64,000 nucleotides of DNA from Dehalococcoidia bacterium (lineage in GTDB: Bacteria; Chloroflexota; Dehalococcoidia; Lucifugimonadales; Lucifugimonadaceae): the NCBI GenBank assembly GCA_014239735.1, contig JAAZYI010000020.1:60328-124327 (forward strand), written 5' to 3'. Made by a program: the position numbers and the translations under genes. The notes beneath the pieces are model-generated. The model was not told where the DNA came from, did not search any database, and worked only from the letters and a program-made list of their open reading frames with translations. Of this stretch, positions 1 through 64,000 are shown piece by piece (position 1 is the first letter of the stretch; each line of letters begins with the position of its first letter).

Positions 1-2
1 CT

Positions 3-608
3 ACTAAAGAAGCTATCAATCAAATAAGCAATGCCAAATCTAATGGCATTAATGTAACCACAGAAGTTACTCCTCACCATATTTTTTTGAATGAAAACGA
101 ATTTATTCATAATTTAGACCCTGCATTTAAAGTAAATCCTCCCTTAAGAACCGAAGAAGATGCGCAGTATTGTCTTGAAGCTCTAACAAATGGATTAATT
201 GATGTTATTGCTACTGATCATGCACCACATTCTAGGGAAGATAAAATAGGAAAATTTATTGAATGTCAATCTGGAATTTCATGGCTAGAGAATGCTTTCG
301 GATTAGTTTCTGAGAGGTTAGGTTATAAAATTGCATGCGAAAAAATGTCTTACAGCCCTGGCAAGTTTTTTAAGAAATTAGGTTTAAATATTGGGTTGAT
401 TCAGAAAGGATATCAGGCAGATTTCTTTATCATTGAGGATCGTAATTGGAATTTGGAAGCACAAAAAATAGAGTCAAAAAGTTCGAATTATATTTTTAAG
501 CACGGGAATGGAGATTTGGTCAATTTAAAAGGTAAGCCAATTTTGACATTTTCTTCTGGGAAAGAAGTATACAATTCGGGGGAGGTAAATTCAGGTAATA
601 ATGTTTAA
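3..608 (+). CDS. pyrC: Dihydroorotase, C-terminal part (5' truncated by window edge)
   Basis: Frame is open from the window start (TKEAINQISNAKSNGINVTTEVTPHHIFLNE...); motifs TEVTPHH, KVNPPLR, IATDHAPH; followed by carA/carB. Confidence 0.93.
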   Translation, partial: TKEAINQISNAKSNGINVTTEVTPHHIFLNENEFIHNLDPAFKVNPPLRTEEDAQYCLEALTNGLIDVIATDHAPHSREDKIGKFIECQSGISWLENAFGLVSERLGYKIACEKMSYSPGKFFKKLGLNIGLIQKGYQADFFIIEDRNWNLEAQKIESKSSNYIFKHGNGDLVNLKGKPILTFSSGKEVYNSGEVNSGNNV

Positions 609-1680
609 AGAAAGATATTTAATTTTAAATGACGGCTCTTTATATCAAGGTTATGCCTTCGGGCATGATGGAGAGTCAATAGGTGAAGTAGTTTTCAACA
701 CTTCTATGACTGGCTATCAGGAAATGCTTACAGATCCTTCTTATGGAGGGCAAATATTGATTTCTACCTACCCCATGATTGGAAATTATTGGGTGCTGGA
801 AGGCATAAACGAATCGTCTAATATTCAGGTTAAATCTTATGTAATACGTGATTTATGCGAAGAGCCTTTTCATTACGGAAATAGGGAAACATTAGATAAT
901 TTTCTCTTGAAGAATAAGATTCCAGGAATTCATTCAATAGATACTAGGTCTCTAACTAGAAAGATTAGGAATTATGGGGCAAAAATGGGAATCGTTACCA
1001 ATAGTAATAATATTGAAGAAGCTTTAGATAAATTAAATAATTTTGGTAAATACGAAGATTATAATTATGTAGAAGAAGTGTCATCAAAGTCAGTATCCAA
1101 ATTTGCTTCTAATTTAAAAAAGAATATTTCAATAGCTCTTATAGATTTTGGGGTTAAAAATAATATCATAAGAATCTTGAATTCCAGAGGTTGCGATGTG
1201 ACTGTTTATCCATGGGATTATGACTTCAAATCAATATCCAAATTAGATTATGATGGAGTAGTTTTGTCTCCAGGGCCAGGAGATCCTGATTCCATTTCAA
1301 ATAAAATTCCTGATTTGAAAATTTTATCTGACAATATTCCTACTCTGGGCATATGTTTAGGCCATCAAATACTAGCTAAATTATATGGCGGAAAGACATT
1401 CAAGTTATTATTTGGGCACAGAGGAGGAAATCAACCAGTAAAAGATTTAGTTACAGGCAGGGTTTATCCTACTGCTCAGAATCACGGATTTGCAGTTAGT
1501 AAAGAGAGTTTTCCAAAAACCTTGGAAGTAACTCATCTAAATATTAATGACGATACTATTTCAGGTTTTAAGCATAAATATAAACCAATTTTATCAATTC
1601 AATATCATTCTGAAGCATGCCCAGGACCAGTTGATTCAGAATATATTTTTGATGAATTTTTAAGGAATGTAAGCCAGTGA
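601..1680 (+). CDS. carA: Carbamoyl-phosphate synthase small subunit
   Basis: GICLGHQILA amidotransferase nucleophile motif, QYHSEACPGP; overlaps pyrC by 8 nt. Confidence 0.97.
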   Translation: MFKERYLILNDGSLYQGYAFGHDGESIGEVVFNTSMTGYQEMLTDPSYGGQILISTYPMIGNYWVLEGINESSNIQVKSYVIRDLCEEPFHYGNRETLDNFLLKNKIPGIHSIDTRSLTRKIRNYGAKMGIVTNSNNIEEALDKLNNFGKYEDYNYVEEVSSKSVSKFASNLKKNISIALIDFGVKNNIIRILNSRGCDVTVYPWDYDFKSISKLDYDGVVLSPGPGDPDSISNKIPDLKILSDNIPTLGICLGHQILAKLYGGKTFKLLFGHRGGNQPVKDLVTGRVYPTAQNHGFAVSKESFPKTLEVTHLNINDDTISGFKHKYKPILSIQYHSEACPGPVDSEYIFDEFLRNVSQ

Positions 1681-4600
1681 AAGACGAAAGAAAAATATTA
1701 GTTATAGGTTCTGGTCCAGTTATTATTGGGCAGGCTGCTGAATTTGATTACGCTGGAACTCAAGCCTGCAAATCCTTAAGGCAAGAAGGGTGTTATGTTA
1801 TTTTAGTTAATTCTAACCCAGCTACCATAATGACTGATTTAGATATCGCTGACAAGATATATATAGAACCTTTAACACCTCATATTATTGAAAAAATAAT
1901 TAAAAAAGAAAAACCTGACGGAATACTAGGCACTTTAGGGGGGCAAACTGGACTTAATTTGGTTAAAGATCTTTATGATAATAAGATTTTAGATAAGCAT
2001 AACGTGAAGGTCATGGGAACTTCGGTTGAATCAATAAACATGGCAGAAGATCGTCTCTTATTTAGAAACCTTATGAAGGAATTAAAAGAACCTGTCCCGG
2101 CAAGCAGAAGTTGTAATTCTGTAGAAGAATCAATTGAGGCAGCAGAAGAAATCGGATTCCCTGTAATAATTAGACCTGCATTTACGCTAGGCGGAACTGG
2201 AGGAGGGGTGGCAAATAATATGAATGAATTATCCCAAATTTCTCAATCAGGAATAAATGCAAGTATGGTAGGGCAGGTGCTGATAGAAAAATGCTTGGTA
2301 GGATGGAAAGAAGTTGAATATGAAGTAATTAGAGATTCATCTGATAATGCAATTACTATCTGTAATATGGAAAATTTTGATCCCATGGGTGTTCACACAG
2401 GTGATTCAATAGTGGTGGCTCCGAGTCAAACATTGAGCGATAAGGATTATCAGGAGTTGAGAACATCTGCATTAAATATTATACGTGGTTTAAAAATTGA
2501 AGGTGGATGTAATGTGCAATATGCTTTCAGGCCTTATGAAAATTTTAACACTAGTGAGCCAAATTATTATGTGATTGAAGTTAATCCTAGAGTAAGCAGG
2601 TCTTCAGCATTAGCCTCGAAAGCAACTGGTTATCCAATTGCTAGAGTGGCAGCAAAAATTGCTTTAGGTAAGAATTTGGATGAAATTACTAATGAGGTGA
2701 CAGGTGTTACTACGGCTGCTTTTGAACCGGCACTTGATTACTGTGCAGTAAAGATACCTAGATGGCCTTTTGATAAATTTGAAAAAGGAGATAGAAAAAT
2801 TGGCACTCAGATGAAAGCTACAGGCGAAGTTATGTCAATAGATAGGAATTTTGAAAGTGCATTATTGAAAGCAATTAGGGCTTTAGATATTGGGAATCTA
2901 TCTCATCTAACTTCAATAAGTGATTCTAATGAACTTAAACCAAAAGATTTAATTCCTGATGACACAAGACTTTTTAAAATATTTAATTTGTTAAGAAAAG
3001 GATTTAAAATTTCTGAGATTTATAAAAATACAGGTATAGATCAATGGTTTTTGTCAAAATTGAAAAAAATAGTGGATTTTGAAATCGAATTAGAATCAAG
3101 CAATCTAGACAAATCTATAATATTTAAGGCAAAAAGAATGGGATTTTCTGACAAAACTATTTCAAAAATAAGAGATATTGATATTAATCATTTTAGAAAA
3201 AAAAGAGTGGATTTAGGCATAATTCCGACATATAAAATGGTTGATACATGCGCTTCAGAATTTGAGGCTAAAACTCCTTATTATTATGCAACTTATGAGA
3301 TGGAAAATGAAGCAGAATCAGACGGCAATGATAAAACTGTTGTTTTAGGTAGTGGACCAATTAGAATCGGGCAAGGAATAGAATTTGATTATTGTTCCGT
3401 TCATGCTGCTTGGTCATTGCAAAAAAGAAATATCAAATCAATATTTATTAATTCTAATCCTGAAACTGTATCAACAGATTATGACACTTCAGACAGGCTT
3501 TATTTTGAACCAATAGATTCAGAATCTGTATTTGATGTACTTGAAAATGAAAAAAATAATTCTAAAGCTCCTCCTACAATTGTTCAGTTTGGGGGACAGA
3601 CTTCGATAAATCTTACAAATGAATTAAGTAGTAATAATTACGATATACTTGGAACTGACAGCAAGTCCACAGAATTAGCATCCGACCGTGGAGCTTTTGA
3701 GGAACTTACAAAAAAGATCGGAATCCCTCAGCCCCCAGCTGGAACAGCTGACAATATTGAAGATGCTGCCAGAATAGCAAATCAAATTAACTACCCTGTC
3801 ATTGTAAGACCCAGTTTTGTTCTTGGGGGAATGGCTATGACTATAGTTCATAACGAAGATGAGCTAGCTAACTATTTTAAGGAGCATGATTTTTCTCATC
3901 TGATGAATCCAGAAATATTAATTGATAAATATATTGAAGGGATTGAGTTGGAGATTGATGCTGTTTCTGATGGAGAAAATATTCTTATTCCAGGCATAAT
4001 GATGCATTTAGAAAAAGCTGGTGTTCATAGCGGAGATTCAGTTGCAGTATATCCGGCAAGAGATATTACATTAGAAGAAAAGAAAAAGATTATTGAATAT
4101 TCTCAAAAAATAGCTCTGGAAGTAGGAATAATTGGATTAATGAATATTCAATTTATACTTGATAGATCAGATGATAAATTTAAGTTATATATAATTGAAG
4201 TTAATCCTAGATCTAGTAGAACAGTCCCTTTTATTTCAAAAGCTACGGGAGTCCCGCTAATTGATTTAGCAGTTGGGTGCATGAATGGAGAGAAACTTGA
4301 GGATTCAGAATTCGGGGTAGGTCTTTTTGAGGAAAAGAAATTAATTGCAATAAAAGCGCCTGTATTTTCTATGTCAAAACTTACAGATGTAGATACATTT
4401 CTTGGCCCAGAGATGAAATCCACGGGAGAAGTAATGGGAATTTCAAATAATTATGAAGAAGCTCTTTCTAAGGCTTTTATTAGTTCAGGTCTACATATCC
4501 CTAAGGAAGGGTCTGTATTGTTAAGCATTGCGGATAAAGATAAGAAGATTAGCGAGAATCTTATAAAATTAATTAATGATAGAGGGTATAAAATGGTCGC

Positions 4601-4901
4601 TACACCTGGAACTGCAAAATTGATTAATTCGCTTGGATTTGAGGCTGAAATAATTGAAAAAAGATTAGATAAAAATCCTAATGTTTTAGATATGATAAAA
4701 GCGGCAAAAGTAATTGCCGTGGTCAACACTGTCACTGGAGACAGGAAAACATTGCAAGATGGGTTCAGAATTAGAAGAGCAGCCACAGAAAGAAAATTGC
4801 CTTGCTTTACTTCTTTAGATACTGCACAAGCAGTTTTTGGAGATAAGGTTTTAGAGGAAAATCTTAGCGTAAAATCTCTCGATGAATATTTAGCTCTTTA
4901 A
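1677..4901 (+). CDS. carB: Carbamoyl-phosphate synthase large subunit (GTG start)
   Basis: 1074 aa, duplicated ATP-grasp halves (VLGSGPIRIGQGIEFDY), 4-nt overlap with carA. Confidence 0.98.
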   Translation: MKDERKILVIGSGPVIIGQAAEFDYAGTQACKSLRQEGCYVILVNSNPATIMTDLDIADKIYIEPLTPHIIEKIIKKEKPDGILGTLGGQTGLNLVKDLYDNKILDKHNVKVMGTSVESINMAEDRLLFRNLMKELKEPVPASRSCNSVEESIEAAEEIGFPVIIRPAFTLGGTGGGVANNMNELSQISQSGINASMVGQVLIEKCLVGWKEVEYEVIRDSSDNAITICNMENFDPMGVHTGDSIVVAPSQTLSDKDYQELRTSALNIIRGLKIEGGCNVQYAFRPYENFNTSEPNYYVIEVNPRVSRSSALASKATGYPIARVAAKIALGKNLDEITNEVTGVTTAAFEPALDYCAVKIPRWPFDKFEKGDRKIGTQMKATGEVMSIDRNFESALLKAIRALDIGNLSHLTSISDSNELKPKDLIPDDTRLFKIFNLLRKGFKISEIYKNTGIDQWFLSKLKKIVDFEIELESSNLDKSIIFKAKRMGFSDKTISKIRDIDINHFRKKRVDLGIIPTYKMVDTCASEFEAKTPYYYATYEMENEAESDGNDKTVVLGSGPIRIGQGIEFDYCSVHAAWSLQKRNIKSIFINSNPETVSTDYDTSDRLYFEPIDSESVFDVLENEKNNSKAPPTIVQFGGQTSINLTNELSSNNYDILGTDSKSTELASDRGAFEELTKKIGIPQPPAGTADNIEDAARIANQINYPVIVRPSFVLGGMAMTIVHNEDELANYFKEHDFSHLMNPEILIDKYIEGIELEIDAVSDGENILIPGIMMHLEKAGVHSGDSVAVYPARDITLEEKKKIIEYSQKIALEVGIIGLMNIQFILDRSDDKFKLYIIEVNPRSSRTVPFISKATGVPLIDLAVGCMNGEKLEDSEFGVGLFEEKKLIAIKAPVFSMSKLTDVDTFLGPEMKSTGEVMGISNNYEEALSKAFISSGLHIPKEGSVLLSIADKDKKISENLIKLINDRGYKMVATPGTAKLINSLGFEAEIIEKRLDKNPNVLDMIKAAKVIAVVNTVTGDRKTLQDGFRIRRAATERKLPCFTSLDTAQAVFGDKVLEENLSVKSLDEYLAL

Positions 4902-5729
4902 AGCAACTATTGAGAGCCACTTTCTATCTAAGGTTTTAATATTTAGCTCTTTAAATAATGAAGAGACTGTCTCCTGCAAAACCTTCTTGCCAATATCTAG
5001 CGGGACTCCAGGCAAGACTCCTTCAATCCAATCTTTAAAGCTGCTTATTTCATACCAACCATCAAGAGGGACACTTACATTTTCTATTTTTTTCTTAGAT
5101 ATGGTGAACCCGCTTTTATTAAGCAGTTCTTCGTAGTTTTCAGGAGTTAGTTGAATTCTAGACTGAACTTTACTTTTGCTAGGTCTTAAATTGTATTCTT
5201 TTTTTAATAACCTGAAACTTTTCATCATCCATTTTCTTAGAAACAATTCTGTTTCTTGTGGGTGAGATCCTTGAAAAAATGATGTATTGAAAGCTAGCTT
5301 GCCTCCATCACTTAATCCATTTCCAATGTGCTTAAGCACTTCTTCTTTTTCTGGAATGTAATGTATAGAATTACAATACACAACAGTATCAACTTTATCT
5401 TTTAAATTTTCGTGTAAATTTTGCGCCTCTGATTGAATATAATTTATGATTACATCTTTTCTGTCGCTGAATCTTTTTAAAGCTAGAGATATTGCAGTAG
5501 AAGAACTATCAACTGCATAAATGGCAATTTTACTAACATCTTTGACCTTGCCTAAAATTATTTCAGTAATTCCACCATTTCCACAACCTAGATCTAATAT
5601 TTTAGTGCTGGTATTTATATCCACAAGATCTAACAAATTTGAGTTTACTGTTTTGTAAAATTCTAAGTTAGAAAAGCTATCAAAATTGAATTTTTTCCCA
5701 TCATTCATTTTCATATATAAATTATACAC
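4890..5729 (-). CDS. Class I SAM-dependent methyltransferase
   Basis: ILDLGCGNGGITEIIL motif I, VVYCNSIHYI. Confidence 0.85.
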   Translation of the reverse strand: MYNLYMKMNDGKKFNFDSFSNLEFYKTVNSNLLDLVDINTSTKILDLGCGNGGITEIILGKVKDVSKIAIYAVDSSSTAISLALKRFSDRKDVIINYIQSEAQNLHENLKDKVDTVVYCNSIHYIPEKEEVLKHIGNGLSDGGKLAFNTSFFQGSHPQETELFLRKWMMKSFRLLKKEYNLRPSKSKVQSRIQLTPENYEELLNKSGFTISKKKIENVSVPLDGWYEISSFKDWIEGVLPGVPLDIGKKVLQETVSSLFKELNIKTLDRKWLSIVALKS

Positions 5730-5778
5730 TAAGATATGAAAATCTAAAAAATATTAATATAATTGTATTAGGTTATAA

Positions 5779-6579
5779 ATGAATGAGTTAAATAAAATAA
5801 GAAGTAATTTAAAGAGAATATTTTTTTTAACCTGCCTTGTACTTCCAGTTATAACTGGATGCTTTAATTCTAATGATGGCAAAGAAATTAATATATTCGC
5901 TGCTGCTTCCTTGAGTGGTCCTCTAGATAAAATCAAAGACAGTTATAAAGAGTCTATAAATATTGATTATGATGGATCTTTTTCTTTAATTAATAAAATT
6001 AATTTAGGGGCTAGTCCGGATATAGTTATTATTGCTGGATTGGAAAACATAGAGTTGGTTGATGAAAATTTTAATAAGATTAAATCAGTCAGGAATTTGA
6101 TTAAGAATGAATTAGTTTTAATTTATAAAGATGAATTTGGTGATTCTTTATCTCTAAAAGAGGTTTGTGCCAACCAAGAGATTATATTTGGAGTAGCTGA
6201 CCCTTTACTTGCCCCACTAGGTAAGCAATCAGATTCAATTATGAACAAATATGAAAATTGTAGGAAACTTTTAGAGGAGAAAAATTTAATAATTTCAAGT
6301 AATGCAATGACATTAATTACTGCACTGAATTATGGGCATTTGGATGCAGCTATAATTTATAAATCTGATTATATAAATGGTATTAATAACTCTGATTCAT
6401 TTAGAATATCAGGAGATAATTTTAACGAAACAATTTATTATCTAGTTTTAGAAATGAACAATAATAAGAGAAATAAACTATCTAAAAAAGAAGATTTTAT
6501 TGACTACTTATTTTCTAATAATACTAAAGAATTGTTTGATGAATTTGGATTTGAAATGGTGACTGATGATTTTGAATGA
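5779..6579 (+). CDS. modA: Molybdate ABC transporter substrate-binding lipoprotein
   Basis: Lipobox VITGC; INIFAAASLSGPLDKIKDSY; adjacent ModB-like permease. Confidence 0.85.
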   Translation: MNELNKIRSNLKRIFFLTCLVLPVITGCFNSNDGKEINIFAAASLSGPLDKIKDSYKESINIDYDGSFSLINKINLGASPDIVIIAGLENIELVDENFNKIKSVRNLIKNELVLIYKDEFGDSLSLKEVCANQEIIFGVADPLLAPLGKQSDSIMNKYENCRKLLEEKNLIISSNAMTLITALNYGHLDAAIIYKSDYINGINNSDSFRISGDNFNETIYYLVLEMNNNKRNKLSKKEDFIDYLFSNNTKELFDEFGFEMVTDDFE

Positions 6580-7234
6580 CCTTCAATTAATATTTTTTTC
6601 AATTCGTGGAGCTTTAGTAGCTACATTGATTGCTGCTTTAATTGCACTGCCAGTTGCTTATTCTCTTGAATTTAAACGATTTTGGTGGAAGCCTATATTA
6701 GAAGTAATATCTATCCTTCCCCTAGGAGTTCCGCCGGTGATTATTGGTTATTTATTATTGGTATTATTGAGCCCAAAATATTTTTTTGGTTCATTTATAT
6801 ATTCAGTAATAGGAAGTAGTTTAGTTTTTACTTGGATAGCAGGTTCTTTGGCATCAGCAATAGTGTCATTTCCTCTAATAGTAAGATCATTTCAATTAGG
6901 ATTTTCTAGTGTAGATAGCAACCTGATTAATACCGCCAGAAGCTTAGGCTTATCATTCCCTCAAATATTTATTAAAGTAATTTATCCTCTTTCTAAGAAA
7001 GGAATTTTTGCTGGATTATTAATCTGCTTTGCAAGGAGTATCTCTGAATTTGGAGCTACTATAGTTGTATCCGGGAATATGCCAGGCAAAACCCAAAATA
7101 TTTCTACCGCAATATATACTTCGATCTCTTCTTCTGATAACAGTTCGGTAGTAAGGTTATCGATTTATTCTATTTTGATGGCTATATTATCTATAACAGT
7201 TCATAATATATTAGTGAATAGAAAATTAAGATGA
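6566..7234 (+). CDS. modB: Molybdate ABC transporter permease
   Basis: SLGLSFPQIFIKVIYPLSKKGIFAG...ARSISEFGATIVVSGNMPGKTQ, typical ModB EAA loop. Confidence 0.9.
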   Translation: MILNDLQLIFFSIRGALVATLIAALIALPVAYSLEFKRFWWKPILEVISILPLGVPPVIIGYLLLVLLSPKYFFGSFIYSVIGSSLVFTWIAGSLASAIVSFPLIVRSFQLGFSSVDSNLINTARSLGLSFPQIFIKVIYPLSKKGIFAGLLICFARSISEFGATIVVSGNMPGKTQNISTAIYTSISSSDNSSVVRLSIYSILMAILSITVHNILVNRKLR

Positions 7235-8040
7235 GTTCAAATTGGGTAGAAAAATTAGAAAAGTTCAACCAAGAATTCTTAGTTTGTGTAGGCATAGATC
7301 CAATTCATGAAAAAATTAAGGAATTAAATTTCGATAGCATATATGAATGGTGTAAATTTTTAATACAACAAACTTCAGAAAAAACCAATGTTTATAAGCT
7401 CCAAATGGCTTATTTTGAGCAATCTGGAATCGAAGGCCTTGAAGATTTAAAGAAAACAATAGAATATATAAAATCAAATTTTCCTGAGAAAATTATTATT
7501 GGGGACGGAAAAAGATCTGATATTGGGTCTACGGCTAATGCTTATGCTGAAGCAATGTATTCATATTGGGAATTTGATGTTGTGACTATCAATCCATATA
7601 TGGGGTCTGACTCAATAATACCTTTTTCTGAAAAAGAGGGCGCGATAGTTATATGCAAAACTTCAAATCCCGGCTCAAATGAGATACAAAACTTAATAGT
7701 TGATGATGGCGAAGAAGTATATAAAAAAGTATTAAGAATGGTTGAAAAAAATAATTCGAAAAATAATTTGGGCTTGGTAGTAGGTGCTACTTTTCCAGGA
7801 GAATTAAAAGAAATTAGAGAAAAGAATAATCAGATTCCAATATTAATTCCTGGATTAGGATTTCAAAAAGGAAATTTTAAAGAGACTATAAATTCTGCGA
7901 AAGGGAATGGGATAAATATTGTGAACTCTTCAAGAGGGATTAGTTTCCCTAAAGAAAACATTTCTTCCTCAGAAGAATACAAAAATTTCATTACTAAATC
8001 TCTAGATAAATTTGGAAGTTCTGTGAGTGAACATGTTTGA
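7231..8040 (+). CDS. pyrF: Orotidine 5'-phosphate decarboxylase (long form)
   Basis: CVGIDP, IIGDGKRSDIGSTANAYA, VVGATFPGEL, ILIPGLG. Confidence 0.93.
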   Translation: MSSNWVEKLEKFNQEFLVCVGIDPIHEKIKELNFDSIYEWCKFLIQQTSEKTNVYKLQMAYFEQSGIEGLEDLKKTIEYIKSNFPEKIIIGDGKRSDIGSTANAYAEAMYSYWEFDVVTINPYMGSDSIIPFSEKEGAIVICKTSNPGSNEIQNLIVDDGEEVYKKVLRMVEKNNSKNNLGLVVGATFPGELKEIREKNNQIPILIPGLGFQKGNFKETINSAKGNGINIVNSSRGISFPKENISSSEEYKNFITKSLDKFGSSVSEHV

Positions 8041-8085
8041 TGACATAGTTCTTATACTGAATAAACTTGAATTAGGAACAAGCTA

Positions 8086-8622
8086 ATGGAAGAATTAAGC
8101 ATAGATAGTATTAGAGTTAGTCTTTCAAATTATCAGAGAGTTGTGATTCTAAAATTAAAATCTAAAGAAATGTTTATTCCAATCTGGGTTGGGCCAAGCG
8201 AAGCTGATGCAATAGCAATAAAACTTCAGAAAGTTTCTCTTCCTAGACCTTTAACTCATGATTTGGTTATTTCTTTGCTTGATTCCCTTTCTGTATCTGT
8301 TGAATACGTATTAATAGAATCCATGAAAGACGAAACATTTTTTGCGAAAATTGCAATTAAAAATAATGATAAAATTATAATGATTGATTCAAGAGCATCT
8401 GATGCAATTGCTCTTGCTGTAAGGGTTTCTTGCCCTATATATGCTAATGAGGATGTTGTTGAAAAAGTTTCTGTTACTTTGGATCATAAGAATGAAACTG
8501 TTAATAAAAAAAATAAAGTAGATATTGAATCTAAGTTGAGAGACGATAAGAACAAAACTGACCTAAGCCAATTTGTTGATTTTATTGATACTCTTGATTT
8601 AGAAAGTTTGGGGGATAATTAG
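8086..8622 (+). CDS. Bifunctional nuclease (DUF151) family protein
   Basis: IPIWVGPSEADAIAIKL...RPLTHDL...IDSRASDAIALAVR. Confidence 0.9.
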   Translation: MEELSIDSIRVSLSNYQRVVILKLKSKEMFIPIWVGPSEADAIAIKLQKVSLPRPLTHDLVISLLDSLSVSVEYVLIESMKDETFFAKIAIKNNDKIIMIDSRASDAIALAVRVSCPIYANEDVVEKVSVTLDHKNETVNKKNKVDIESKLRDDKNKTDLSQFVDFIDTLDLESLGDN

Positions 8623-8734
8623 ATATCTTTACGAAAAATTGCTCAAATAAATTTCTCTTGTCTTGGAAAATTCAATATGTTAGATTTATGATGGTTCATT
8701 TCTTAATAGACAATTTAAAAGAAGTGGATTAATT

Positions 8735-8953
8735 ATGAAAAATAATTTCATAATTTTTGGAAAAATGACTGGCCTTGGATGGTTTGTAGTGCTTATAACC
8801 ATAGGTCTAGTTTTGCTGGGAAAATGGATAGGGGGTTTTATTGGTTCACCCATTATTTTCGCATCAATTGGAGGATTAATTGGCATAGTGGTTTCTTATT
8901 TAGGTATAAGGTCAAGTATTAGGGAAATACTAAGTGACGGAAGAGATAAATGA
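8735..8953 (+). CDS. AtpZ/AtpI-like membrane protein
   Basis: 72 aa with two TM segments directly upstream of atpB. Confidence 0.7.
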   Translation: MKNNFIIFGKMTGLGWFVVLITIGLVLLGKWIGGFIGSPIIFASIGGLIGIVVSYLGIRSSIREILSDGRDK

Positions 8954-10053
8954 ATAAATCAATAATATTACCTTTCTTTCTTATTTTATTTATTACTTCT
9001 ATTTTAGGCGGAGCAATTGGAGGGGCCTTCCCTTTTGGAGGATTTTTTCAAAGTCCCATAGCTCATATTCAGCTTCCAGGAGAAATTATTCCTGGGCTTG
9101 GATTTACCAACACTTCTTTGACTTTATGGGTTAGCATGGTTGCACTACTAACATTTGTTTTTATTGCCACAAGAAATATGAAGAGTGTCCCAAATGGCAG
9201 ATTGCAAAATATTGCAGAGGTAATTGTTGAATTTTTTGTAAACCTCGCTCAAACAATATCAGGTGGTGAAAAAGGAAGAAGATTTGTCCCTCTAGTTTTA
9301 TCAATTTTTTTATGTGTTGTTGTTTCGAATTGGGTAGGGGTTTTACCAGGAGTTGGTACGATTGGAATAGTTGAATCTGCTGAAGTTGTATATTCTCATA
9401 AAGAGCATAAAACGGATGCCTGTCACAGTTCAGATCACAGTTCAGATCATTTAAAAGAATATACTTGCAAAGAAGCACTTAAAGAACATTTAGTAGTTTT
9501 TAATAAGATTCCTGGATTAGGAATAAGCTATCTTCCACCTGGTAGAGGTGAAGATAAAATTAAAAATGGCGGTGGAGTAGTATTAGTCGAAGATGTAATT
9601 AATAACCATAGTAAAATTGAAAGTGGTGAGTTAGAAGGTAAATCTGCAGGAAGACTTCTACCAATTTTGAGAGGGGCAAATACTGACCTAAATACCACTC
9701 TGGCAATAGCAATAGTTGCTATGCTTGCAGTTCAATTTTGGGGCATCAGTGCACTAGGGATAAAAAAATATGGTGGTAAATTTTTCAATTTTTCTTCCCC
9801 AATAATGCTATTTGTAGGACTACTTGAACTTATAGCTGAACTTGCAAGAGTTGTTAGTTTTACGTTTAGGTTATTCGGTAACATGTTCGCAGGAGAAGTT
9901 TTGCTTGTTGCAATGATGTTCTTGTTGCCATTTATTGGTATTATTCCGTTTATGGGACTTGAGTTATTTGTAGGCGTTATTCAAGCATTTATATTTTCTA
10001 TATTGACTTTGATTTTTGGAATTACAGCAATTTCAGATCATAGTGAACATTAA
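8950..10053 (+). CDS. atpB: ATP synthase Fo subunit a, with a long extra-membrane insert
   Basis: ANTDLNTTLAIA, FTFRLFGNMFAGEVLL, VGVIQAFIFSILTLIF; operon position. Confidence 0.96.
   Translation: MNKSIILPFFLILFITSILGGAIGGAFPFGGFFQSPIAHIQLPGEIIPGLGFTNTSLTLWVSMVALLTFVFIATRNMKSVPNGRLQNIAEVIVEFFVNLAQTISGGEKGRRFVPLVLSIFLCVVVSNWVGVLPGVGTIGIVESAEVVYSHKEHKTDACHSSDHSSDHLKEYTCKEALKEHLVVFNKIPGLGISYLPPGRGEDKIKNGGGVVLVEDVINNHSKIESGELEGKSAGRLLPILRGANTDLNTTLAIAIVAMLAVQFWGISALGIKKYGGKFFNFSSPIMLFVGLLELIAELARVVSFTFRLFGNMFAGEVLLVAMMFLLPFIGIIPFMGLELFVGVIQAFIFSILTLIFGITAISDHSEH
9424..9447 (+). repeat. 12-bp tandem duplication inside atpB
   Basis: cacagttcagat cacagttcagat, in frame, encodes HSSDHSSD. Confidence 0.95.
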
Positions 10054-10099
10054 AAAATTAAAAATGAACAAAAAAATTATAAACAAAACAATAAATTAA

Positions 10100-10375
<276 letters not shown>

Positions 10376-10402
10376 TTAAGAAAGGTTAAAAACAGGAGTA
10401 TT

Positions 10403-10882
10403 ATGGGTATAAATTTACCAGGTTTAATAACTCAATTAATTAGCTTTGCTATCTTGGTATTTCTTTTATCAAGGTTTCTTTACAAGCCTGTAGTGAAACT
10501 TTTAGATGAAAGAGCTGAGAAGATAAAAAAAGGATTAAGTGATGCAGAATCTGCTTCGAAGGGGGCAGAAGAAGCTGCTAGTAAAATTCAAGAAGAGCTT
10601 TCTCAAGCAAGATTAGAAGGAAAGAAGTTGGTTGAGGTTGCCAGAGAGGCTTCGAACCAATTAAGAGAGGATGAAAAAGAGAAAATAGCTGCTGAAATTT
10701 CTCAAATGATGGAGAAGGCAAAAAAGGAAATCAATAGCGAAAGAGATAGTGCAATTCTTGAATTAAAGAATAGGTTTGGCGAACTTGTTGTGGATGCGGC
10801 AGGCAAGGTAATTGAAAAAGAGATAGATGAAAAATCTCATTCTGAATTAATAAATAAAGCTTTAGAAGAAAAGGCACTTTAA
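10403..10882 (+). CDS. atpF: ATP synthase Fo subunit b
   Basis: N-terminal TM plus long coiled coil with LLDERAEKIKKGLSDAE; operon position. Confidence 0.95.
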   Translation: MGINLPGLITQLISFAILVFLLSRFLYKPVVKLLDERAEKIKKGLSDAESASKGAEEAASKIQEELSQARLEGKKLVEVAREASNQLREDEKEKIAAEISQMMEKAKKEINSERDSAILELKNRFGELVVDAAGKVIEKEIDEKSHSELINKALEEKAL

Positions 10883-10897
10883 TTTAAGTAACATTTT

Positions 10898-11428
10898 ATG
10901 AAAAACTCTTCGACAACAAATAGATATTCTGACGCAATTTTTGATATTGCTAGGGAAGATAAAGAAGTAGATTCTTGGAAATTATTTTTAGAGGATTTAT
11001 CCGAAGTTTTCGGTGACTTAAAAATAGTAGAATTTTTTCAAGATCCGAAGATTAGTAATAAAAATAAACTTGAATTGATTAGTAATTCAGAAATTAAAAC
11101 AAGCACAAGACAGTTAAATTTTTTAAGATTAATTATAGAAAAAGGAAATGCATATCTTCTAGATTCAATACTTACTAGATTTAATAAGCTTGTTGATAGC
11201 TTAAATGGAATAAAAAGAGCAGATGTTATTACCGCTTTTAAGCTTGAACAGGAAGAGCTGGATAAAATTAACAAAAAATTAAGTGATTTAGTCGGGTCTA
11301 AAGTGGTTGGTGTCAATTTGGTTGACAGGAAAATCTTAGGAGGCTTCATAGCTAAATTTGACGATCAAATGCTGGATATGAGCATTAAAGGAAAATTAGA
11401 TAGATTAAAGGAATCAATTATTGATTAA
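10898..11428 (+). CDS. atpH: ATP synthase F1 subunit delta
   Basis: RYSDAIFDIA; C-terminal LVDRKILGGFIAKFDDQMLDMSIKGKLDRL. Confidence 0.95.
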   Translation: MKNSSTTNRYSDAIFDIAREDKEVDSWKLFLEDLSEVFGDLKIVEFFQDPKISNKNKLELISNSEIKTSTRQLNFLRLIIEKGNAYLLDSILTRFNKLVDSLNGIKRADVITAFKLEQEELDKINKKLSDLVGSKVVGVNLVDRKILGGFIAKFDDQMLDMSIKGKLDRLKESIID

Positions 11429-11446
11429 GTAGATTTAGGAGAAAAA

Positions 11447-12952
11447 ATGGCTTCGCAAGATATATCTTCAGTGATAAAAAAACAAATTCAAGATTATGGT
11501 GATAAATCATCGCTAGTTGATGTTGGGACAGTGGTGGCAGCAGGTGACGGAATTGCTCAGATTCATGGATTATCGAATGTAAAATATAGTGAATTGCTTG
11601 AATTTCCTGATGGCACCTTGGGGATGGCTCTTAATTTAGAAGAAGACAGTGTTGGTACAGTAGTATTGGGTGATTATCTAGATATAAAAGAAGGTGATGA
11701 AGTAAAAGCAACTGGAAGAATTGTTGAAGTGCCAGTTGGAGAAGAGTTAATAGGGAGAGTAGTTGACCCTCTTGGCAGACCTATAGATGGAAAAGGGTCG
11801 ATTAAAACTAATTCAACTGCACCAGTTGAAAAGCCAGCTCCTAATGTTGTTAGTAGAAAATCTGTAGATCAGCCAGTTCAGTTTGGAGTTAAAGTTGTAG
11901 ATGCATTAGTTCCAGTTGGAAGAGGGCAAAGAGAATTAATTATTGGAGATAGGAGCACTGGTAAGACTGCTGTAGCTATAGATTGTATAATAAATCAAAA
12001 AGGTGAAGATCTTATATGCATATATGTGGGGATAGGCCAAAAATCTTCTAAAGTTGCAAGCGTAGTTGATACATTACAGAAATATGATGCAATGGACCAC
12101 ACAATTGTCGTTGCTGCGAATGCATCGGACTCCGCTCCGCTTCAATACTTAGCTCCTTATTCAGGTTGCGCAATGGCTGAATATTTTATGGATCAAGGAA
12201 AAGATGTTTTGATTGTATATGATGATTTAAGTAAACATGCTTGGGCTTATAGGCAGATGTCTCTTCTGCTTAGAAGACCTGCAGGAAGAGAGGCATATCC
12301 AGGAGATGTATTTTATCTTCATTCCAGACTGCTCGAAAGAGCAGCAAGGGTAGAGGAAGAGTATGGGGGAGGCTCAATAACTGCATTACCTGTGATTGAA
12401 ACTCTTGCTGGTGACGTATCCGCATATGTGCCTACAAATGTGATCTCAATAACTGATGGTCAGATTTATTTAGAATCAGATTTATTTAATTCTGGAGTAC
12501 GACCAGCTCTTAATACCGGATTGTCTGTAAGCAGGGTAGGAGGGGCGGCGCAAGCAAAAGCTATGAAAAAAGTTTCTGGTAGTTTAAAAATTGAACTAGC
12601 TCAATATAGGGAATTAGCAGCTTTTGCTAAATTTGGATCTGATGATTTGGATGATGTTACTAAAAAGCAATTAAGTAGAGGGGCAATAATTGTAGAGTTA
12701 TTAAAGCAGCCTCAATATGAACCAGTTTCTTTAGAAAATCAAGTTACATTATTGTATTTAGCATCAGAAGGATTGCTGGATGACATTGATGTTTCTGATA
12801 TAGGAGAGTACGAAAAAACTTGGAATGAATATGCGAATTCTAATGTTTCAGATGCCTTAGATAACATTAAAAAGTCTGGAGACTTGAGCGAAGAAGATAT
12901 GACTAAAATAAAGAAAGCAGCTGAAGATTTTAATAAAATTTTTAATACATAG
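11447..12952 (+). CDS. atpA: ATP synthase F1 subunit alpha
   Basis: [14 protein letters not shown]-loop, [11 protein letters not shown]. Confidence 0.98.
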
Positions 12953-12954
12953 AT

Positions 12955-13803
12955 ATGCCAAATTTAAGAGAATTAAGAAGTAGAATAAAAAGTGTAGAGA
13001 GCACAGCTCGTGTTACCAATGCACTTCAAATGATCGCTGCAGCTAAAATGAAAAAAGCTCAAGACAAGGTTATTGATGGCAGGGCATATGGAGAAAAATT
13101 GAATTCCATTCTTTCAAATTTCTATTTAAGCAATCCAGAAATTTTTAATTCCGAAGAAACTACTAAAGATAGTAAAAATTTAGTTATCCTAGTAACTCCT
13201 GACAGAGGTCTCTGCGGAGCTTTAGTATCTAATGTTTTAAAATCAGCTTCTAATTATTTTGAGAATAACAATTCTAATAATGAGATTGTAGTGATTGGAA
13301 AGAAAGGTAATAGTTATATTTCTAGAACAACTGATAATCAACCCGCGTTTTATCAGGTGTCTGATATGCCTACTTTTGATGAAGTGTCTGATGTGACTAA
13401 ATTTATTATTGAAAGACATTCCACAGGAGAATTTAGTGAGATAAATATTATTTATTCTGAGTTTATAAGTACTGCTGTACAAAAAGCTAGAATTAAAAAA
13501 CTTATGCCTATTCAAATTGATGAAAATTCAGAAGAAAAAACTTTCTCTGAATACTTGTATGAGCCCAGTCTTGAAGAAGTATCAAATGCTTTAATTCCTA
13601 GATATATAGAAGTTAATATATTTAATGCAATATTAGATTCTACAGCTAGCGAACATTCCGCGAGATTAGTTGCAATGCAGAATGCTACTGATAATGCTAA
13701 TGAATTAAAGCAAGATCTAACATTAGATTTGAATAAAGCAAGGCAGCAAACAGTTACATCAGAAATATTAGATATTATTGGAGGAGCTTTGGCTTTAGAA
13801 TAA
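12955..13803 (+). CDS. atpG: ATP synthase F1 subunit gamma
   Basis: NLRELRSRIKSVESTARVTNALQMIAAAKMKKAQ; C-terminal ARQQTVTSEILDIIGGALAL. Confidence 0.97.
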   Translation: MPNLRELRSRIKSVESTARVTNALQMIAAAKMKKAQDKVIDGRAYGEKLNSILSNFYLSNPEIFNSEETTKDSKNLVILVTPDRGLCGALVSNVLKSASNYFENNNSNNEIVVIGKKGNSYISRTTDNQPAFYQVSDMPTFDEVSDVTKFIIERHSTGEFSEINIIYSEFISTAVQKARIKKLMPIQIDENSEEKTFSEYLYEPSLEEVSNALIPRYIEVNIFNAILDSTASEHSARLVAMQNATDNANELKQDLTLDLNKARQQTVTSEILDIIGGALALE

Positions 13804-13812
13804 TGAAACTAA

Positions 13813-15237
<1,425 letters not shown>

Positions 15238-15239
15238 TC

Positions 15240-15488
15240 ATGAGTATAAAACTTGAAATAATAACATCTGAAAAAAATGTTTTTTCAGGAGATGTAGATT
15301 ATGTCGGAGTTAAAAGTGCCGATGGAGAATTAGGAATATTACCTAAGCATGTTCCTTTAATAACCGAGCTTGTTGAAGGCAAAGTTACTTGGAGACTTAA
15401 TAGTAAGAATGAAGAGGTTAATATATCTGGTGGATTTCTAGAAGTTGTTAATAATACAGTAACTATACTTGCTGACAGAATAAACTAG
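15240..15488 (+). CDS. atpC: ATP synthase F1 subunit epsilon, short form (82 aa, beta-sandwich domain only)
   Basis: KLEIITSEKNVFSGDVDYVGVKSADGELGILPKHVPLIT; last gene of the atp operon. Confidence 0.93.
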   Translation: MSIKLEIITSEKNVFSGDVDYVGVKSADGELGILPKHVPLITELVEGKVTWRLNSKNEEVNISGGFLEVVNNTVTILADRIN

Positions 15489-16162
15489 CCTGTTATCCTG
15501 CTCAGTCTTCTCTGTCTTAAGTGGTAAGTCATAGATTCAATTTCTAATCCTGGATCCAAATTTTTTACTATTACATAATCAGGTATTTTTGGAGTAAAAC
15601 TAGAAAAATTAATTAGATAATATAAATCATTCGCAATTAATGTGTCTGCTACAAATTGAGTGATATTATTGGGTGTAGCAATTATTCCAATTTTTATATT
15701 TCTTGTTTTTATAGTTCTTCTAAGATCTTTGATATTTTGGATTTTTAAATTAGAAATCTTTTTACCTATCATTCTGATATTAGGATCAAATGCTGCAACT
15801 ATCCTGTATGTTTGAGATTTCTTTTGTTTCATAAATTCCATAGCAGACCTACCTAGTGTGCTACCTCCAATTAATACGGCATTCCAGCTAGCATCTAGAC
15901 CTAATAATTTTTGCAAACTTTGCTTTAGTATTTTTACGCTATACCCTTTTCCATTAATTCCATTTATACCTAGATATGTTAAATCTTTTCTAATTTGAGA
16001 TGATTCTATGGGCATATATAATGATAGTTCTTTAGAGCTTGTAATTTTTATTTCTTCTTGTTGGAGTTGAGATAATATTCGCAAATATATTGGCAATCTA
16101 TCTAAAACAACTCTAGGAATATCTGAACTTAAATATGATTGCTTTATTATGTTTTTGGCCAT
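15485..16162 (-). CDS. rex: Redox-sensing transcriptional repressor Rex
   Basis: RLPIYLRILSQLQ, SSQIRKDLTYLG, Rossmann VLIGGSTLGRSAMEF. Confidence 0.94.
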   Translation of the reverse strand: MAKNIIKQSYLSSDIPRVVLDRLPIYLRILSQLQQEEIKITSSKELSLYMPIESSQIRKDLTYLGINGINGKGYSVKILKQSLQKLLGLDASWNAVLIGGSTLGRSAMEFMKQKKSQTYRIVAAFDPNIRMIGKKISNLKIQNIKDLRRTIKTRNIKIGIIATPNNITQFVADTLIANDLYYLINFSSFTPKIPDYVIVKNLDPGLEIESMTYHLRQRRLSRITG

Positions 16163-16204
16163 GAAAACATATTAAACTATAAAAGTTTAAAATAAAAATT
16201 TATG

Positions 16205-16231
16205 TTGACATGATCTGTATCAAGTTATAAT
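16205..16231 (+). promoter_or_regulatory. Candidate sigma70-type promoter for hspR-grpE-dnaK
   Basis: TTGACA (16205-16210) and TATAAT (16226-16231) with a 15-nt spacer; an alternative -10 TAATAT at 16228-16233 gives a 17-nt spacer. Confidence 0.5.
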
Positions 16232-16271
16232 ATACCCAATGTTATAAGGAACAGAATATAAGATATATAAA

Positions 16272-16613
16272 TTGGAAAGCGGAGTATACATAATAAGCGT
16301 TGCAGCTAGATTGCTTGAAGTTCATCCTCAAACATTAAGAAAATATGAGAAATATGGACTTGTAAGCCCTTCTAGATCTGTAGGTATGCTTAGATTATAT
16401 TCTGAAGAAGATTTAATTAGGCTCAAGATTATAAAGACCTTAGTTGATGGTTTTGGAGTTAATTTGGCTGGTATAGCTATAATTATGGAATTTGTTGAAG
16501 GCCTGGATGAGATTTCAATGATTGTAAATAGTATTAATGAAACTAATATGAGATCCAGAAAAAATATGCTAGATGAAAAATTAAAATCTTTGCTTTCAAA
16601 AATTATTATTTAA
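16272..16613 (+). CDS. hspR: MerR-family heat-shock repressor HspR (TTG start)
   Basis: YIISVAARLLEVHPQTLRKYEKYGLVSPSRSVGMLRLYSEEDL; adjacent grpE-dnaK. Confidence 0.88.
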   Translation: MESGVYIISVAARLLEVHPQTLRKYEKYGLVSPSRSVGMLRLYSEEDLIRLKIIKTLVDGFGVNLAGIAIIMEFVEGLDEISMIVNSINETNMRSRKNMLDEKLKSLLSKIII

Positions 16614-17126
16614 ATGGCTGATAAAAAGAAGGAAAAAAAAGTATCAAAATCAGAAGCTGAAATTATTGATTTGAAAAAGGAAAGAGATGATTTTAAGAAT
16701 ATTGCAGCTAGAGCTCAAGCTGATTTAGTAAATTATAGAAATAGAATGAAGATGGAATTAAGTGAAATAGAAAACAGAGGAAAGAAAACAGTTTCTCTTA
16801 AAGTTCTTTCTGTTATTGACGAATTGGATTTAGCACTGGATTCTGTAACAAAAAATGCATCATCAGATTTAATTTTAGAAGGATTAAATAGTATAAGAGA
16901 AAAATTTAGAATAATTTTTGAATCTGAAAATATACAAGAAATAACAGAAATAGAAAATTTTGATCCTGTTTATCATGAAGCAGTTTTAACTACAGAAACT
17001 GACGAACGTGAACCTGGATCAATAATTAAAATTTTAAGAAAAGGCTACACAATGAATAATGGTGTTATTAGACCAGCACAAGTAGAAATCGCAAATCAGA
17101 AAAATGAAGTTAAGGAGAAGAAATAA
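16614..17126 (+). CDS. grpE: Nucleotide exchange factor GrpE
   Basis: [19 protein letters not shown]...[13 protein letters not shown]...RPAQVEI. Confidence 0.94.
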
Positions 17127-19018
17127 TGACTAAAATAATTGGAATTGATCTTGGAACTACTAACTCTGCAGTTGCAGTAATGGAGGCGGGGGAACCTATA
17201 ATTTTAGAAAATAAAGAAGGAAAGAGAACCACCCCTTCAGTAGTTGGGGTGAATTCAAAAACTGATGAAAGATTTGTTGGAGAGCTTGCTAGGAGACAAA
17301 GTGTTACTAATGCAGAGAATACTATTTATTCAGCAAAAAGATTTATTGGAAGAAGATTTGATGATTCTTCAGTTAAAGAAGATGCATCTAGAATTTCATA
17401 TAAACTTGAAAAAGCTAAAAATGGAGATGTTGAAGTACTGCTTTCTGGAAAAAAACACTCTACTCCAGAAATTTCTGCAATGGTTCTGCAGAAGTTAAAA
17501 GAGGACGCTGAACATAAATTAGGGGACAAAGTTACTCAGGCAGTTATTACTGTTCCTGCATATTTTAGTGACAGTCAAAGAGAAGCTACAAAGGTTGCAG
17601 GCAAGATAGCTGGCCTGGAGGTTATGAGAATAATTAATGAACCTACTGCAGCTTCATTAGCATACGGTTTAGACTCCAAAGGTGATAAAACGATTGCAGT
17701 TTATGATTTAGGAGGTGGGACATTTGATGTAACTATTCTGCAATTAGGCGAAGGTGTTTTTGAAGTTAAATCAACTAATGGAGACACTCACCTTGGGGGA
17801 GATGATTTTGATAATCTCCTTTTAGATCATGTTGCTGAAGAGTTCAAGAAAAATGAAGGAATAGATTTAAAAAAGGATCCTGCAGCTTTGCAGAGATTAA
17901 GAGTTGAAGTAGAAAGGGCTAAAATTGAATTATCTACTGTTACCCAAACAGAAATAAATTTACCTTTTATAACAGCTGATGCTAATGGGCCTAAGCATTT
18001 AGTTTCAAATATAACCAGAGCCAAGTTAGAAGAAATTACTACAAGCCTTATTGAAAGAACAGTTAAGCCTTGTAAGCAGGCCATAAAGGACTCTGAGATA
18101 GACACAAAATCAATCTCGGATATTATTTTGGTTGGTGGAATGACGAGAATGCCAGCAGTAATTAATAAGGTCAAAGAGATATTTGGAAAAGATGCTTCTG
18201 CGGGGATTAACCCTGATGAAGTAGTTGCAATGGGAGCGGCTATTCAAGCAGGAGTATTAGAAGGTGATGTGAAGGATGTTTTATTATTAGATGTTACTCC
18301 TCTTTCTGTAGGAATTGAAACATTGGGAGGAGTTAGAACTACTCTAATTGAGAGGAATACAACTATCCCAACATCAAAAAGTGAAACATTTACTACTGCA
18401 GCTGACAATCAGACAAGTGTTGAAATTCATGTATTGCAAGGTGAAAGAGAGATGGCTACAGATAATGTTTCAATAGGAAGATTTAATCTTGATGGAATAG
18501 CTTCAGCTCAAAGGGGAGTTCCTCAAGTTGAAGTAACATTTGATATAGATGCTGATGGAATCCTGAAAGTTTCAGCTAAAGATAAAGGGACTGGAAAGGA
18601 ACAGCATATAACTATAACTGGTAGATCTGGACTAGATGAAAGTGAAATAGATAAGCTAGTTAACGAAGCGTCTCAATTTGCTGAAGAAGACAAGGCGAAA
18701 AAAGAGAAAGTTGATGCAAGAAATAATGGAGAAAGTACTGTCTATGCATCAGAAAAATTACTTAATGAAAATGGAGATAAAATTCCAGAAGATAAGAAAT
18801 TAGATATAAGTGAATTAAAAGAAAAGTTGAGTTCATTATTATCAAGCGAAGAAGAGAATACGGAAGAGATTATAAATACGACTAATGAACTTCAATCAAA
18901 GATGCAGGAAGCTGGTCAGGATATTTATTCCGATACACAAACTCAAGAATCAGATGATAATGATGACTCTCAAAGTAATGATTCAGATACAATAGAAGGA
19001 GAATATAAGGAGGCATAA
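17126..19018 (+). CDS. dnaK: Molecular chaperone DnaK
   Basis: [42 protein letters not shown]. Confidence 0.99.
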
Positions 19019-19941
19019 TGAAATTTTTCAGAGTAAATAATTTTTATGTTGGTTCTTACGAGGGAGCCCCTGATTCCTATTGGGATTCTTCGTTGGTTGT
19101 TCAATCTGGTAAAGGAGTTTTTAGTTTGGGCGTCATGGAATTTCAAGATCTTTATCATATTAACAAACAGGATACAGTGACACATGGCTTTAAGGAAAAA
19201 GGCATAAATACATATGTTGAAGGATTAATTGAAGCTGACGTTTTGCCTAGTATAGATATAGGTATGTCTGGAATTGAATTTAATCATGTCCAATCCCCAA
19301 TTTTCCCAGAAGAAGTATGGGCTGCAGGCGTAACCTATAGCGATAGTATGAGAGAGCGACAAGCTGAAAGTGATACGCCTGATGTATATGCAAAAGTATA
19401 TAACGCTGACAGGCCAGAAATATTTTTTAAAGGCACTGGAGGAAGAATGCAAGGCCCAGGAGATGAGTTGGGTATTAGAAAGGATTCTGGATGGGATGTC
19501 CCTGAATCAGAATTAGCAGTAGTTATTATTAATGGAGATATAGCTGGCTATACCATAGGTAATGACATGAGTAGTAGATCGATTGAAGGAGAAAATCCTT
19601 TATATCTTCCTCAAGCAAAGGTTTATAATAAATCATTTTCATTGGGGCCATGCATTATTAGTTCAGAAGGAATAAATCCTCAGAACTTAGAGGTAGGATT
19701 AGAGATATCTAGAGACAATAAAATTGTTTTTGAAGGTAAATCTTCTACTTCTCATATGAAAAGAAATGTTCATGAATTAGTAGAATGGCTTAAGAAGAGT
19801 AATGACCTTCCAGAAGTCGCAGTTTTAATGACTGGAACAGGAATTATTCCGCCTCAAGATTTTACCTTAAATGAAGGAGACACCGTTAGTATTAATATAG
19901 AAAAAATTGGAACATTAACAAATAATATCGTACTAGTTTAG
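19018..19941 (+). CDS. Fumarylacetoacetate hydrolase family protein
   Basis: VWAAGVTYSDSMRER...EIFFKG...VPESELAVVIINGDIAGYTIGNDMSSRSIEGENPLYLPQAK. Confidence 0.9.
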   Translation: MKFFRVNNFYVGSYEGAPDSYWDSSLVVQSGKGVFSLGVMEFQDLYHINKQDTVTHGFKEKGINTYVEGLIEADVLPSIDIGMSGIEFNHVQSPIFPEEVWAAGVTYSDSMRERQAESDTPDVYAKVYNADRPEIFFKGTGGRMQGPGDELGIRKDSGWDVPESELAVVIINGDIAGYTIGNDMSSRSIEGENPLYLPQAKVYNKSFSLGPCIISSEGINPQNLEVGLEISRDNKIVFEGKSSTSHMKRNVHELVEWLKKSNDLPEVAVLMTGTGIIPPQDFTLNEGDTVSINIEKIGTLTNNIVLV

Positions 19942-20948
19942 ATTCTTTTCCATTTTGATCCATCAGAGTTATCTTCTATTTCAATATTATTTGATATTAA
20001 TAAATCCCTAACTTGATCTGATATATCCCATAGTTTTTTTAATCTGACTTTATCTCTAATATCAACAAGTAAATCTATATCTATATTAACTTTCTTGTCT
20101 TCTTTTTCTTTAGATTTATTATTTGAAATTACTTTGGTTTCGGTTAAAGGAGTGTAATTCGAATTTATCTCATTAATTCCCAAAGTTTCTCCACTATTTA
20201 TTTCTATTACGCCTTTAGGTGATTTAAGAAAAACTTTCCCTTTCCCATCAACTTTTATAGAAGAGTTATTTAGGTTAAAAGTAATAGAAGTGTGTTCTTC
20301 AATACCAATTACTAATATATCTCTATTTTTGATTAAGTTATCAAATCTTTTCTTTCCAATAAAGCAATGAGAAGTATCATGATCGCCTCCCTCCTTATTA
20401 TTAAAATGAGGGACAACTATAGTTTCTTTATAAAGAAAGTTAATAAGATTTAGCCCTGGAATTAACTTAGGTTTTTCTCCCACTTTATAAATCTCATACA
20501 CAGGGATTACATGCGATCCAAAAGTTAGAGCTGCTGCACTTGAAAAAGCTATTATTCCTCCATTATTTATTTTAGATTCTAATAATGAATCTACGCCATA
20601 TTTTTTCCATATTTTTAATGCATATGTGGGACTTCCTGGTCCAGAAAAAATAAAGTCAGAATTAATTATATTTCCATCAATATTTTCATTGTATGAATTA
20701 TCGTCAGGAAAATTTATTGAATCTATTTTTAAGTTTACTTTTTCTGAAAAATACCTAATTATTTTACTAGATAATATAGTGTGGTTTTCTTGAAAGCCAA
20801 ATGGGGTATCCAATAAAAAATTATTATTTAGCTTAGAATCAAAATTATTAATAAGACCTCTATATAATTTGGCCATATGAGGTGATGTTTCTCCAGATCC
20901 AAATAGAGTTATAATGCTAGGTTTCTTAATTAATTTATTATCTACCAA
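19938..20948 (-). CDS. Peptidase S51 / cyanophycinase-like (class I GATase-like fold) protein with C-terminal extension
   Basis: ITLFGSGETSPHMAKLYR, FSGPGSPTYALKIWK, GGIIAFSSAAALTFGSHVIPVYEIYKVG. Confidence 0.65.
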   Translation of the reverse strand: MVDNKLIKKPSIITLFGSGETSPHMAKLYRGLINNFDSKLNNNFLLDTPFGFQENHTILSSKIIRYFSEKVNLKIDSINFPDDNSYNENIDGNIINSDFIFSGPGSPTYALKIWKKYGVDSLLESKINNGGIIAFSSAAALTFGSHVIPVYEIYKVGEKPKLIPGLNLINFLYKETIVVPHFNNKEGGDHDTSHCFIGKKRFDNLIKNRDILVIGIEEHTSITFNLNNSSIKVDGKGKVFLKSPKGVIEINSGETLGINEINSNYTPLTETKVISNNKSKEKEDKKVNIDIDLLVDIRDKVRLKKLWDISDQVRDLLISNNIEIEDNSDGSKWKRI

Positions 20949-21765
20949 AAAAATTTTCTCCTATTCTTTTTTTAATTATTTCGTAAACCAATTTTGGCTT
21001 TTGTGCATGTATGTCATGATCACCATTTAGTCTTTCAATATCAATCGTAACATTACTATCTTTAATTAATGTTAAATCTGTGTTGTATTTTACTAATATT
21101 AATAGCAATGGAACCTTGATGTTTTTTAAATTTAAAACTGAATCATTTTCCCACAGGCTCTCAAGTATTTTAATGTGATTACTTAAACTCAGCCTCTTGG
21201 TAATTTTATTATTTTTATCAACAGAAAAAATACTGAATTGGCCCATTATGGCTTCTTCTGACCAGTCAGGCCAATTTTTTCTTAATCTTTTTAACATAAC
21301 ATCTTTATCCATGCCATCTAAGTCAGGCGGTCTTAATTTTTCTAATGCCGCTTTTTTTGATTCAAAATTTCCTTTTAAATTTATTGCCCCCCCATCTATT
21401 CCTATGCACCCTATTATTCTTTCATTAGATTGTTGGCAAATTGATACTCCAAGATCACCACCCATAGATTGCCCAATTATGATGATATTTTTTAAATTTT
21501 TCTTTTTAATAAAATTTAGTACATCATTAGATAGGGACTCGATAGAATACATACCTTCTGGCTTATCAGTTAATCCATGCCCTCTTAAATCCAAGCAATA
21601 AATATCAGACTTATTTGATTCAAATTCTTTAACTAGAGGCACCCATAAGTATGCCGATGATGACAATCCGTGCAAAAATAAAAGAGTAAAATCAGGATTT
21701 TTAATTGTTTTTTCTAAGTAATGAAATCTTAGATCATTAGGTAGATATATATACTTAGAAATCAA
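20938..21765 (-). CDS. Alpha/beta hydrolase
   Basis: LLFLHGLSSSAYLW, YCLDLRGHGLTDKPEG, IIIGQSMGGDLGV nucleophile elbow. Confidence 0.9.
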   Translation of the reverse strand: MISKYIYLPNDLRFHYLEKTIKNPDFTLLFLHGLSSSAYLWVPLVKEFESNKSDIYCLDLRGHGLTDKPEGMYSIESLSNDVLNFIKKKNLKNIIIIGQSMGGDLGVSICQQSNERIIGCIGIDGGAINLKGNFESKKAALEKLRPPDLDGMDKDVMLKRLRKNWPDWSEEAIMGQFSIFSVDKNNKITKRLSLSNHIKILESLWENDSVLNLKNIKVPLLLILVKYNTDLTLIKDSNVTIDIERLNGDHDIHAQKPKLVYEIIKKRIGENFFGR

Positions 21766-21769
21766 TCTA

Positions 21770-23233
21770 CTATTTAGGCTCAGGAACCTGTATGACCCTT
21801 AGCAAATTAGTGTTTCCTGGTATTCCAATAGGCATTCCTGCTGCGACAACAACATAATCTTTATTTTTTGCTATTCCTGTCTGTATAGATACATCAGATC
21901 CCAATTTAAACATTGCTTGTACTGTTTTAAATTGAGGAGCGGATAAAGGAATTACGCCCCATCTTAAAAGTAACTTTTCTACATTTTTCTCATGAATTAG
22001 TCCTATGATTGGTGCTTTTGGCCTAAAAGATGAGACTCTGCCAGCAGTACTGCCAGACTCAGTGAAGGCTAGTATCGCCTTTGCCTCTACTAAATTTGAT
22101 GTTTTACAGGCATTATATGCAATTGCATCATCAATTGATGAAAACCCTTTTCCTATAAATCTTTTTTCAAGGTATTCTTCAAAATTAAAATAATTTTCTG
22201 CTTCAACTGAAATTTTTGCCATATTCTTAACTGTTTCAACGGGGTATTTACCTATAGAAGTTTCTGCAGAAAGCATTATTGCATCAGTTCCATCCATAAC
22301 TGCATTGTGGATATCGGTTACCTCTGCTCTTGTAGGTGATGGTGATTCAATCATTGATTCAAGCATTTGAGTGGCAGTGATAACCGGTTTTCCCTGATGA
22401 TTTGCTTCCTCAATAATAATTTTTTGTATTCTAGGAACTTTCTCTAATGGCAATTGAACACCTAGATCACCTCTTGCTACCATTACGCCATCAGATTCAG
22501 ATATGATTTCTTTTAAGTGAGGGACAGAGCTTGGAAGCTCTATCTTTGATATAAGCTGAGGGTTAAAATTGCTATTGCTATAATATTCTTTTACTTTTTT
22601 TACATCACCTTCATCCCTAATAAATGAAAGCCCAACAAACGTGGCATTAACTTTTCTTGCAAATTTTAGACCTTTAATCGTTTCATCCGTGAAATAATCT
22701 AGTTTGGATATTGATCCTGGAATTGTTACAGACTTATTAGACTTTAGTACAGAGGTATTTTGAACAGCACATAAGATTTCATCGCCTTTAACTTTATTTA
22801 CATTTAACTTTATAGCGCCGTCATCTAGGAAAATTATTTTAATGTTTTTTAAATCCTTTTTGAGCCCTTCTGGCCATACTTTAATTTTATTGATTGCTCC
22901 GTTATTAATCTCAGTTGCTGAGCCTAGGATAATTTTTTGCCCCTTTTTTAGCTCTATTGAATTATTAGGAATTTTCCCAACTCTGTACTTGGGCCCAGGT
23001 ATATCAATTAATATACCTAATGGTACTTTCAGTTCTTCAGCTGCTTTTCTAGAATTTTCAACATATTTTATATGCTCTTTAGTTTCGCCATGAGATAAGT
23101 TTAATCTAGCAACAGACATGCCTTCTTTGATTAGCTTCTTTAGAGTATCAGTTTCTCCAGTTGCTGGGCCTATAGTGCAAACAATTTTCGTTTTAGGCCT
23201 ATTTTTTATGAAATTATTTATTGAATATTTCAA
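21770..23233 (-). CDS. pyk: Pyruvate kinase
   Basis: TKIVCTIGPATGE, ARLNLSHG, MVARGDLGVQLPLEKVPRIQK, GKPVITATQMLESMI. Confidence 0.98.
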   Translation of the reverse strand: MKYSINNFIKNRPKTKIVCTIGPATGETDTLKKLIKEGMSVARLNLSHGETKEHIKYVENSRKAAEELKVPLGILIDIPGPKYRVGKIPNNSIELKKGQKIILGSATEINNGAINKIKVWPEGLKKDLKNIKIIFLDDGAIKLNVNKVKGDEILCAVQNTSVLKSNKSVTIPGSISKLDYFTDETIKGLKFARKVNATFVGLSFIRDEGDVKKVKEYYSNSNFNPQLISKIELPSSVPHLKEIISESDGVMVARGDLGVQLPLEKVPRIQKIIIEEANHQGKPVITATQMLESMIESPSPTRAEVTDIHNAVMDGTDAIMLSAETSIGKYPVETVKNMAKISVEAENYFNFEEYLEKRFIGKGFSSIDDAIAYNACKTSNLVEAKAILAFTESGSTAGRVSSFRPKAPIIGLIHEKNVEKLLLRWGVIPLSAPQFKTVQAMFKLGSDVSIQTGIAKNKDYVVVAAGMPIGIPGNTNLLRVIQVPEPK

Positions 23234-23343
23234 TATATTTATCTCGAATCTGTAGAAATTATTTTTCTGTAACTTTATTCTAAATAAAGGATAACTAAAT
23301 AAAGTAGCTATAACAACAGACAGGATAATAAAAATATTTCTTT

Positions 23344-24561
23344 ATGGAAGCAATTGGCTTAATTAGTAAAAACTCGTTTAACGAATACGGTGACTCTATT
23401 TCAATTTATTTGAACCATTCTTTAGATAATGGATATGAATTGAACAAATTATTTATTGATTCAGAAATTGAAGAAAACGAGATTGTTAAAAGAGGGAACT
23501 ATAACACCCTTATTGAAGACTTTTCATTTAGAAATAAAAAACTACTGATTTTTAATTCTAATGATATTGCAGAAAATTTACCTTCATTAATTGAAAATTA
23601 TATCAAGCTTAATGAGAGAGGCGTGCAGATTGAATTAATTAATTCATCAACTCAAGATTTATTATCTGATGGCTTATTGAGGCTTGGTTACCTGAAACCG
23701 AAGAATGAAAAACAAATTAAAATTGCTGAAACTATAAAATCTAAGTCAATTAAAGGAGGTTTTCTAGGAAGGGCTCCTTTTGGGTATTTAAAATCTTCAT
23801 CAGGAGGATTTATTATTGATCCTGATAAATCAGAGTTGATAAAAACTATTTTTAATCTTTATAGTGGAGAATATGGGAAAAATAATAGAATTGGATTAAG
23901 AAAAATTTCAAAAATAATTAAAACTAAATACTCATTTAGAGAATTAAAATGGGCTCCTCAAACTATAAAAAAAATATTAAAAAACAGATTTTATACAGGT
24001 GTTTATAGAAGAGATTTAGTAATAATATCTAATAACCATGAACCTATTATTACAAATGAACAGTTTGATTTTGTGCAAAATTTATTTTTAAGCCGAAGAT
24101 TGAGTTTTAATAAATCTAAGTCAAAAATGAGCATGAGAAATAAAATTTTATTTAAATGTGGTTATTGTAATTATAAATTAAATAAGTCTACTCATCATAG
24201 AAAATGGAAGAGAGCCTCAGGAGAAGAATTTAAAAAAATATATACTTATCTAAATTGTCAAAATGATCAATGTAATAAAGTTATAAATAAGAGATTAGAA
24301 ATTGAAAAATATTATATTAATGATCAGGACGAAGACTTCAATAATATAAAAGAGTTCGCCAGTTACAATAGATTAGTTAACGATTTTAAAAAAAATATTA
24401 AGTTAGTTATTAGGGGTAGATTTAAAGTTTCCAGTCTTAAATATGATATAGATCAGCTTAAAGAATATGAGAAATATTTTGAAATCAATAGCCCTAAAAA
24501 CAAATATAATAAGATTATAGAAGTTAAGAATAACTTCAATGAAATTTTGACTCCTGCTTAA
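23344..24561 (+). CDS. Large serine recombinase-family protein with degenerate N-terminal catalytic domain
   Basis: Recombinase domain GGFLGRAPFGYLKSSSGGFIIDPDKSELIKTIFNLY...WAPQTIKKILKNRFYTGVYRRD; zinc ribbon FKCGYCNYKL...LNCQNDQCNK; no resolvase R-x-S or DRLxR motif in the N-terminus. Confidence 0.75.
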   Translation: MEAIGLISKNSFNEYGDSISIYLNHSLDNGYELNKLFIDSEIEENEIVKRGNYNTLIEDFSFRNKKLLIFNSNDIAENLPSLIENYIKLNERGVQIELINSSTQDLLSDGLLRLGYLKPKNEKQIKIAETIKSKSIKGGFLGRAPFGYLKSSSGGFIIDPDKSELIKTIFNLYSGEYGKNNRIGLRKISKIIKTKYSFRELKWAPQTIKKILKNRFYTGVYRRDLVIISNNHEPIITNEQFDFVQNLFLSRRLSFNKSKSKMSMRNKILFKCGYCNYKLNKSTHHRKWKRASGEEFKKIYTYLNCQNDQCNKVINKRLEIEKYYINDQDEDFNNIKEFASYNRLVNDFKKNIKLVIRGRFKVSSLKYDIDQLKEYEKYFEINSPKNKYNKIIEVKNNFNEILTPA

Positions 24562-24575
24562 AAGTTTAATATATT
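24547..24575 (+). promoter_or_regulatory. Candidate rnpB promoter
   Basis: TTGACT (24547-24552), 17-nt spacer, TATATT (24570-24575), 7 nt to predicted rnpB 5' end at 24583. Confidence 0.6.
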
Positions 24576-24582
24576 CAATTTC

Positions 24583-24920
24583 GATCAAGGTGGACGAGCA
24601 GTCGCTTTTTAAAAGAGGAAAGTCTGAGCACCATCGGATTAGAATGCCGGTTAATTGCCGGGCAGGGTAACCTGACGGAAAGTGCAACAGAAAGTATACC
24701 GCCATATGGTAAGGGTGAAATGGTGAGGTAAGAGCTCACCTCTATTAAGGAAACTTAATTGGATTGGCAAACCCCATTCGGTGCAAGGTCAAATAGAGGA
24801 GCTAATGCGAATCCGACAAGCTTCTGGGTAGACCGCTTGATTCATTTGGTAACAAATGAACTAGATAAATGGCTGCTGCCTTAATAAGGTACAGAACTCA
24901 GCTTATAGTTTGCCTTGATC
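24583..24920 (+). ncRNA. rnpB: RNase P RNA
   Basis: P1 helix GATCAAGG (24583-24590) / CCTTGATC (24913-24920); conserved GAGGAAAGTC, ACAGAAAGTATACCGCC, GGTAAGGGTGAAATGGTGAGGTAAGAGCTCACC, GGCAAACCCC, ACAGAACTCAGCTTATAG. Confidence 0.97.
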
Positions 24921-26091
24921 AGTCTTTTTGACCTCTTTGGTTCCACTGAGAATTAACAAACATATTTAATCCAGGATCAAGTATTATATCTTTGTATTTC
25001 TCTGGAGGATTATCTTTAATAAAATCTTCATCTAATTCTACGCCCCAGCCTGGACCTTTAGGTAAACTAAAATACCCATCTACAACTTCTGGATAATTTG
25101 TGCCGGCATTTTTCACATGAGGGTCAGCAAAATCATTAAAGTGTTCAACTATTTTTCCATTACGTAGAGTAAAAACAAGACTTACGGAAGCCGCAGTAGA
25201 AATTATACCTCCAACATTATGAGGGGCTACCATTATAGAATAGTTCTCGGCATTCGATGATATTTTTTTTGCTTCTAGTATTCCTCCAGTCTGTGTTATA
25301 TCAGGCTGAATAACATCTACACATCCTAAAGACCATAGTTCTCTAAACTCAGGTGCACCATACAACCTTTCTCCTGTAGCTATTGGAAGTCTAGTGTGAT
25401 CTCTAACTGACTTTAAAGCTGGCAGGTCACCTGGCCTAGTAGGCTCTTCTAGCCATGCCGGCTCATATTTTTCAACATAATTTGCTATCTCTCTTGCTTG
25501 ATGAGGAGAAAACCTTCCATGTAGTTCTAGCATTATTTGCGCTCTGTTTCCTGCTACTGAAGCAACTGCATCTATTAGGTCCATAGACTTATGGAATTCT
25601 TTTCTAGTTAATTCCAAGTCTCCATTACCAAATGGATCAAATTTCATTCCAATATATCCTTTATCTACAACTTTTTGAGCAGCTTCTGCAAATTGATTAG
25701 GATCTCTCTCAACCGTGTACCAACCATTAGCATATGCAGGAATTTTATCCTTTACTTTTCCTCCTAGAAGCTTATAAACAGGCAGATTAGTAAATTTGCC
25801 CATTATATCCCAAAAAGCTAACTCAACTAAGGCTAGTCCTGTGTAGACAACTTCTCCTGGCTTTCCAAAATCTAGAAGGGTGAACCTTCTATATAAGTCT
25901 TCAATGTCAAAAGGATCATGACCAATAAAATGCCTCTCAACATCTTTTAGAAACTCAGTAACAGTGTGTGTTTTGCCTAGTATTCTTGCCTCCCCAACTC
26001 CTACTATCCCTTCATCTGTTTCTATTATTAAGTAAGTTAAATTTCTCCAAGGAGTCCCAAGAACTAACGTTCTAAATCCTGTTGTTTTCAT
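24919..26091 (-). CDS. Enolase superfamily, mandelate racemase/muconate lactonizing family
   Basis: VGVGEARILG, GMKFDPFG, IMLELHGRFS, WLEEPTRPGD, IATGERLYG, VQPDITQTGGILEAKKI, VAPHNVGGI. Confidence 0.92.
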   Translation of the reverse strand: MKTTGFRTLVLGTPWRNLTYLIIETDEGIVGVGEARILGKTHTVTEFLKDVERHFIGHDPFDIEDLYRRFTLLDFGKPGEVVYTGLALVELAFWDIMGKFTNLPVYKLLGGKVKDKIPAYANGWYTVERDPNQFAEAAQKVVDKGYIGMKFDPFGNGDLELTRKEFHKSMDLIDAVASVAGNRAQIMLELHGRFSPHQAREIANYVEKYEPAWLEEPTRPGDLPALKSVRDHTRLPIATGERLYGAPEFRELWSLGCVDVIQPDITQTGGILEAKKISSNAENYSIMVAPHNVGGIISTAASVSLVFTLRNGKIVEHFNDFADPHVKNAGTNYPEVVDGYFSLPKGPGWGVELDEDFIKDNPPEKYKDIILDPGLNMFVNSQWNQRGQKD

Positions 26092-26107
26092 GATTTTGCC
26101 TTAATCT

Positions 26108-27766
26108 CTAGCTAGTTTTTAATAATTCTTCATAAGAAGACATTTTTAACTCTGGTTGAGTTTTTACATCTAGTAATGCAGAAGTTCCTTCAGAATTTAA
26201 TTTTTGAGCTTTTGTTATAGCTCCTTTTAATTCATCAGGACTATTTACTTCTATTCCTTCAGCACCCATCCCTTTAGCAATTATAGAATAATTTCCAGTC
26301 ATTTTTATTGTCTCAAATTTTTCTATTGATTGAGGATATCTTGAAGGATAACCTCCCATTGTTCCATTATTCATAACCACAGTTGTTATTGGGTTTCCAG
26401 ATCTTGAGGATGTTTCTATATCTAAGCCTGACATTCCAAATGCTCCATCCCCCATGAAATTTAAACAAAATTTATTTGGCTCAGCCATCTTTGCTCCAAT
26501 CATTAATGGTATTCCATAGCCTAAATGAGTACTTTTACCCCAACCTAAATATGAACAAGGCACTGTTGATGTTAAGAAAGGCATAATTTGATCTCTTGGA
26601 TGTCCAGCATCATGAGTAATTATACTATTTTCATGATCAATATTTTTGTTGATCTCATTGATAAGCCTGTAGGGATTAATTGGATTCATATTTGAATTTA
26701 ATAAAGGATTCCATTCTTTAAGCCATTCGTTCTTGCATTTTTGTATTTCTTCTATTACTTGAACTCTTCTTTTGCCATAATCATTTGATTTATAATTTGA
26801 TTTAATACATTCGATCATTTTCTGTAGCACGATTTTTGAGTCTCCCAATAATGGAATATCAACTGAATAATCTTTGTTTATATCTTCGTGATTATTTGTT
26901 GAATGAATTATTTTTTTTCCGCCAGGGATAGTAATGCCATAATTAGTTTTTGTTAAACTAGAACCAATAGCAAAAATCGCATCTGATGTGCCCAGCCATT
27001 TCCATACTGACTTTGGAGCAGTTCTGTTTGCTGACCCAAGTGATAATGGATTTCTTTCGTCGAATGAACTTTTACCAGGCATAGTTGTTACAACTGGTAA
27101 AGCTAATAGGTCTGACAAGATTTTCAATTCTTCTGTTGCATTAGAGTATAAAACTCCTTGGCCAGACCAAATTATTGGATTTTTAGAATTAATTAATAAA
27201 TTAACTGCCTTTTCAATATAATCATCTGAAGGTGAAACCTTTGATTCTTCTGGGCTAGAATAACTTTTTAAATTGTTAACATCCTGAGTCATGCTATCTC
27301 TATGCATTTCAAGTAATACAGGTCCTGGCCTTCCATTTTTTAATGAGTGAATTGCTCTTCTCATTAAAGGAACTATTTTTTCTGGACTATTTATAGATTC
27401 AGCCCATTTCGTAATTCTTTCATAATTTCTAGATGCCCAAAATGTTGGCTTTACATCAGTTTCCATCAGTGATGCTCCATCAGGTATGAATAATAAAGGA
27501 ACTGAATCAGCCCAAGCTTGAGCAATAGCTCCATAAGCGTTTTCTGCACCAGGCCCACCTTGACATGCAAAAACTCCAAAACTTTTTCCAGACTTAACTC
27601 TGCTGTAGCCATCAGCAGCCATTATTCCACCTCTTTCTTGTCTAAACATAATTGGCCTTATCCCTTCTTTAGCTACGGCTTCTATCAGAGGATTAGAAGG
27701 AAAACATGCCATCCACTCAATCTTTTCTTTTTTTAATATTTTTGCAATTACATCATAGCCATTCAT
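26108..27766 (-). CDS. Thiamine pyrophosphate-requiring enzyme (acetolactate synthase-like)
   Basis: FRQERGGIMAADGYSRV, FACQGGPGAENAYGAIAQA, TPP motif NFMGDGAFGMSGLDIETSSRSGNPITTVVMNN. Confidence 0.9.
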   Translation of the reverse strand: MNGYDVIAKILKKEKIEWMACFPSNPLIEAVAKEGIRPIMFRQERGGIMAADGYSRVKSGKSFGVFACQGGPGAENAYGAIAQAWADSVPLLFIPDGASLMETDVKPTFWASRNYERITKWAESINSPEKIVPLMRRAIHSLKNGRPGPVLLEMHRDSMTQDVNNLKSYSSPEESKVSPSDDYIEKAVNLLINSKNPIIWSGQGVLYSNATEELKILSDLLALPVVTTMPGKSSFDERNPLSLGSANRTAPKSVWKWLGTSDAIFAIGSSLTKTNYGITIPGGKKIIHSTNNHEDINKDYSVDIPLLGDSKIVLQKMIECIKSNYKSNDYGKRRVQVIEEIQKCKNEWLKEWNPLLNSNMNPINPYRLINEINKNIDHENSIITHDAGHPRDQIMPFLTSTVPCSYLGWGKSTHLGYGIPLMIGAKMAEPNKFCLNFMGDGAFGMSGLDIETSSRSGNPITTVVMNNGTMGGYPSRYPQSIEKFETIKMTGNYSIIAKGMGAEGIEVNSPDELKGAITKAQKLNSEGTSALLDVKTQPELKMSSYEELLKTS

Positions 27767-27851
27767 AACAGTCTCTTTTCATTATTTTTTTTTTAGTTTA
27801 ATATTTTTAATAATTTATTCAATTTTAAGCAGTTATTTTTTTATTGTAGTA

Positions 27852-28562
27852 TTACCAAAATTTTATTCTTCTTAATATCTTTATAAAATTTACTACACCT
27901 ACGAAGCGATTATAATTATATAATTTTGAGGGCAATTCTCCTCTGTTCGACGATTTATATAATTTTGAGAGTCCGCTTTTTTTATGGAACTGAACTAGAG
28001 ATATCTGACTTCTATTTGATCTTGAAAAATTAATTACAAATTCATTAATTTCATCCCAATTAATTTCATTTAATATACTGTCTTTTTTTTGCCCCTTTCT
28101 ATAATTAAATGAATCTGTGTCATCAACAAAAATTATGGAATCTTTGTTTAAATAAGGGAACCAATTATATAGAACTTTTTTTACATGGCTAGATGTATGA
28201 AGGCTGTCAATTAGAAGAATATCTATGCCTCTTTTTTTAATATTTGGGAATTGGCCTAATATTTTATCAACTTCAGTATCATCTGATTGAAAGAAGCTCC
28301 ATGCGCTTGACTCCACTACATCACTGCAATCTTCGATATCAACTGAATAACAGTGACTTCCAGAAAGCTCACTGTTGTAAGCAAATATAGAAGATGAAAA
28401 CCCCTTTCTAACCCCGCATTCCAAAATCAATTGCCCTGCCCTTTTTTGCATTGTTTTGTGTATTTCCTCCATAGGAGAAATTTCAGGATAAGTAATGTCT
28501 TTTTCTTGGAGACTTTGAAAATTAGATATAATTTTATCTATGTCGAAATGCTTTGAGTTCAT
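27852..28562 (-). CDS. Class I SAM-dependent methyltransferase-like protein
   Basis: LILECGVRKGFSSSIFA, CYSVDIEDC, IDILLIDSLHTSSHVKKVLYNWFPYL, IIFVDDTD. Confidence 0.65.
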   Translation of the reverse strand: MNSKHFDIDKIISNFQSLQEKDITYPEISPMEEIHKTMQKRAGQLILECGVRKGFSSSIFAYNSELSGSHCYSVDIEDCSDVVESSAWSFFQSDDTEVDKILGQFPNIKKRGIDILLIDSLHTSSHVKKVLYNWFPYLNKDSIIFVDDTDSFNYRKGQKKDSILNEINWDEINEFVINFSRSNRSQISLVQFHKKSGLSKLYKSSNRGELPSKLYNYNRFVGVVNFIKILRRIKFW

Positions 28563-28672
28563 AACAAATTAAGTCATTGAAATTAAAAAATTAGTATTCA
28601 AATATATATATAGAGTAACATAATAATTTAAGTATAATGCAAGTTATTATTTAGATAAATATAGTATAAATT

Positions 28673-31276
28673 ATGAGTTTAATTAACAGTAAATACGAAT
28701 ATTATAGTATAAAAAATTTAGCTGAAGAAAAAGAGATAAAGAAGCTTCCATATTCGATCAGAGTACTATTAGAAAATATTTTGAGAGGTAAGGATTTTGG
28801 CTATTCCAATGAAAATGATATAGAAAATGTTTTGAAGTGGAGTCCAGGTAATATACCTAAAAAAGAAATCCCTTTTATGCCTTCTAGAGTTGTATTGCAA
28901 GATTTCACTGGTGTTCCCGCTGTGGTGGATTTAGCTACTATGAGAGATGCAGCAAAAAAATTAGGGTTTGATTCTAAGAAAGTTAATCCTTTAGTCAGGT
29001 CAGATTTAGTCATTGATCATTCTGTTCAAGTTGATTTTTACAAAAGTTCAAAGGCTTTACAAAAGAACACTGAACTTGAATTTCAGAGGAATAGAGAAAG
29101 ATATCAATTTTTAAAATGGGGGCAACAGGCCTTTGATAATTTTAGAATTATACCACCAGGAGTAGGAATAGTTCATCAGGTTAATCTTGAGTATCTCGCT
29201 CCCGGGGTAATAATAAATAATATTAATGGAGTAAATAAAATATATCCTGATACTTGTATTGGGACAGACTCACACACAACCATGATTAATGGGTTGGGAG
29301 TATTAGGTTGGGGTGTTGGAGGGATAGAAGCTGAAGCAGTAATGTTAGGCCAGCCTTATTATATGAAATTACCTGAAGTAATAGGGGTGAATATATCAGG
29401 AAAACTTAGAGAAGGTACTACAGCAACAGATCTTGTCCTTTCAATCACTCAAGTCCTAAGAAATCTAGGAGTTGTAGAGAAGTTTGTTGAGTTTTTTGGA
29501 AAAGGTTTAAGCGCTATGTCTCTCCAAGATAGGGCTACTATTGCAAATATGGCGCCTGAATATGGCGCCACATGTGGATTTTTCCCTGTTGATGATGAGA
29601 CATTGAGTTATTTAAAAAATTCTGGAAGAGATTCAGAAATTGTAAGTCTTGCGGAAGATTATTCAAAAGAACAATTAATGTTCCATGATGAAAATTCTAT
29701 TCCTGAATATAATGAAATAGTTGATTTTGACTTAGACTCTGTCAGGCCAAGTTTATCTGGCCCAAGAAGACCACAAGATAAAATTTTTTTAAATGATGTT
29801 AAATCTGTATTCAGTAATGAATTTAAAGGATTAAGTAAATCTAATGACAAATTAAGCAATGGATCTGTAGCAATTGCAGCTATTACTAGTTGTACAAATA
29901 CATCTAATCCTTCAGTTATGATTGGTGCAGGCTTACTTGCAAGAAATCTAGAAAATATTGGATTAAAACCTAAACCATGGGTTAAGACATCAATGGCTCC
30001 TGGCTCTAGAGTTGTGACTAGCTATCTAAGTAATTCCGGTTTAGATAAATATTTGGATAGCCTAGGTTTTAATACTGTTGGTTTTGGTTGTACTACTTGT
30101 ATAGGAAATTCAGGACCCCTTGACGATGAAGTATCTGAAAATATAGAAAGTTCAGATCTAGTTGTAGCTAGTGTTTTAAGTGGGAATAGAAATTTTGAAG
30201 GTCGAATTCACCCTTTAGTTAAAGCTAATTTTCTGGCCTCTCCATTATTAGTCATAGCTTATGCTGTAGCTGGAACTGTTAATATTGATATGACTAATGA
30301 TCCGTTAGGTACTGATTCTTCAGGAAGAGATGTTTATTTGGCTGATGTATGGCCATCTTCAAAGGATATTCAAAATGAAATTAACAAATCTATTTCCCCC
30401 GAGATGTTTAAAGAGCAATATGAAAATGCAATTTTAAATAATAATGATTGGAATAAATTAGAATCTTCCAAAGGAGAAAATTATAAGTGGGATTCAAGTT
30501 CAAGTTATATTCAAAAAGCACCATTCTTTGATGACTTCTCAAAAGATGCTCCTGAAATTAAACCATTAAAAGATGCAAGGTTATTATGTGTATTGGGGGA
30601 TTCTGTAACTACAGATCATATTTCACCAGCAGGCTCAATTCCTGAGTTAGCTCCAGCAGGTCAATTTTTGATTTCCAGAGATATTCCTAGGAATCAATTT
30701 AATTCTTATGGTTCGAGAAGAGGCAATCATGATGTAATGGCACGAGGGACATTTGGAAATATTAGATTAAAGAACCTTTTAACTCCTGAAAAAGAAGGTG
30801 ATTGGACTATGTTTTTCCCTGAAAATAGAGAGATGAGAATATTTGAAGCTGCTAAAGAATATGAAAAAAATGATACCCCTCTAATTGTTATTGCAGGTAA
30901 GGAATATGGAACAGGATCTTCAAGAGATTGGGCAGCAAAAGGACCAAATCTCTTAGGAGTAAAAGCAGTTATTGCAGAAAGTTTTGAGCGAATTCATAGG
31001 AGTAATTTAATTGGAATGGGAATCACTCCCTTAGAATTTGTTGATGGTGAAAATTATAAATCTCTTGGCTTATTTGGTGATGAATATTTTGATTTTGAAG
31101 ATATTAATATTGATACTGAACCATTATCAATAATTAGTATAAAAGCTAAAAGAGGAAATGAACTTGGAGTTAACTTTAAGGTTAAATTAAGAGTAGATAC
31201 TGAAATAGAAAAAAAGTATTTATTTAATGGGGGAGTACTGCAATTTGTGTTAAGGGATATGGTTTCAAGTTTCTAA
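28673..31276 (+). CDS. acnA: Aconitate hydratase
   Basis: TDSHTTMINGLGVLGWGVGGIEAEAVMLGQP, AAITSCTNTSNPSVM, GFGCTTCIGNSGPL, GKEYGTGSSRDWAAKGPNLLGVKAVIAESFERIHRSNLIGMG. Confidence 0.98.
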   Translation: MSLINSKYEYYSIKNLAEEKEIKKLPYSIRVLLENILRGKDFGYSNENDIENVLKWSPGNIPKKEIPFMPSRVVLQDFTGVPAVVDLATMRDAAKKLGFDSKKVNPLVRSDLVIDHSVQVDFYKSSKALQKNTELEFQRNRERYQFLKWGQQAFDNFRIIPPGVGIVHQVNLEYLAPGVIINNINGVNKIYPDTCIGTDSHTTMINGLGVLGWGVGGIEAEAVMLGQPYYMKLPEVIGVNISGKLREGTTATDLVLSITQVLRNLGVVEKFVEFFGKGLSAMSLQDRATIANMAPEYGATCGFFPVDDETLSYLKNSGRDSEIVSLAEDYSKEQLMFHDENSIPEYNEIVDFDLDSVRPSLSGPRRPQDKIFLNDVKSVFSNEFKGLSKSNDKLSNGSVAIAAITSCTNTSNPSVMIGAGLLARNLENIGLKPKPWVKTSMAPGSRVVTSYLSNSGLDKYLDSLGFNTVGFGCTTCIGNSGPLDDEVSENIESSDLVVASVLSGNRNFEGRIHPLVKANFLASPLLVIAYAVAGTVNIDMTNDPLGTDSSGRDVYLADVWPSSKDIQNEINKSISPEMFKEQYENAILNNNDWNKLESSKGENYKWDSSSSYIQKAPFFDDFSKDAPEIKPLKDARLLCVLGDSVTTDHISPAGSIPELAPAGQFLISRDIPRNQFNSYGSRRGNHDVMARGTFGNIRLKNLLTPEKEGDWTMFFPENREMRIFEAAKEYEKNDTPLIVIAGKEYGTGSSRDWAAKGPNLLGVKAVIAESFERIHRSNLIGMGITPLEFVDGENYKSLGLFGDEYFDFEDINIDTEPLSIISIKAKRGNELGVNFKVKLRVDTEIEKKYLFNGGVLQFVLRDMVSSF

Positions 31277-31279
31277 ATT

Positions 31280-32161
31280 CTAAAGTAGATTTTTAAGAGT
31301 TTGACTCAAATCTTCTTCTATAAAATTATAATTATTTTGCTGCAACTTTTCTGGTACTACGGGGTAATCATTTAATAAAATTTGACTGGATAATTTGCCG
31401 GCCCCTAGTTTGATTATAGGTCTGGGAATTGTGAATATTGGATTTATGTTTAACCCTTGAGCTAATTTGCTTAGAAATTCTTTGGATGTAGCTTTTTGAG
31501 GAGAAACAATATTAATTGGCCCTTCTAAAAAGTTTGAATTTATAACGAAATTCATTATTCCAATAACATCATTTATAGATATCCATGGCCAACATTGATT
31601 ACCACTCCCGATTGATGAAACTCTAAGATAATAAATTAGATTTTTCATAATTTTTAAAAATAAACTTTTTTTTGAGATTACTTGACCAAGCCTTAGGTTT
31701 ATTATTTTAGTTTTTGGAGTGTCATAAAACCTTGAAGCCTCTTCCCAATCTAAGGCTAATTGTGGCAAGAATCCTTTACCATAACTACTATTTTCACTTA
31801 TATCATTTTTTGATGATTTATATATTCCGCATGCTGAAGCTGAAATAAAATATTTCGGAGGATTTTTTAACTTTGAGATTACTCTGGATAGCAATAAATT
31901 TGTTCCTACTCTTGAAGAATATATTAACTCCTTATTAATACTTAAAGGACTTATAGAAGCAATATTATTTCCACAGAGATTAATAATTATGTCGAATGAT
32001 TCTAGTTTGTCTTGGTTTATATAATTTGTAACAGGATCCCAAAAAATTCCAGCAATATTTTTTGACCTAACTATTCTAGTAACTGTATGATTTTTCAATC
32101 TAAAATCATTAACAATATAAGTCCCTATAAGTCCATGAGATCCTGCTATAGCAATTTTCAT
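31280..32161 (-). CDS. TIGR01777-type NAD-dependent epimerase (SDR superfamily)
   Basis: IAIAGSHGLIGTYIV, NLCGNNIA, FISASACGIYK, RLGQVIS, PWISINDVIGIMNFVIN, GPINIVSPQ. Confidence 0.88.
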   Translation of the reverse strand: MKIAIAGSHGLIGTYIVNDFRLKNHTVTRIVRSKNIAGIFWDPVTNYINQDKLESFDIIINLCGNNIASISPLSINKELIYSSRVGTNLLLSRVISKLKNPPKYFISASACGIYKSSKNDISENSSYGKGFLPQLALDWEEASRFYDTPKTKIINLRLGQVISKKSLFLKIMKNLIYYLRVSSIGSGNQCWPWISINDVIGIMNFVINSNFLEGPINIVSPQKATSKEFLSKLAQGLNINPIFTIPRPIIKLGAGKLSSQILLNDYPVVPEKLQQNNYNFIEEDLSQTLKNLL

Positions 32162-32815
32162 TTATTTTTTTAGTTTTGATTTAAATCTTGGGTCAATAGG
32201 AAAAATCCATCCACGATTCATAATTATTTCTTTTGAAAGTTCAGGAGGTATTGCAACAATTATTTCAGGTTCGATTGAAAATCTACCAGTAAATCCGCCA
32301 ATTGCACTCCTGGTGTGAACTCCAGAGTAACCACCTTTGTCTTCTGATCCATCAAAATAATCTCCAAGTACCCCAAAAATAGATTGCCATCTTAAAGAAA
32401 ACCCATTCATTACTGCAGGGCCTGAATCAAAATCAACATCAGTTGAAACTACCATGCCTAAAGCTTTTACAGTGTAAATTATATCGTTAAGATCTCCTCC
32501 TTCTCCTCCGCATACTAAAGACCAATGGAGCCTTGTTAGCATGTTATCGGCTATTTTTTGCGCTGCTTGTTGGCCATGCTTTACTCTCTCTGGGTCGTCA
32601 TTCATCTGATAATCTCCTCCTCCTTCTCCTGATAGATAAACTAACCCAGATTCATGAAAAAGCACTGTAGCAATAGGCAATCCGCTAGATGTAATATCTT
32701 TTACATGTTCATCATAAGTACCTAAATCTATTCCTAATTCAGATATTCTTTCATAAACATCATAATCCCTTCTTATCTCTTTTGGGATTATTGAGTTTTC
32801 ATAAAATTTACTCAT
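32162..32815 (-). CDS. RidA/YjgF-like family protein
   Basis: VYLSGEGGGDYQ...HGQQAAQKIADNMLTRL...GDLNDIIYTVKALGMVVS...GGYSGVHTRSAIG. Confidence 0.7.
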   Translation of the reverse strand: MSKFYENSIIPKEIRRDYDVYERISELGIDLGTYDEHVKDITSSGLPIATVLFHESGLVYLSGEGGGDYQMNDDPERVKHGQQAAQKIADNMLTRLHWSLVCGGEGGDLNDIIYTVKALGMVVSTDVDFDSGPAVMNGFSLRWQSIFGVLGDYFDGSEDKGGYSGVHTRSAIGGFTGRFSIEPEIIVAIPPELSKEIIMNRGWIFPIDPRFKSKLKK

Positions 32816-32826
32816 GGCTCCTCCTT

Positions 32827-33960
32827 TTATTTTATTGTTAATATTTTATTCTCTTTGATCCATTTATTATCTAATCTTAAACCTAGTCCCGGCTTATCAA
32901 AAGGCTTAACATTGCCGTTATTAAGATTTATAGTTTCTATAGTAGCAAAATCAGCTGTTGAAGTAGGCATCCAATATTCATAATAAGTACAATTATTTAT
33001 ACTACAAGTTACATGTATATTTGCCATATTAAAAAAGATATTCCCTCCAGTTCCGATTTCACATCTTTTATTGAATGCTTCAGCAACAGCAGCAGATTTT
33101 AGTAATCCAGTAATTCCAAGTTTTCTTGAAGTACCTCTCATTATTTGTGGTGCTAATTCCGTGGCATATAATCTATTCTCATTAAATAAGAACGGAGCTT
33201 GATCTGTCATTGCCAAAGGCGTTTTAATTTTTTTGTTAAGTTTGCTGATTGATTCAAAATCGTCCCATTTTATTGGATCTTCAAACCAAAAGAAAAAGTT
33301 ATCATCTAAGGCCTTTCCAATCTTTACTGCTTTATTAAGATCATATGTATTATTAGGATCAATCATCAATGTGTAACTTTCGCCAACATTCTTTCTAACT
33401 AAATTAACCATTTTTATAGTTTTATTTGTGTCCATTGGTCCTGGATGAATTTTATAAGCACTCAATCCAAGTTCTGTAACTTCATCACTTTCACTAACAT
33501 AGCCTTCTGGGTCATTGTGCCTAGGTTGATAAGTTCCATAGGCAGGAATATCCTTATTGCTCCCTCCTAGCAGACTAAATACTGGCAGTCCTGAAATTTT
33601 GCCTTTAAGATCCCATAATGCAACATCTACAGAAGCAAATGCTGCGTAATCAACAGGATTGAATCTATTTATAGAGGCTTTAGGCATATTATTTACGTAA
33701 GTCCATAAGGCAAGATTGTCTAATGGGTTTTTATTAATAAGTAAATGAGAAAACCTTTTATGAATGTTTCTAATAATTTTCATTGATTCGCCTCTGTGCT
33801 GGCCAATCATAGAATTCCCTTCAATCCCTTCATCGGTCTTTATCCTCAATATGCCTTGATGAACAACCCCTCCTGTAACTCCAGCGGCTTGATAAACATT
33901 ATCTCCCACGAAATCTAAGTTTCTCTCAACAATATCAATGACTATCTCAGTAATTTTCAT
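32827..33960 (-). CDS. Enolase superfamily (mandelate racemase/muconate lactonizing) protein
   Basis: ASVDVALWDLKGKISGLPVFSLLGG, LSAYKIHPGPMD, LMIDPNNTYDLNKAVKIG, FWFEDPIKWDD. Confidence 0.9.
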   Translation of the reverse strand: MKITEIVIDIVERNLDFVGDNVYQAAGVTGGVVHQGILRIKTDEGIEGNSMIGQHRGESMKIIRNIHKRFSHLLINKNPLDNLALWTYVNNMPKASINRFNPVDYAAFASVDVALWDLKGKISGLPVFSLLGGSNKDIPAYGTYQPRHNDPEGYVSESDEVTELGLSAYKIHPGPMDTNKTIKMVNLVRKNVGESYTLMIDPNNTYDLNKAVKIGKALDDNFFFWFEDPIKWDDFESISKLNKKIKTPLAMTDQAPFLFNENRLYATELAPQIMRGTSRKLGITGLLKSAAVAEAFNKRCEIGTGGNIFFNMANIHVTCSINNCTYYEYWMPTSTADFATIETINLNNGNVKPFDKPGLGLRLDNKWIKENKILTIK

Positions 33961-34020
33961 AATTTTAATTTACACTATTAATTCGTTAATTGTTTAATAA
34001 ATATAAGGACAAATAAAAAA

Positions 34021-34710
34021 TTGAGTAAGTCAAACTTAATATTAGTAAGGCATGGCCAAAGTGAATGGAATAAGCTAGATCAGTTTACAGGATGGGTAGA
34101 TGTTGGTTTATCTAAAAAGGGAATTGAAGAAGCAAAAAATGCGGGTGCAAAAATAAAAGACACAGAAATCTTGTTTGATAATGCATTTACTTCGATTTTA
34201 AAAAGATCTATACAGACATTCGATCAGATAAATAGAATCAGTAACATCCCTATCAACTTCAGGAAAGATTGGAGATTAAATGAGAGGCATTATGGAGCAC
34301 TACAAGGGTTAAACAAGCAAAAAATGAGAGATATTCATGGAGATGAACAAGTTTTGATTTGGAGAAGAAGTTATGATGTTAGGCCTCCTGAGCTTGAAAA
34401 AGATGAAGTAGAAAAATTAAGAAGCCAGGAATGTTTTTTAGGCCAAAATATTGATCCATTTCCTAAATGTGAATCATTAAAAGATACATTTAAAAGACTA
34501 ATGCCTTTCATAGATTTAAACTTAACCCCATTGATAAAAAATAATAAAAATATCCTAATATCTGCTCATGGTAATAGTATTAGAGCAATGCTTAAATTTT
34601 TCGAAAAAATATCAGATAATGAGATTGCAAAAGTAGAAATCTCTACAGGAGAGCCCCTTCATTTATTACTTAATGATGAGTTGAAAGTGTTGGATAAAAA
34701 ATATCTGTAA
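34021..34710 (+). CDS. gpmA: 2,3-bisphosphoglycerate-dependent phosphoglycerate mutase (TTG start)
   Basis: LILVRHGQSEWNKLDQFTGWVDVGLSKKG, RDWRLNERHYGALQGLNK, LISAHGNSIRAM. Confidence 0.96.
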   Translation: MSKSNLILVRHGQSEWNKLDQFTGWVDVGLSKKGIEEAKNAGAKIKDTEILFDNAFTSILKRSIQTFDQINRISNIPINFRKDWRLNERHYGALQGLNKQKMRDIHGDEQVLIWRRSYDVRPPELEKDEVEKLRSQECFLGQNIDPFPKCESLKDTFKRLMPFIDLNLTPLIKNNKNILISAHGNSIRAMLKFFEKISDNEIAKVEISTGEPLHLLLNDELKVLDKKYL

Positions 34711-34711
34711 A

Positions 34712-35788
34712 TTAAATTATCTTTGCTCTCTTTTTCATAATACTAATATCAAAATCTAAACCAAAACTATTATCATCAGGAACCAAAATATTCCCTGATT
34801 CAATATTCAGAGAATTTTTAGTAATTGGATTATCAATAAGGGAATTTTGCTCTATGTTGTATTCAAGAGGTAATTTTATTGAATTATTTATTGATAAAAA
34901 ATGCAAATGGATTGCGGTTGAAATAAGTGGTTGGGTATTATGAATCATTATTTCTCTTTTCCCTAAGTAGGACATAATTTTTTTGAATTCAGTTATTCCT
35001 CCTGTCTTTATTGCATCAGGCTGTAATATGTCAGGATTTCCCTTTTCTATTAAATTTTTGAAATCTTGAACTGTATAACAACATTCTCCGCTAGCAATAG
35101 GTATTGATAAGCTTTCAGCTACGCATTTAAGTCCCTCTAAGTCAGTTACATGCACTGGTTGTTCAAATTGGAATACTTCAAATCTCTCTAATTCATGCCC
35201 TACCTCAATTGCTTTCTTAACTGAATATCCACCATTTACATCAACCATTATTTTTATATTATTACCTAACTTCTTTCTTATCGCCTCTACTGTTTTTAAA
35301 GTTTTATCTCTTGGGGAATCAACTTCTTCAGGATAAGCCGAATGCATTTTATAAAATGAGAACCCTTCTTCATAAAAGAAAGAAGCTCTATCCGCTTCTT
35401 CTTCAGGACTTATATCTCTTTTCATTGAACTTGCATAAATTGGGATAGAATTTCTTATCTTTTTACCTAATTTTTTATGAAGAGGTACACCTTCTTTTTT
35501 TAGATTTATATCCCATATCGCAGTGTCTATTCCTGATATCGCAGTTAATAGAGAGCCATAAGGACCACAAGTAGATGCAGCGTTATAAAGAAGCTCCCAA
35601 ATTCCTTGATAATTTAATGGATCTTTATTTAAAAGTATTTCTTTGAAGATTGTTTCTACAGCTGCTTTAGTTACCCATGGTGATCTTCTGAAACTCTCTC
35701 CAACTCCGGTAACTCCTTCATTCGTTTCTATTATTACGTAAGGATAAATTCCGTCTATCACTAGACATTCAACTTCAGTTATTTTCAT
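34712..35788 (-). CDS. Enolase superfamily (mandelate racemase/muconate lactonizing) protein
   Basis: TNEGVTGVGESFRRSP, SFYKMHSAYPEE, IMVDVNGGYSVKKAIEVG, QFEQPVHVTDLEGL, IASGECCY, LQPDAIKTGGITEFKKI. Confidence 0.92.
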   Translation of the reverse strand: MKITEVECLVIDGIYPYVIIETNEGVTGVGESFRRSPWVTKAAVETIFKEILLNKDPLNYQGIWELLYNAASTCGPYGSLLTAISGIDTAIWDINLKKEGVPLHKKLGKKIRNSIPIYASSMKRDISPEEEADRASFFYEEGFSFYKMHSAYPEEVDSPRDKTLKTVEAIRKKLGNNIKIMVDVNGGYSVKKAIEVGHELERFEVFQFEQPVHVTDLEGLKCVAESLSIPIASGECCYTVQDFKNLIEKGNPDILQPDAIKTGGITEFKKIMSYLGKREIMIHNTQPLISTAIHLHFLSINNSIKLPLEYNIEQNSLIDNPITKNSLNIESGNILVPDDNSFGLDFDISIMKKRAKII

Positions 35789-36687
35789 TGGTTAAGTTCT
35801 TGGGGTAATTTAAAAGAGATGGTTTCAGGAGGCCCACCAATATATTCAACAGATTTAGGCTTTATAGCTTTTATTACATCTTGAACCATATTTTCAGGAG
35901 TTGAAGCGCCTGAAGTTATTCCGATAGTTTTTACATCTTTAATCCAATCAAAGTTTATTTCTTGAGGCCCTAATATTAAATATGAAGGGACCCCTTTTCG
36001 TATAGCAACATCTTTTAGCCTTTGGCAATTTGAGCTATTATTTGCCCCAATAACTAATACCAAGTCACATTTTTCAGCTAACAATTCAGTTGCACTTTGT
36101 CTATTGGTTGTTGCATAGCAAATGTCATTTCTGATTACAGCATCAGGTACTAATTCTTTTATGTTGCCTATTGCTTTTGATGTGTCATTGACAGACAAAG
36201 TGGTTTGAGAAATTACAGCTACATTTTTTAATTTTTTAATTTTATCTGAAGGAAAATCTTTTCTTTCATCCACAAGTAGCATGTCCGCTTGACCCATGGT
36301 TCCCTTGACTTCTTGATGGTCATGATGTCCAACAAGAATTATAGATTTTTTTTCGTTAGAATATTTTTTTGCCTCATTATGAACTTTAGTTACAAGAGGG
36401 CATGTTGCATCAATAATAGTTAACCTTCTTTTTTTGGCTTTTTCGTAATCTTCAGGAGCAGAGCCATGTGCAGAAAAAACCACTACGCTACCTTCCGGAA
36501 TTTCATCTATATCCTCTACGGTAATTGCGCCTTGAGTTTCTACATCGTTAACAACATCTGGATTGTGAACTATTTGGTGTTTAACATATACAGGCGATCC
36601 AAATTTTTTTAATGCTATTTCTACAATATCAATTGCTCTTACTACTCCTGCGCAAAAGCCTCTTGGATTTGTTACTAATACTTTCAA
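35785..36687 (-). CDS. ispH: 4-hydroxy-3-methylbut-2-enyl diphosphate reductase
   Basis: NPRGFCAGVVRAIDIVE, IVHNPDVVNDVE, VVFSAHGSAPEDYE, IDATCPLVTKVH, ITSGASTPE. Confidence 0.97.
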   Translation of the reverse strand: MKVLVTNPRGFCAGVVRAIDIVEIALKKFGSPVYVKHQIVHNPDVVNDVETQGAITVEDIDEIPEGSVVVFSAHGSAPEDYEKAKKRRLTIIDATCPLVTKVHNEAKKYSNEKKSIILVGHHDHQEVKGTMGQADMLLVDERKDFPSDKIKKLKNVAVISQTTLSVNDTSKAIGNIKELVPDAVIRNDICYATTNRQSATELLAEKCDLVLVIGANNSSNCQRLKDVAIRKGVPSYLILGPQEINFDWIKDVKTIGITSGASTPENMVQDVIKAIKPKSVEYIGGPPETISFKLPQELNQ

Positions 36688-36693
36688 AATATC

Positions 36694-37965
36694 CTACTCT
36701 TCATCTTTTATAATTGATGCTGCTAAAGGGGCAATTATAAAGCAAATACCTGCAAAAGCAATTAAAGAAAAATAGCCTAAATTTAATCTTATATTATTTA
36801 AATAATCAATTAAAATACCCGCAAATCTTGCGCCAATTCCTGAGAAAAGAAAGCCTATTGCCAATAGACCAATTTGATTACCTGCATTTTTTCTCGAAAT
36901 CACGTCATTTGTTAATGCCCATATCGTACCAAACATCGACCCTACAGAAATTCCTATCCCAGAACATAAAATTAATACTGATATGGGGGAGTGAAAAATT
37001 ATAATCGCAAAGCAACTCAAACTGCCTATAATTCCTCCTATTATGATAATAATTTTTCTGTTATATTTATCTGATAATTTCCCGGCTGGAATCATAGATA
37101 ATCCGATGCTTGTTCCTAGTACAATAATTACACCAGTAAGCATTGGTGCAGGATTATCAAGTTTTAGAACATCTTGAAGTAAGAATACGGCATATGACTG
37201 AAGGGAAGAAAAAGCTAGTAATGTGAAACTGAATGTTATTAGAACTAATATTAAATTCCCTAACCTATTCTTAGATTTTTTATCATCTAAATTATCTTTT
37301 GTTATATCGACTGAGGGATATTTTAGGCTAGAGTAACTCCATATAGTGGCGATAATCATTATAGATGAAAGAAAAATAAGTCCACTTAGAAACCATATGC
37401 TGTTTCCAGTTTGGTCATATATATTCATAATTTGTAGAACAATAATTAAGGTTATTATTGAACCTGCCACTCTGAGAGAATTGAATTTCCCTGAGGCGCT
37501 TCCAAATTCATCTTCACTTACATGATCTTTTAGAAGTGCGTTTGCTGGCCCTTCGCCTAAATTAGCAAAAAATTGAATAACCATCCAGCAGAATAAGAGT
37601 GAAATAAAGTCTTTAGCATAATAAATAGTAATTATTGTTAGTGCTGTCCCAAAACCTCCAATTATAATAAATGGCAGCCTTTTCCCAATTTTAATATTAG
37701 TTTTGTCACTTATTAATCCTGCAAGGGGTTGCGTGATAGCTGCTATAAAAACACCGGAAACTAACAATATCCCCAAAGCGCCATTCTTTTCAAAATTGTA
37801 CCCAAATAATTCTATGTACCCTAAAGGCATGACTTCTAATATCTTGTATGGAGCTATTACTACCACAAGACAAATTATTATTCCTGAGATGCCAAATATG
37901 AAGGATCCTAGATTGAACACATTGTCAGTTCCTTCAGATATTATTTTTTTAACCAAACTAATCAT
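36694..37965 (-). CDS. Major facilitator superfamily transporter
   Basis: About 12 TM helices; QPLAGLISDKTNIKIGKRLPFIIIGG; IPAGKLSDKYNRKIIIIIGG. Confidence 0.88.
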   Translation of the reverse strand: MISLVKKIISEGTDNVFNLGSFIFGISGIIICLVVVIAPYKILEVMPLGYIELFGYNFEKNGALGILLVSGVFIAAITQPLAGLISDKTNIKIGKRLPFIIIGGFGTALTIITIYYAKDFISLLFCWMVIQFFANLGEGPANALLKDHVSEDEFGSASGKFNSLRVAGSIITLIIVLQIMNIYDQTGNSIWFLSGLIFLSSIMIIATIWSYSSLKYPSVDITKDNLDDKKSKNRLGNLILVLITFSFTLLAFSSLQSYAVFLLQDVLKLDNPAPMLTGVIIVLGTSIGLSMIPAGKLSDKYNRKIIIIIGGIIGSLSCFAIIIFHSPISVLILCSGIGISVGSMFGTIWALTNDVISRKNAGNQIGLLAIGFLFSGIGARFAGILIDYLNNIRLNLGYFSLIAFAGICFIIAPLAASIIKDEE

Positions 37966-38087
37966 AGATTGATTTTAGCATTAAATAAGTATGCATTAAT
38001 CAAATTTATCAATTCAGTTCCCAAAAATTTATCAATGAATGTATACTTTAACTCATATAAAACGTTTATAGATTTGCAAAGGTTTAT

Positions 38088-39032
38088 ATGTCAGGAAGAT
38101 TTGGCGAAATAAAGGTATTTTCTGGTACCTCACATCCTCAACTTACACAGGATATATGTACTAATTTAGGAATAGAGCCTTCAAAAGTTGAAATATTTAA
38201 ATTTGAAAATGACAATACTTTTGTAAGAATTTTGAATAATGTGCGTGAGCAAGATGTTTTTATTGTTCAACCTACAGATAAACCTTCAAATGACAATATA
38301 ATGGAATTATTAATTTGTATGGATGCCGCTAGAAGAGCATCTGCTGGCAGAGTAACCGCAGTAATTCCTTATTTTGGTTATGGTAGAACAGATAAAAAAG
38401 ATCAACCAAGAGTTCCTATATCAGCAAGATTGATTGCTGACTTAATAACTACATCAGGTGCAGATAGAATTCTTACAATGGATCTTCATGCTCCCCAGAT
38501 CCAAGGTTTTTTTAATATCCCTGTTGATGAGTTAACCGCTACTCCAATTCTGGTAGATCACTTTAAAAAAATGAAAAAAGAATTCGTAGTTGTAGCAACT
38601 GATGTTGGAATAAGTAAAAAGGCTAGAGATTTTGCAGCTAGACTTTCTTCTCCTTTGGCAATTATTGAAAAAAGGAGGTCGGACAATAGGGGAAATGTTG
38701 AATTATTAAATGTTATTGGAAATGTTGAAGGCAAGACAGCATTAACATTTGATGATGAAATAGATACTGGAGGTTCTTTATCTCAAGCAATTGCAGCTCT
38801 TTCTATGGCTGGAGTTAATGAGGTGTATAGTTGCGCTACTCATGGTATTTTTTCTGGAGATGCAATAGATAAATTAAGTTCTATTGAGATTCTAAAAGAA
38901 GTAGTGGTTACGGATAGTGTAGGCAAAAAGTCAGGCAATGGTAAAATAAAGTATCTTTCTGTGTCTTCTCTAATCGCTGAAGCAATTTCTCGAATACAGA
39001 GCGGCAGATCAGTTGGAGAATTGTTTAAGTAG
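38088..39032 (+). CDS. prs: Ribose-phosphate pyrophosphokinase
   Basis: KVEIFKFENDNTFVRI, VIPYFGYGRTDKKDQPRVPISARLIADLI, ALTFDDEIDTGGSLSQA. Confidence 0.97.
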   Translation: MSGRFGEIKVFSGTSHPQLTQDICTNLGIEPSKVEIFKFENDNTFVRILNNVREQDVFIVQPTDKPSNDNIMELLICMDAARRASAGRVTAVIPYFGYGRTDKKDQPRVPISARLIADLITTSGADRILTMDLHAPQIQGFFNIPVDELTATPILVDHFKKMKKEFVVVATDVGISKKARDFAARLSSPLAIIEKRRSDNRGNVELLNVIGNVEGKTALTFDDEIDTGGSLSQAIAALSMAGVNEVYSCATHGIFSGDAIDKLSSIEILKEVVVTDSVGKKSGNGKIKYLSVSSLIAEAISRIQSGRSVGELFK

Positions 39033-39054
39033 ACATAAACTTGAAGAGGCTTGA

Positions 39055-41616
39055 ATGGGGTTATTCTCAAAAATTTTAGGAGATCCGAATAAAAAAGTAC
39101 TTAATAAACTTAATGGTACTGTTTCAGAGGTAAATAAATTAGAAGATTTTTTTGCGTCTAAAACTAATTCAGAACTAAAAGAGTTCTCTCAAAATTTAAG
39201 AAATAAAGTTAAAGAAGAATCCGATTCGGAGGATATTATTATAAACTCTTTTGCCTTGGTAAGAGAAGCTTCAAAAAGATTAATAGGCCTAAGACATTTC
39301 GATGTACAAATTTTGGGTGGGTTAGTCCTCCATCAAGGAAAAATTTCTGAAATGAAAACGGGAGAAGGAAAAACTCTTGTTGCCACATTACCAACATATT
39401 TAAACGCAATTGGTGAAGATTCTGTACATGTAATTACAGTTAATGATTATTTAGCAAAAAGAGATGCCGAGTGGATGGGGCCTATATATAAATTTTTAGG
39501 ACTCACTATTGGGTGCCTTCAAAGTGGGGCCTCATTTATTTATGAATTTGATGAAGAAAGTAATAAAGGGTCAATGACTGAAACTACCAGAGAAAGTGCA
39601 TATAAGTGCGACATATTGTATGGAACAAATAATGAATTTGGGTTTGATTATTTAAGAGATAATATGGCCATAGATCATAATAGGCAGGTCCAATCAAAAC
39701 TTGTATATGCAATTGTCGATGAAGTTGACAACATATTGATAGATGAAGCTAGAACTCCTTTAATTATTAGTGGTCCTGCAAAAGACAGATCAAATGAATA
39801 CAGACAGTATTCGTCTATAGCTAGATCTTTAAATATAGAAGATGATTTTGTGATTGATGAAAAAACAAAAAATGTGACATTAACTGAAGTTGGTATTCAG
39901 AAAATCGAGAATAATTTAAACATTGAAAATTTATATGACATTGAAAATTCTGAACTAACTCATTTTATTGAGAATGCATTAAAGGCACAATTTATATTTA
40001 AGAAAGACCAGGAATATGTTGTAAAAAATCAACAAGTTATTTTAGTGGATGAATTTACTGGAAGACTTATGCAAGGAAGAAGATTGTCTGACGGTCTTCA
40101 TCAGGCAATAGAAGCAAAGGAAAATGTAAAAATTCTTGCAGAATCAATTACATATGCAACTATTACACTTCAAAACTTTTTCAGAATGTATGAAAAATTA
40201 TCAGGAATGACGGGTACAGCACTTACTGAAGCAGAGGAATTTTATAAAATTTATAATTTGGAAGTGGTTGAGGTGCCAACAAATTCTGAGCTTAAAAGAA
40301 ATGACTCTTCTGACTTAATATTTAAGGATGAGAAAGCAAAATTTTCACATATTGTAAATGAAGCTTCAAAATTACAGAAGCAAAAGTCACCTGTACTAAT
40401 AGGTACTACTAGTATAGAAAAATCTGAAATTATAAGTAGCATGCTTAGAAAAAATAGTGTCCCTCATAATGTATTAAACGCAAAATTTCACGAGAAAGAA
40501 GCTACCATTATTGCTGAAGCAGGCAAACCTAGTGCAGTTACTGTTGCAACTAATATGGCTGGGAGAGGAACAGATATAGTTCTCGGTGGCTCAACAAAGG
40601 ATTCCGATGAGTGGAAAGATAATAATAAAAAGGTTATTTCAATGGGTGGGTTATATGTAATAGGAACAGAAAGGCATGAAAGCAGAAGAATAGATAATCA
40701 GCTAAGAGGAAGATCAGGAAGGCAAGGTGATCCTGGTTTTACCCAATTTTATATTTCTCTTGAAGATGATCTGATGAAGAGATTTGGAGGAGAAAGAATA
40801 AAGTCAATGATGTATATGGTTGGAATGGAGGATGATATTCCTATTGAAAATAAAATATTAACTAGAGCTGTTGAAAATGCTCAATCTAAAGTTGAAGGAT
40901 ATAACTTTGAAATTAGAAAAGCGTTAGTTGAATATGATGATGTCATGAATCGGCAGAGAGAAATTATTTATGACCTCAGGAATAGGGCACTAAAAAAAGA
41001 ACATTATTTTGATGAATGGAGTAAAGAGATATCTCAAAATATTTTAGATTTTATATTTATTTCTAGAGGCAGCGAAGAAGGAATAGAAAACAGAATAACA
41101 GTAGATATATCCAGAATATTTCAAATTGGTCCTCAAGAAACTGAAATCAACTTATCTGAAAAAAATAATATAGAAAATGAAGTAGAGGATTTAATAGTTA
41201 ATTTATTGGAAGATTTTAAGAATACTAATGATAATAAAGAGATTTCATCTTGGATTTCGAGTTTATTTTTAAGGGCCATAGATATGCATTGGGTAGAACA
41301 TTTAACTACAATGGATAACATGAGGCAAGGAATAGGGCTTCAAGCAGCAGGGCAAAGAGATCCTTTAATGCAATATAAAAAAACCGGATTTGATTTATTT
41401 GAGAACCTATTGATTAGAATAAAAAGAGATGTCAGCTTAAATTTGATAGCTTTTTCTAAATCAGCAGGTATAGAGCCTCCCACAAAAACAGCAAAAACAA
41501 AAAACTTTACCCCAGAGGGCAATAAAAATGTAAAGATTGGAAGAAATGATCCTTGTCCATGCGGAAGTGGCCTAAAATATAAAAAATGTTTTGGCACAAA
41601 AGATTGTAGATTATGA
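39055..41616 (+). CDS. secA: Preprotein translocase ATPase SecA
   Basis: [59 protein letters not shown]-terminal [19 protein letters not shown]. Confidence 0.99.
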
Positions 41617-42263
41617 GTATAGATATGATCGATATGGTCAAAAATAACCATTCTAATAGATCAGGTTATATAGAAATGATCACTAATTATTTTTCTCATC
41701 TAAAAGAAATTCCTTACCAGAAAATAAATGAAACTTTTATTTCTGGAGAAGCTTTTAATTTGAAATTATCATTGAAACTTTATTATTCAGAATTTAAAAA
41801 TTTGGATGAAATAGATGATTACTTATTTATTCCATATGACTTTAATCAAAAAGAGAGAGACCTAATAAAGAGGCTAATGGGTGCAAAACTATATTCTGCC
41901 CATTTGAATTATTTTTATGGAATAGTTGTTGAAAATGCTATTAGAGAGATTTTGAGATTAGAAATAGAAAAAAAACGAAGCTTTCATGATTACGATAATT
42001 ATTCTGAAATTAACGATAAAGTCTTTAGTTTGATTTATGGAAAGAAAAATAAAGACCTTTGGTCAGAATTTTGCACTTATGAAAGATTAGGGTCAAAAAG
42101 CTATTATGTTCCCAGTAAAATATATCCTTTGGAATATGATAGTTTCACATATTGGTTATCTAAAAAAAGAATTAAATCATGTGCACCAGAATTAAATGCT
42201 AGTTTAATTTCAAGAGGCTTGAATTATTTAGAAAGAATTGGGATAAAAAATGAATTATATTAA
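41613..42263 (+). CDS. Hypothetical protein between secA and valS
   Basis: 216-aa ORF in series: ATGA overlap with secA stop and 14-nt overlap with valS; no family recognised. Confidence 0.7.
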
Positions 42264-44847
42264 CGAAGATATTTTTCCAAAAAATTATAAGCATTTAGAT
42301 GTGGAAAAAAAAATAATTCAAGAGTGGAACAAAGAAAATTTATATTCTAATTTCAACCCTGACACTACAAAGAAAATTTTCTCTGTAGATACTCCTCCTC
42401 CTACGGCAAGTGGTTATTTACATATAGGTCATGTATTTTCATACTCTCACCAAGATTTTATAGTTAGATTTAGGCGAATGAGAGGAGAAGAAATATTTTA
42501 TCCAATGGGGTGGGATGATAATGGACTTCCAACTGAAAGAAGAGTTCAAGATTATTTTAATGTTAAATGTGATCCTGAAGAGAAAAGCGTTGAGAATATA
42601 TTGGATAAAATTGAAGAGAATAAAAAAAACTCTTCGGCTTTGAAGGTTTCAAGGAATAATTTTATTGAATTGTGTCATATTGTAACAACTGAAGACGAGA
42701 AGGTGTTCAAAGAATTATTTATGAAAATTGCATTATCTGTTGACTGGAATCATGAATACACAACTATTCAAGATTTACCTAGAGAGCTCGCCCAAAAAAG
42801 TTTTATAGATCTGTATGAGAAAGGATTTGTTTATAATACAGATAGTCCCTCTTTGTGGGATCCTGAATTCCAAACTGCAGTAGCTCAAGCAGAAATCGAA
42901 GATAGAGAAATGCCTGGGGCTTTCCATGATATTAGATTTCAGACTGATTCAGGCGAATCATTTATTATTTCTACTACTAGGCCAGAACTGCTTGCAGCTT
43001 GTGTAGGAGTAGCAGCTCATCCTGAAGACAAAAGATTTAAACATCTAATTGGCAAAAATGCTGTAACTCCACTTTTCGGCATAAAAGTTCCAATATTCGG
43101 AAGTGAATTAGTTGATATGGAAAAAGGAACTGGAATTTTGATGGTATGTACATTTGGAGATAATGTAGACGTTCAATGGTGGCAAGAAAATAACTTAGAT
43201 ACAAGAATAATAGTTAATAAATACGGTAGATTAGATGAAGTTGATTTTGGATCTAAAGGTTGGGAATCCAAAAGTCCAGAAGAAGCAAATATTTATTATT
43301 CTAGAATATCTGGAAAAAATTTGAAGCAGGCTAAAACTGAAATAGTAGAAATGCTTTCAAATAAAGATAATTTTGAAGATGAGCCCGCTCTTGTAGGCAA
43401 ACCTAAAGAAATTACTCATAGTGTTAGATTTTATGAAAGAAGCAAGACCCCGTTAGAAATACTAAGCACTAGGCAGTGGTTTGTTAAATTAATGGATAAA
43501 AAAGAATTATTAATAGAAAAATCTAATCAAATTGATTGGCATCCAGATTTTATGAGGAAAAGATTTGAGAATTGGACTGAAAATCTTCAGTTTGATTGGT
43601 GTATTAGCAGGCAAAGATTTTTTGGCGTTCCTTTTCCTCTGTGGTACAAACTTGATCAATTTTTAAAGCCCGATTACAACAACCCAATTGTGGCTAATAT
43701 GTCTGATCTGCCTGTTGATCCAGCTGAAGATACACCTTTAGGCTATTCAGAGAGTGATAGAGGAAAGCCAAATGGATTTATTGGCGAAAAAGATGTATTT
43801 GATACATGGTTTACAAGTTCATTGACTCCTCAAATAGGAGGAAAATGGGATAAGGATGATAATTTTTTAGATAAAGTATTTCCTTATGACATAAGACCTC
43901 AAAGCCATGAAATAATAAGAACTTGGGCTTTTTATACTGTAGTAAAATCAGCACTTCATCATAATGAGATACCTTGGAAAAATGTAATTATTAGCGGATG
44001 GGTTTTAGACCCTGACAGAAAGAAAATGAGTAAAAGCAAAGGTAATGTGGTGGTTCCTAATGATTTAATTGAGACATATGGCGCTGACGCAGTAAGGTAT
44101 TGGGCGGCTAACGCAAGATTGGGCAGTGATACTGCAAATGAAGAACAAATATTTAAAGTAGGCAAAAAGTTAGTTGTTAAATTATTCAATGCTAGTAAAT
44201 TTGTACTTAATGGTGCACCAGAATCTATTGATATTAAAAATATAACTGAACCATTAGATTTATCTACAGTCCACTTGTTCAATGAATATCTAGATCAGAT
44301 AACCAAAAATATGGAGAATTTTCAGTTCTCTGAGGCATTAAACAAATTAGAAGATTTCTTCTGGAATTATTTTACAGATAATTATATAGAACTTGTTAAG
44401 AATAGAAGCAAATTTAATGATTATGGGCAGAAAACTGTTTCTGGATTAACAACATTAAGGCTAATATTAGAAAATTTACTTAAATTATTTGCTCCATTTA
44501 TCCCTATGATTACTGAAGAAATATGGGGATGGGTATACAGAGATAACAATGTAAATTATCAATCTATTCATTTTGAGAAATGGCCTGAAAAAATTAATTT
44601 AAATTTTAAAGATTTCAACTCTGAGCCATTGATTATTGCCAGAGAAGCTATAGGTGCAGTCAGAAAAGAGAAGACAAATTTAGGTTTGAGTCTAGGAGCA
44701 GAGGTAAAAAAAGTATCATTAATTATTAATAAAGACATTCAAAGTATCCTTAATAATGTTATTGACGATATAAAAGATGCTTCAAGGTCCCAAAGTATTG
44801 TAATTAAAACTGGTTCTCAAGAAGGAATCAGGGCTTCAATAGATTAA
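42250..44847 (+). CDS. valS: Valine--tRNA ligase (archaeal/rickettsial-like signature)
   Basis: PPPTASGYLHIGHVFSYSHQDFIVRFRRMRG, GWDDNGLPTERRVQDYF, DRKKMSKSKGN. Confidence 0.96.
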   Translation: MNYINEDIFPKNYKHLDVEKKIIQEWNKENLYSNFNPDTTKKIFSVDTPPPTASGYLHIGHVFSYSHQDFIVRFRRMRGEEIFYPMGWDDNGLPTERRVQDYFNVKCDPEEKSVENILDKIEENKKNSSALKVSRNNFIELCHIVTTEDEKVFKELFMKIALSVDWNHEYTTIQDLPRELAQKSFIDLYEKGFVYNTDSPSLWDPEFQTAVAQAEIEDREMPGAFHDIRFQTDSGESFIISTTRPELLAACVGVAAHPEDKRFKHLIGKNAVTPLFGIKVPIFGSELVDMEKGTGILMVCTFGDNVDVQWWQENNLDTRIIVNKYGRLDEVDFGSKGWESKSPEEANIYYSRISGKNLKQAKTEIVEMLSNKDNFEDEPALVGKPKEITHSVRFYERSKTPLEILSTRQWFVKLMDKKELLIEKSNQIDWHPDFMRKRFENWTENLQFDWCISRQRFFGVPFPLWYKLDQFLKPDYNNPIVANMSDLPVDPAEDTPLGYSESDRGKPNGFIGEKDVFDTWFTSSLTPQIGGKWDKDDNFLDKVFPYDIRPQSHEIIRTWAFYTVVKSALHHNEIPWKNVIISGWVLDPDRKKMSKSKGNVVVPNDLIETYGADAVRYWAANARLGSDTANEEQIFKVGKKLVVKLFNASKFVLNGAPESIDIKNITEPLDLSTVHLFNEYLDQITKNMENFQFSEALNKLEDFFWNYFTDNYIELVKNRSKFNDYGQKTVSGLTTLRLILENLLKLFAPFIPMITEEIWGWVYRDNNVNYQSIHFEKWPEKINLNFKDFNSEPLIIAREAIGAVRKEKTNLGLSLGAEVKKVSLIINKDIQSILNNVIDDIKDASRSQSIVIKTGSQEGIRASID

Positions 44848-45095
44848 CTTTCTGATATTTCTATATCGCTACCAAAAAAATCAACCCAAGGTTTGAACTG
44901 TTCTACAAATTCCTTACCTTCCTCAATTGTTGTAAGACCTTTGACAGCTCTTCCAGGATCATAGCCTTGAGCTTTTGCCATTGCTTCTATTCCTCTTTTA
45001 GTCAGTCTAACTCCTCCAACCACGAATTCATCTCCGTTGTCATCTAGAACTATTAGGTCTAACCCCTTTTCCTTTTCTTTCCAAAATAATTTCAT
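44844..45095 (-). CDS. Small conserved-looking hypothetical protein (83 aa)
   Basis: ORF abuts coaBC in the same orientation and interlocks its stop with the valS stop; no family recognised. Confidence 0.6.
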   Translation of the reverse strand: MKLFWKEKEKGLDLIVLDDNGDEFVVGGVRLTKRGIEAMAKAQGYDPGRAVKGLTTIEEGKEFVEQFKPWVDFFGSDIEISES

Positions 45096-45098
45096 TTT

Positions 45099-46304
45099 TT
45101 ATTTAATTATTTTTGATAATTCGTCAAGTATTTTCCCTGCTATTACTCTTTTGGGCTCTATTTCTGTTGAAGAGATATTGCCATCTTTTGTAATCATTTT
45201 AACTTGATTATAATCAGATTCGAAGCCAATTTTCTTACTCGACACATCGTTAATTACAACCATGTCTAAATTTTTAGCTTTAAGTTTATCAATTCCGTTA
45301 TTTAAATGATTTTCAGTTTCTGCAGCAAAACCAACCTTGATGCAGTTATTTTTTTGTATGCTTTTTAATATATCAGGAGTTTGCTTTAGGTTTAATTCTA
45401 GATTTTTTCCTGATTGTTTCTTAATTTTTCTGTCAACTTTAATTTCAGGAGTAAAATCAGATACTGCTGCTGCCATAATTATGCAATCTGCATCTTTTAC
45501 TCTAGTCTTTATTTCTCTCGCCATCTCTTCTGCAGTTTCAACAGAAATTTTATTGATTTTTGATGCAGTAACTAAATTAGATGATGATACTAGAGTCACA
45601 TCTGCACCCCTCATTAAACCTTCCTCAGCAATTAAATGACCCATTTTTCCAGACGATCTGTTTCCAATATATCTTACTGAATCTATAGGTTCTTTAGTTC
45701 CCCCAGCAGAAACAAGAATTTTTATATCTTTTAATTCATTTTCTATGCCCAAGATCCTATTTATTTCGTTAGAAATATTACCTAAATCTTGTAGCCTTCC
45801 CTTCCCAAAAGATCCTGAGGCTAAATATCCCTCTTCAGGCTCCATAATTATGACCCCATTTTCTTTCAAAGTATCTATATTTGTTTTTACAGCAAAATGA
45901 TCATACATATTCCCATCCATTGCTGGAGCTATTAAAACAGGCTTGGTAGTTGCAATAACAGTCGTCGAAATTATGTCATCACATGCTCCTCTAGCGATTT
46001 TTGAAATAATATTAGCTGTAGCAGGAACTATTGCAATAATATCTGCTGTCTTTGATATGTCTAAATGATCAATATTTGAGTCTGAATTATTATCCCATAA
46101 AGAATCTGTGACTTTGTTGTGAGTTATGCCTTCAAAAGTTGCCTTTCCAACAAACTTTTTAGCTGATTCAGTTAATAGCACATGAACTGAAGCTCCCTTT
46201 TGGGTCCACTCGCTTGCTAAACTTATAGATTTATAGGCAGAAATACTCCCTGTTACGCAGAGAGCAATTTTTTTACCTTTAAAATTTACTGTTTTATCTA
46301 TCAT
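45099..46304 (-). CDS. coaBC: Bifunctional phosphopantothenoylcysteine decarboxylase / phosphopantothenate--cysteine ligase
   Basis: ALCVTGSISAYKSISLA, APAMDGNMYDH, LVSAGGTKEPIDSVRYIGNRSSGKMGHLIAEE, AAAVSDFTPE. Confidence 0.97.
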   Translation of the reverse strand: MIDKTVNFKGKKIALCVTGSISAYKSISLASEWTQKGASVHVLLTESAKKFVGKATFEGITHNKVTDSLWDNNSDSNIDHLDISKTADIIAIVPATANIISKIARGACDDIISTTVIATTKPVLIAPAMDGNMYDHFAVKTNIDTLKENGVIIMEPEEGYLASGSFGKGRLQDLGNISNEINRILGIENELKDIKILVSAGGTKEPIDSVRYIGNRSSGKMGHLIAEEGLMRGADVTLVSSSNLVTASKINKISVETAEEMAREIKTRVKDADCIIMAAAVSDFTPEIKVDRKIKKQSGKNLELNLKQTPDILKSIQKNNCIKVGFAAETENHLNNGIDKLKAKNLDMVVINDVSSKKIGFESDYNQVKMITKDGNISSTEIEPKRVIAGKILDELSKIIK

Positions 46305-47088
46305 GATTAAGTTTATAAATTAATCTTAAGCCTTCTAAAGTAAGGTTGGGCTCTATCTTATCAAAAATTGAAGTATGATTGTCTATTAAATTTGCAAATC
46401 CTCCAGTGCCAATCACAAAAACGTCTTTCTTTTGAACTTTTAATTCATTAATAATTCTACTTATAATACCTTCAGTTAAGGAGATGTAACCCCAAAATAA
46501 AGATGATTTTAAAGACTCATCAGTAGAATTTCCTATTACTTTGTTATTGGCACTAAGATTTTTAAGGTCAATATTTTCTAATAATGAAGCATTATCAGAT
46601 AAAGCCTTTGAAGCTACTTCTAGGCCAGGAAAAATTGAACCTCCTAGGAAATCACCTTTTTTTGAAATTACTTCAAATACTGTTGCTGTTCCAAAATCAA
46701 CAACTATTTTGAAGAGATTTTTTGGATATAAATAATTTACAGCGGTACAGTCAGCAATTCTGTCTGCTCCTAAATCAGATACAGGCTCATAATTAAATTT
46801 TATTTCTGGAATTGAACTGGAATCTACAAATATAGGGGTTAAATTTAATTTATCGTTCATTTGTAGAATAATTTCGTCATTTAGGTCAGGTACTACGGAA
46901 GAAATAATGCAGCCCATTATATTTATGTCTTTATCCAATGTAGCTATATATTCAGTAATAGATTTAGGTATACTATTTATATCTTTTATATCACTATCAA
47001 AAGAAATTGTTTTGATATTATTTTTTGAATAATCTTCGAATATTCCAACTTTTATCTTGCTATTACCTATGTCTATTGCAATTAGCAT
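46294..47088 (-). CDS. coaX: Type III pantothenate kinase
   Basis: LIAIDIGNSKIKVGIFE, DLGADRIADCTAVN, VVDFGTATVFEVI, GGSIFPGLEVASKAL. Confidence 0.95.
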   Translation of the reverse strand: MLIAIDIGNSKIKVGIFEDYSKNNIKTISFDSDIKDINSIPKSITEYIATLDKDINIMGCIISSVVPDLNDEIILQMNDKLNLTPIFVDSSSIPEIKFNYEPVSDLGADRIADCTAVNYLYPKNLFKIVVDFGTATVFEVISKKGDFLGGSIFPGLEVASKALSDNASLLENIDLKNLSANNKVIGNSTDESLKSSLFWGYISLTEGIISRIINELKVQKKDVFVIGTGGFANLIDNHTSIFDKIEPNLTLEGLRLIYKLNHDR

Positions 47089-47091
47089 TAA

Positions 47092-48591
47092 CTACTCCAA
47101 TATTTTAAATACTTGGGGTATGAAAGATATCACATTACTGGCAGTCATTGAAGTTGATCCGTATTTTTCTTTTGCTAGCAATCCAGATTGGCTATGCACA
47201 TAAGTTGCTATAATTGCAGCATCTTCAATATTAATAGAATCATTTGATGCCAAACTTCCTATTACTCCAGTTAATACATCCCCCATTCCTGGTTTTGACA
47301 TACCTCCATTAGCTAAGGTATTAATTTTCTGAGCTCCATTAGGAGTAGTGATTATTGTATTTGCGCCTTTTAAGAGAATATTCAAGTTTGTATTTTTTGA
47401 AATTGTTTTAATAGATTCTAGTGAAATGTCACTTTTTTCTATATTAAACAATTTCTCGTATTCTCCTATATGAGGCGTGATTAAAGTAGGGGTCTTAAAT
47501 TTCTCCCACCAATTCTCAATTCCAGAAAGAACATTTAAGGCATCTGCATCAAGAATTATATTATGCATATTATTAGTGCTTGAAAGATAATGCATTAGAT
47601 CTTTAATTATTTTGTTTGATTCCTTATTTATTCCTAGTCCTACCCCTATGGATATAGATGTAAATCTAGACAGATAGCCATCTGGATCCTTTGATATATC
47701 GAATTTAAAATTTGTTACTTCTGGAGTCTCATTTATGATCTCTTTTAATAATACAGATGAAGTTGATATAGATGTATGCCCAGTGCCAGAAATATTTGAG
47801 GATTTTGAACTTAATATTGGGGCTCCAGGATACTTCTCAGAACCACCTATAATTAAATGTGATCCAAATTTGCCTTTATATAAATTATCTTTTCTCTTTG
47901 GGAACATATTTTTAACTAAATTAAAATCTATTGCTTGAGCGCAATTAATGCCTTGGTCCTCTATATCTTTCTCTCTAATTCCTAGATCTATATGAGATGT
48001 TGAAGTAAATAAAGAAGGATCTTTTAATGTTCCAGTTGTTTGGTAGCCCAGAAATATAACATGAGATGAATTTAAAGTATTTTTGTCATGAAGTCCTGTA
48101 TTAGGATCAAATCCCGACGGTAAGTCTAAAGAAATAATTTTTGCATTCAGTTTTAGGCTAAGATTATTTATAAATGCTAGATTTTTTGAGATATCAGGCC
48201 TCATTGGAAGTTTTCCAGATATTCCAAGTATGCAATCTAGAATTATAGTATTGTCAGTTTTGTTAATTATTTTGTATTTATTTATTTCATTTAAATCTAT
48301 TCCTAATTTATTGGCTAAATTTAAATTATTAGACTTAGATTTTGAATTTATAGAATGAAAATACTCTATTTCATTTATGGAACCTTCATTTTCTAATTTA
48401 TTTCCTATTAATAATCCGTCTTCTCCGTTAAGGCCAGCACCAACAACAACAATTAATTTTGACGGATTCAGTATTGTTAGGGTATTAGCTACCCCTTCAA
48501 CTGCTTTTTTTTGGAGTTTTTTTTCTTTTGAAGTTAGATTTATTATATTTTCAATCTTCTTAATTTCAGCAGGATTTAATATTGGGATCAT
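47092..48591 (-). CDS. nnr: Bifunctional NAD(P)HX epimerase / ADP-dependent dehydratase
   Basis: VVGAGLNGEDGLLIGN, KFGSHLIIGGSEKYPGAPILSSKS, LITPHIGEYEKLF, LANGGMSKPGMGDVLTGVIGSL. Confidence 0.95.
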   Translation of the reverse strand: MIPILNPAEIKKIENIINLTSKEKKLQKKAVEGVANTLTILNPSKLIVVVGAGLNGEDGLLIGNKLENEGSINEIEYFHSINSKSKSNNLNLANKLGIDLNEINKYKIINKTDNTIILDCILGISGKLPMRPDISKNLAFINNLSLKLNAKIISLDLPSGFDPNTGLHDKNTLNSSHVIFLGYQTTGTLKDPSLFTSTSHIDLGIREKDIEDQGINCAQAIDFNLVKNMFPKRKDNLYKGKFGSHLIIGGSEKYPGAPILSSKSSNISGTGHTSISTSSVLLKEIINETPEVTNFKFDISKDPDGYLSRFTSISIGVGLGINKESNKIIKDLMHYLSSTNNMHNIILDADALNVLSGIENWWEKFKTPTLITPHIGEYEKLFNIEKSDISLESIKTISKNTNLNILLKGANTIITTPNGAQKINTLANGGMSKPGMGDVLTGVIGSLASNDSINIEDAAIIATYVHSQSGLLAKEKYGSTSMTASNVISFIPQVFKILE

Positions 48592-48965
48592 GATGTCATA
48601 TGAACTATAGCTGTGGCTAGATTTTTTGAATGACTTATGCTTAATTCAATCGATTTTATGTTTAGTTTTTCAGCTCTTTTCTTTGCTCTTCCATGAAGAA
48701 TTAAATATGGTTTTCCGCTTTTATGTCTTTGAACTTCAATTTCTCTCCAGCCAACACCGCGTATTCCAGTTCCAAGAGCCTTCATGCCTGCTTCTTTTGA
48801 TGCAAATCTTGCAGCAAGTTGCGCGGGTCTTCCTTTGCAATAATTTTTTTCGTATTCAGTAAAAATTTTTTCCAAGAATCTAGTAGGATACTTATTAAGA
48901 ACAGATGCAATTCTATCAATTTCAATAATGTCTATTCCTATATGCATATTTTTGTTCTCGCTCAT
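48588..48965 (-). CDS. acpS: Holo-[acyl-carrier-protein] synthase
   Basis: IGIDIIEIDRIASVL, AARFASKEAGMKALGTGIRG, LSISHSKNLATAIV. Confidence 0.96.
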   Translation of the reverse strand: MSENKNMHIGIDIIEIDRIASVLNKYPTRFLEKIFTEYEKNYCKGRPAQLAARFASKEAGMKALGTGIRGVGWREIEVQRHKSGKPYLILHGRAKKRAEKLNIKSIELSISHSKNLATAIVHMTS

Positions 48966-49008
48966 GGTAAATTGTAAACTTACGTTTTAACCAACTATAC
49001 TTTATCTG

Positions 49009-49881
49009 ATGTTAATTGATGGAAAAGAAATTTCAAAAAAAATACTCAAAGAAATTTCTAGTGATTTGCGTCAAATTTCAAAAAATCTAGGCCGGCAGCC
49101 AGCTTTATCAATTATTTTAATAGGCAATAACCCTGCTTCAGAGACTTATGTTAAAGCTAAAATTAAAACATGTAATGAAGTAGGCATTAAAGGAGAACTA
49201 ATAAGATTTGATGTAAATGTAGATTCCAAAATTTTGATGAAGGAAATAGATAAGTTAAACAATAATAGTGAGGTTGATGGTATTTTATTGCAGTTGCCAG
49301 TTCCAAAAAATTTAGATGAAAGGGAATTAATAGAACAGATTAATCCTCTGAAAGATGTGGATGGACTTACTGCTGAAAATATTGGATTTCTTAATTCAGG
49401 GGCACCTAGATTCATTCCTGCCACTCCATATGGAATAATGGAAATATTTAATAGAATAGGAGTTACCTTATCTGGCAAGAAAGTAGTAATAATCGGTAGA
49501 AGCAATATTGTTGGAAGACCTCTATTTTCTCTTATGAGCGGAAGAGGAGAAAATTCTAACTCCACAGTTACTTTATGCCATAGTTATACAGAAAATTTGT
49601 CTGAATTCACTTTGCAGGCTGACATAATTATTGCAGCAACAGGCTCTGCAAATATTGTAGATGGATCAATGATAAAGGAAGGAGCAATTATAATTGATGT
49701 TGGGATTAATAGAGTAGATGATAAAAGTAGAAAATCGGGATACAGATTAATTGGAGATGTTGATTTTAAAAATGTGAATAAAAAAGCTTCTTACATTACT
49801 CCAGTGCCAGGAGGAGTGGGGCCAATGACAATAACAATGCTTATGAAAAATGTTTGCAATGCCGCGAAGGGAGTTAAATGA
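49009..49881 (+). CDS. folD: Bifunctional methylenetetrahydrofolate dehydrogenase/cyclohydrolase
   Basis: VDGILLQLPVPKNLDER, KDVDGLTAENIG, VIIGRSNIVGRPL, ITPVPGGVGPMTITML. Confidence 0.97.
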   Translation: MLIDGKEISKKILKEISSDLRQISKNLGRQPALSIILIGNNPASETYVKAKIKTCNEVGIKGELIRFDVNVDSKILMKEIDKLNNNSEVDGILLQLPVPKNLDERELIEQINPLKDVDGLTAENIGFLNSGAPRFIPATPYGIMEIFNRIGVTLSGKKVVIIGRSNIVGRPLFSLMSGRGENSNSTVTLCHSYTENLSEFTLQADIIIAATGSANIVDGSMIKEGAIIIDVGINRVDDKSRKSGYRLIGDVDFKNVNKKASYITPVPGGVGPMTITMLMKNVCNAAKGVK

Positions 49882-49944
49882 AATTAATTTCTTTAACAAA
49901 CCAATGTGTTGTAATATTAAATAACACTCGATTCAGTTAAATAA

Positions 49945-50901
49945 ATGGAAAAAAAAGAGTATTTAGATTTATATAAAAAGATGTATCTTATAAGGCGCTT
50001 TGAAGAGTCTTGCGGTGAGAATTATTCCAAGGGTTTTATAAGAGGATTCCTTCATCTTTACATCGGTGAAGAAGCAATTGCTGCTGGCTCTATAGCTCCT
50101 TTAAGAGAAGATGATTATATTGTTACTCATTATAGAGATCATGGTCATGCTATAGCTAGGGGATTAGAAACAGGACCTTTAATGGCTGAACTTTTTGGAA
50201 AAAAAACTGGTGTGAGTGGAGGTAAAGGTGGTTCAATGCATTTGTTTGATGCGAGTAAAAATTTTATGGGAGGTCACGCTATTGTAGGCGCTCAGATACC
50301 TTTAGCTGCAGGTTTTGCGCTAGCTTCTCAATATCAGAAAAAGGATAGCATTACTGTTGTTTATTTTGGTGACGGAGCAACTAATCAAGGAACCTTTCAT
50401 GAAACAATGAATCTAGCAAGCATATGGAAGCTACCAATATTATTTTTTCTTGAGAATAATTTTTATGGAATGGGGACAAGCGTTGAGAAAATCAGAGCTA
50501 ATGGAAAGTCTTTTGGTAATTTAGCTGAGAATTACGGCATACCAAGTACTGTTGTTGATGGCATGGATGTCTTAGCTGTTAAAGAAACCACTGAAGAAGC
50601 CATTAAAAAGATTAGGTCTGGCTCAGGCCCAGCATTTATAGAAGCTACCACCTTTAGATACCAAGGGCACTCAATGGCTGATCCAGCGAAGTATAGAACA
50701 GATAAAGAACTTGATGAGTGGAAAGAGAAAGACCCATTGATTAATTTTCATAAGCATTTAATAGACCAAGGTCTATCTACCGAATCAGATATAGAAAAAA
50801 TTTCCAAATCTGCAGATGATGAGCTTAGTGAGGCAGTTAAGTTTGCTACAGAAAGCCCTGAGCCTGATTTAGATGATATAAAAAATGATATTTATGCATA
50901 A
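49945..50901 (+). CDS. pdhA: Pyruvate/acetoin dehydrogenase E1 component, alpha subunit
   Basis: THYRDHGHAIARG, GKGGSMHLFDASKNFMGGHAIVGAQIPLAAGFA, YFGDGATNQGTFHETMNLASIWKLPILFFLENN. Confidence 0.93.
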   Translation: MEKKEYLDLYKKMYLIRRFEESCGENYSKGFIRGFLHLYIGEEAIAAGSIAPLREDDYIVTHYRDHGHAIARGLETGPLMAELFGKKTGVSGGKGGSMHLFDASKNFMGGHAIVGAQIPLAAGFALASQYQKKDSITVVYFGDGATNQGTFHETMNLASIWKLPILFFLENNFYGMGTSVEKIRANGKSFGNLAENYGIPSTVVDGMDVLAVKETTEEAIKKIRSGSGPAFIEATTFRYQGHSMADPAKYRTDKELDEWKEKDPLINFHKHLIDQGLSTESDIEKISKSADDELSEAVKFATESPEPDLDDIKNDIYA

Positions 50902-51878
50902 TGAGTGAAATTACAGTAAGGCAGTCAATTCAGAAAGGCTTAGCGGAGGCGCTTGATGCTGACCCTAATGTTTTCATAATGGGTGAAGATATTGGTGATT
51001 ATGGAGGCGCTTATGCCATTACTTCCGGATTTCTTGAAAAATATGGCCCTGAAAGAATAAAAGACACTCCTATTTCGGAGGCAGCTTTTATTGGTGCTGG
51101 AATTGGAAGTGCTGCAGCAGGTTTAAAACCAATTATAGAATTGATGTCTATAAGCTTTTCTTTAGTTGCTTTTGATCAAATAGTGAACATGGCTGCCAAC
51201 ATTAGATACATGTCTGGTGGTCAGGTTAACGTCCCAATGGTTATAAGAGCTCCGACTGGAGCAGGAATGCAACTAGGGGCGACTCACTCACAAAGTTTTG
51301 AGACTTGGCTTTGCGAAGTTCCAGGGCTTAAAGTTGTCGCACCTTCAAATCCATCTGATGCATTAGGACTAATAAGATCTTCAATAAAAGATCCGAATCC
51401 AGTTATATATGCAGAATCTGCTGGTTTATATGGCCTGAAGGGAGATGTTAGTGATAAATATTATGAAGTAGAAATTGGTAAAGCAGACATCAGAACTGCC
51501 GGAGATGATATTACATTAGTTTCATATGGTCACGGGATGCCAATGTTAGAAAAAGTAGCAGAAGAATTGGATTCTGAAGGAATTTCTAGTGAAGTTATAG
51601 ATTTAAGAAGTCTAAGCCCAATGGATTATGAGACTGTTAATAAGTCTGTTCAAAAAACTGGCAGAGCACTTTTACTTGATACGTCAAGAAAAACAGGTGG
51701 CGTTATGGCTGAATTGGCAGCTTCTGTGCAAGAATCGAGCGGGGATTATCTAGATGGTCCATTACTTAGAGTTGGTAGTGAAGATGTGCCTTGGCCTTAC
51801 AATAGAAAGTTAGAGCAACACGCCATGTCGAGCGTGCCTAAAATTTTGAAGCAAATTGAGATAGGATATAGTTTATAA
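50901..51878 (+). CDS. pdhB: Pyruvate/acetoin dehydrogenase E1 component, beta subunit
   Basis: VFIMGEDIGDYGGAYAITSGFLEKYGPERIKDTPISEAAFIGAGIGSA, GATHSQSFETWLCEVPGLKVVAPSNPSDA. Confidence 0.95.
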   Translation: MSEITVRQSIQKGLAEALDADPNVFIMGEDIGDYGGAYAITSGFLEKYGPERIKDTPISEAAFIGAGIGSAAAGLKPIIELMSISFSLVAFDQIVNMAANIRYMSGGQVNVPMVIRAPTGAGMQLGATHSQSFETWLCEVPGLKVVAPSNPSDALGLIRSSIKDPNPVIYAESAGLYGLKGDVSDKYYEVEIGKADIRTAGDDITLVSYGHGMPMLEKVAEELDSEGISSEVIDLRSLSPMDYETVNKSVQKTGRALLLDTSRKTGGVMAELAASVQESSGDYLDGPLLRVGSEDVPWPYNRKLEQHAMSSVPKILKQIEIGYSL

Positions 51879-51893
51879 ATCAGGAGGAACAAT

Positions 51894-53087
51894 ATGATAA
51901 CTGAAGTAACAATGCCAAGCATGGGTGCTGATATGACTGAAGGCACTATAGTTAAGTGGTTAAAGAAAGAGGGAGACGAAGTAAAAAGAGGGGATAAGCT
52001 TGCTGAAATTGAAACTGATAAAACAGTTGTAGAGATGGAATCATACGGCGAAGGTATCTTAAAGAAAATCGTTGTGAATGAAGGTCAAGTTGTCCCTGTA
52101 GGTGATCTTATAGCGTATGTAGGAGAAGAAGGAGATGAAATACCTGATCCTTCATCATCATCTTCTTCTGAAACTTCTTCAAAACCTAAAGATGCTCCTA
52201 AAAATGAAGCTCCTGTTATTTCTCAGAATCAAGCCTCTGGGGCAAGAGTAAAAGCATCTCCAATAGCAAAAAAATTAGCTAGTGAACTTGGGGTAGATAT
52301 ATCTACTATTTCAGGAACTGGCCCAGGCGGAAGAATAACAAGAGAAGATGTAGAAGCTGCGTCTGGAGGAGCCCAAACTGTTGAATCATCTCAATCCTCA
52401 GGCAATACAAAAACTATTCCTCTTACTTCTATGAGAAAAGCCATAGCTGGAGTTGTTTCAAAGAGTAAATCAGAAATACCACATTTTTATATAAGCAACA
52501 CAGCCGATATGTCAGATGCAATTAAAGCTAGATCTGAATTCAATGAATCAAAAGGACTAAAAGTTTCAGTTAATGATATTGTTCTTTATGCTGTAACTCA
52601 GTCATTAAAGAAATTCCCGAAATTTAATTAATCATTTAATGACGGAAATCTTATTGAGAACCAAAACATAAACATTGGGATGGCTATTGCTCTTCCAGAA
52701 GGCTTAATAGTTCCTGCAGTATTAGGCTGCGAGAGTAAGAATTTAGAAGATATCTCTAGCTCAGCTAAAGATCTTGCAGCTCGAGCGAAAGGAGAAGGTG
52801 CTCCTTTAACGCAAGAAGAAAATAGTGGCGGAACATTCAGTGTAAGCAATTTAGGCATGTTTGATATAGATCAATTTACAGCCATTATTGTTCCTCCTCA
52901 ATCTGCTATTTTATCAGTAGGTAAAGCAAGGCAAGAAGCTGTAGTTGAAAATGGCGAAATCAAAACTGCCCAACTAATGAAAATGACTTTGTCTGTTGAT
53001 CACAGAGTTAATGATGGTGCAGAAGCTGCTATGTTTCTAGCAGAACTGAAATCAATTTTAGAATCACCAAGTAAAATTTTTGGATAG
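51894..53087 (+). pseudogene. pdhC: Dihydrolipoamide acetyltransferase (E2), interrupted by one in-frame TAA at 52629-52631
   Basis: Lipoyl domain (EIETDKTVVEME), E3-binding domain (ASPIAKKLASELGVDISTISGTGPGGRITREDVEA), acyltransferase domain continues in the same frame after TAA: KKFPKFN*SFNDGNLIENQNINIGMAIALPEGLIVPAV...SVDHRVNDGAEAAMFL. Confidence 0.9.
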
Positions 53088-53104
53088 AGTAGGACATATC
53101 GAAT

Positions 53105-54682
53105 TTGTACTATCAAGAAGAGTTTACTAAAGAAGAAAAATCAATACTTTTAAATCATTTTACTAATATAGATAAGCCAGTTTTCTGCTTAATTAATATG
53201 CCTGAAGTTGTAAAAGGTGCTCTTTATGCAAGATATAGTAGGTCTCCAAAATCTTTAAGAAGACTTTTTTTAGATGAGTTTTGGAATGAAGATGATAAAT
53301 TCGAGTCAATTGAGATAGATAGCTCTAAAGCAGAAAAATTGTATGAAAGAGTCTTTACTCAATATGGAGATGATTCTGTTGCTCAATTAGGAGCAGCTCA
53401 CTTGGCTTGCGAGCAAGCCTCTAATCTTTTAACTAAAGTTCTTGAATGGGGAAGGATAGCATCATATTTAGAACAGAGCACAAGATATATTTATTATGAT
53501 CAAAAAATGGGAGATTCCTATAGATATATGATCCCCAAAGAATTCAAAGGTTCTTCAATAGAAAAAGATTATATAAAAAATATGAACAATACTTTTGAAA
53601 CTTATTCTGAATTAGTTAGAACTTTAGTTGAAATTTATAAAAAAGAATTTCCAAAAGAAGAAGATGTTAGCCTTCAAGCATATAACGGAACCATAAGAGC
53701 AAAGGCCTGTGATGTGGCAAGATATTTTTTGCCTACATCTACATTGTCAAACGTTGGAATTTTCGCAAGTGGACAAGCTTATGAACAATTGTTGATGCGG
53801 ATGAGAGTTCATCCTTCTAGTGAAGTTAGAGATTATGCCGATATGATTTTAGAAGAACTAAGAAAAGTTATACCTTCTTTTCTTAAGAGAGTTGATGTAG
53901 ATAATAGAGGGATAGAATGGTCCAATTATTTGAGAAATAATCAAGTTCAAACTGAAAACTATGTTAATAAAAATCTTAATAATTCTATCTCTGATTCATT
54001 AAATGTAGATCTTTTAGAATGGGAAGGAGATGCTGAGAAAAAAATAGCAGCATACTGCCTTTATTCTTCATCTCAAAAATCATTATATGATTTAAAAGAT
54101 ATCGTTTCTAATTTAAACAATAAGGAAATAAGCGAGATCTTGCATCGATATACAGGGCAGAGAAAAAATAGAAGACATAAACCTGGAAGAGCCTTTGAAA
54201 ATTCCTATTATACTTTTGATATTTTATCTGATTATGGGGCATTTAGAGACCTGCAAAGGCATAGAATGATGACAATAGAATGGCAAAAAATGTCGCCTGA
54301 TAATGGGTTTGATATGCCTAGTGAAGTAGAGAAGTCTGGTCTAACTGATAAATGCACCAAGCTTGTTGATGATTCAGTAGAACTGCATAATAAAATAAAT
54401 GATGAGTTCCCAGATTTAAGAGAATATGCCTTATTGTTTGGGCACAGAATAAGATATTCAATGACCTTAAATGTTCGTCAAGCTTTTCATTTGATAGAGT
54501 TGAGAACAGCAAAGCAAGGTCATGTATCTTACAGAGATATATGCCAAAAAATGCATAATCTTATCAAGGAGAAGGCAGGTCATGAGACTTTTTATGAATT
54601 AATGTCCTATGTAGACCATGAAAATTATGAACTGCAAAGACTTGATAGTGAGATAAAGCAATCAAGTAAAGAAAATAACTGA
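53105..54682 (+). CDS. thyX: FAD-dependent thymidylate synthase family protein, long two-domain form (TTG start)
   Basis: N-half SYLEQSTRYIYYD and ARYFLPTSTLSNVGIFASGQAYEQLL; C-half DLQRHRMMTIEWQ and REYALLFGHRIRYSMTLNVRQAFHLIELR. Confidence 0.85.
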   Translation: MYYQEEFTKEEKSILLNHFTNIDKPVFCLINMPEVVKGALYARYSRSPKSLRRLFLDEFWNEDDKFESIEIDSSKAEKLYERVFTQYGDDSVAQLGAAHLACEQASNLLTKVLEWGRIASYLEQSTRYIYYDQKMGDSYRYMIPKEFKGSSIEKDYIKNMNNTFETYSELVRTLVEIYKKEFPKEEDVSLQAYNGTIRAKACDVARYFLPTSTLSNVGIFASGQAYEQLLMRMRVHPSSEVRDYADMILEELRKVIPSFLKRVDVDNRGIEWSNYLRNNQVQTENYVNKNLNNSISDSLNVDLLEWEGDAEKKIAAYCLYSSSQKSLYDLKDIVSNLNNKEISEILHRYTGQRKNRRHKPGRAFENSYYTFDILSDYGAFRDLQRHRMMTIEWQKMSPDNGFDMPSEVEKSGLTDKCTKLVDDSVELHNKINDEFPDLREYALLFGHRIRYSMTLNVRQAFHLIELRTAKQGHVSYRDICQKMHNLIKEKAGHETFYELMSYVDHENYELQRLDSEIKQSSKENN

Positions 54683-56146
54683 CTATCTCTTTGATGTCAT
54701 AATGTACCCTATTGGTATTGCAATCAAGCTAACAAAAAGCCCAATCAAGAAAAATTCTTGAAATACTTGTAGTCCTGAATTTAAAGTAGCATCAGTCATT
54801 TTTTGTTGAGCTGAAGGATCAAGAGAAAATCCTTCAAGATCACTAGTTAAGCTAGAAAATCTTGTAGTCCCCCAAGCTGTTAAAGAGGAGAGCCCGATAG
54901 TCATACCCAGCATTCTTGATACAGTTAGTATTGATGATGCTGACCCTCTTTCTGTATCTTTTATTTGCTTCATTGCACAGAAGGTTATTGGTGAAATGCA
55001 AATCCCAAACCCAAGTCCTATTACTGATAAATGTATTGTCATGAATGGGTCAGAAATATTTAAATCCCACCCGTACATGAAGAAGAACCCAAGTGAGATT
55101 AGTATAAATCCAAATAGCAATGGAATTTTAGCACCTAATCTTTCAGTGAGTATTCCTCCCATAAATGCTCCAATAGATAAAGCGATTGTTAGCCTCAACA
55201 GTCTCAATCCACCTTCTAGTGGAGTTGCTCCCAAAATAGTTTCAGCCATAACTGGAACTGTAATTATGGCGATAATTAAGGTAATTCCAATAAAGAAATG
55301 AGTTATGTTAGATATTAGAAATAATATATTTTTTAGAATTTTTTTAGGCACAATAAATTCATCTGATGTTTTATAAATAAAAACCCCGGCAATTAGTGCA
55401 ATTATCGATATAGAAGAAAACAAAACCAATAACTGATTAGATTTTGTAATTTGAGCGCATGCAAGGGTTATTGATGAAATAAATAAGAAAAATATAAAAG
55501 ATCCTGAATAATCAATTTTAATATCTTGAAATTTATTTTTTGGTATAAAAATGAATATAGAAATTATAATAATTATTGTGGGTGGCAAGTTGATCCAGAA
55601 TGCCCACTCCCAAGAAAGTATTTGAGTCATAAGTCCACCAAGAAGTGGGCCAAATACGCCTCCCGCTTCAGCACTTGCTCCAATAAGCCCATAAGCAATA
55701 GGAAGTTTATTTCTTGGAACAAGAAAGCCAGCTGCAGCAATTGAAATTGGGACTAATGCACCTCCTCCAATTGACTGGAAAAATCTTGTAGCTAGTATCC
55801 AGTTTACATTAGGCTCTCTGTGGAATAGTTTAGAAATTTCTGGACTTAATGCTGTTAAAATTGATCCTATAGAAAATATGACCAAAGAAATTAAAAATAG
55901 ATTTCTAAATCCAAATTTATCCGACAGTCTTCCTGTCAAAGGCATTATTGCGGTGTAGCCAATTAGATATATTGTAATTAACCATGATGCTGTATCTAAG
56001 TTAGTTATAGGGATTTCGAAGTCAATCATTATTTGAGGAAGAATAGTTACTACCTTAGTTTGATCATCTGCTCCAAGAAAAACGCCTGCACAGAAAGGTA
56101 GAAGTAAGAGGTAAGGTTTGAATGATTTTAAGATGTTATTTATCAC
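54683..56146 (-). CDS. MFS transporter, DHA2 (14-TM) drug-efflux-like family
   Basis: LDTASWLITIYLIGYTAIMPLTGRLSDKFGFRNLFL, FFQSIGGGALVPISIAAAG; many TM segments. Confidence 0.92.
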   Translation of the reverse strand: MINNILKSFKPYLLLLPFCAGVFLGADDQTKVVTILPQIMIDFEIPITNLDTASWLITIYLIGYTAIMPLTGRLSDKFGFRNLFLISLVIFSIGSILTALSPEISKLFHREPNVNWILATRFFQSIGGGALVPISIAAAGFLVPRNKLPIAYGLIGASAEAGGVFGPLLGGLMTQILSWEWAFWINLPPTIIIIISIFIFIPKNKFQDIKIDYSGSFIFFLFISSITLACAQITKSNQLLVLFSSISIIALIAGVFIYKTSDEFIVPKKILKNILFLISNITHFFIGITLIIAIITVPVMAETILGATPLEGGLRLLRLTIALSIGAFMGGILTERLGAKIPLLFGFILISLGFFFMYGWDLNISDPFMTIHLSVIGLGFGICISPITFCAMKQIKDTERGSASSILTVSRMLGMTIGLSSLTAWGTTRFSSLTSDLEGFSLDPSAQQKMTDATLNSGLQVFQEFFLIGLFVSLIAIPIGYIMTSKR

Positions 56147-56838
56147 AGTGGAGGTTCAACTTTGAATTCAACATCTACGTCCCATATTTCAATAATTCTT
56201 ATTACATCGTCTTCGTCGAGAGGATTTACTTTTCCAGCAATTTTTGCAGAAACTACATTCATATTATTTAGGTCAATTGTTAGTATCACATCTGCTATTT
56301 TATCAGGATCTGACTCGCCCACTAATGGCTCAAAAACTTTTGCATCAACTTTCCCAAAGATTTCAATATTGTTGCCTGAAATTTCTAATTTTTGAGGAGA
56401 ATTCATATTAGAAAGTATATTTAGTATCACTTCTCCAACATCAAAAGTTCCGAAAGGACTCTGACCCTCAGGTATTTCACTCCATTTTTGATTAATTGGG
56501 TTGGTCCAGTAGCTTTTTCCGTCAATAAGAATCACATCCAGCTTAATTAATTGACCGAAAGTAATAACATTTGTTTCTAGTTTTACTTTCCTAGGAAGGA
56601 TTACCTCTCCTCTAACTGATTTTAGTTGGTATAAGCCATTTGAAAGACTAGTTATGCCTTTTTCATGTTCAAGACTAAATCTAAATGAGTCCCAATTATC
56701 TAATTTTGATGAGGCCTTGCTTAAAATTTCTTGAGCGTTCATATCAGTGTTAGAGCTTGAAGAACAAGAAAATACCAAAATAATAATAAACATTAATAAA
56801 GTAGATAATTTTATTTTTCTTATTTTTCTATTTTTCAT
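56143..56838 (-). CDS. LppX/LprAFG-like lipoprotein (start probably MKNRKIRKIKLS rather than upstream MLGSIN)
   Basis: Signal peptide plus lipobox (LVFSCSSSS); SKLDNWDSFRFSLEHEKG...GEVILPRKVKLET...YWTNPINQKWSEIPEG. Confidence 0.75.
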   Translation of the reverse strand: MKNRKIRKIKLSTLLMFIIILVFSCSSSSNTDMNAQEILSKASSKLDNWDSFRFSLEHEKGITSLSNGLYQLKSVRGEVILPRKVKLETNVITFGQLIKLDVILIDGKSYWTNPINQKWSEIPEGQSPFGTFDVGEVILNILSNMNSPQKLEISGNNIEIFGKVDAKVFEPLVGESDPDKIADVILTIDLNNMNVVSAKIAGKVNPLDEDDVIRIIEIWDVDVEFKVEPPL

Positions 56839-56840
56839 AT

Positions 56841-56969
56841 TTATGGATCCGAGCAATCTCTAACGTAACCACAGTTCTGACATTTAATTTTACAATGAAC
56901 ATCAAGTATTTTTGCCCCGCAGATTATACAGGAATATTTTTCTTCTTCTTTTTTCTTTAATTCGCCCAT
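56841..56969 (-). CDS. 42-aa Cys-rich zinc-ribbon-like small protein (not in supplied ORF track)
   Basis: Translation MGELKKKEEEKYSCIICGAKILDVHCKIKCQNCGYVRDCSDP*; CxxC and CxxC knuckles plus further Cys. Confidence 0.75.
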   Translation of the reverse strand: MGELKKKEEEKYSCIICGAKILDVHCKIKCQNCGYVRDCSDP

Positions 56970-57028
56970 TGATATAAGTCTATTTTTCTCCCTTGATAAT
57001 ACAAATTAATTGAAATAATATTAATGAA

Positions 57029-57114
57029 GTATTTGGGGAGCGATTTGCTGAGAGGGTTTTAAATAAGCCGACCCGTAATACCTGATTTCTGGGTAATGCC
57101 AGCGAAGGGAATAC
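57029..57114 (+). promoter_or_regulatory. TPP riboswitch (THI element)
   Basis: ...GTATTTGGGGAGCGATTTGCTGAGAGGGTTTTAAATAAGCCGACCCGTAATACCTGATTTCTGGGTAATGCCAGCGAAGGGAATAC; hallmark CTGAGA, ACCTGAT, CTGGGTAATGCCAGCG; P1 GTATT/AATAC. Confidence 0.95.
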
Positions 57115-57116
57115 CA

Positions 57117-57842
57117 TTGAATACGACTCTAGAAATTTCAAATATTTCAAAATCTTTCAGTAATCGAAAGGTTTTCAAAAATATATCATTTAACTTAAAA
57201 GAAAAAGAGATAATCTCAATTCTTGGTCCAAGCGGTTGCGGAAAAACAACACTTCTTAATTCAATCTCAGGTATTGATGATGATTTTGTGGGTAAAATAA
57301 AAACCAATACTAAATCAAAAAGAAAAATTGATAATTTCTCATATTCCCAACAGAAAGATCTGCTTATTCCATGGAGAAATGTTTTAGATAATGCTGTTTT
57401 TGGATTAGAAATTACTGGCATTAATAAAGATGAGTCTTACCCTAAAGCGCTAAGTTTGATGAAAAAATTCAAATTGAGTGGAATAGAGAAAAAATTTCCT
57501 CATCAACTTTCCGGAGGAATGAGACAGAGAGTATCTTTAATTAGATCATTTTTATTAGAGAGGCCAATACTTTTATTAGATGAACCTTTTGGTTCTCTAG
57601 ATTCTATTACAAGAGAAGATTTGCAAGATTGGTTAATTGATATATTAAAAATTTTAAAATTATCAGTAATTTTTGTTACTCACGATATAAATGAGGCTAT
57701 AAAAATATCGGACAGAATAATTATCTTAGGCGCAAATCCAGGAAGAATTATCAAAGAAATTAAAGTTAAGGCGAATAATGATAAAGAAAAACTAAGCTTA
57801 TATAAGGAAATTAAAAATAGTTTAGAGGTGTCGGGTGGTTAG
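57117..57842 (+). CDS. thiZ: Thiamine-precursor ABC transporter ATP-binding protein (TTG start; the ORF-track ATG at 57096 lies inside the riboswitch)
   Basis: ILGPSGCGKTTLLNSISG, QLSGGMRQRVSLIRSFLLERPILLLDEPFGSLD; directly downstream of TPP riboswitch. Confidence 0.88.
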   Translation: MNTTLEISNISKSFSNRKVFKNISFNLKEKEIISILGPSGCGKTTLLNSISGIDDDFVGKIKTNTKSKRKIDNFSYSQQKDLLIPWRNVLDNAVFGLEITGINKDESYPKALSLMKKFKLSGIEKKFPHQLSGGMRQRVSLIRSFLLERPILLLDEPFGSLDSITREDLQDWLIDILKILKLSVIFVTHDINEAIKISDRIIILGANPGRIIKEIKVKANNDKEKLSLYKEIKNSLEVSGG

Positions 57843-58599
57843 AAATTTATTTAAATTTATGCCTTCAATAGCCCTTACTACTTCTCTATTTATTTTGTGG
57901 GAAGTATTAGTAAGAGTTTTAGATGTGGCAGATTGGTTTTTGCCTCCCCCATCTTCGATTGTAAGAGAATTATTTTTATCTATAGATATCATTTCAAGGC
58001 ATCTTTTAACTACGTCTATTGAAGTATTATTAGGATTAGTTCTTTCGGTAATTGTAGCTATAAATTTTTCTTTGATAATATTTTTCTTTAAATCTGTAGA
58101 GAAGAGTGTTTACCCATTACTCATAGCTACTCAAACTATTCCTGTTATTACAATTTCACCTTTGTTGCTAGTGTGGTTTGGGCCTAATATTTTTTCCAAG
58201 ATCATAATCGTGGCAATCATTTCATTCTTCCCAATAATTGTTAATTTTCTAGATGGATTAAAGGCAGCTGATTCAGAGATGATTATGATGGCCAAGCAAT
58301 TTGGTGCGAGTAAAATACAAATTTTCTATAAAATTCAACTTCCTTATTCATTTCCTTATTTAATATCTGGACTTAAAATTGCCTCAGTATCATCTGTAAT
58401 TGGGGCAGTTGTAGGGGAGTGGGTAGGAGCAAGCGGAGGCTTAGGATGGCTAATTAAAACTTCATCTCCTCAATTTATGACTGAAAGAGTTTTTGCATCA
58501 ATATTTGTTTTATCATTACTTGCAATAAGCCTCTTTTCTATATTTTACTTAATTGAAAGATTAGTTTTTAAAAAATACCCAATCAAAGGGAGTGGTTAA
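57835..58599 (+). CDS. thiX: Thiamine-precursor ABC transporter permease
   Basis: ADSEMIMMAKQFGASKIQIFYKIQLPYSFPYLISGLKIASVSSVIGAVVGEWVGASGGLGWLI. Confidence 0.9.
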   Translation: MVRNLFKFMPSIALTTSLFILWEVLVRVLDVADWFLPPPSSIVRELFLSIDIISRHLLTTSIEVLLGLVLSVIVAINFSLIIFFFKSVEKSVYPLLIATQTIPVITISPLLLVWFGPNIFSKIIIVAIISFFPIIVNFLDGLKAADSEMIMMAKQFGASKIQIFYKIQLPYSFPYLISGLKIASVSSVIGAVVGEWVGASGGLGWLIKTSSPQFMTERVFASIFVLSLLAISLFSIFYLIERLVFKKYPIKGSG

Positions 58600-59547
58600 A
58601 TGAAAAAAATAATAATGTTATCTATATTAGTAATTTTTATATTTTCATGCTCTAGTGAAGACGAAATCAATACAGTTTCACTTGCATTAGACTGGTATCC
58701 AAATTCTAATCATGCCGGGATTTTTTATGCAAAAGATAAAGGATATTTTTTAGATGAAAATTTGGATGTAGAAGTTTATACTCCTTCTGATCCAACTACA
58801 ATACTGCAGACTGTTGCATCTGGCAGAGACCAATTTGGGATAAGTTATCAACCTGATCTTTTATTAGCTAGAAATGAGGGTGTGCCAGTAGTTGCAGTAT
58901 CTTCTGTTGTAAGAACCCCTTTAAATTCGATTATGACATTGAAGAAATCAGGAATATCAGAACCCTCTAAATTAAAAGGCAAAACTATTGGGTATCCAGG
59001 AATCCCATTAAATGTCGGAATACTTCAAAGTATTTTGGAAGGCCAAGGATTAACTATGGATGATGTGAATTTGGTTGATGTAGGATTTGATCTTGTGCCT
59101 GCTTTACTGAGTTCGAGAGTTGATGCAGTTATAGGAGCTTTTTGGTCTCATGAATCAATATTAATTGAGATAGAAGGAGAGGAAGTAAATATACTTAAAT
59201 TCCAAGATTGGGGTATACCTGAATACCACGAATTAGTTCTTGTGACCAGCGAAGAGTACCTAAAGGAAAATAAAGAAATTGTAGAGTCATTTGTTAAATC
59301 TTTTAGAAAGGGTTTTGAATAATCAATAGAATCTAATTCTGAATCTATGGAATCACTAATCACTGCTTATCCAGAAGTAAATGTTGAATTAGAAAAGCAG
59401 GGAATAAAACTACTCGCACCTCTTTGGGATGAGAGCTTAAATTCTAATAATATGGATAGCTGGAATAAGTTTGGAGAATGGATGAAAGAAAAAGGTTTAA
59501 TAAGTCCAAGTTTAGCTATTAAGGATTCATTTAAAATGATTCAATAA
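58600..59547 (+). pseudogene. thiY: NMT1/THI5-like substrate-binding lipoprotein (ThiY), interrupted by one in-frame TAA at 59320-59322
   Basis: SLALDWYPNSNHAGIFYAKDKGYFLDENLDVEVYTPSDPTTILQTVASGRDQFGISYQPDLLLAR...SFVKSFRKGFE*SIESNSESMESLITAYPEVNVELEKQGIKLLAPLW; same frame on both sides. Confidence 0.88.
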
Positions 59548-60147
59548 ATATTCTTCATACTGTTCAGGTGTATTTAGATCTATTAAGGCAGATTCATCCT
59601 TTGTCTTATATTTAATTATTGAATCCTGATTCCTTTTAATTACTTCTCTTATTCCTTCAGTTTCTTCATTTATTTGAGTCAGTTCATTAAAAAATACATT
59701 TGAAAATATAATCGGATGTCCACTTTTTCCATTTGAAAAAGGCATGATGATTTTCTTATTTTCTGGATGATTTATATGGAAATCAGATATTTGCTCGATG
59801 AGAAGTTTATTTCTTGGTTGATCTACTGCAATTAATAATATGTCATTTTTATTGTTAATTTCAGACAGACCTTTTTTTATTGAGGTAGTTTTTCCAAGTT
59901 CAAAATCAACGTTTTCTACTACCTTAACTTCATCTGAGATAATTTTGTTTTTGATTTCTTCTGCATTGGAGCCAATCACTACAATTATTTCTTCAATATT
60001 AGAATTCTTTAGAGATTCAATTTGAAAATTGATTAGTTTTTCTTCGCCCCAATTCAAAAGCGGCTTGGGGGTTTTCATGCGGGATGATTTTCCAGCGGCA
60101 AGAATTATTGCAGAGATCTTAGGCAATTTAATTTTTTGCACTGGCAA
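59527..60147 (-). CDS. mocA: Molybdenum cofactor cytidylyltransferase-like NTP transferase
   Basis: ISAIILAAGKSSRMKTPKPLLNWGEEKLI, IAVDQPRN, GKSGHPIIFSN; adjacent xdhC. Confidence 0.85.
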   Translation of the reverse strand: MPVQKIKLPKISAIILAAGKSSRMKTPKPLLNWGEEKLINFQIESLKNSNIEEIIVVIGSNAEEIKNKIISDEVKVVENVDFELGKTTSIKKGLSEINNKNDILLIAVDQPRNKLLIEQISDFHINHPENKKIIMPFSNGKSGHPIIFSNVFFNELTQINEETEGIREVIKRNQDSIIKYKTKDESALIDLNTPEQYEEYLLNHFK

Positions 60148-61243
60148 CTATTTTTTTAAATAGTTTCTCATTTAACTTCATTGGTTCAGAAGAAGAACTA
60201 TTTCTGAAACTTATCATTTCGGCAACTATGCTCACAGCAATTTCATTAGGAGTTCTTGCTCCTATATCTAATCCTGCAGGAGACCTAATTTCTCTAAGTC
60301 TTCCTTCTGAGATTCCTTTTTTAAGTAAGGATTCATAGATTAAAATGGCTTTTCTTTTACTGCCAAGCAAGGCAATATATTTTGCGTCTGTCTTAGCTGC
60401 ATTTTCTAGCACCAAATCATCAAAATTATGTCCTCTAGTTGCTATGACTATAAAAGTATTTTTTCTTATAGGGAGATCTTTAAAGGCTTTATCAAACTTA
60501 TCGTTAACTATTTTTTCTGCTTCTGGAAATCTATCTTTATTTGCAAATTCTTCTCTGTCATCTGCTATCCAGACTTTGAATCCGGATGCTTTTGCAAGTG
60601 GGGCAATTGCTTTTCCTACATGACCTCCTCCGGCAATAAGTACCACGGGGTCTGTAGTTATCCCTTCTATAAATATCTGGACTTCTCCCTCTTCAATTGT
60701 TTTGCACGTACCAAAGTTCATTAATTCTGGAGCTTCTTTTGAGATTGTTTTAATAAGAGATTCATCTGATATATCTCCTATTAGGTCTCCGTTGTCTTTA
60801 AGGATAAGTTTTTGACCTATCATTCCCTTATTTTTTGAGTTAACTATAGTGGCTAAAACTAGAGAAGATTCCCCTTTATATGCCTTATTCATTTCATTTA
60901 AGAGCTGATTATTTAAATCAGATTTTTCTGCTCTATAAGGATCAATTAAGAAGTACATTGTTCCTCCGCATACAAGCCCGTCATTTGCTGCTAAATCTTC
61001 ATTTAGTACGTAATCTTGATACTTCGCATCTCCGCCATTAGATAGAATTTCTTTTGATGCAAACCAAATATCACCTTCTACACAACCTCCTCCAAGAGTC
61101 CCTATAGTTGTTCCATCTTTCTTAACTAGTAATTTAGAGCCTGGCTTTTGAGGAGTAGAGCCAGATGTTCTTACAACAGATGCAACAACAAACTCTTCTT
61201 TATTATTTAATTCGCTTAATGCGTTACTAAAAACTTCTTTCAT
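60128..61243 (-). CDS. xdhC: XdhC/CoxI family protein
   Basis: VVRTSGSTPQKPGSKLLVKKDGTTIGTLGGGCVEGDIW, LIAGGGHVGKAIAPLAKASGFKVWIADDREEFAN, RSPAGLDIGARTPNEIAVSIVAEMI. Confidence 0.95.
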   Translation of the reverse strand: MKEVFSNALSELNNKEEFVVASVVRTSGSTPQKPGSKLLVKKDGTTIGTLGGGCVEGDIWFASKEILSNGGDAKYQDYVLNEDLAANDGLVCGGTMYFLIDPYRAEKSDLNNQLLNEMNKAYKGESSLVLATIVNSKNKGMIGQKLILKDNGDLIGDISDESLIKTISKEAPELMNFGTCKTIEEGEVQIFIEGITTDPVVLIAGGGHVGKAIAPLAKASGFKVWIADDREEFANKDRFPEAEKIVNDKFDKAFKDLPIRKNTFIVIATRGHNFDDLVLENAAKTDAKYIALLGSKRKAILIYESLLKKGISEGRLREIRSPAGLDIGARTPNEIAVSIVAEMISFRNSSSSEPMKLNEKLFKKIVASAKN

Positions 61244-61328
61244 ATGTATAATTCTACTTCATGCAAATCTATTGTAGAAGTTGTTTGCAAAATCTTCCTT
61301 TGAGTTTAAGATATTGTTTAGTACTTTT

Positions 61329-61404
<76 letters not shown>

Positions 61405-61425
61405 TACTTTCGACTTAAAAATAAT

Positions 61426-62535
61426 TTATTTAATGGGACTAAATCTTCGCTGCTTTTCTAGAGCTAATCTATTTTTTCCTTCATAAAAATATTTATTAGA
61501 AATTAAATCTGTCTTAAATCCATATATATTTTTTAATTCTTCATTTGAAGCACCTGACATAGCAAATAATACAGCTGATGTTTTTCTTAGATCAATTGAA
61601 GAAAAATGAATATTTAACTTAGAAGAAATACGTTTCCATGAATTCTCAATAGATGATTTAGTTAATTTTTTATAATCCTGATTAACAAATAATGGAGCTT
61701 CCTGATCTATCCTAGATTCTAAGTAAGTGTTTAATTGCAATTGGGCTGATTTATTTAAAGCAACCCTTCTGTCGCCATGTTTACCGTTAATTTTTATTAA
61801 ATCATCTTGATAATCCATTTTATTTAATTGGATCAATTCATTTTGCCTAATTCCAGTATGAATCATTATAAAATAAATTGCTTTAATCCTCATATGAATT
61901 AACGAATTTCTCCATATATTTTCGTTTAAAATAAAGTCAGAAATCTTATTGAGAGCTTCTGATTCTATTATTTTTATTTCATCAAAATCTTTAGTTAATA
62001 TGCTTTTAATGTTTTTAGTTATATTCAGGCCCAAATTATGTGAATTATTTCTATATTCTTCCCATTTTTTTAATTGATTTATGTAGGTTTCTATAGAACT
62101 TGATGCCCTTTTTTTACCATTAGATTTCGGCTCATTGATTAATTTGTGTATGAAGTTTTCAAATGCAGCTCTAATCTCTTCTTTTGAGAGTTGGAGTAAT
62201 ATGCTCATCTTTGTATTGAATTGCTCTGAAAGTGTCTTATCTCCTGAATCTAACTCAAAATTATATTTTTTCGCTGCTACATTAAGATGAGTAAATCTGG
62301 TGGGGCATCCTTGGCAAGGTTTAATTGGGCAATTACTACCTTTGTATTTATTGAAAATATAATCCGACCACTTAACCATGATATGATGCTCATTCATTAC
62401 TTCATTTTTATTGGCAATTAGATGAAAATAAAACAGAATATCATGCCTAGGAGGTACAATAATTTCATTAATATTTTGATCCCTCAGGAAATTCTTTTCT
62501 ATTTTATTTAATTTGTATTCTCTTATTTTTTGCAT
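61426..62535 (-). CDS. Tyrosine recombinase/phage integrase-family protein with degenerate catalytic residues
   Basis: HTGIRQNELIQL, KHGDRRVAL, SSIDLRKTSAVLFAMSGASNEELKNIYGFKT, NKYFYEGKNRLAL; N-terminal CPIKPCQGCP cluster; next to tRNA-Met. Confidence 0.8.
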   Translation of the reverse strand: MQKIREYKLNKIEKNFLRDQNINEIIVPPRHDILFYFHLIANKNEVMNEHHIMVKWSDYIFNKYKGSNCPIKPCQGCPTRFTHLNVAAKKYNFELDSGDKTLSEQFNTKMSILLQLSKEEIRAAFENFIHKLINEPKSNGKKRASSSIETYINQLKKWEEYRNNSHNLGLNITKNIKSILTKDFDEIKIIESEALNKISDFILNENIWRNSLIHMRIKAIYFIMIHTGIRQNELIQLNKMDYQDDLIKINGKHGDRRVALNKSAQLQLNTYLESRIDQEAPLFVNQDYKKLTKSSIENSWKRISSKLNIHFSSIDLRKTSAVLFAMSGASNEELKNIYGFKTDLISNKYFYEGKNRLALEKQRRFSPIK

Positions 62536-62756
62536 CCAGTAATATTTTTTTTAAATTTATCTTAAAAAAAGCATGTTAAAGGAAATTTATATCTTTTTAT
62601 TAATTTTGTAAATTAGCTTTAATATGAATATATATGTTACTTGGAATTTAATAATTGCCTTAAAAAAATACATATAACTTTTTTGAAAAAGTTTATAGTT
62701 TTAGCAAATGCATTTTTTTTGAATTAAAATTAACTAATATAAATCAGGAGGTTTTT

Positions 62757-64000
62757 ATGTTAAAAAGAAAAATTTGGTTACTCTTGACTTCACTTGCTGT
62801 CCTTTCAGTCACATTTATTTCTTGTGCTACTGAGACAATTAAAGAAGTTGAGGTTATAAAAGAAGTACCTGGCCAAACTGTGGTCAAAGAAGTTGAGGTT
62901 ATAAAAGAAGTGCCTGGCGAAACTGTAGTTAAAGAAGTTGAAGTTGAAGTTGTAAAAGAAGTTGAAAAAATTATTACAGTAGCACCTACACCTATACCTG
63001 GTGGGGGCACAGCTATTTCAGTTGATATGTCTGATTTTGTGTTCAGTTCAAATGAGCCTAATCCAGTCTACGGAGGAACCGTTAGAATGACATTTGGTGT
63101 AAGTGTTAAGCACACTGATCATCATCAGATGCCTGTGGCACAAGGTGCAGGCCCTCACAACTTTACTGTAATGTATAACGGTTTAATTAGAATGAATCCA
63201 AATGATGGTATGCAGACTATAATGCCTGATTTAGCTGATAAATGGGAAATATCTGCAGATGGAACGATTTATAAATTTCATTTAAGAGAAGGTGTGAAAT
63301 GGCATGATGGATCTATGTTAAAAGTAGAGGATGTAGTTGCTACTTTTGAAAGAATTGTAAATCCGCCAGACCACATAGCTATAGGAATTCAATCGTTGTT
63401 TACTGAGATTGATTCCATTGAGGATGCTGGGGATAATTGGGTTCAATTTAATTTAAAAAGGGCTAGTGCTCACCAATTTAATGCTTTTACTATGTTGAAT
63501 GCGACAATTCTGCCAAAGAAATGTTTAGAAGAAAACAATTTTGATGTTAGAGAAGTTGTATGTCCAGGAACTGGTCCATTTAAATTTGTGGAGTATATTC
63601 CAGGTGAATACATGACTTTTGAAAAGAATGAGGATTATTGGAACCCAGCACTTCCATATGTTGATGGAATAAAAATGATTCATGCAGGAGGAACAGCTAG
63701 AGGTGTAAATGTTATTACAGATGTTGCTGACTTTGCTTGGAATACTTCCGAGGATGGTTACGCTCAAGCTCAAGCTGAGCCAAATGTTAATTCAAAAAGA
63801 ATGCCAAACACAGGGAGTAATTATTTTGGATGGAATAATGCTGTTGCACCATTCAATGACAAAAGAGTTAGAAAGGCTTTTCATTTAGTTGTAAATCCAC
63901 ACAACTTCACAAAGGTTTCTTTAGGTTCTACTAAGCCAAGCAGATGGATACCAACTCTTGCTGAAGGAGCCACTCCTACAGAAGAATTTTATAATCTTGC
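62757..64000 (+). CDS. Extracellular solute-binding lipoprotein, peptide/nickel ABC transporter family 5 (3' truncated by window edge; not in ORF track)
   Basis: AGGAGG at 62746-62751; lipobox FISCATE; MPDLADKWEISADGTIYKFHLREGVKWHDGSMLKVEDVVATFERIVNPP; PGTGPFKFVEYIPGEYMTFEKNEDYWNPALPYVDGI. Confidence 0.93.
   Translation, partial: MLKRKIWLLLTSLAVLSVTFISCATETIKEVEVIKEVPGQTVVKEVEVIKEVPGETVVKEVEVEVVKEVEKIITVAPTPIPGGGTAISVDMSDFVFSSNEPNPVYGGTVRMTFGVSVKHTDHHQMPVAQGAGPHNFTVMYNGLIRMNPNDGMQTIMPDLADKWEISADGTIYKFHLREGVKWHDGSMLKVEDVVATFERIVNPPDHIAIGIQSLFTEIDSIEDAGDNWVQFNLKRASAHQFNAFTMLNATILPKKCLEENNFDVREVVCPGTGPFKFVEYIPGEYMTFEKNEDYWNPALPYVDGIKMIHAGGTARGVNVITDVADFAWNTSEDGYAQAQAEPNVNSKRMPNTGSNYFGWNNAVAPFNDKRVRKAFHLVVNPHNFTKVSLGSTKPSRWIPTLAEGATPTEEFYNL
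62847..62966 (+). repeat. Direct repeats encoding an (E)VEVIKEVPGxTVVK linker
   Basis: 'gaagttgaggttataaaagaagt[a/g]cctggc[c/g]aaactgt[g/a]gt[c/t]aaa' occurs twice, then a degenerate gaagttgaagttgaagttgtaaaagaagttgaa tail. Confidence 0.85.

Follow-up and report, generated by a model that had tools for sequence, protein, structure and literature searches.

The recombinase locus

The window (the whole stretch of Dehalococcoidia DNA that was analyzed, 64,000 nucleotides) contains at 23344-24561 (+) an ORF that starts with ATG, encodes 405 amino acids, and is intact; an earlier sequence-only reading had both the coordinates and the description right. As that reading also stated, the ORF lies between pyk, which is divergent and upstream, and rnpB, which starts 24 bp 3' of it, and no mobile-element genes were found among the neighbors examined by ORF calls and Pfam. 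The features are as follows:

21770..23233, minus strand: pyk, pyruvate kinase, the divergent neighbor (PF00224, E = 7.5e-102)
23234..23343, no strand: pyk-recombinase intergenic region with divergent promoters, 86-87% identical to that of two congeners
23344..24561, plus strand: catalytically dead large serine recombinase (PF07508, 6e-13; class-wide orthologues; catalytic residues absent; dN/dS 0.15-0.18)
23344..23742, plus strand: degenerate resolvase-like N-terminal domain, residues ~1-133, from alignments; without Ser10, Arg68, and Arg71
23743..24108, plus strand: linker and recombinase (DNA-binding) domain, residues ~134-255 (PF07508; 23 columns of at least 90% identity)
24109..24333, plus strand: zinc ribbon, residues ~256-330, from alignment (PF13408 in 20/23 aligned members)
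24547..24575, plus strand: candidate rnpB promoter from a consensus scan, sigma-70-like TTGACT-17-TATATT, that runs over the recombinase stop codon; matches of this kind do not exceed shuffle expectation
24586..24921, plus strand: rnpB, RNase P RNA class A (RF00010, 288.5 bits)

Elsewhere in the window, a TPP riboswitch at 57024-57126 (+) scored 56.6 bits, barely over the gathering score of 54.3.

Domain content and catalytic residues

The Recombinase domain (PF07508) is matched by residues 160-247 of the window protein (E = 6.2e-13; 49.3 bits, cut-off 21.1) and by 23/23 aligned family members. Most of these also match the recombinase zinc ribbon, which was assigned in the window protein by alignment; there it has the zinc ligands C272, C275, and C305, which are near-invariant in the family. 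The two domains are as well preserved as had been claimed from the sequence. A check proposed at the same time, the search for a Resolvase domain (PF00239), gave no Pfam match in the window protein, even at E values up to 10. The N-terminal domains of two class-level family members, L101 and L092, do exceed the PF00239 cut-off, with 33 and 43 bits, and the N-terminal domain of the family is therefore a resolvase derivative despite its lost residues.

For a comparison of catalytic residues, 72 family members were aligned with 20 active enzymes. In place of the active Tyr6, Arg8, Ser10, Arg68, and Arg71, the window protein has Leu, Ser, a gap, Asp, and Glu, and its Arg in the Arg45 column is the sole match among Arg8, Ser10, Arg45, Arg68, and Arg71. 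The absence of the R-x-S nucleophile and of the D-R-L-x-R arginines is thereby confirmed, as the alignment puts no Ser plus Args in the active site. Across the dead family, Arg68 is found in 2/72, Arg71 in 4/72, and Arg45 in 13/72 members, versus 20/20 active enzymes in each case; Arg8 is found in 29/72 members versus 19/20 active enzymes, and Ser10 in 3/72 (a mis-trimmed row accounting for one) versus 19/20. L086 contains a D-R-I-P-R string and lacks R-x-S. These alignments show a protein of large serine recombinase type without the residues for DNA cleavage, Arg68, Arg71, and Ser10 being gone from nearly the whole family.

The 29 members with Arg8, together with L097, which has Ser at position 10, and L086 and L092, which retain Arg68, could be taken to mean that the protein is still a recombinase and uses another nucleophile. 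However, Ser10, Arg68, and Arg71 occur together in 0/72 aligned members, the window protein has none of them, and in Clostridium difficile CD1231, an S10A change abolished recombination (PMC5025042); we regard this reading as scarcely credible.

The structural comparison suggested in the sequence-only reading gave less. Foldseek did return matches to serine integrases, but the alignment had included active viral enzymes, which makes these matches partly circular, and the two models themselves, predicted from the window protein and related loci, were of low confidence (pLDDT 53 and 36).

Conservation and selection

In a family alignment of 68 members, 33 columns that are at least 90% identical fall in the two DNA-binding domains, 23 in the linker/recombinase domain and 10 in the zinc ribbon, whereas the N-terminal domain has 1/131 such columns and the C-terminal part has none. 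The C-terminal region, where a coiled-coil subdomain would be expected, is poorly conserved, shorter in the window clade, and poorly modeled in the predicted structures. Within the otherwise divergent N-terminal domain, the cysteine at C27 of the L101 protein is 91% conserved.

The fast evolution of the N- and C-terminal parts and the repeated clean losses of the gene described below are what favor a neutral relic heading for loss. Against this, the dN/dS of the recombinase, as the sequence-only reading had proposed to determine, is 0.15-0.18 for the window sequence versus two congeners, and the family matches listed for relatives and for genomes of the class have open frames with no internal stops; a neutral relic is therefore very unlikely. 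The corresponding value for pyk is 0.07-0.08, and the dead recombinase is shown to be under purifying selection, with a dN/dS above that of pyk and far below 1.

Distribution and inheritance

The window protein was matched in 47/60 relatives, nearly always as one copy per genome. When a profile of 23 homologues was searched against 294 genomes sampled from the class, strong matches (E < 1e-50) were obtained in ~151 of them. Full members scored about 200-555 bits versus 154 bits for the best match outside the class, and those outside matches with a readable N-terminus are active enzymes carrying Y-x-R-x-S and [DS]-R-[LF]-x-R. The lower-scoring matches within the class with a readable N-terminus are likewise active, save two dead ones, of which one is divergent and the other lies on a truncated contig; among the matches with a readable N-terminus, no evolutionary intermediates between dead and active proteins were found. 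The same residue losses occur in orthologues across the class, and so are not due to chance. A search of virus contigs with the window protein gave no related contig, and one with the class member L101 gave one distant relative.

The gene is absent from several members of the order, from Dehalococcoides-like genomes, and perhaps from the congener G003 (63% complete), and it is thus dispensable, a point against the host role proposed below. The class family f42 has 19-30 reductive dehalogenase matches per genome of 1.4-1.9 Mb, which points to Dehalococcoidia as the class and would make the order of the window SAR202-like.

In a tree of 87 rows, dead and active proteins were split with support of 100/99; taxonomic families such as f19, f47, f58, f61, f85, and f91 were each recovered together, and all members of f1 fell inside one 100/100 group. 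Because taxonomic families are recovered, the tree indicates that the dead recombinase has been inherited vertically. It does not look like a gene on a mobile element: chromosomal synteny is conserved, the tree is congruent with families, and the neighbors include no element genes. A comparison of orthologue synteny had been proposed from the sequence, and it reveals a class-wide gene at a conserved locus rather than a strain-specific one.

Two genomes without the gene bear on its origin. In G057, the gene for a CT398-like protein is followed by rnpB with a gap of 50 bp, and in G072, the order is CT398, RNase HI, rnpB; no recombinase remnants above chance were found in these gaps. Because the other genes remain adjacent where the recombinase is missing, the most fitting reading is that the recombinase was inserted into a pre-existing gene cluster and was later lost in places. 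Alternatively, the gain may predate the split of the G072 lineage, with a loss there. In G003, a locus (L196, on contig C41) has rnpB with a CT398-like gene directly upstream, near a metK-like gene and without the recombinase, which may have been lost or relocated within the genus.

Gene neighborhood

The usual gene order is CT398/Zn-ribbon gene, dead recombinase, RNase HI (not always present), rnpB. A gene for a CT398-like coiled-coil/zinc-ribbon protein, which matches PF24481 and, weakly, PF02591, is in the neighborhood of 33/40 loci, almost always directly upstream of the recombinase. The gap between the two is 3-12 bp in most genomes, suggesting that they may be co-transcribed. The CT398/HP0958/MSMEG_4306 (zf-RING_7) family is an operon partner that is not homologous to the recombinase; the structure of MSMEG_4306 is known (PMC5947703), and the function of the family is unsettled. 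In many class-level loci, rnhA, encoding RNase HI, is next after the recombinase and is followed by rnpB. The class-level depth, this operon context, and the detectable PF00239 domain in class-level relatives go beyond the sequence-only reading.

Such an arrangement invites the idea that the protein serves RNase P or RNA metabolism, with the CT398-like protein and RNase HI as its partners in binding rnpB RNA or RNA-DNA hybrids. Indeed, rnpB is no more than 1 kb away, in the same orientation, at 20/23 assessable order-level loci and at 8/20 class-level loci, and rnhA often intervenes in the latter. However, rnpB lies 5 kb from the recombinase in G020 and is distant from it in G041 and G043, and the recombinase stays; rnpA is present in 56/60 relatives, including G000; the conserved parts of the protein are DNA-binding modules; and the window clade (G000, G002, G005, and G008, 58-89% complete) keeps the recombinase, whereas a CT398 gene was not found there. 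The presence of rnpA and the movement of rnpB in some genomes mean that an RNase P function is not required of the dead recombinase, and we consider this idea unlikely. Persistence of the recombinase without CT398 or with rnpB elsewhere also means that neither neighbor is required in cis. Replacement of RnpA itself was ruled out, as G000 has rnpA as a gene of its own, on contig 14, and the window protein has no PF00825 match.

Several loci depart from the usual arrangement. In the congener G006, a CT398-like gene (L193/L194, C25:9751-10444) extends over two frames with internal stops, a decay-like state for which sequencing error is possible. A large SRP RNA (L092:3778-4045) occupies the usual place of rnpB directly 3' of the dead recombinase in G083, and a c-di-AMP riboswitch (L098:2516-2647) is close to the dead recombinase locus in G168. 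In G014 (97% complete) and G201 (92%), the recombinase is missing and no class A RNase P RNA was matched; the absence of the RNA may reflect an assembly gap or an unusual RNase P.

Proposed role

We infer that the window protein binds DNA, on the basis of its conserved recombinase and zinc-ribbon domains. The sequence-only reading proposed a domesticated DNA-binding protein, and the comparative evidence supports it: the protein is probably a catalytically dead, selected, DNA-binding host protein. An ancestral mobile-element large serine recombinase would have become fixed, within the class, between a CT398-like gene and rnhA-rnpB, and would have lost DNA cleavage while retaining the recombinase and zinc-ribbon domains. 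The resulting protein would bind DNA sequence-specifically, probably as a dimer, and its most likely role would be that of a transcriptional regulator. The putative binding site would descend from a former att half-site next to the protein's gene, at the promoter of the operon or of rnpB, with further sites perhaps elsewhere. That it regulates its own operon or rnpB alone is possible, at somewhat less than even chances. More doubtful is the fuller proposal that a dead DNA-binding regulator arose early in the class to control the CT398-like/RNase HI/RNase P RNA cluster, with the former attachment site as its operator.

The conservation of the DNA-binding parts without catalysis, and the frequent occurrence of active large serine recombinases in the class, would also suit a guardian that sits on the att site and blocks integration by elements with related recombinases. 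However, the attachment site is only putative, and the protein is kept in G000, where there is no other serine recombinase and current pressure is thus unproven; we judge a guardian decidedly unlikely. None of the proteins of G000 (89% complete) matches PF00239, and a role there as helper of an active serine recombinase was therefore ruled out.

An operator was sought in 40 loci, in the 300 bp upstream of the operon; almost everywhere the inverted repeats there did not rise above shuffle level, which counts against the proposed role. The pyk-recombinase intergenic region was rejected as a footprint: it is conserved between the window and the two congeners, yet less so than the rex-merR intergenic region (96-97% identical), and is no outlier.

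Relation to known systems

In the literature search, which is weak because most subscription journals were outside its coverage, no core gene encoding a dead large serine recombinase turned up, and a class-wide, vertically inherited one appears to be undescribed in the literature searched. Co-opted serine recombinases covered by a review of element domestication are active, e.g., DNA invertases (PMC8987985). Serine integrases are tools for genome engineering, and if specific DNA binding is true, the family would offer their recognition module in a natural form freed of catalysis. It would also illustrate the path from a mobile-element enzyme to a fixed host protein. Regulators that originated from nuclease-dead TnpB offer an analogy in how they work, an element enzyme having become a DNA-binding regulator, but they are unrelated proteins and are RNA-guided.

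The best NCBIfam model for L101 is that of XisF, the fdxN element excision recombinase, which is of similar length; the window protein does not match this model (NF041201), and L101 reaches 84.1 bits, far short of the curated cut-off (375). Unlike the dead family, XisF acts as an excision recombinase. The recombinase domain and zinc ribbon are shared with the A118 integrase (4kis) and SPbeta YokA/SprA (9dxh), with profile E values of 5e-24 and 1e-23, respectively; in contrast to large serine recombinases and serine integrases, the dead protein lacks the catalytic Ser and Args, has a shortened N-terminal domain, is not on an element, and appears to be vertically inherited.
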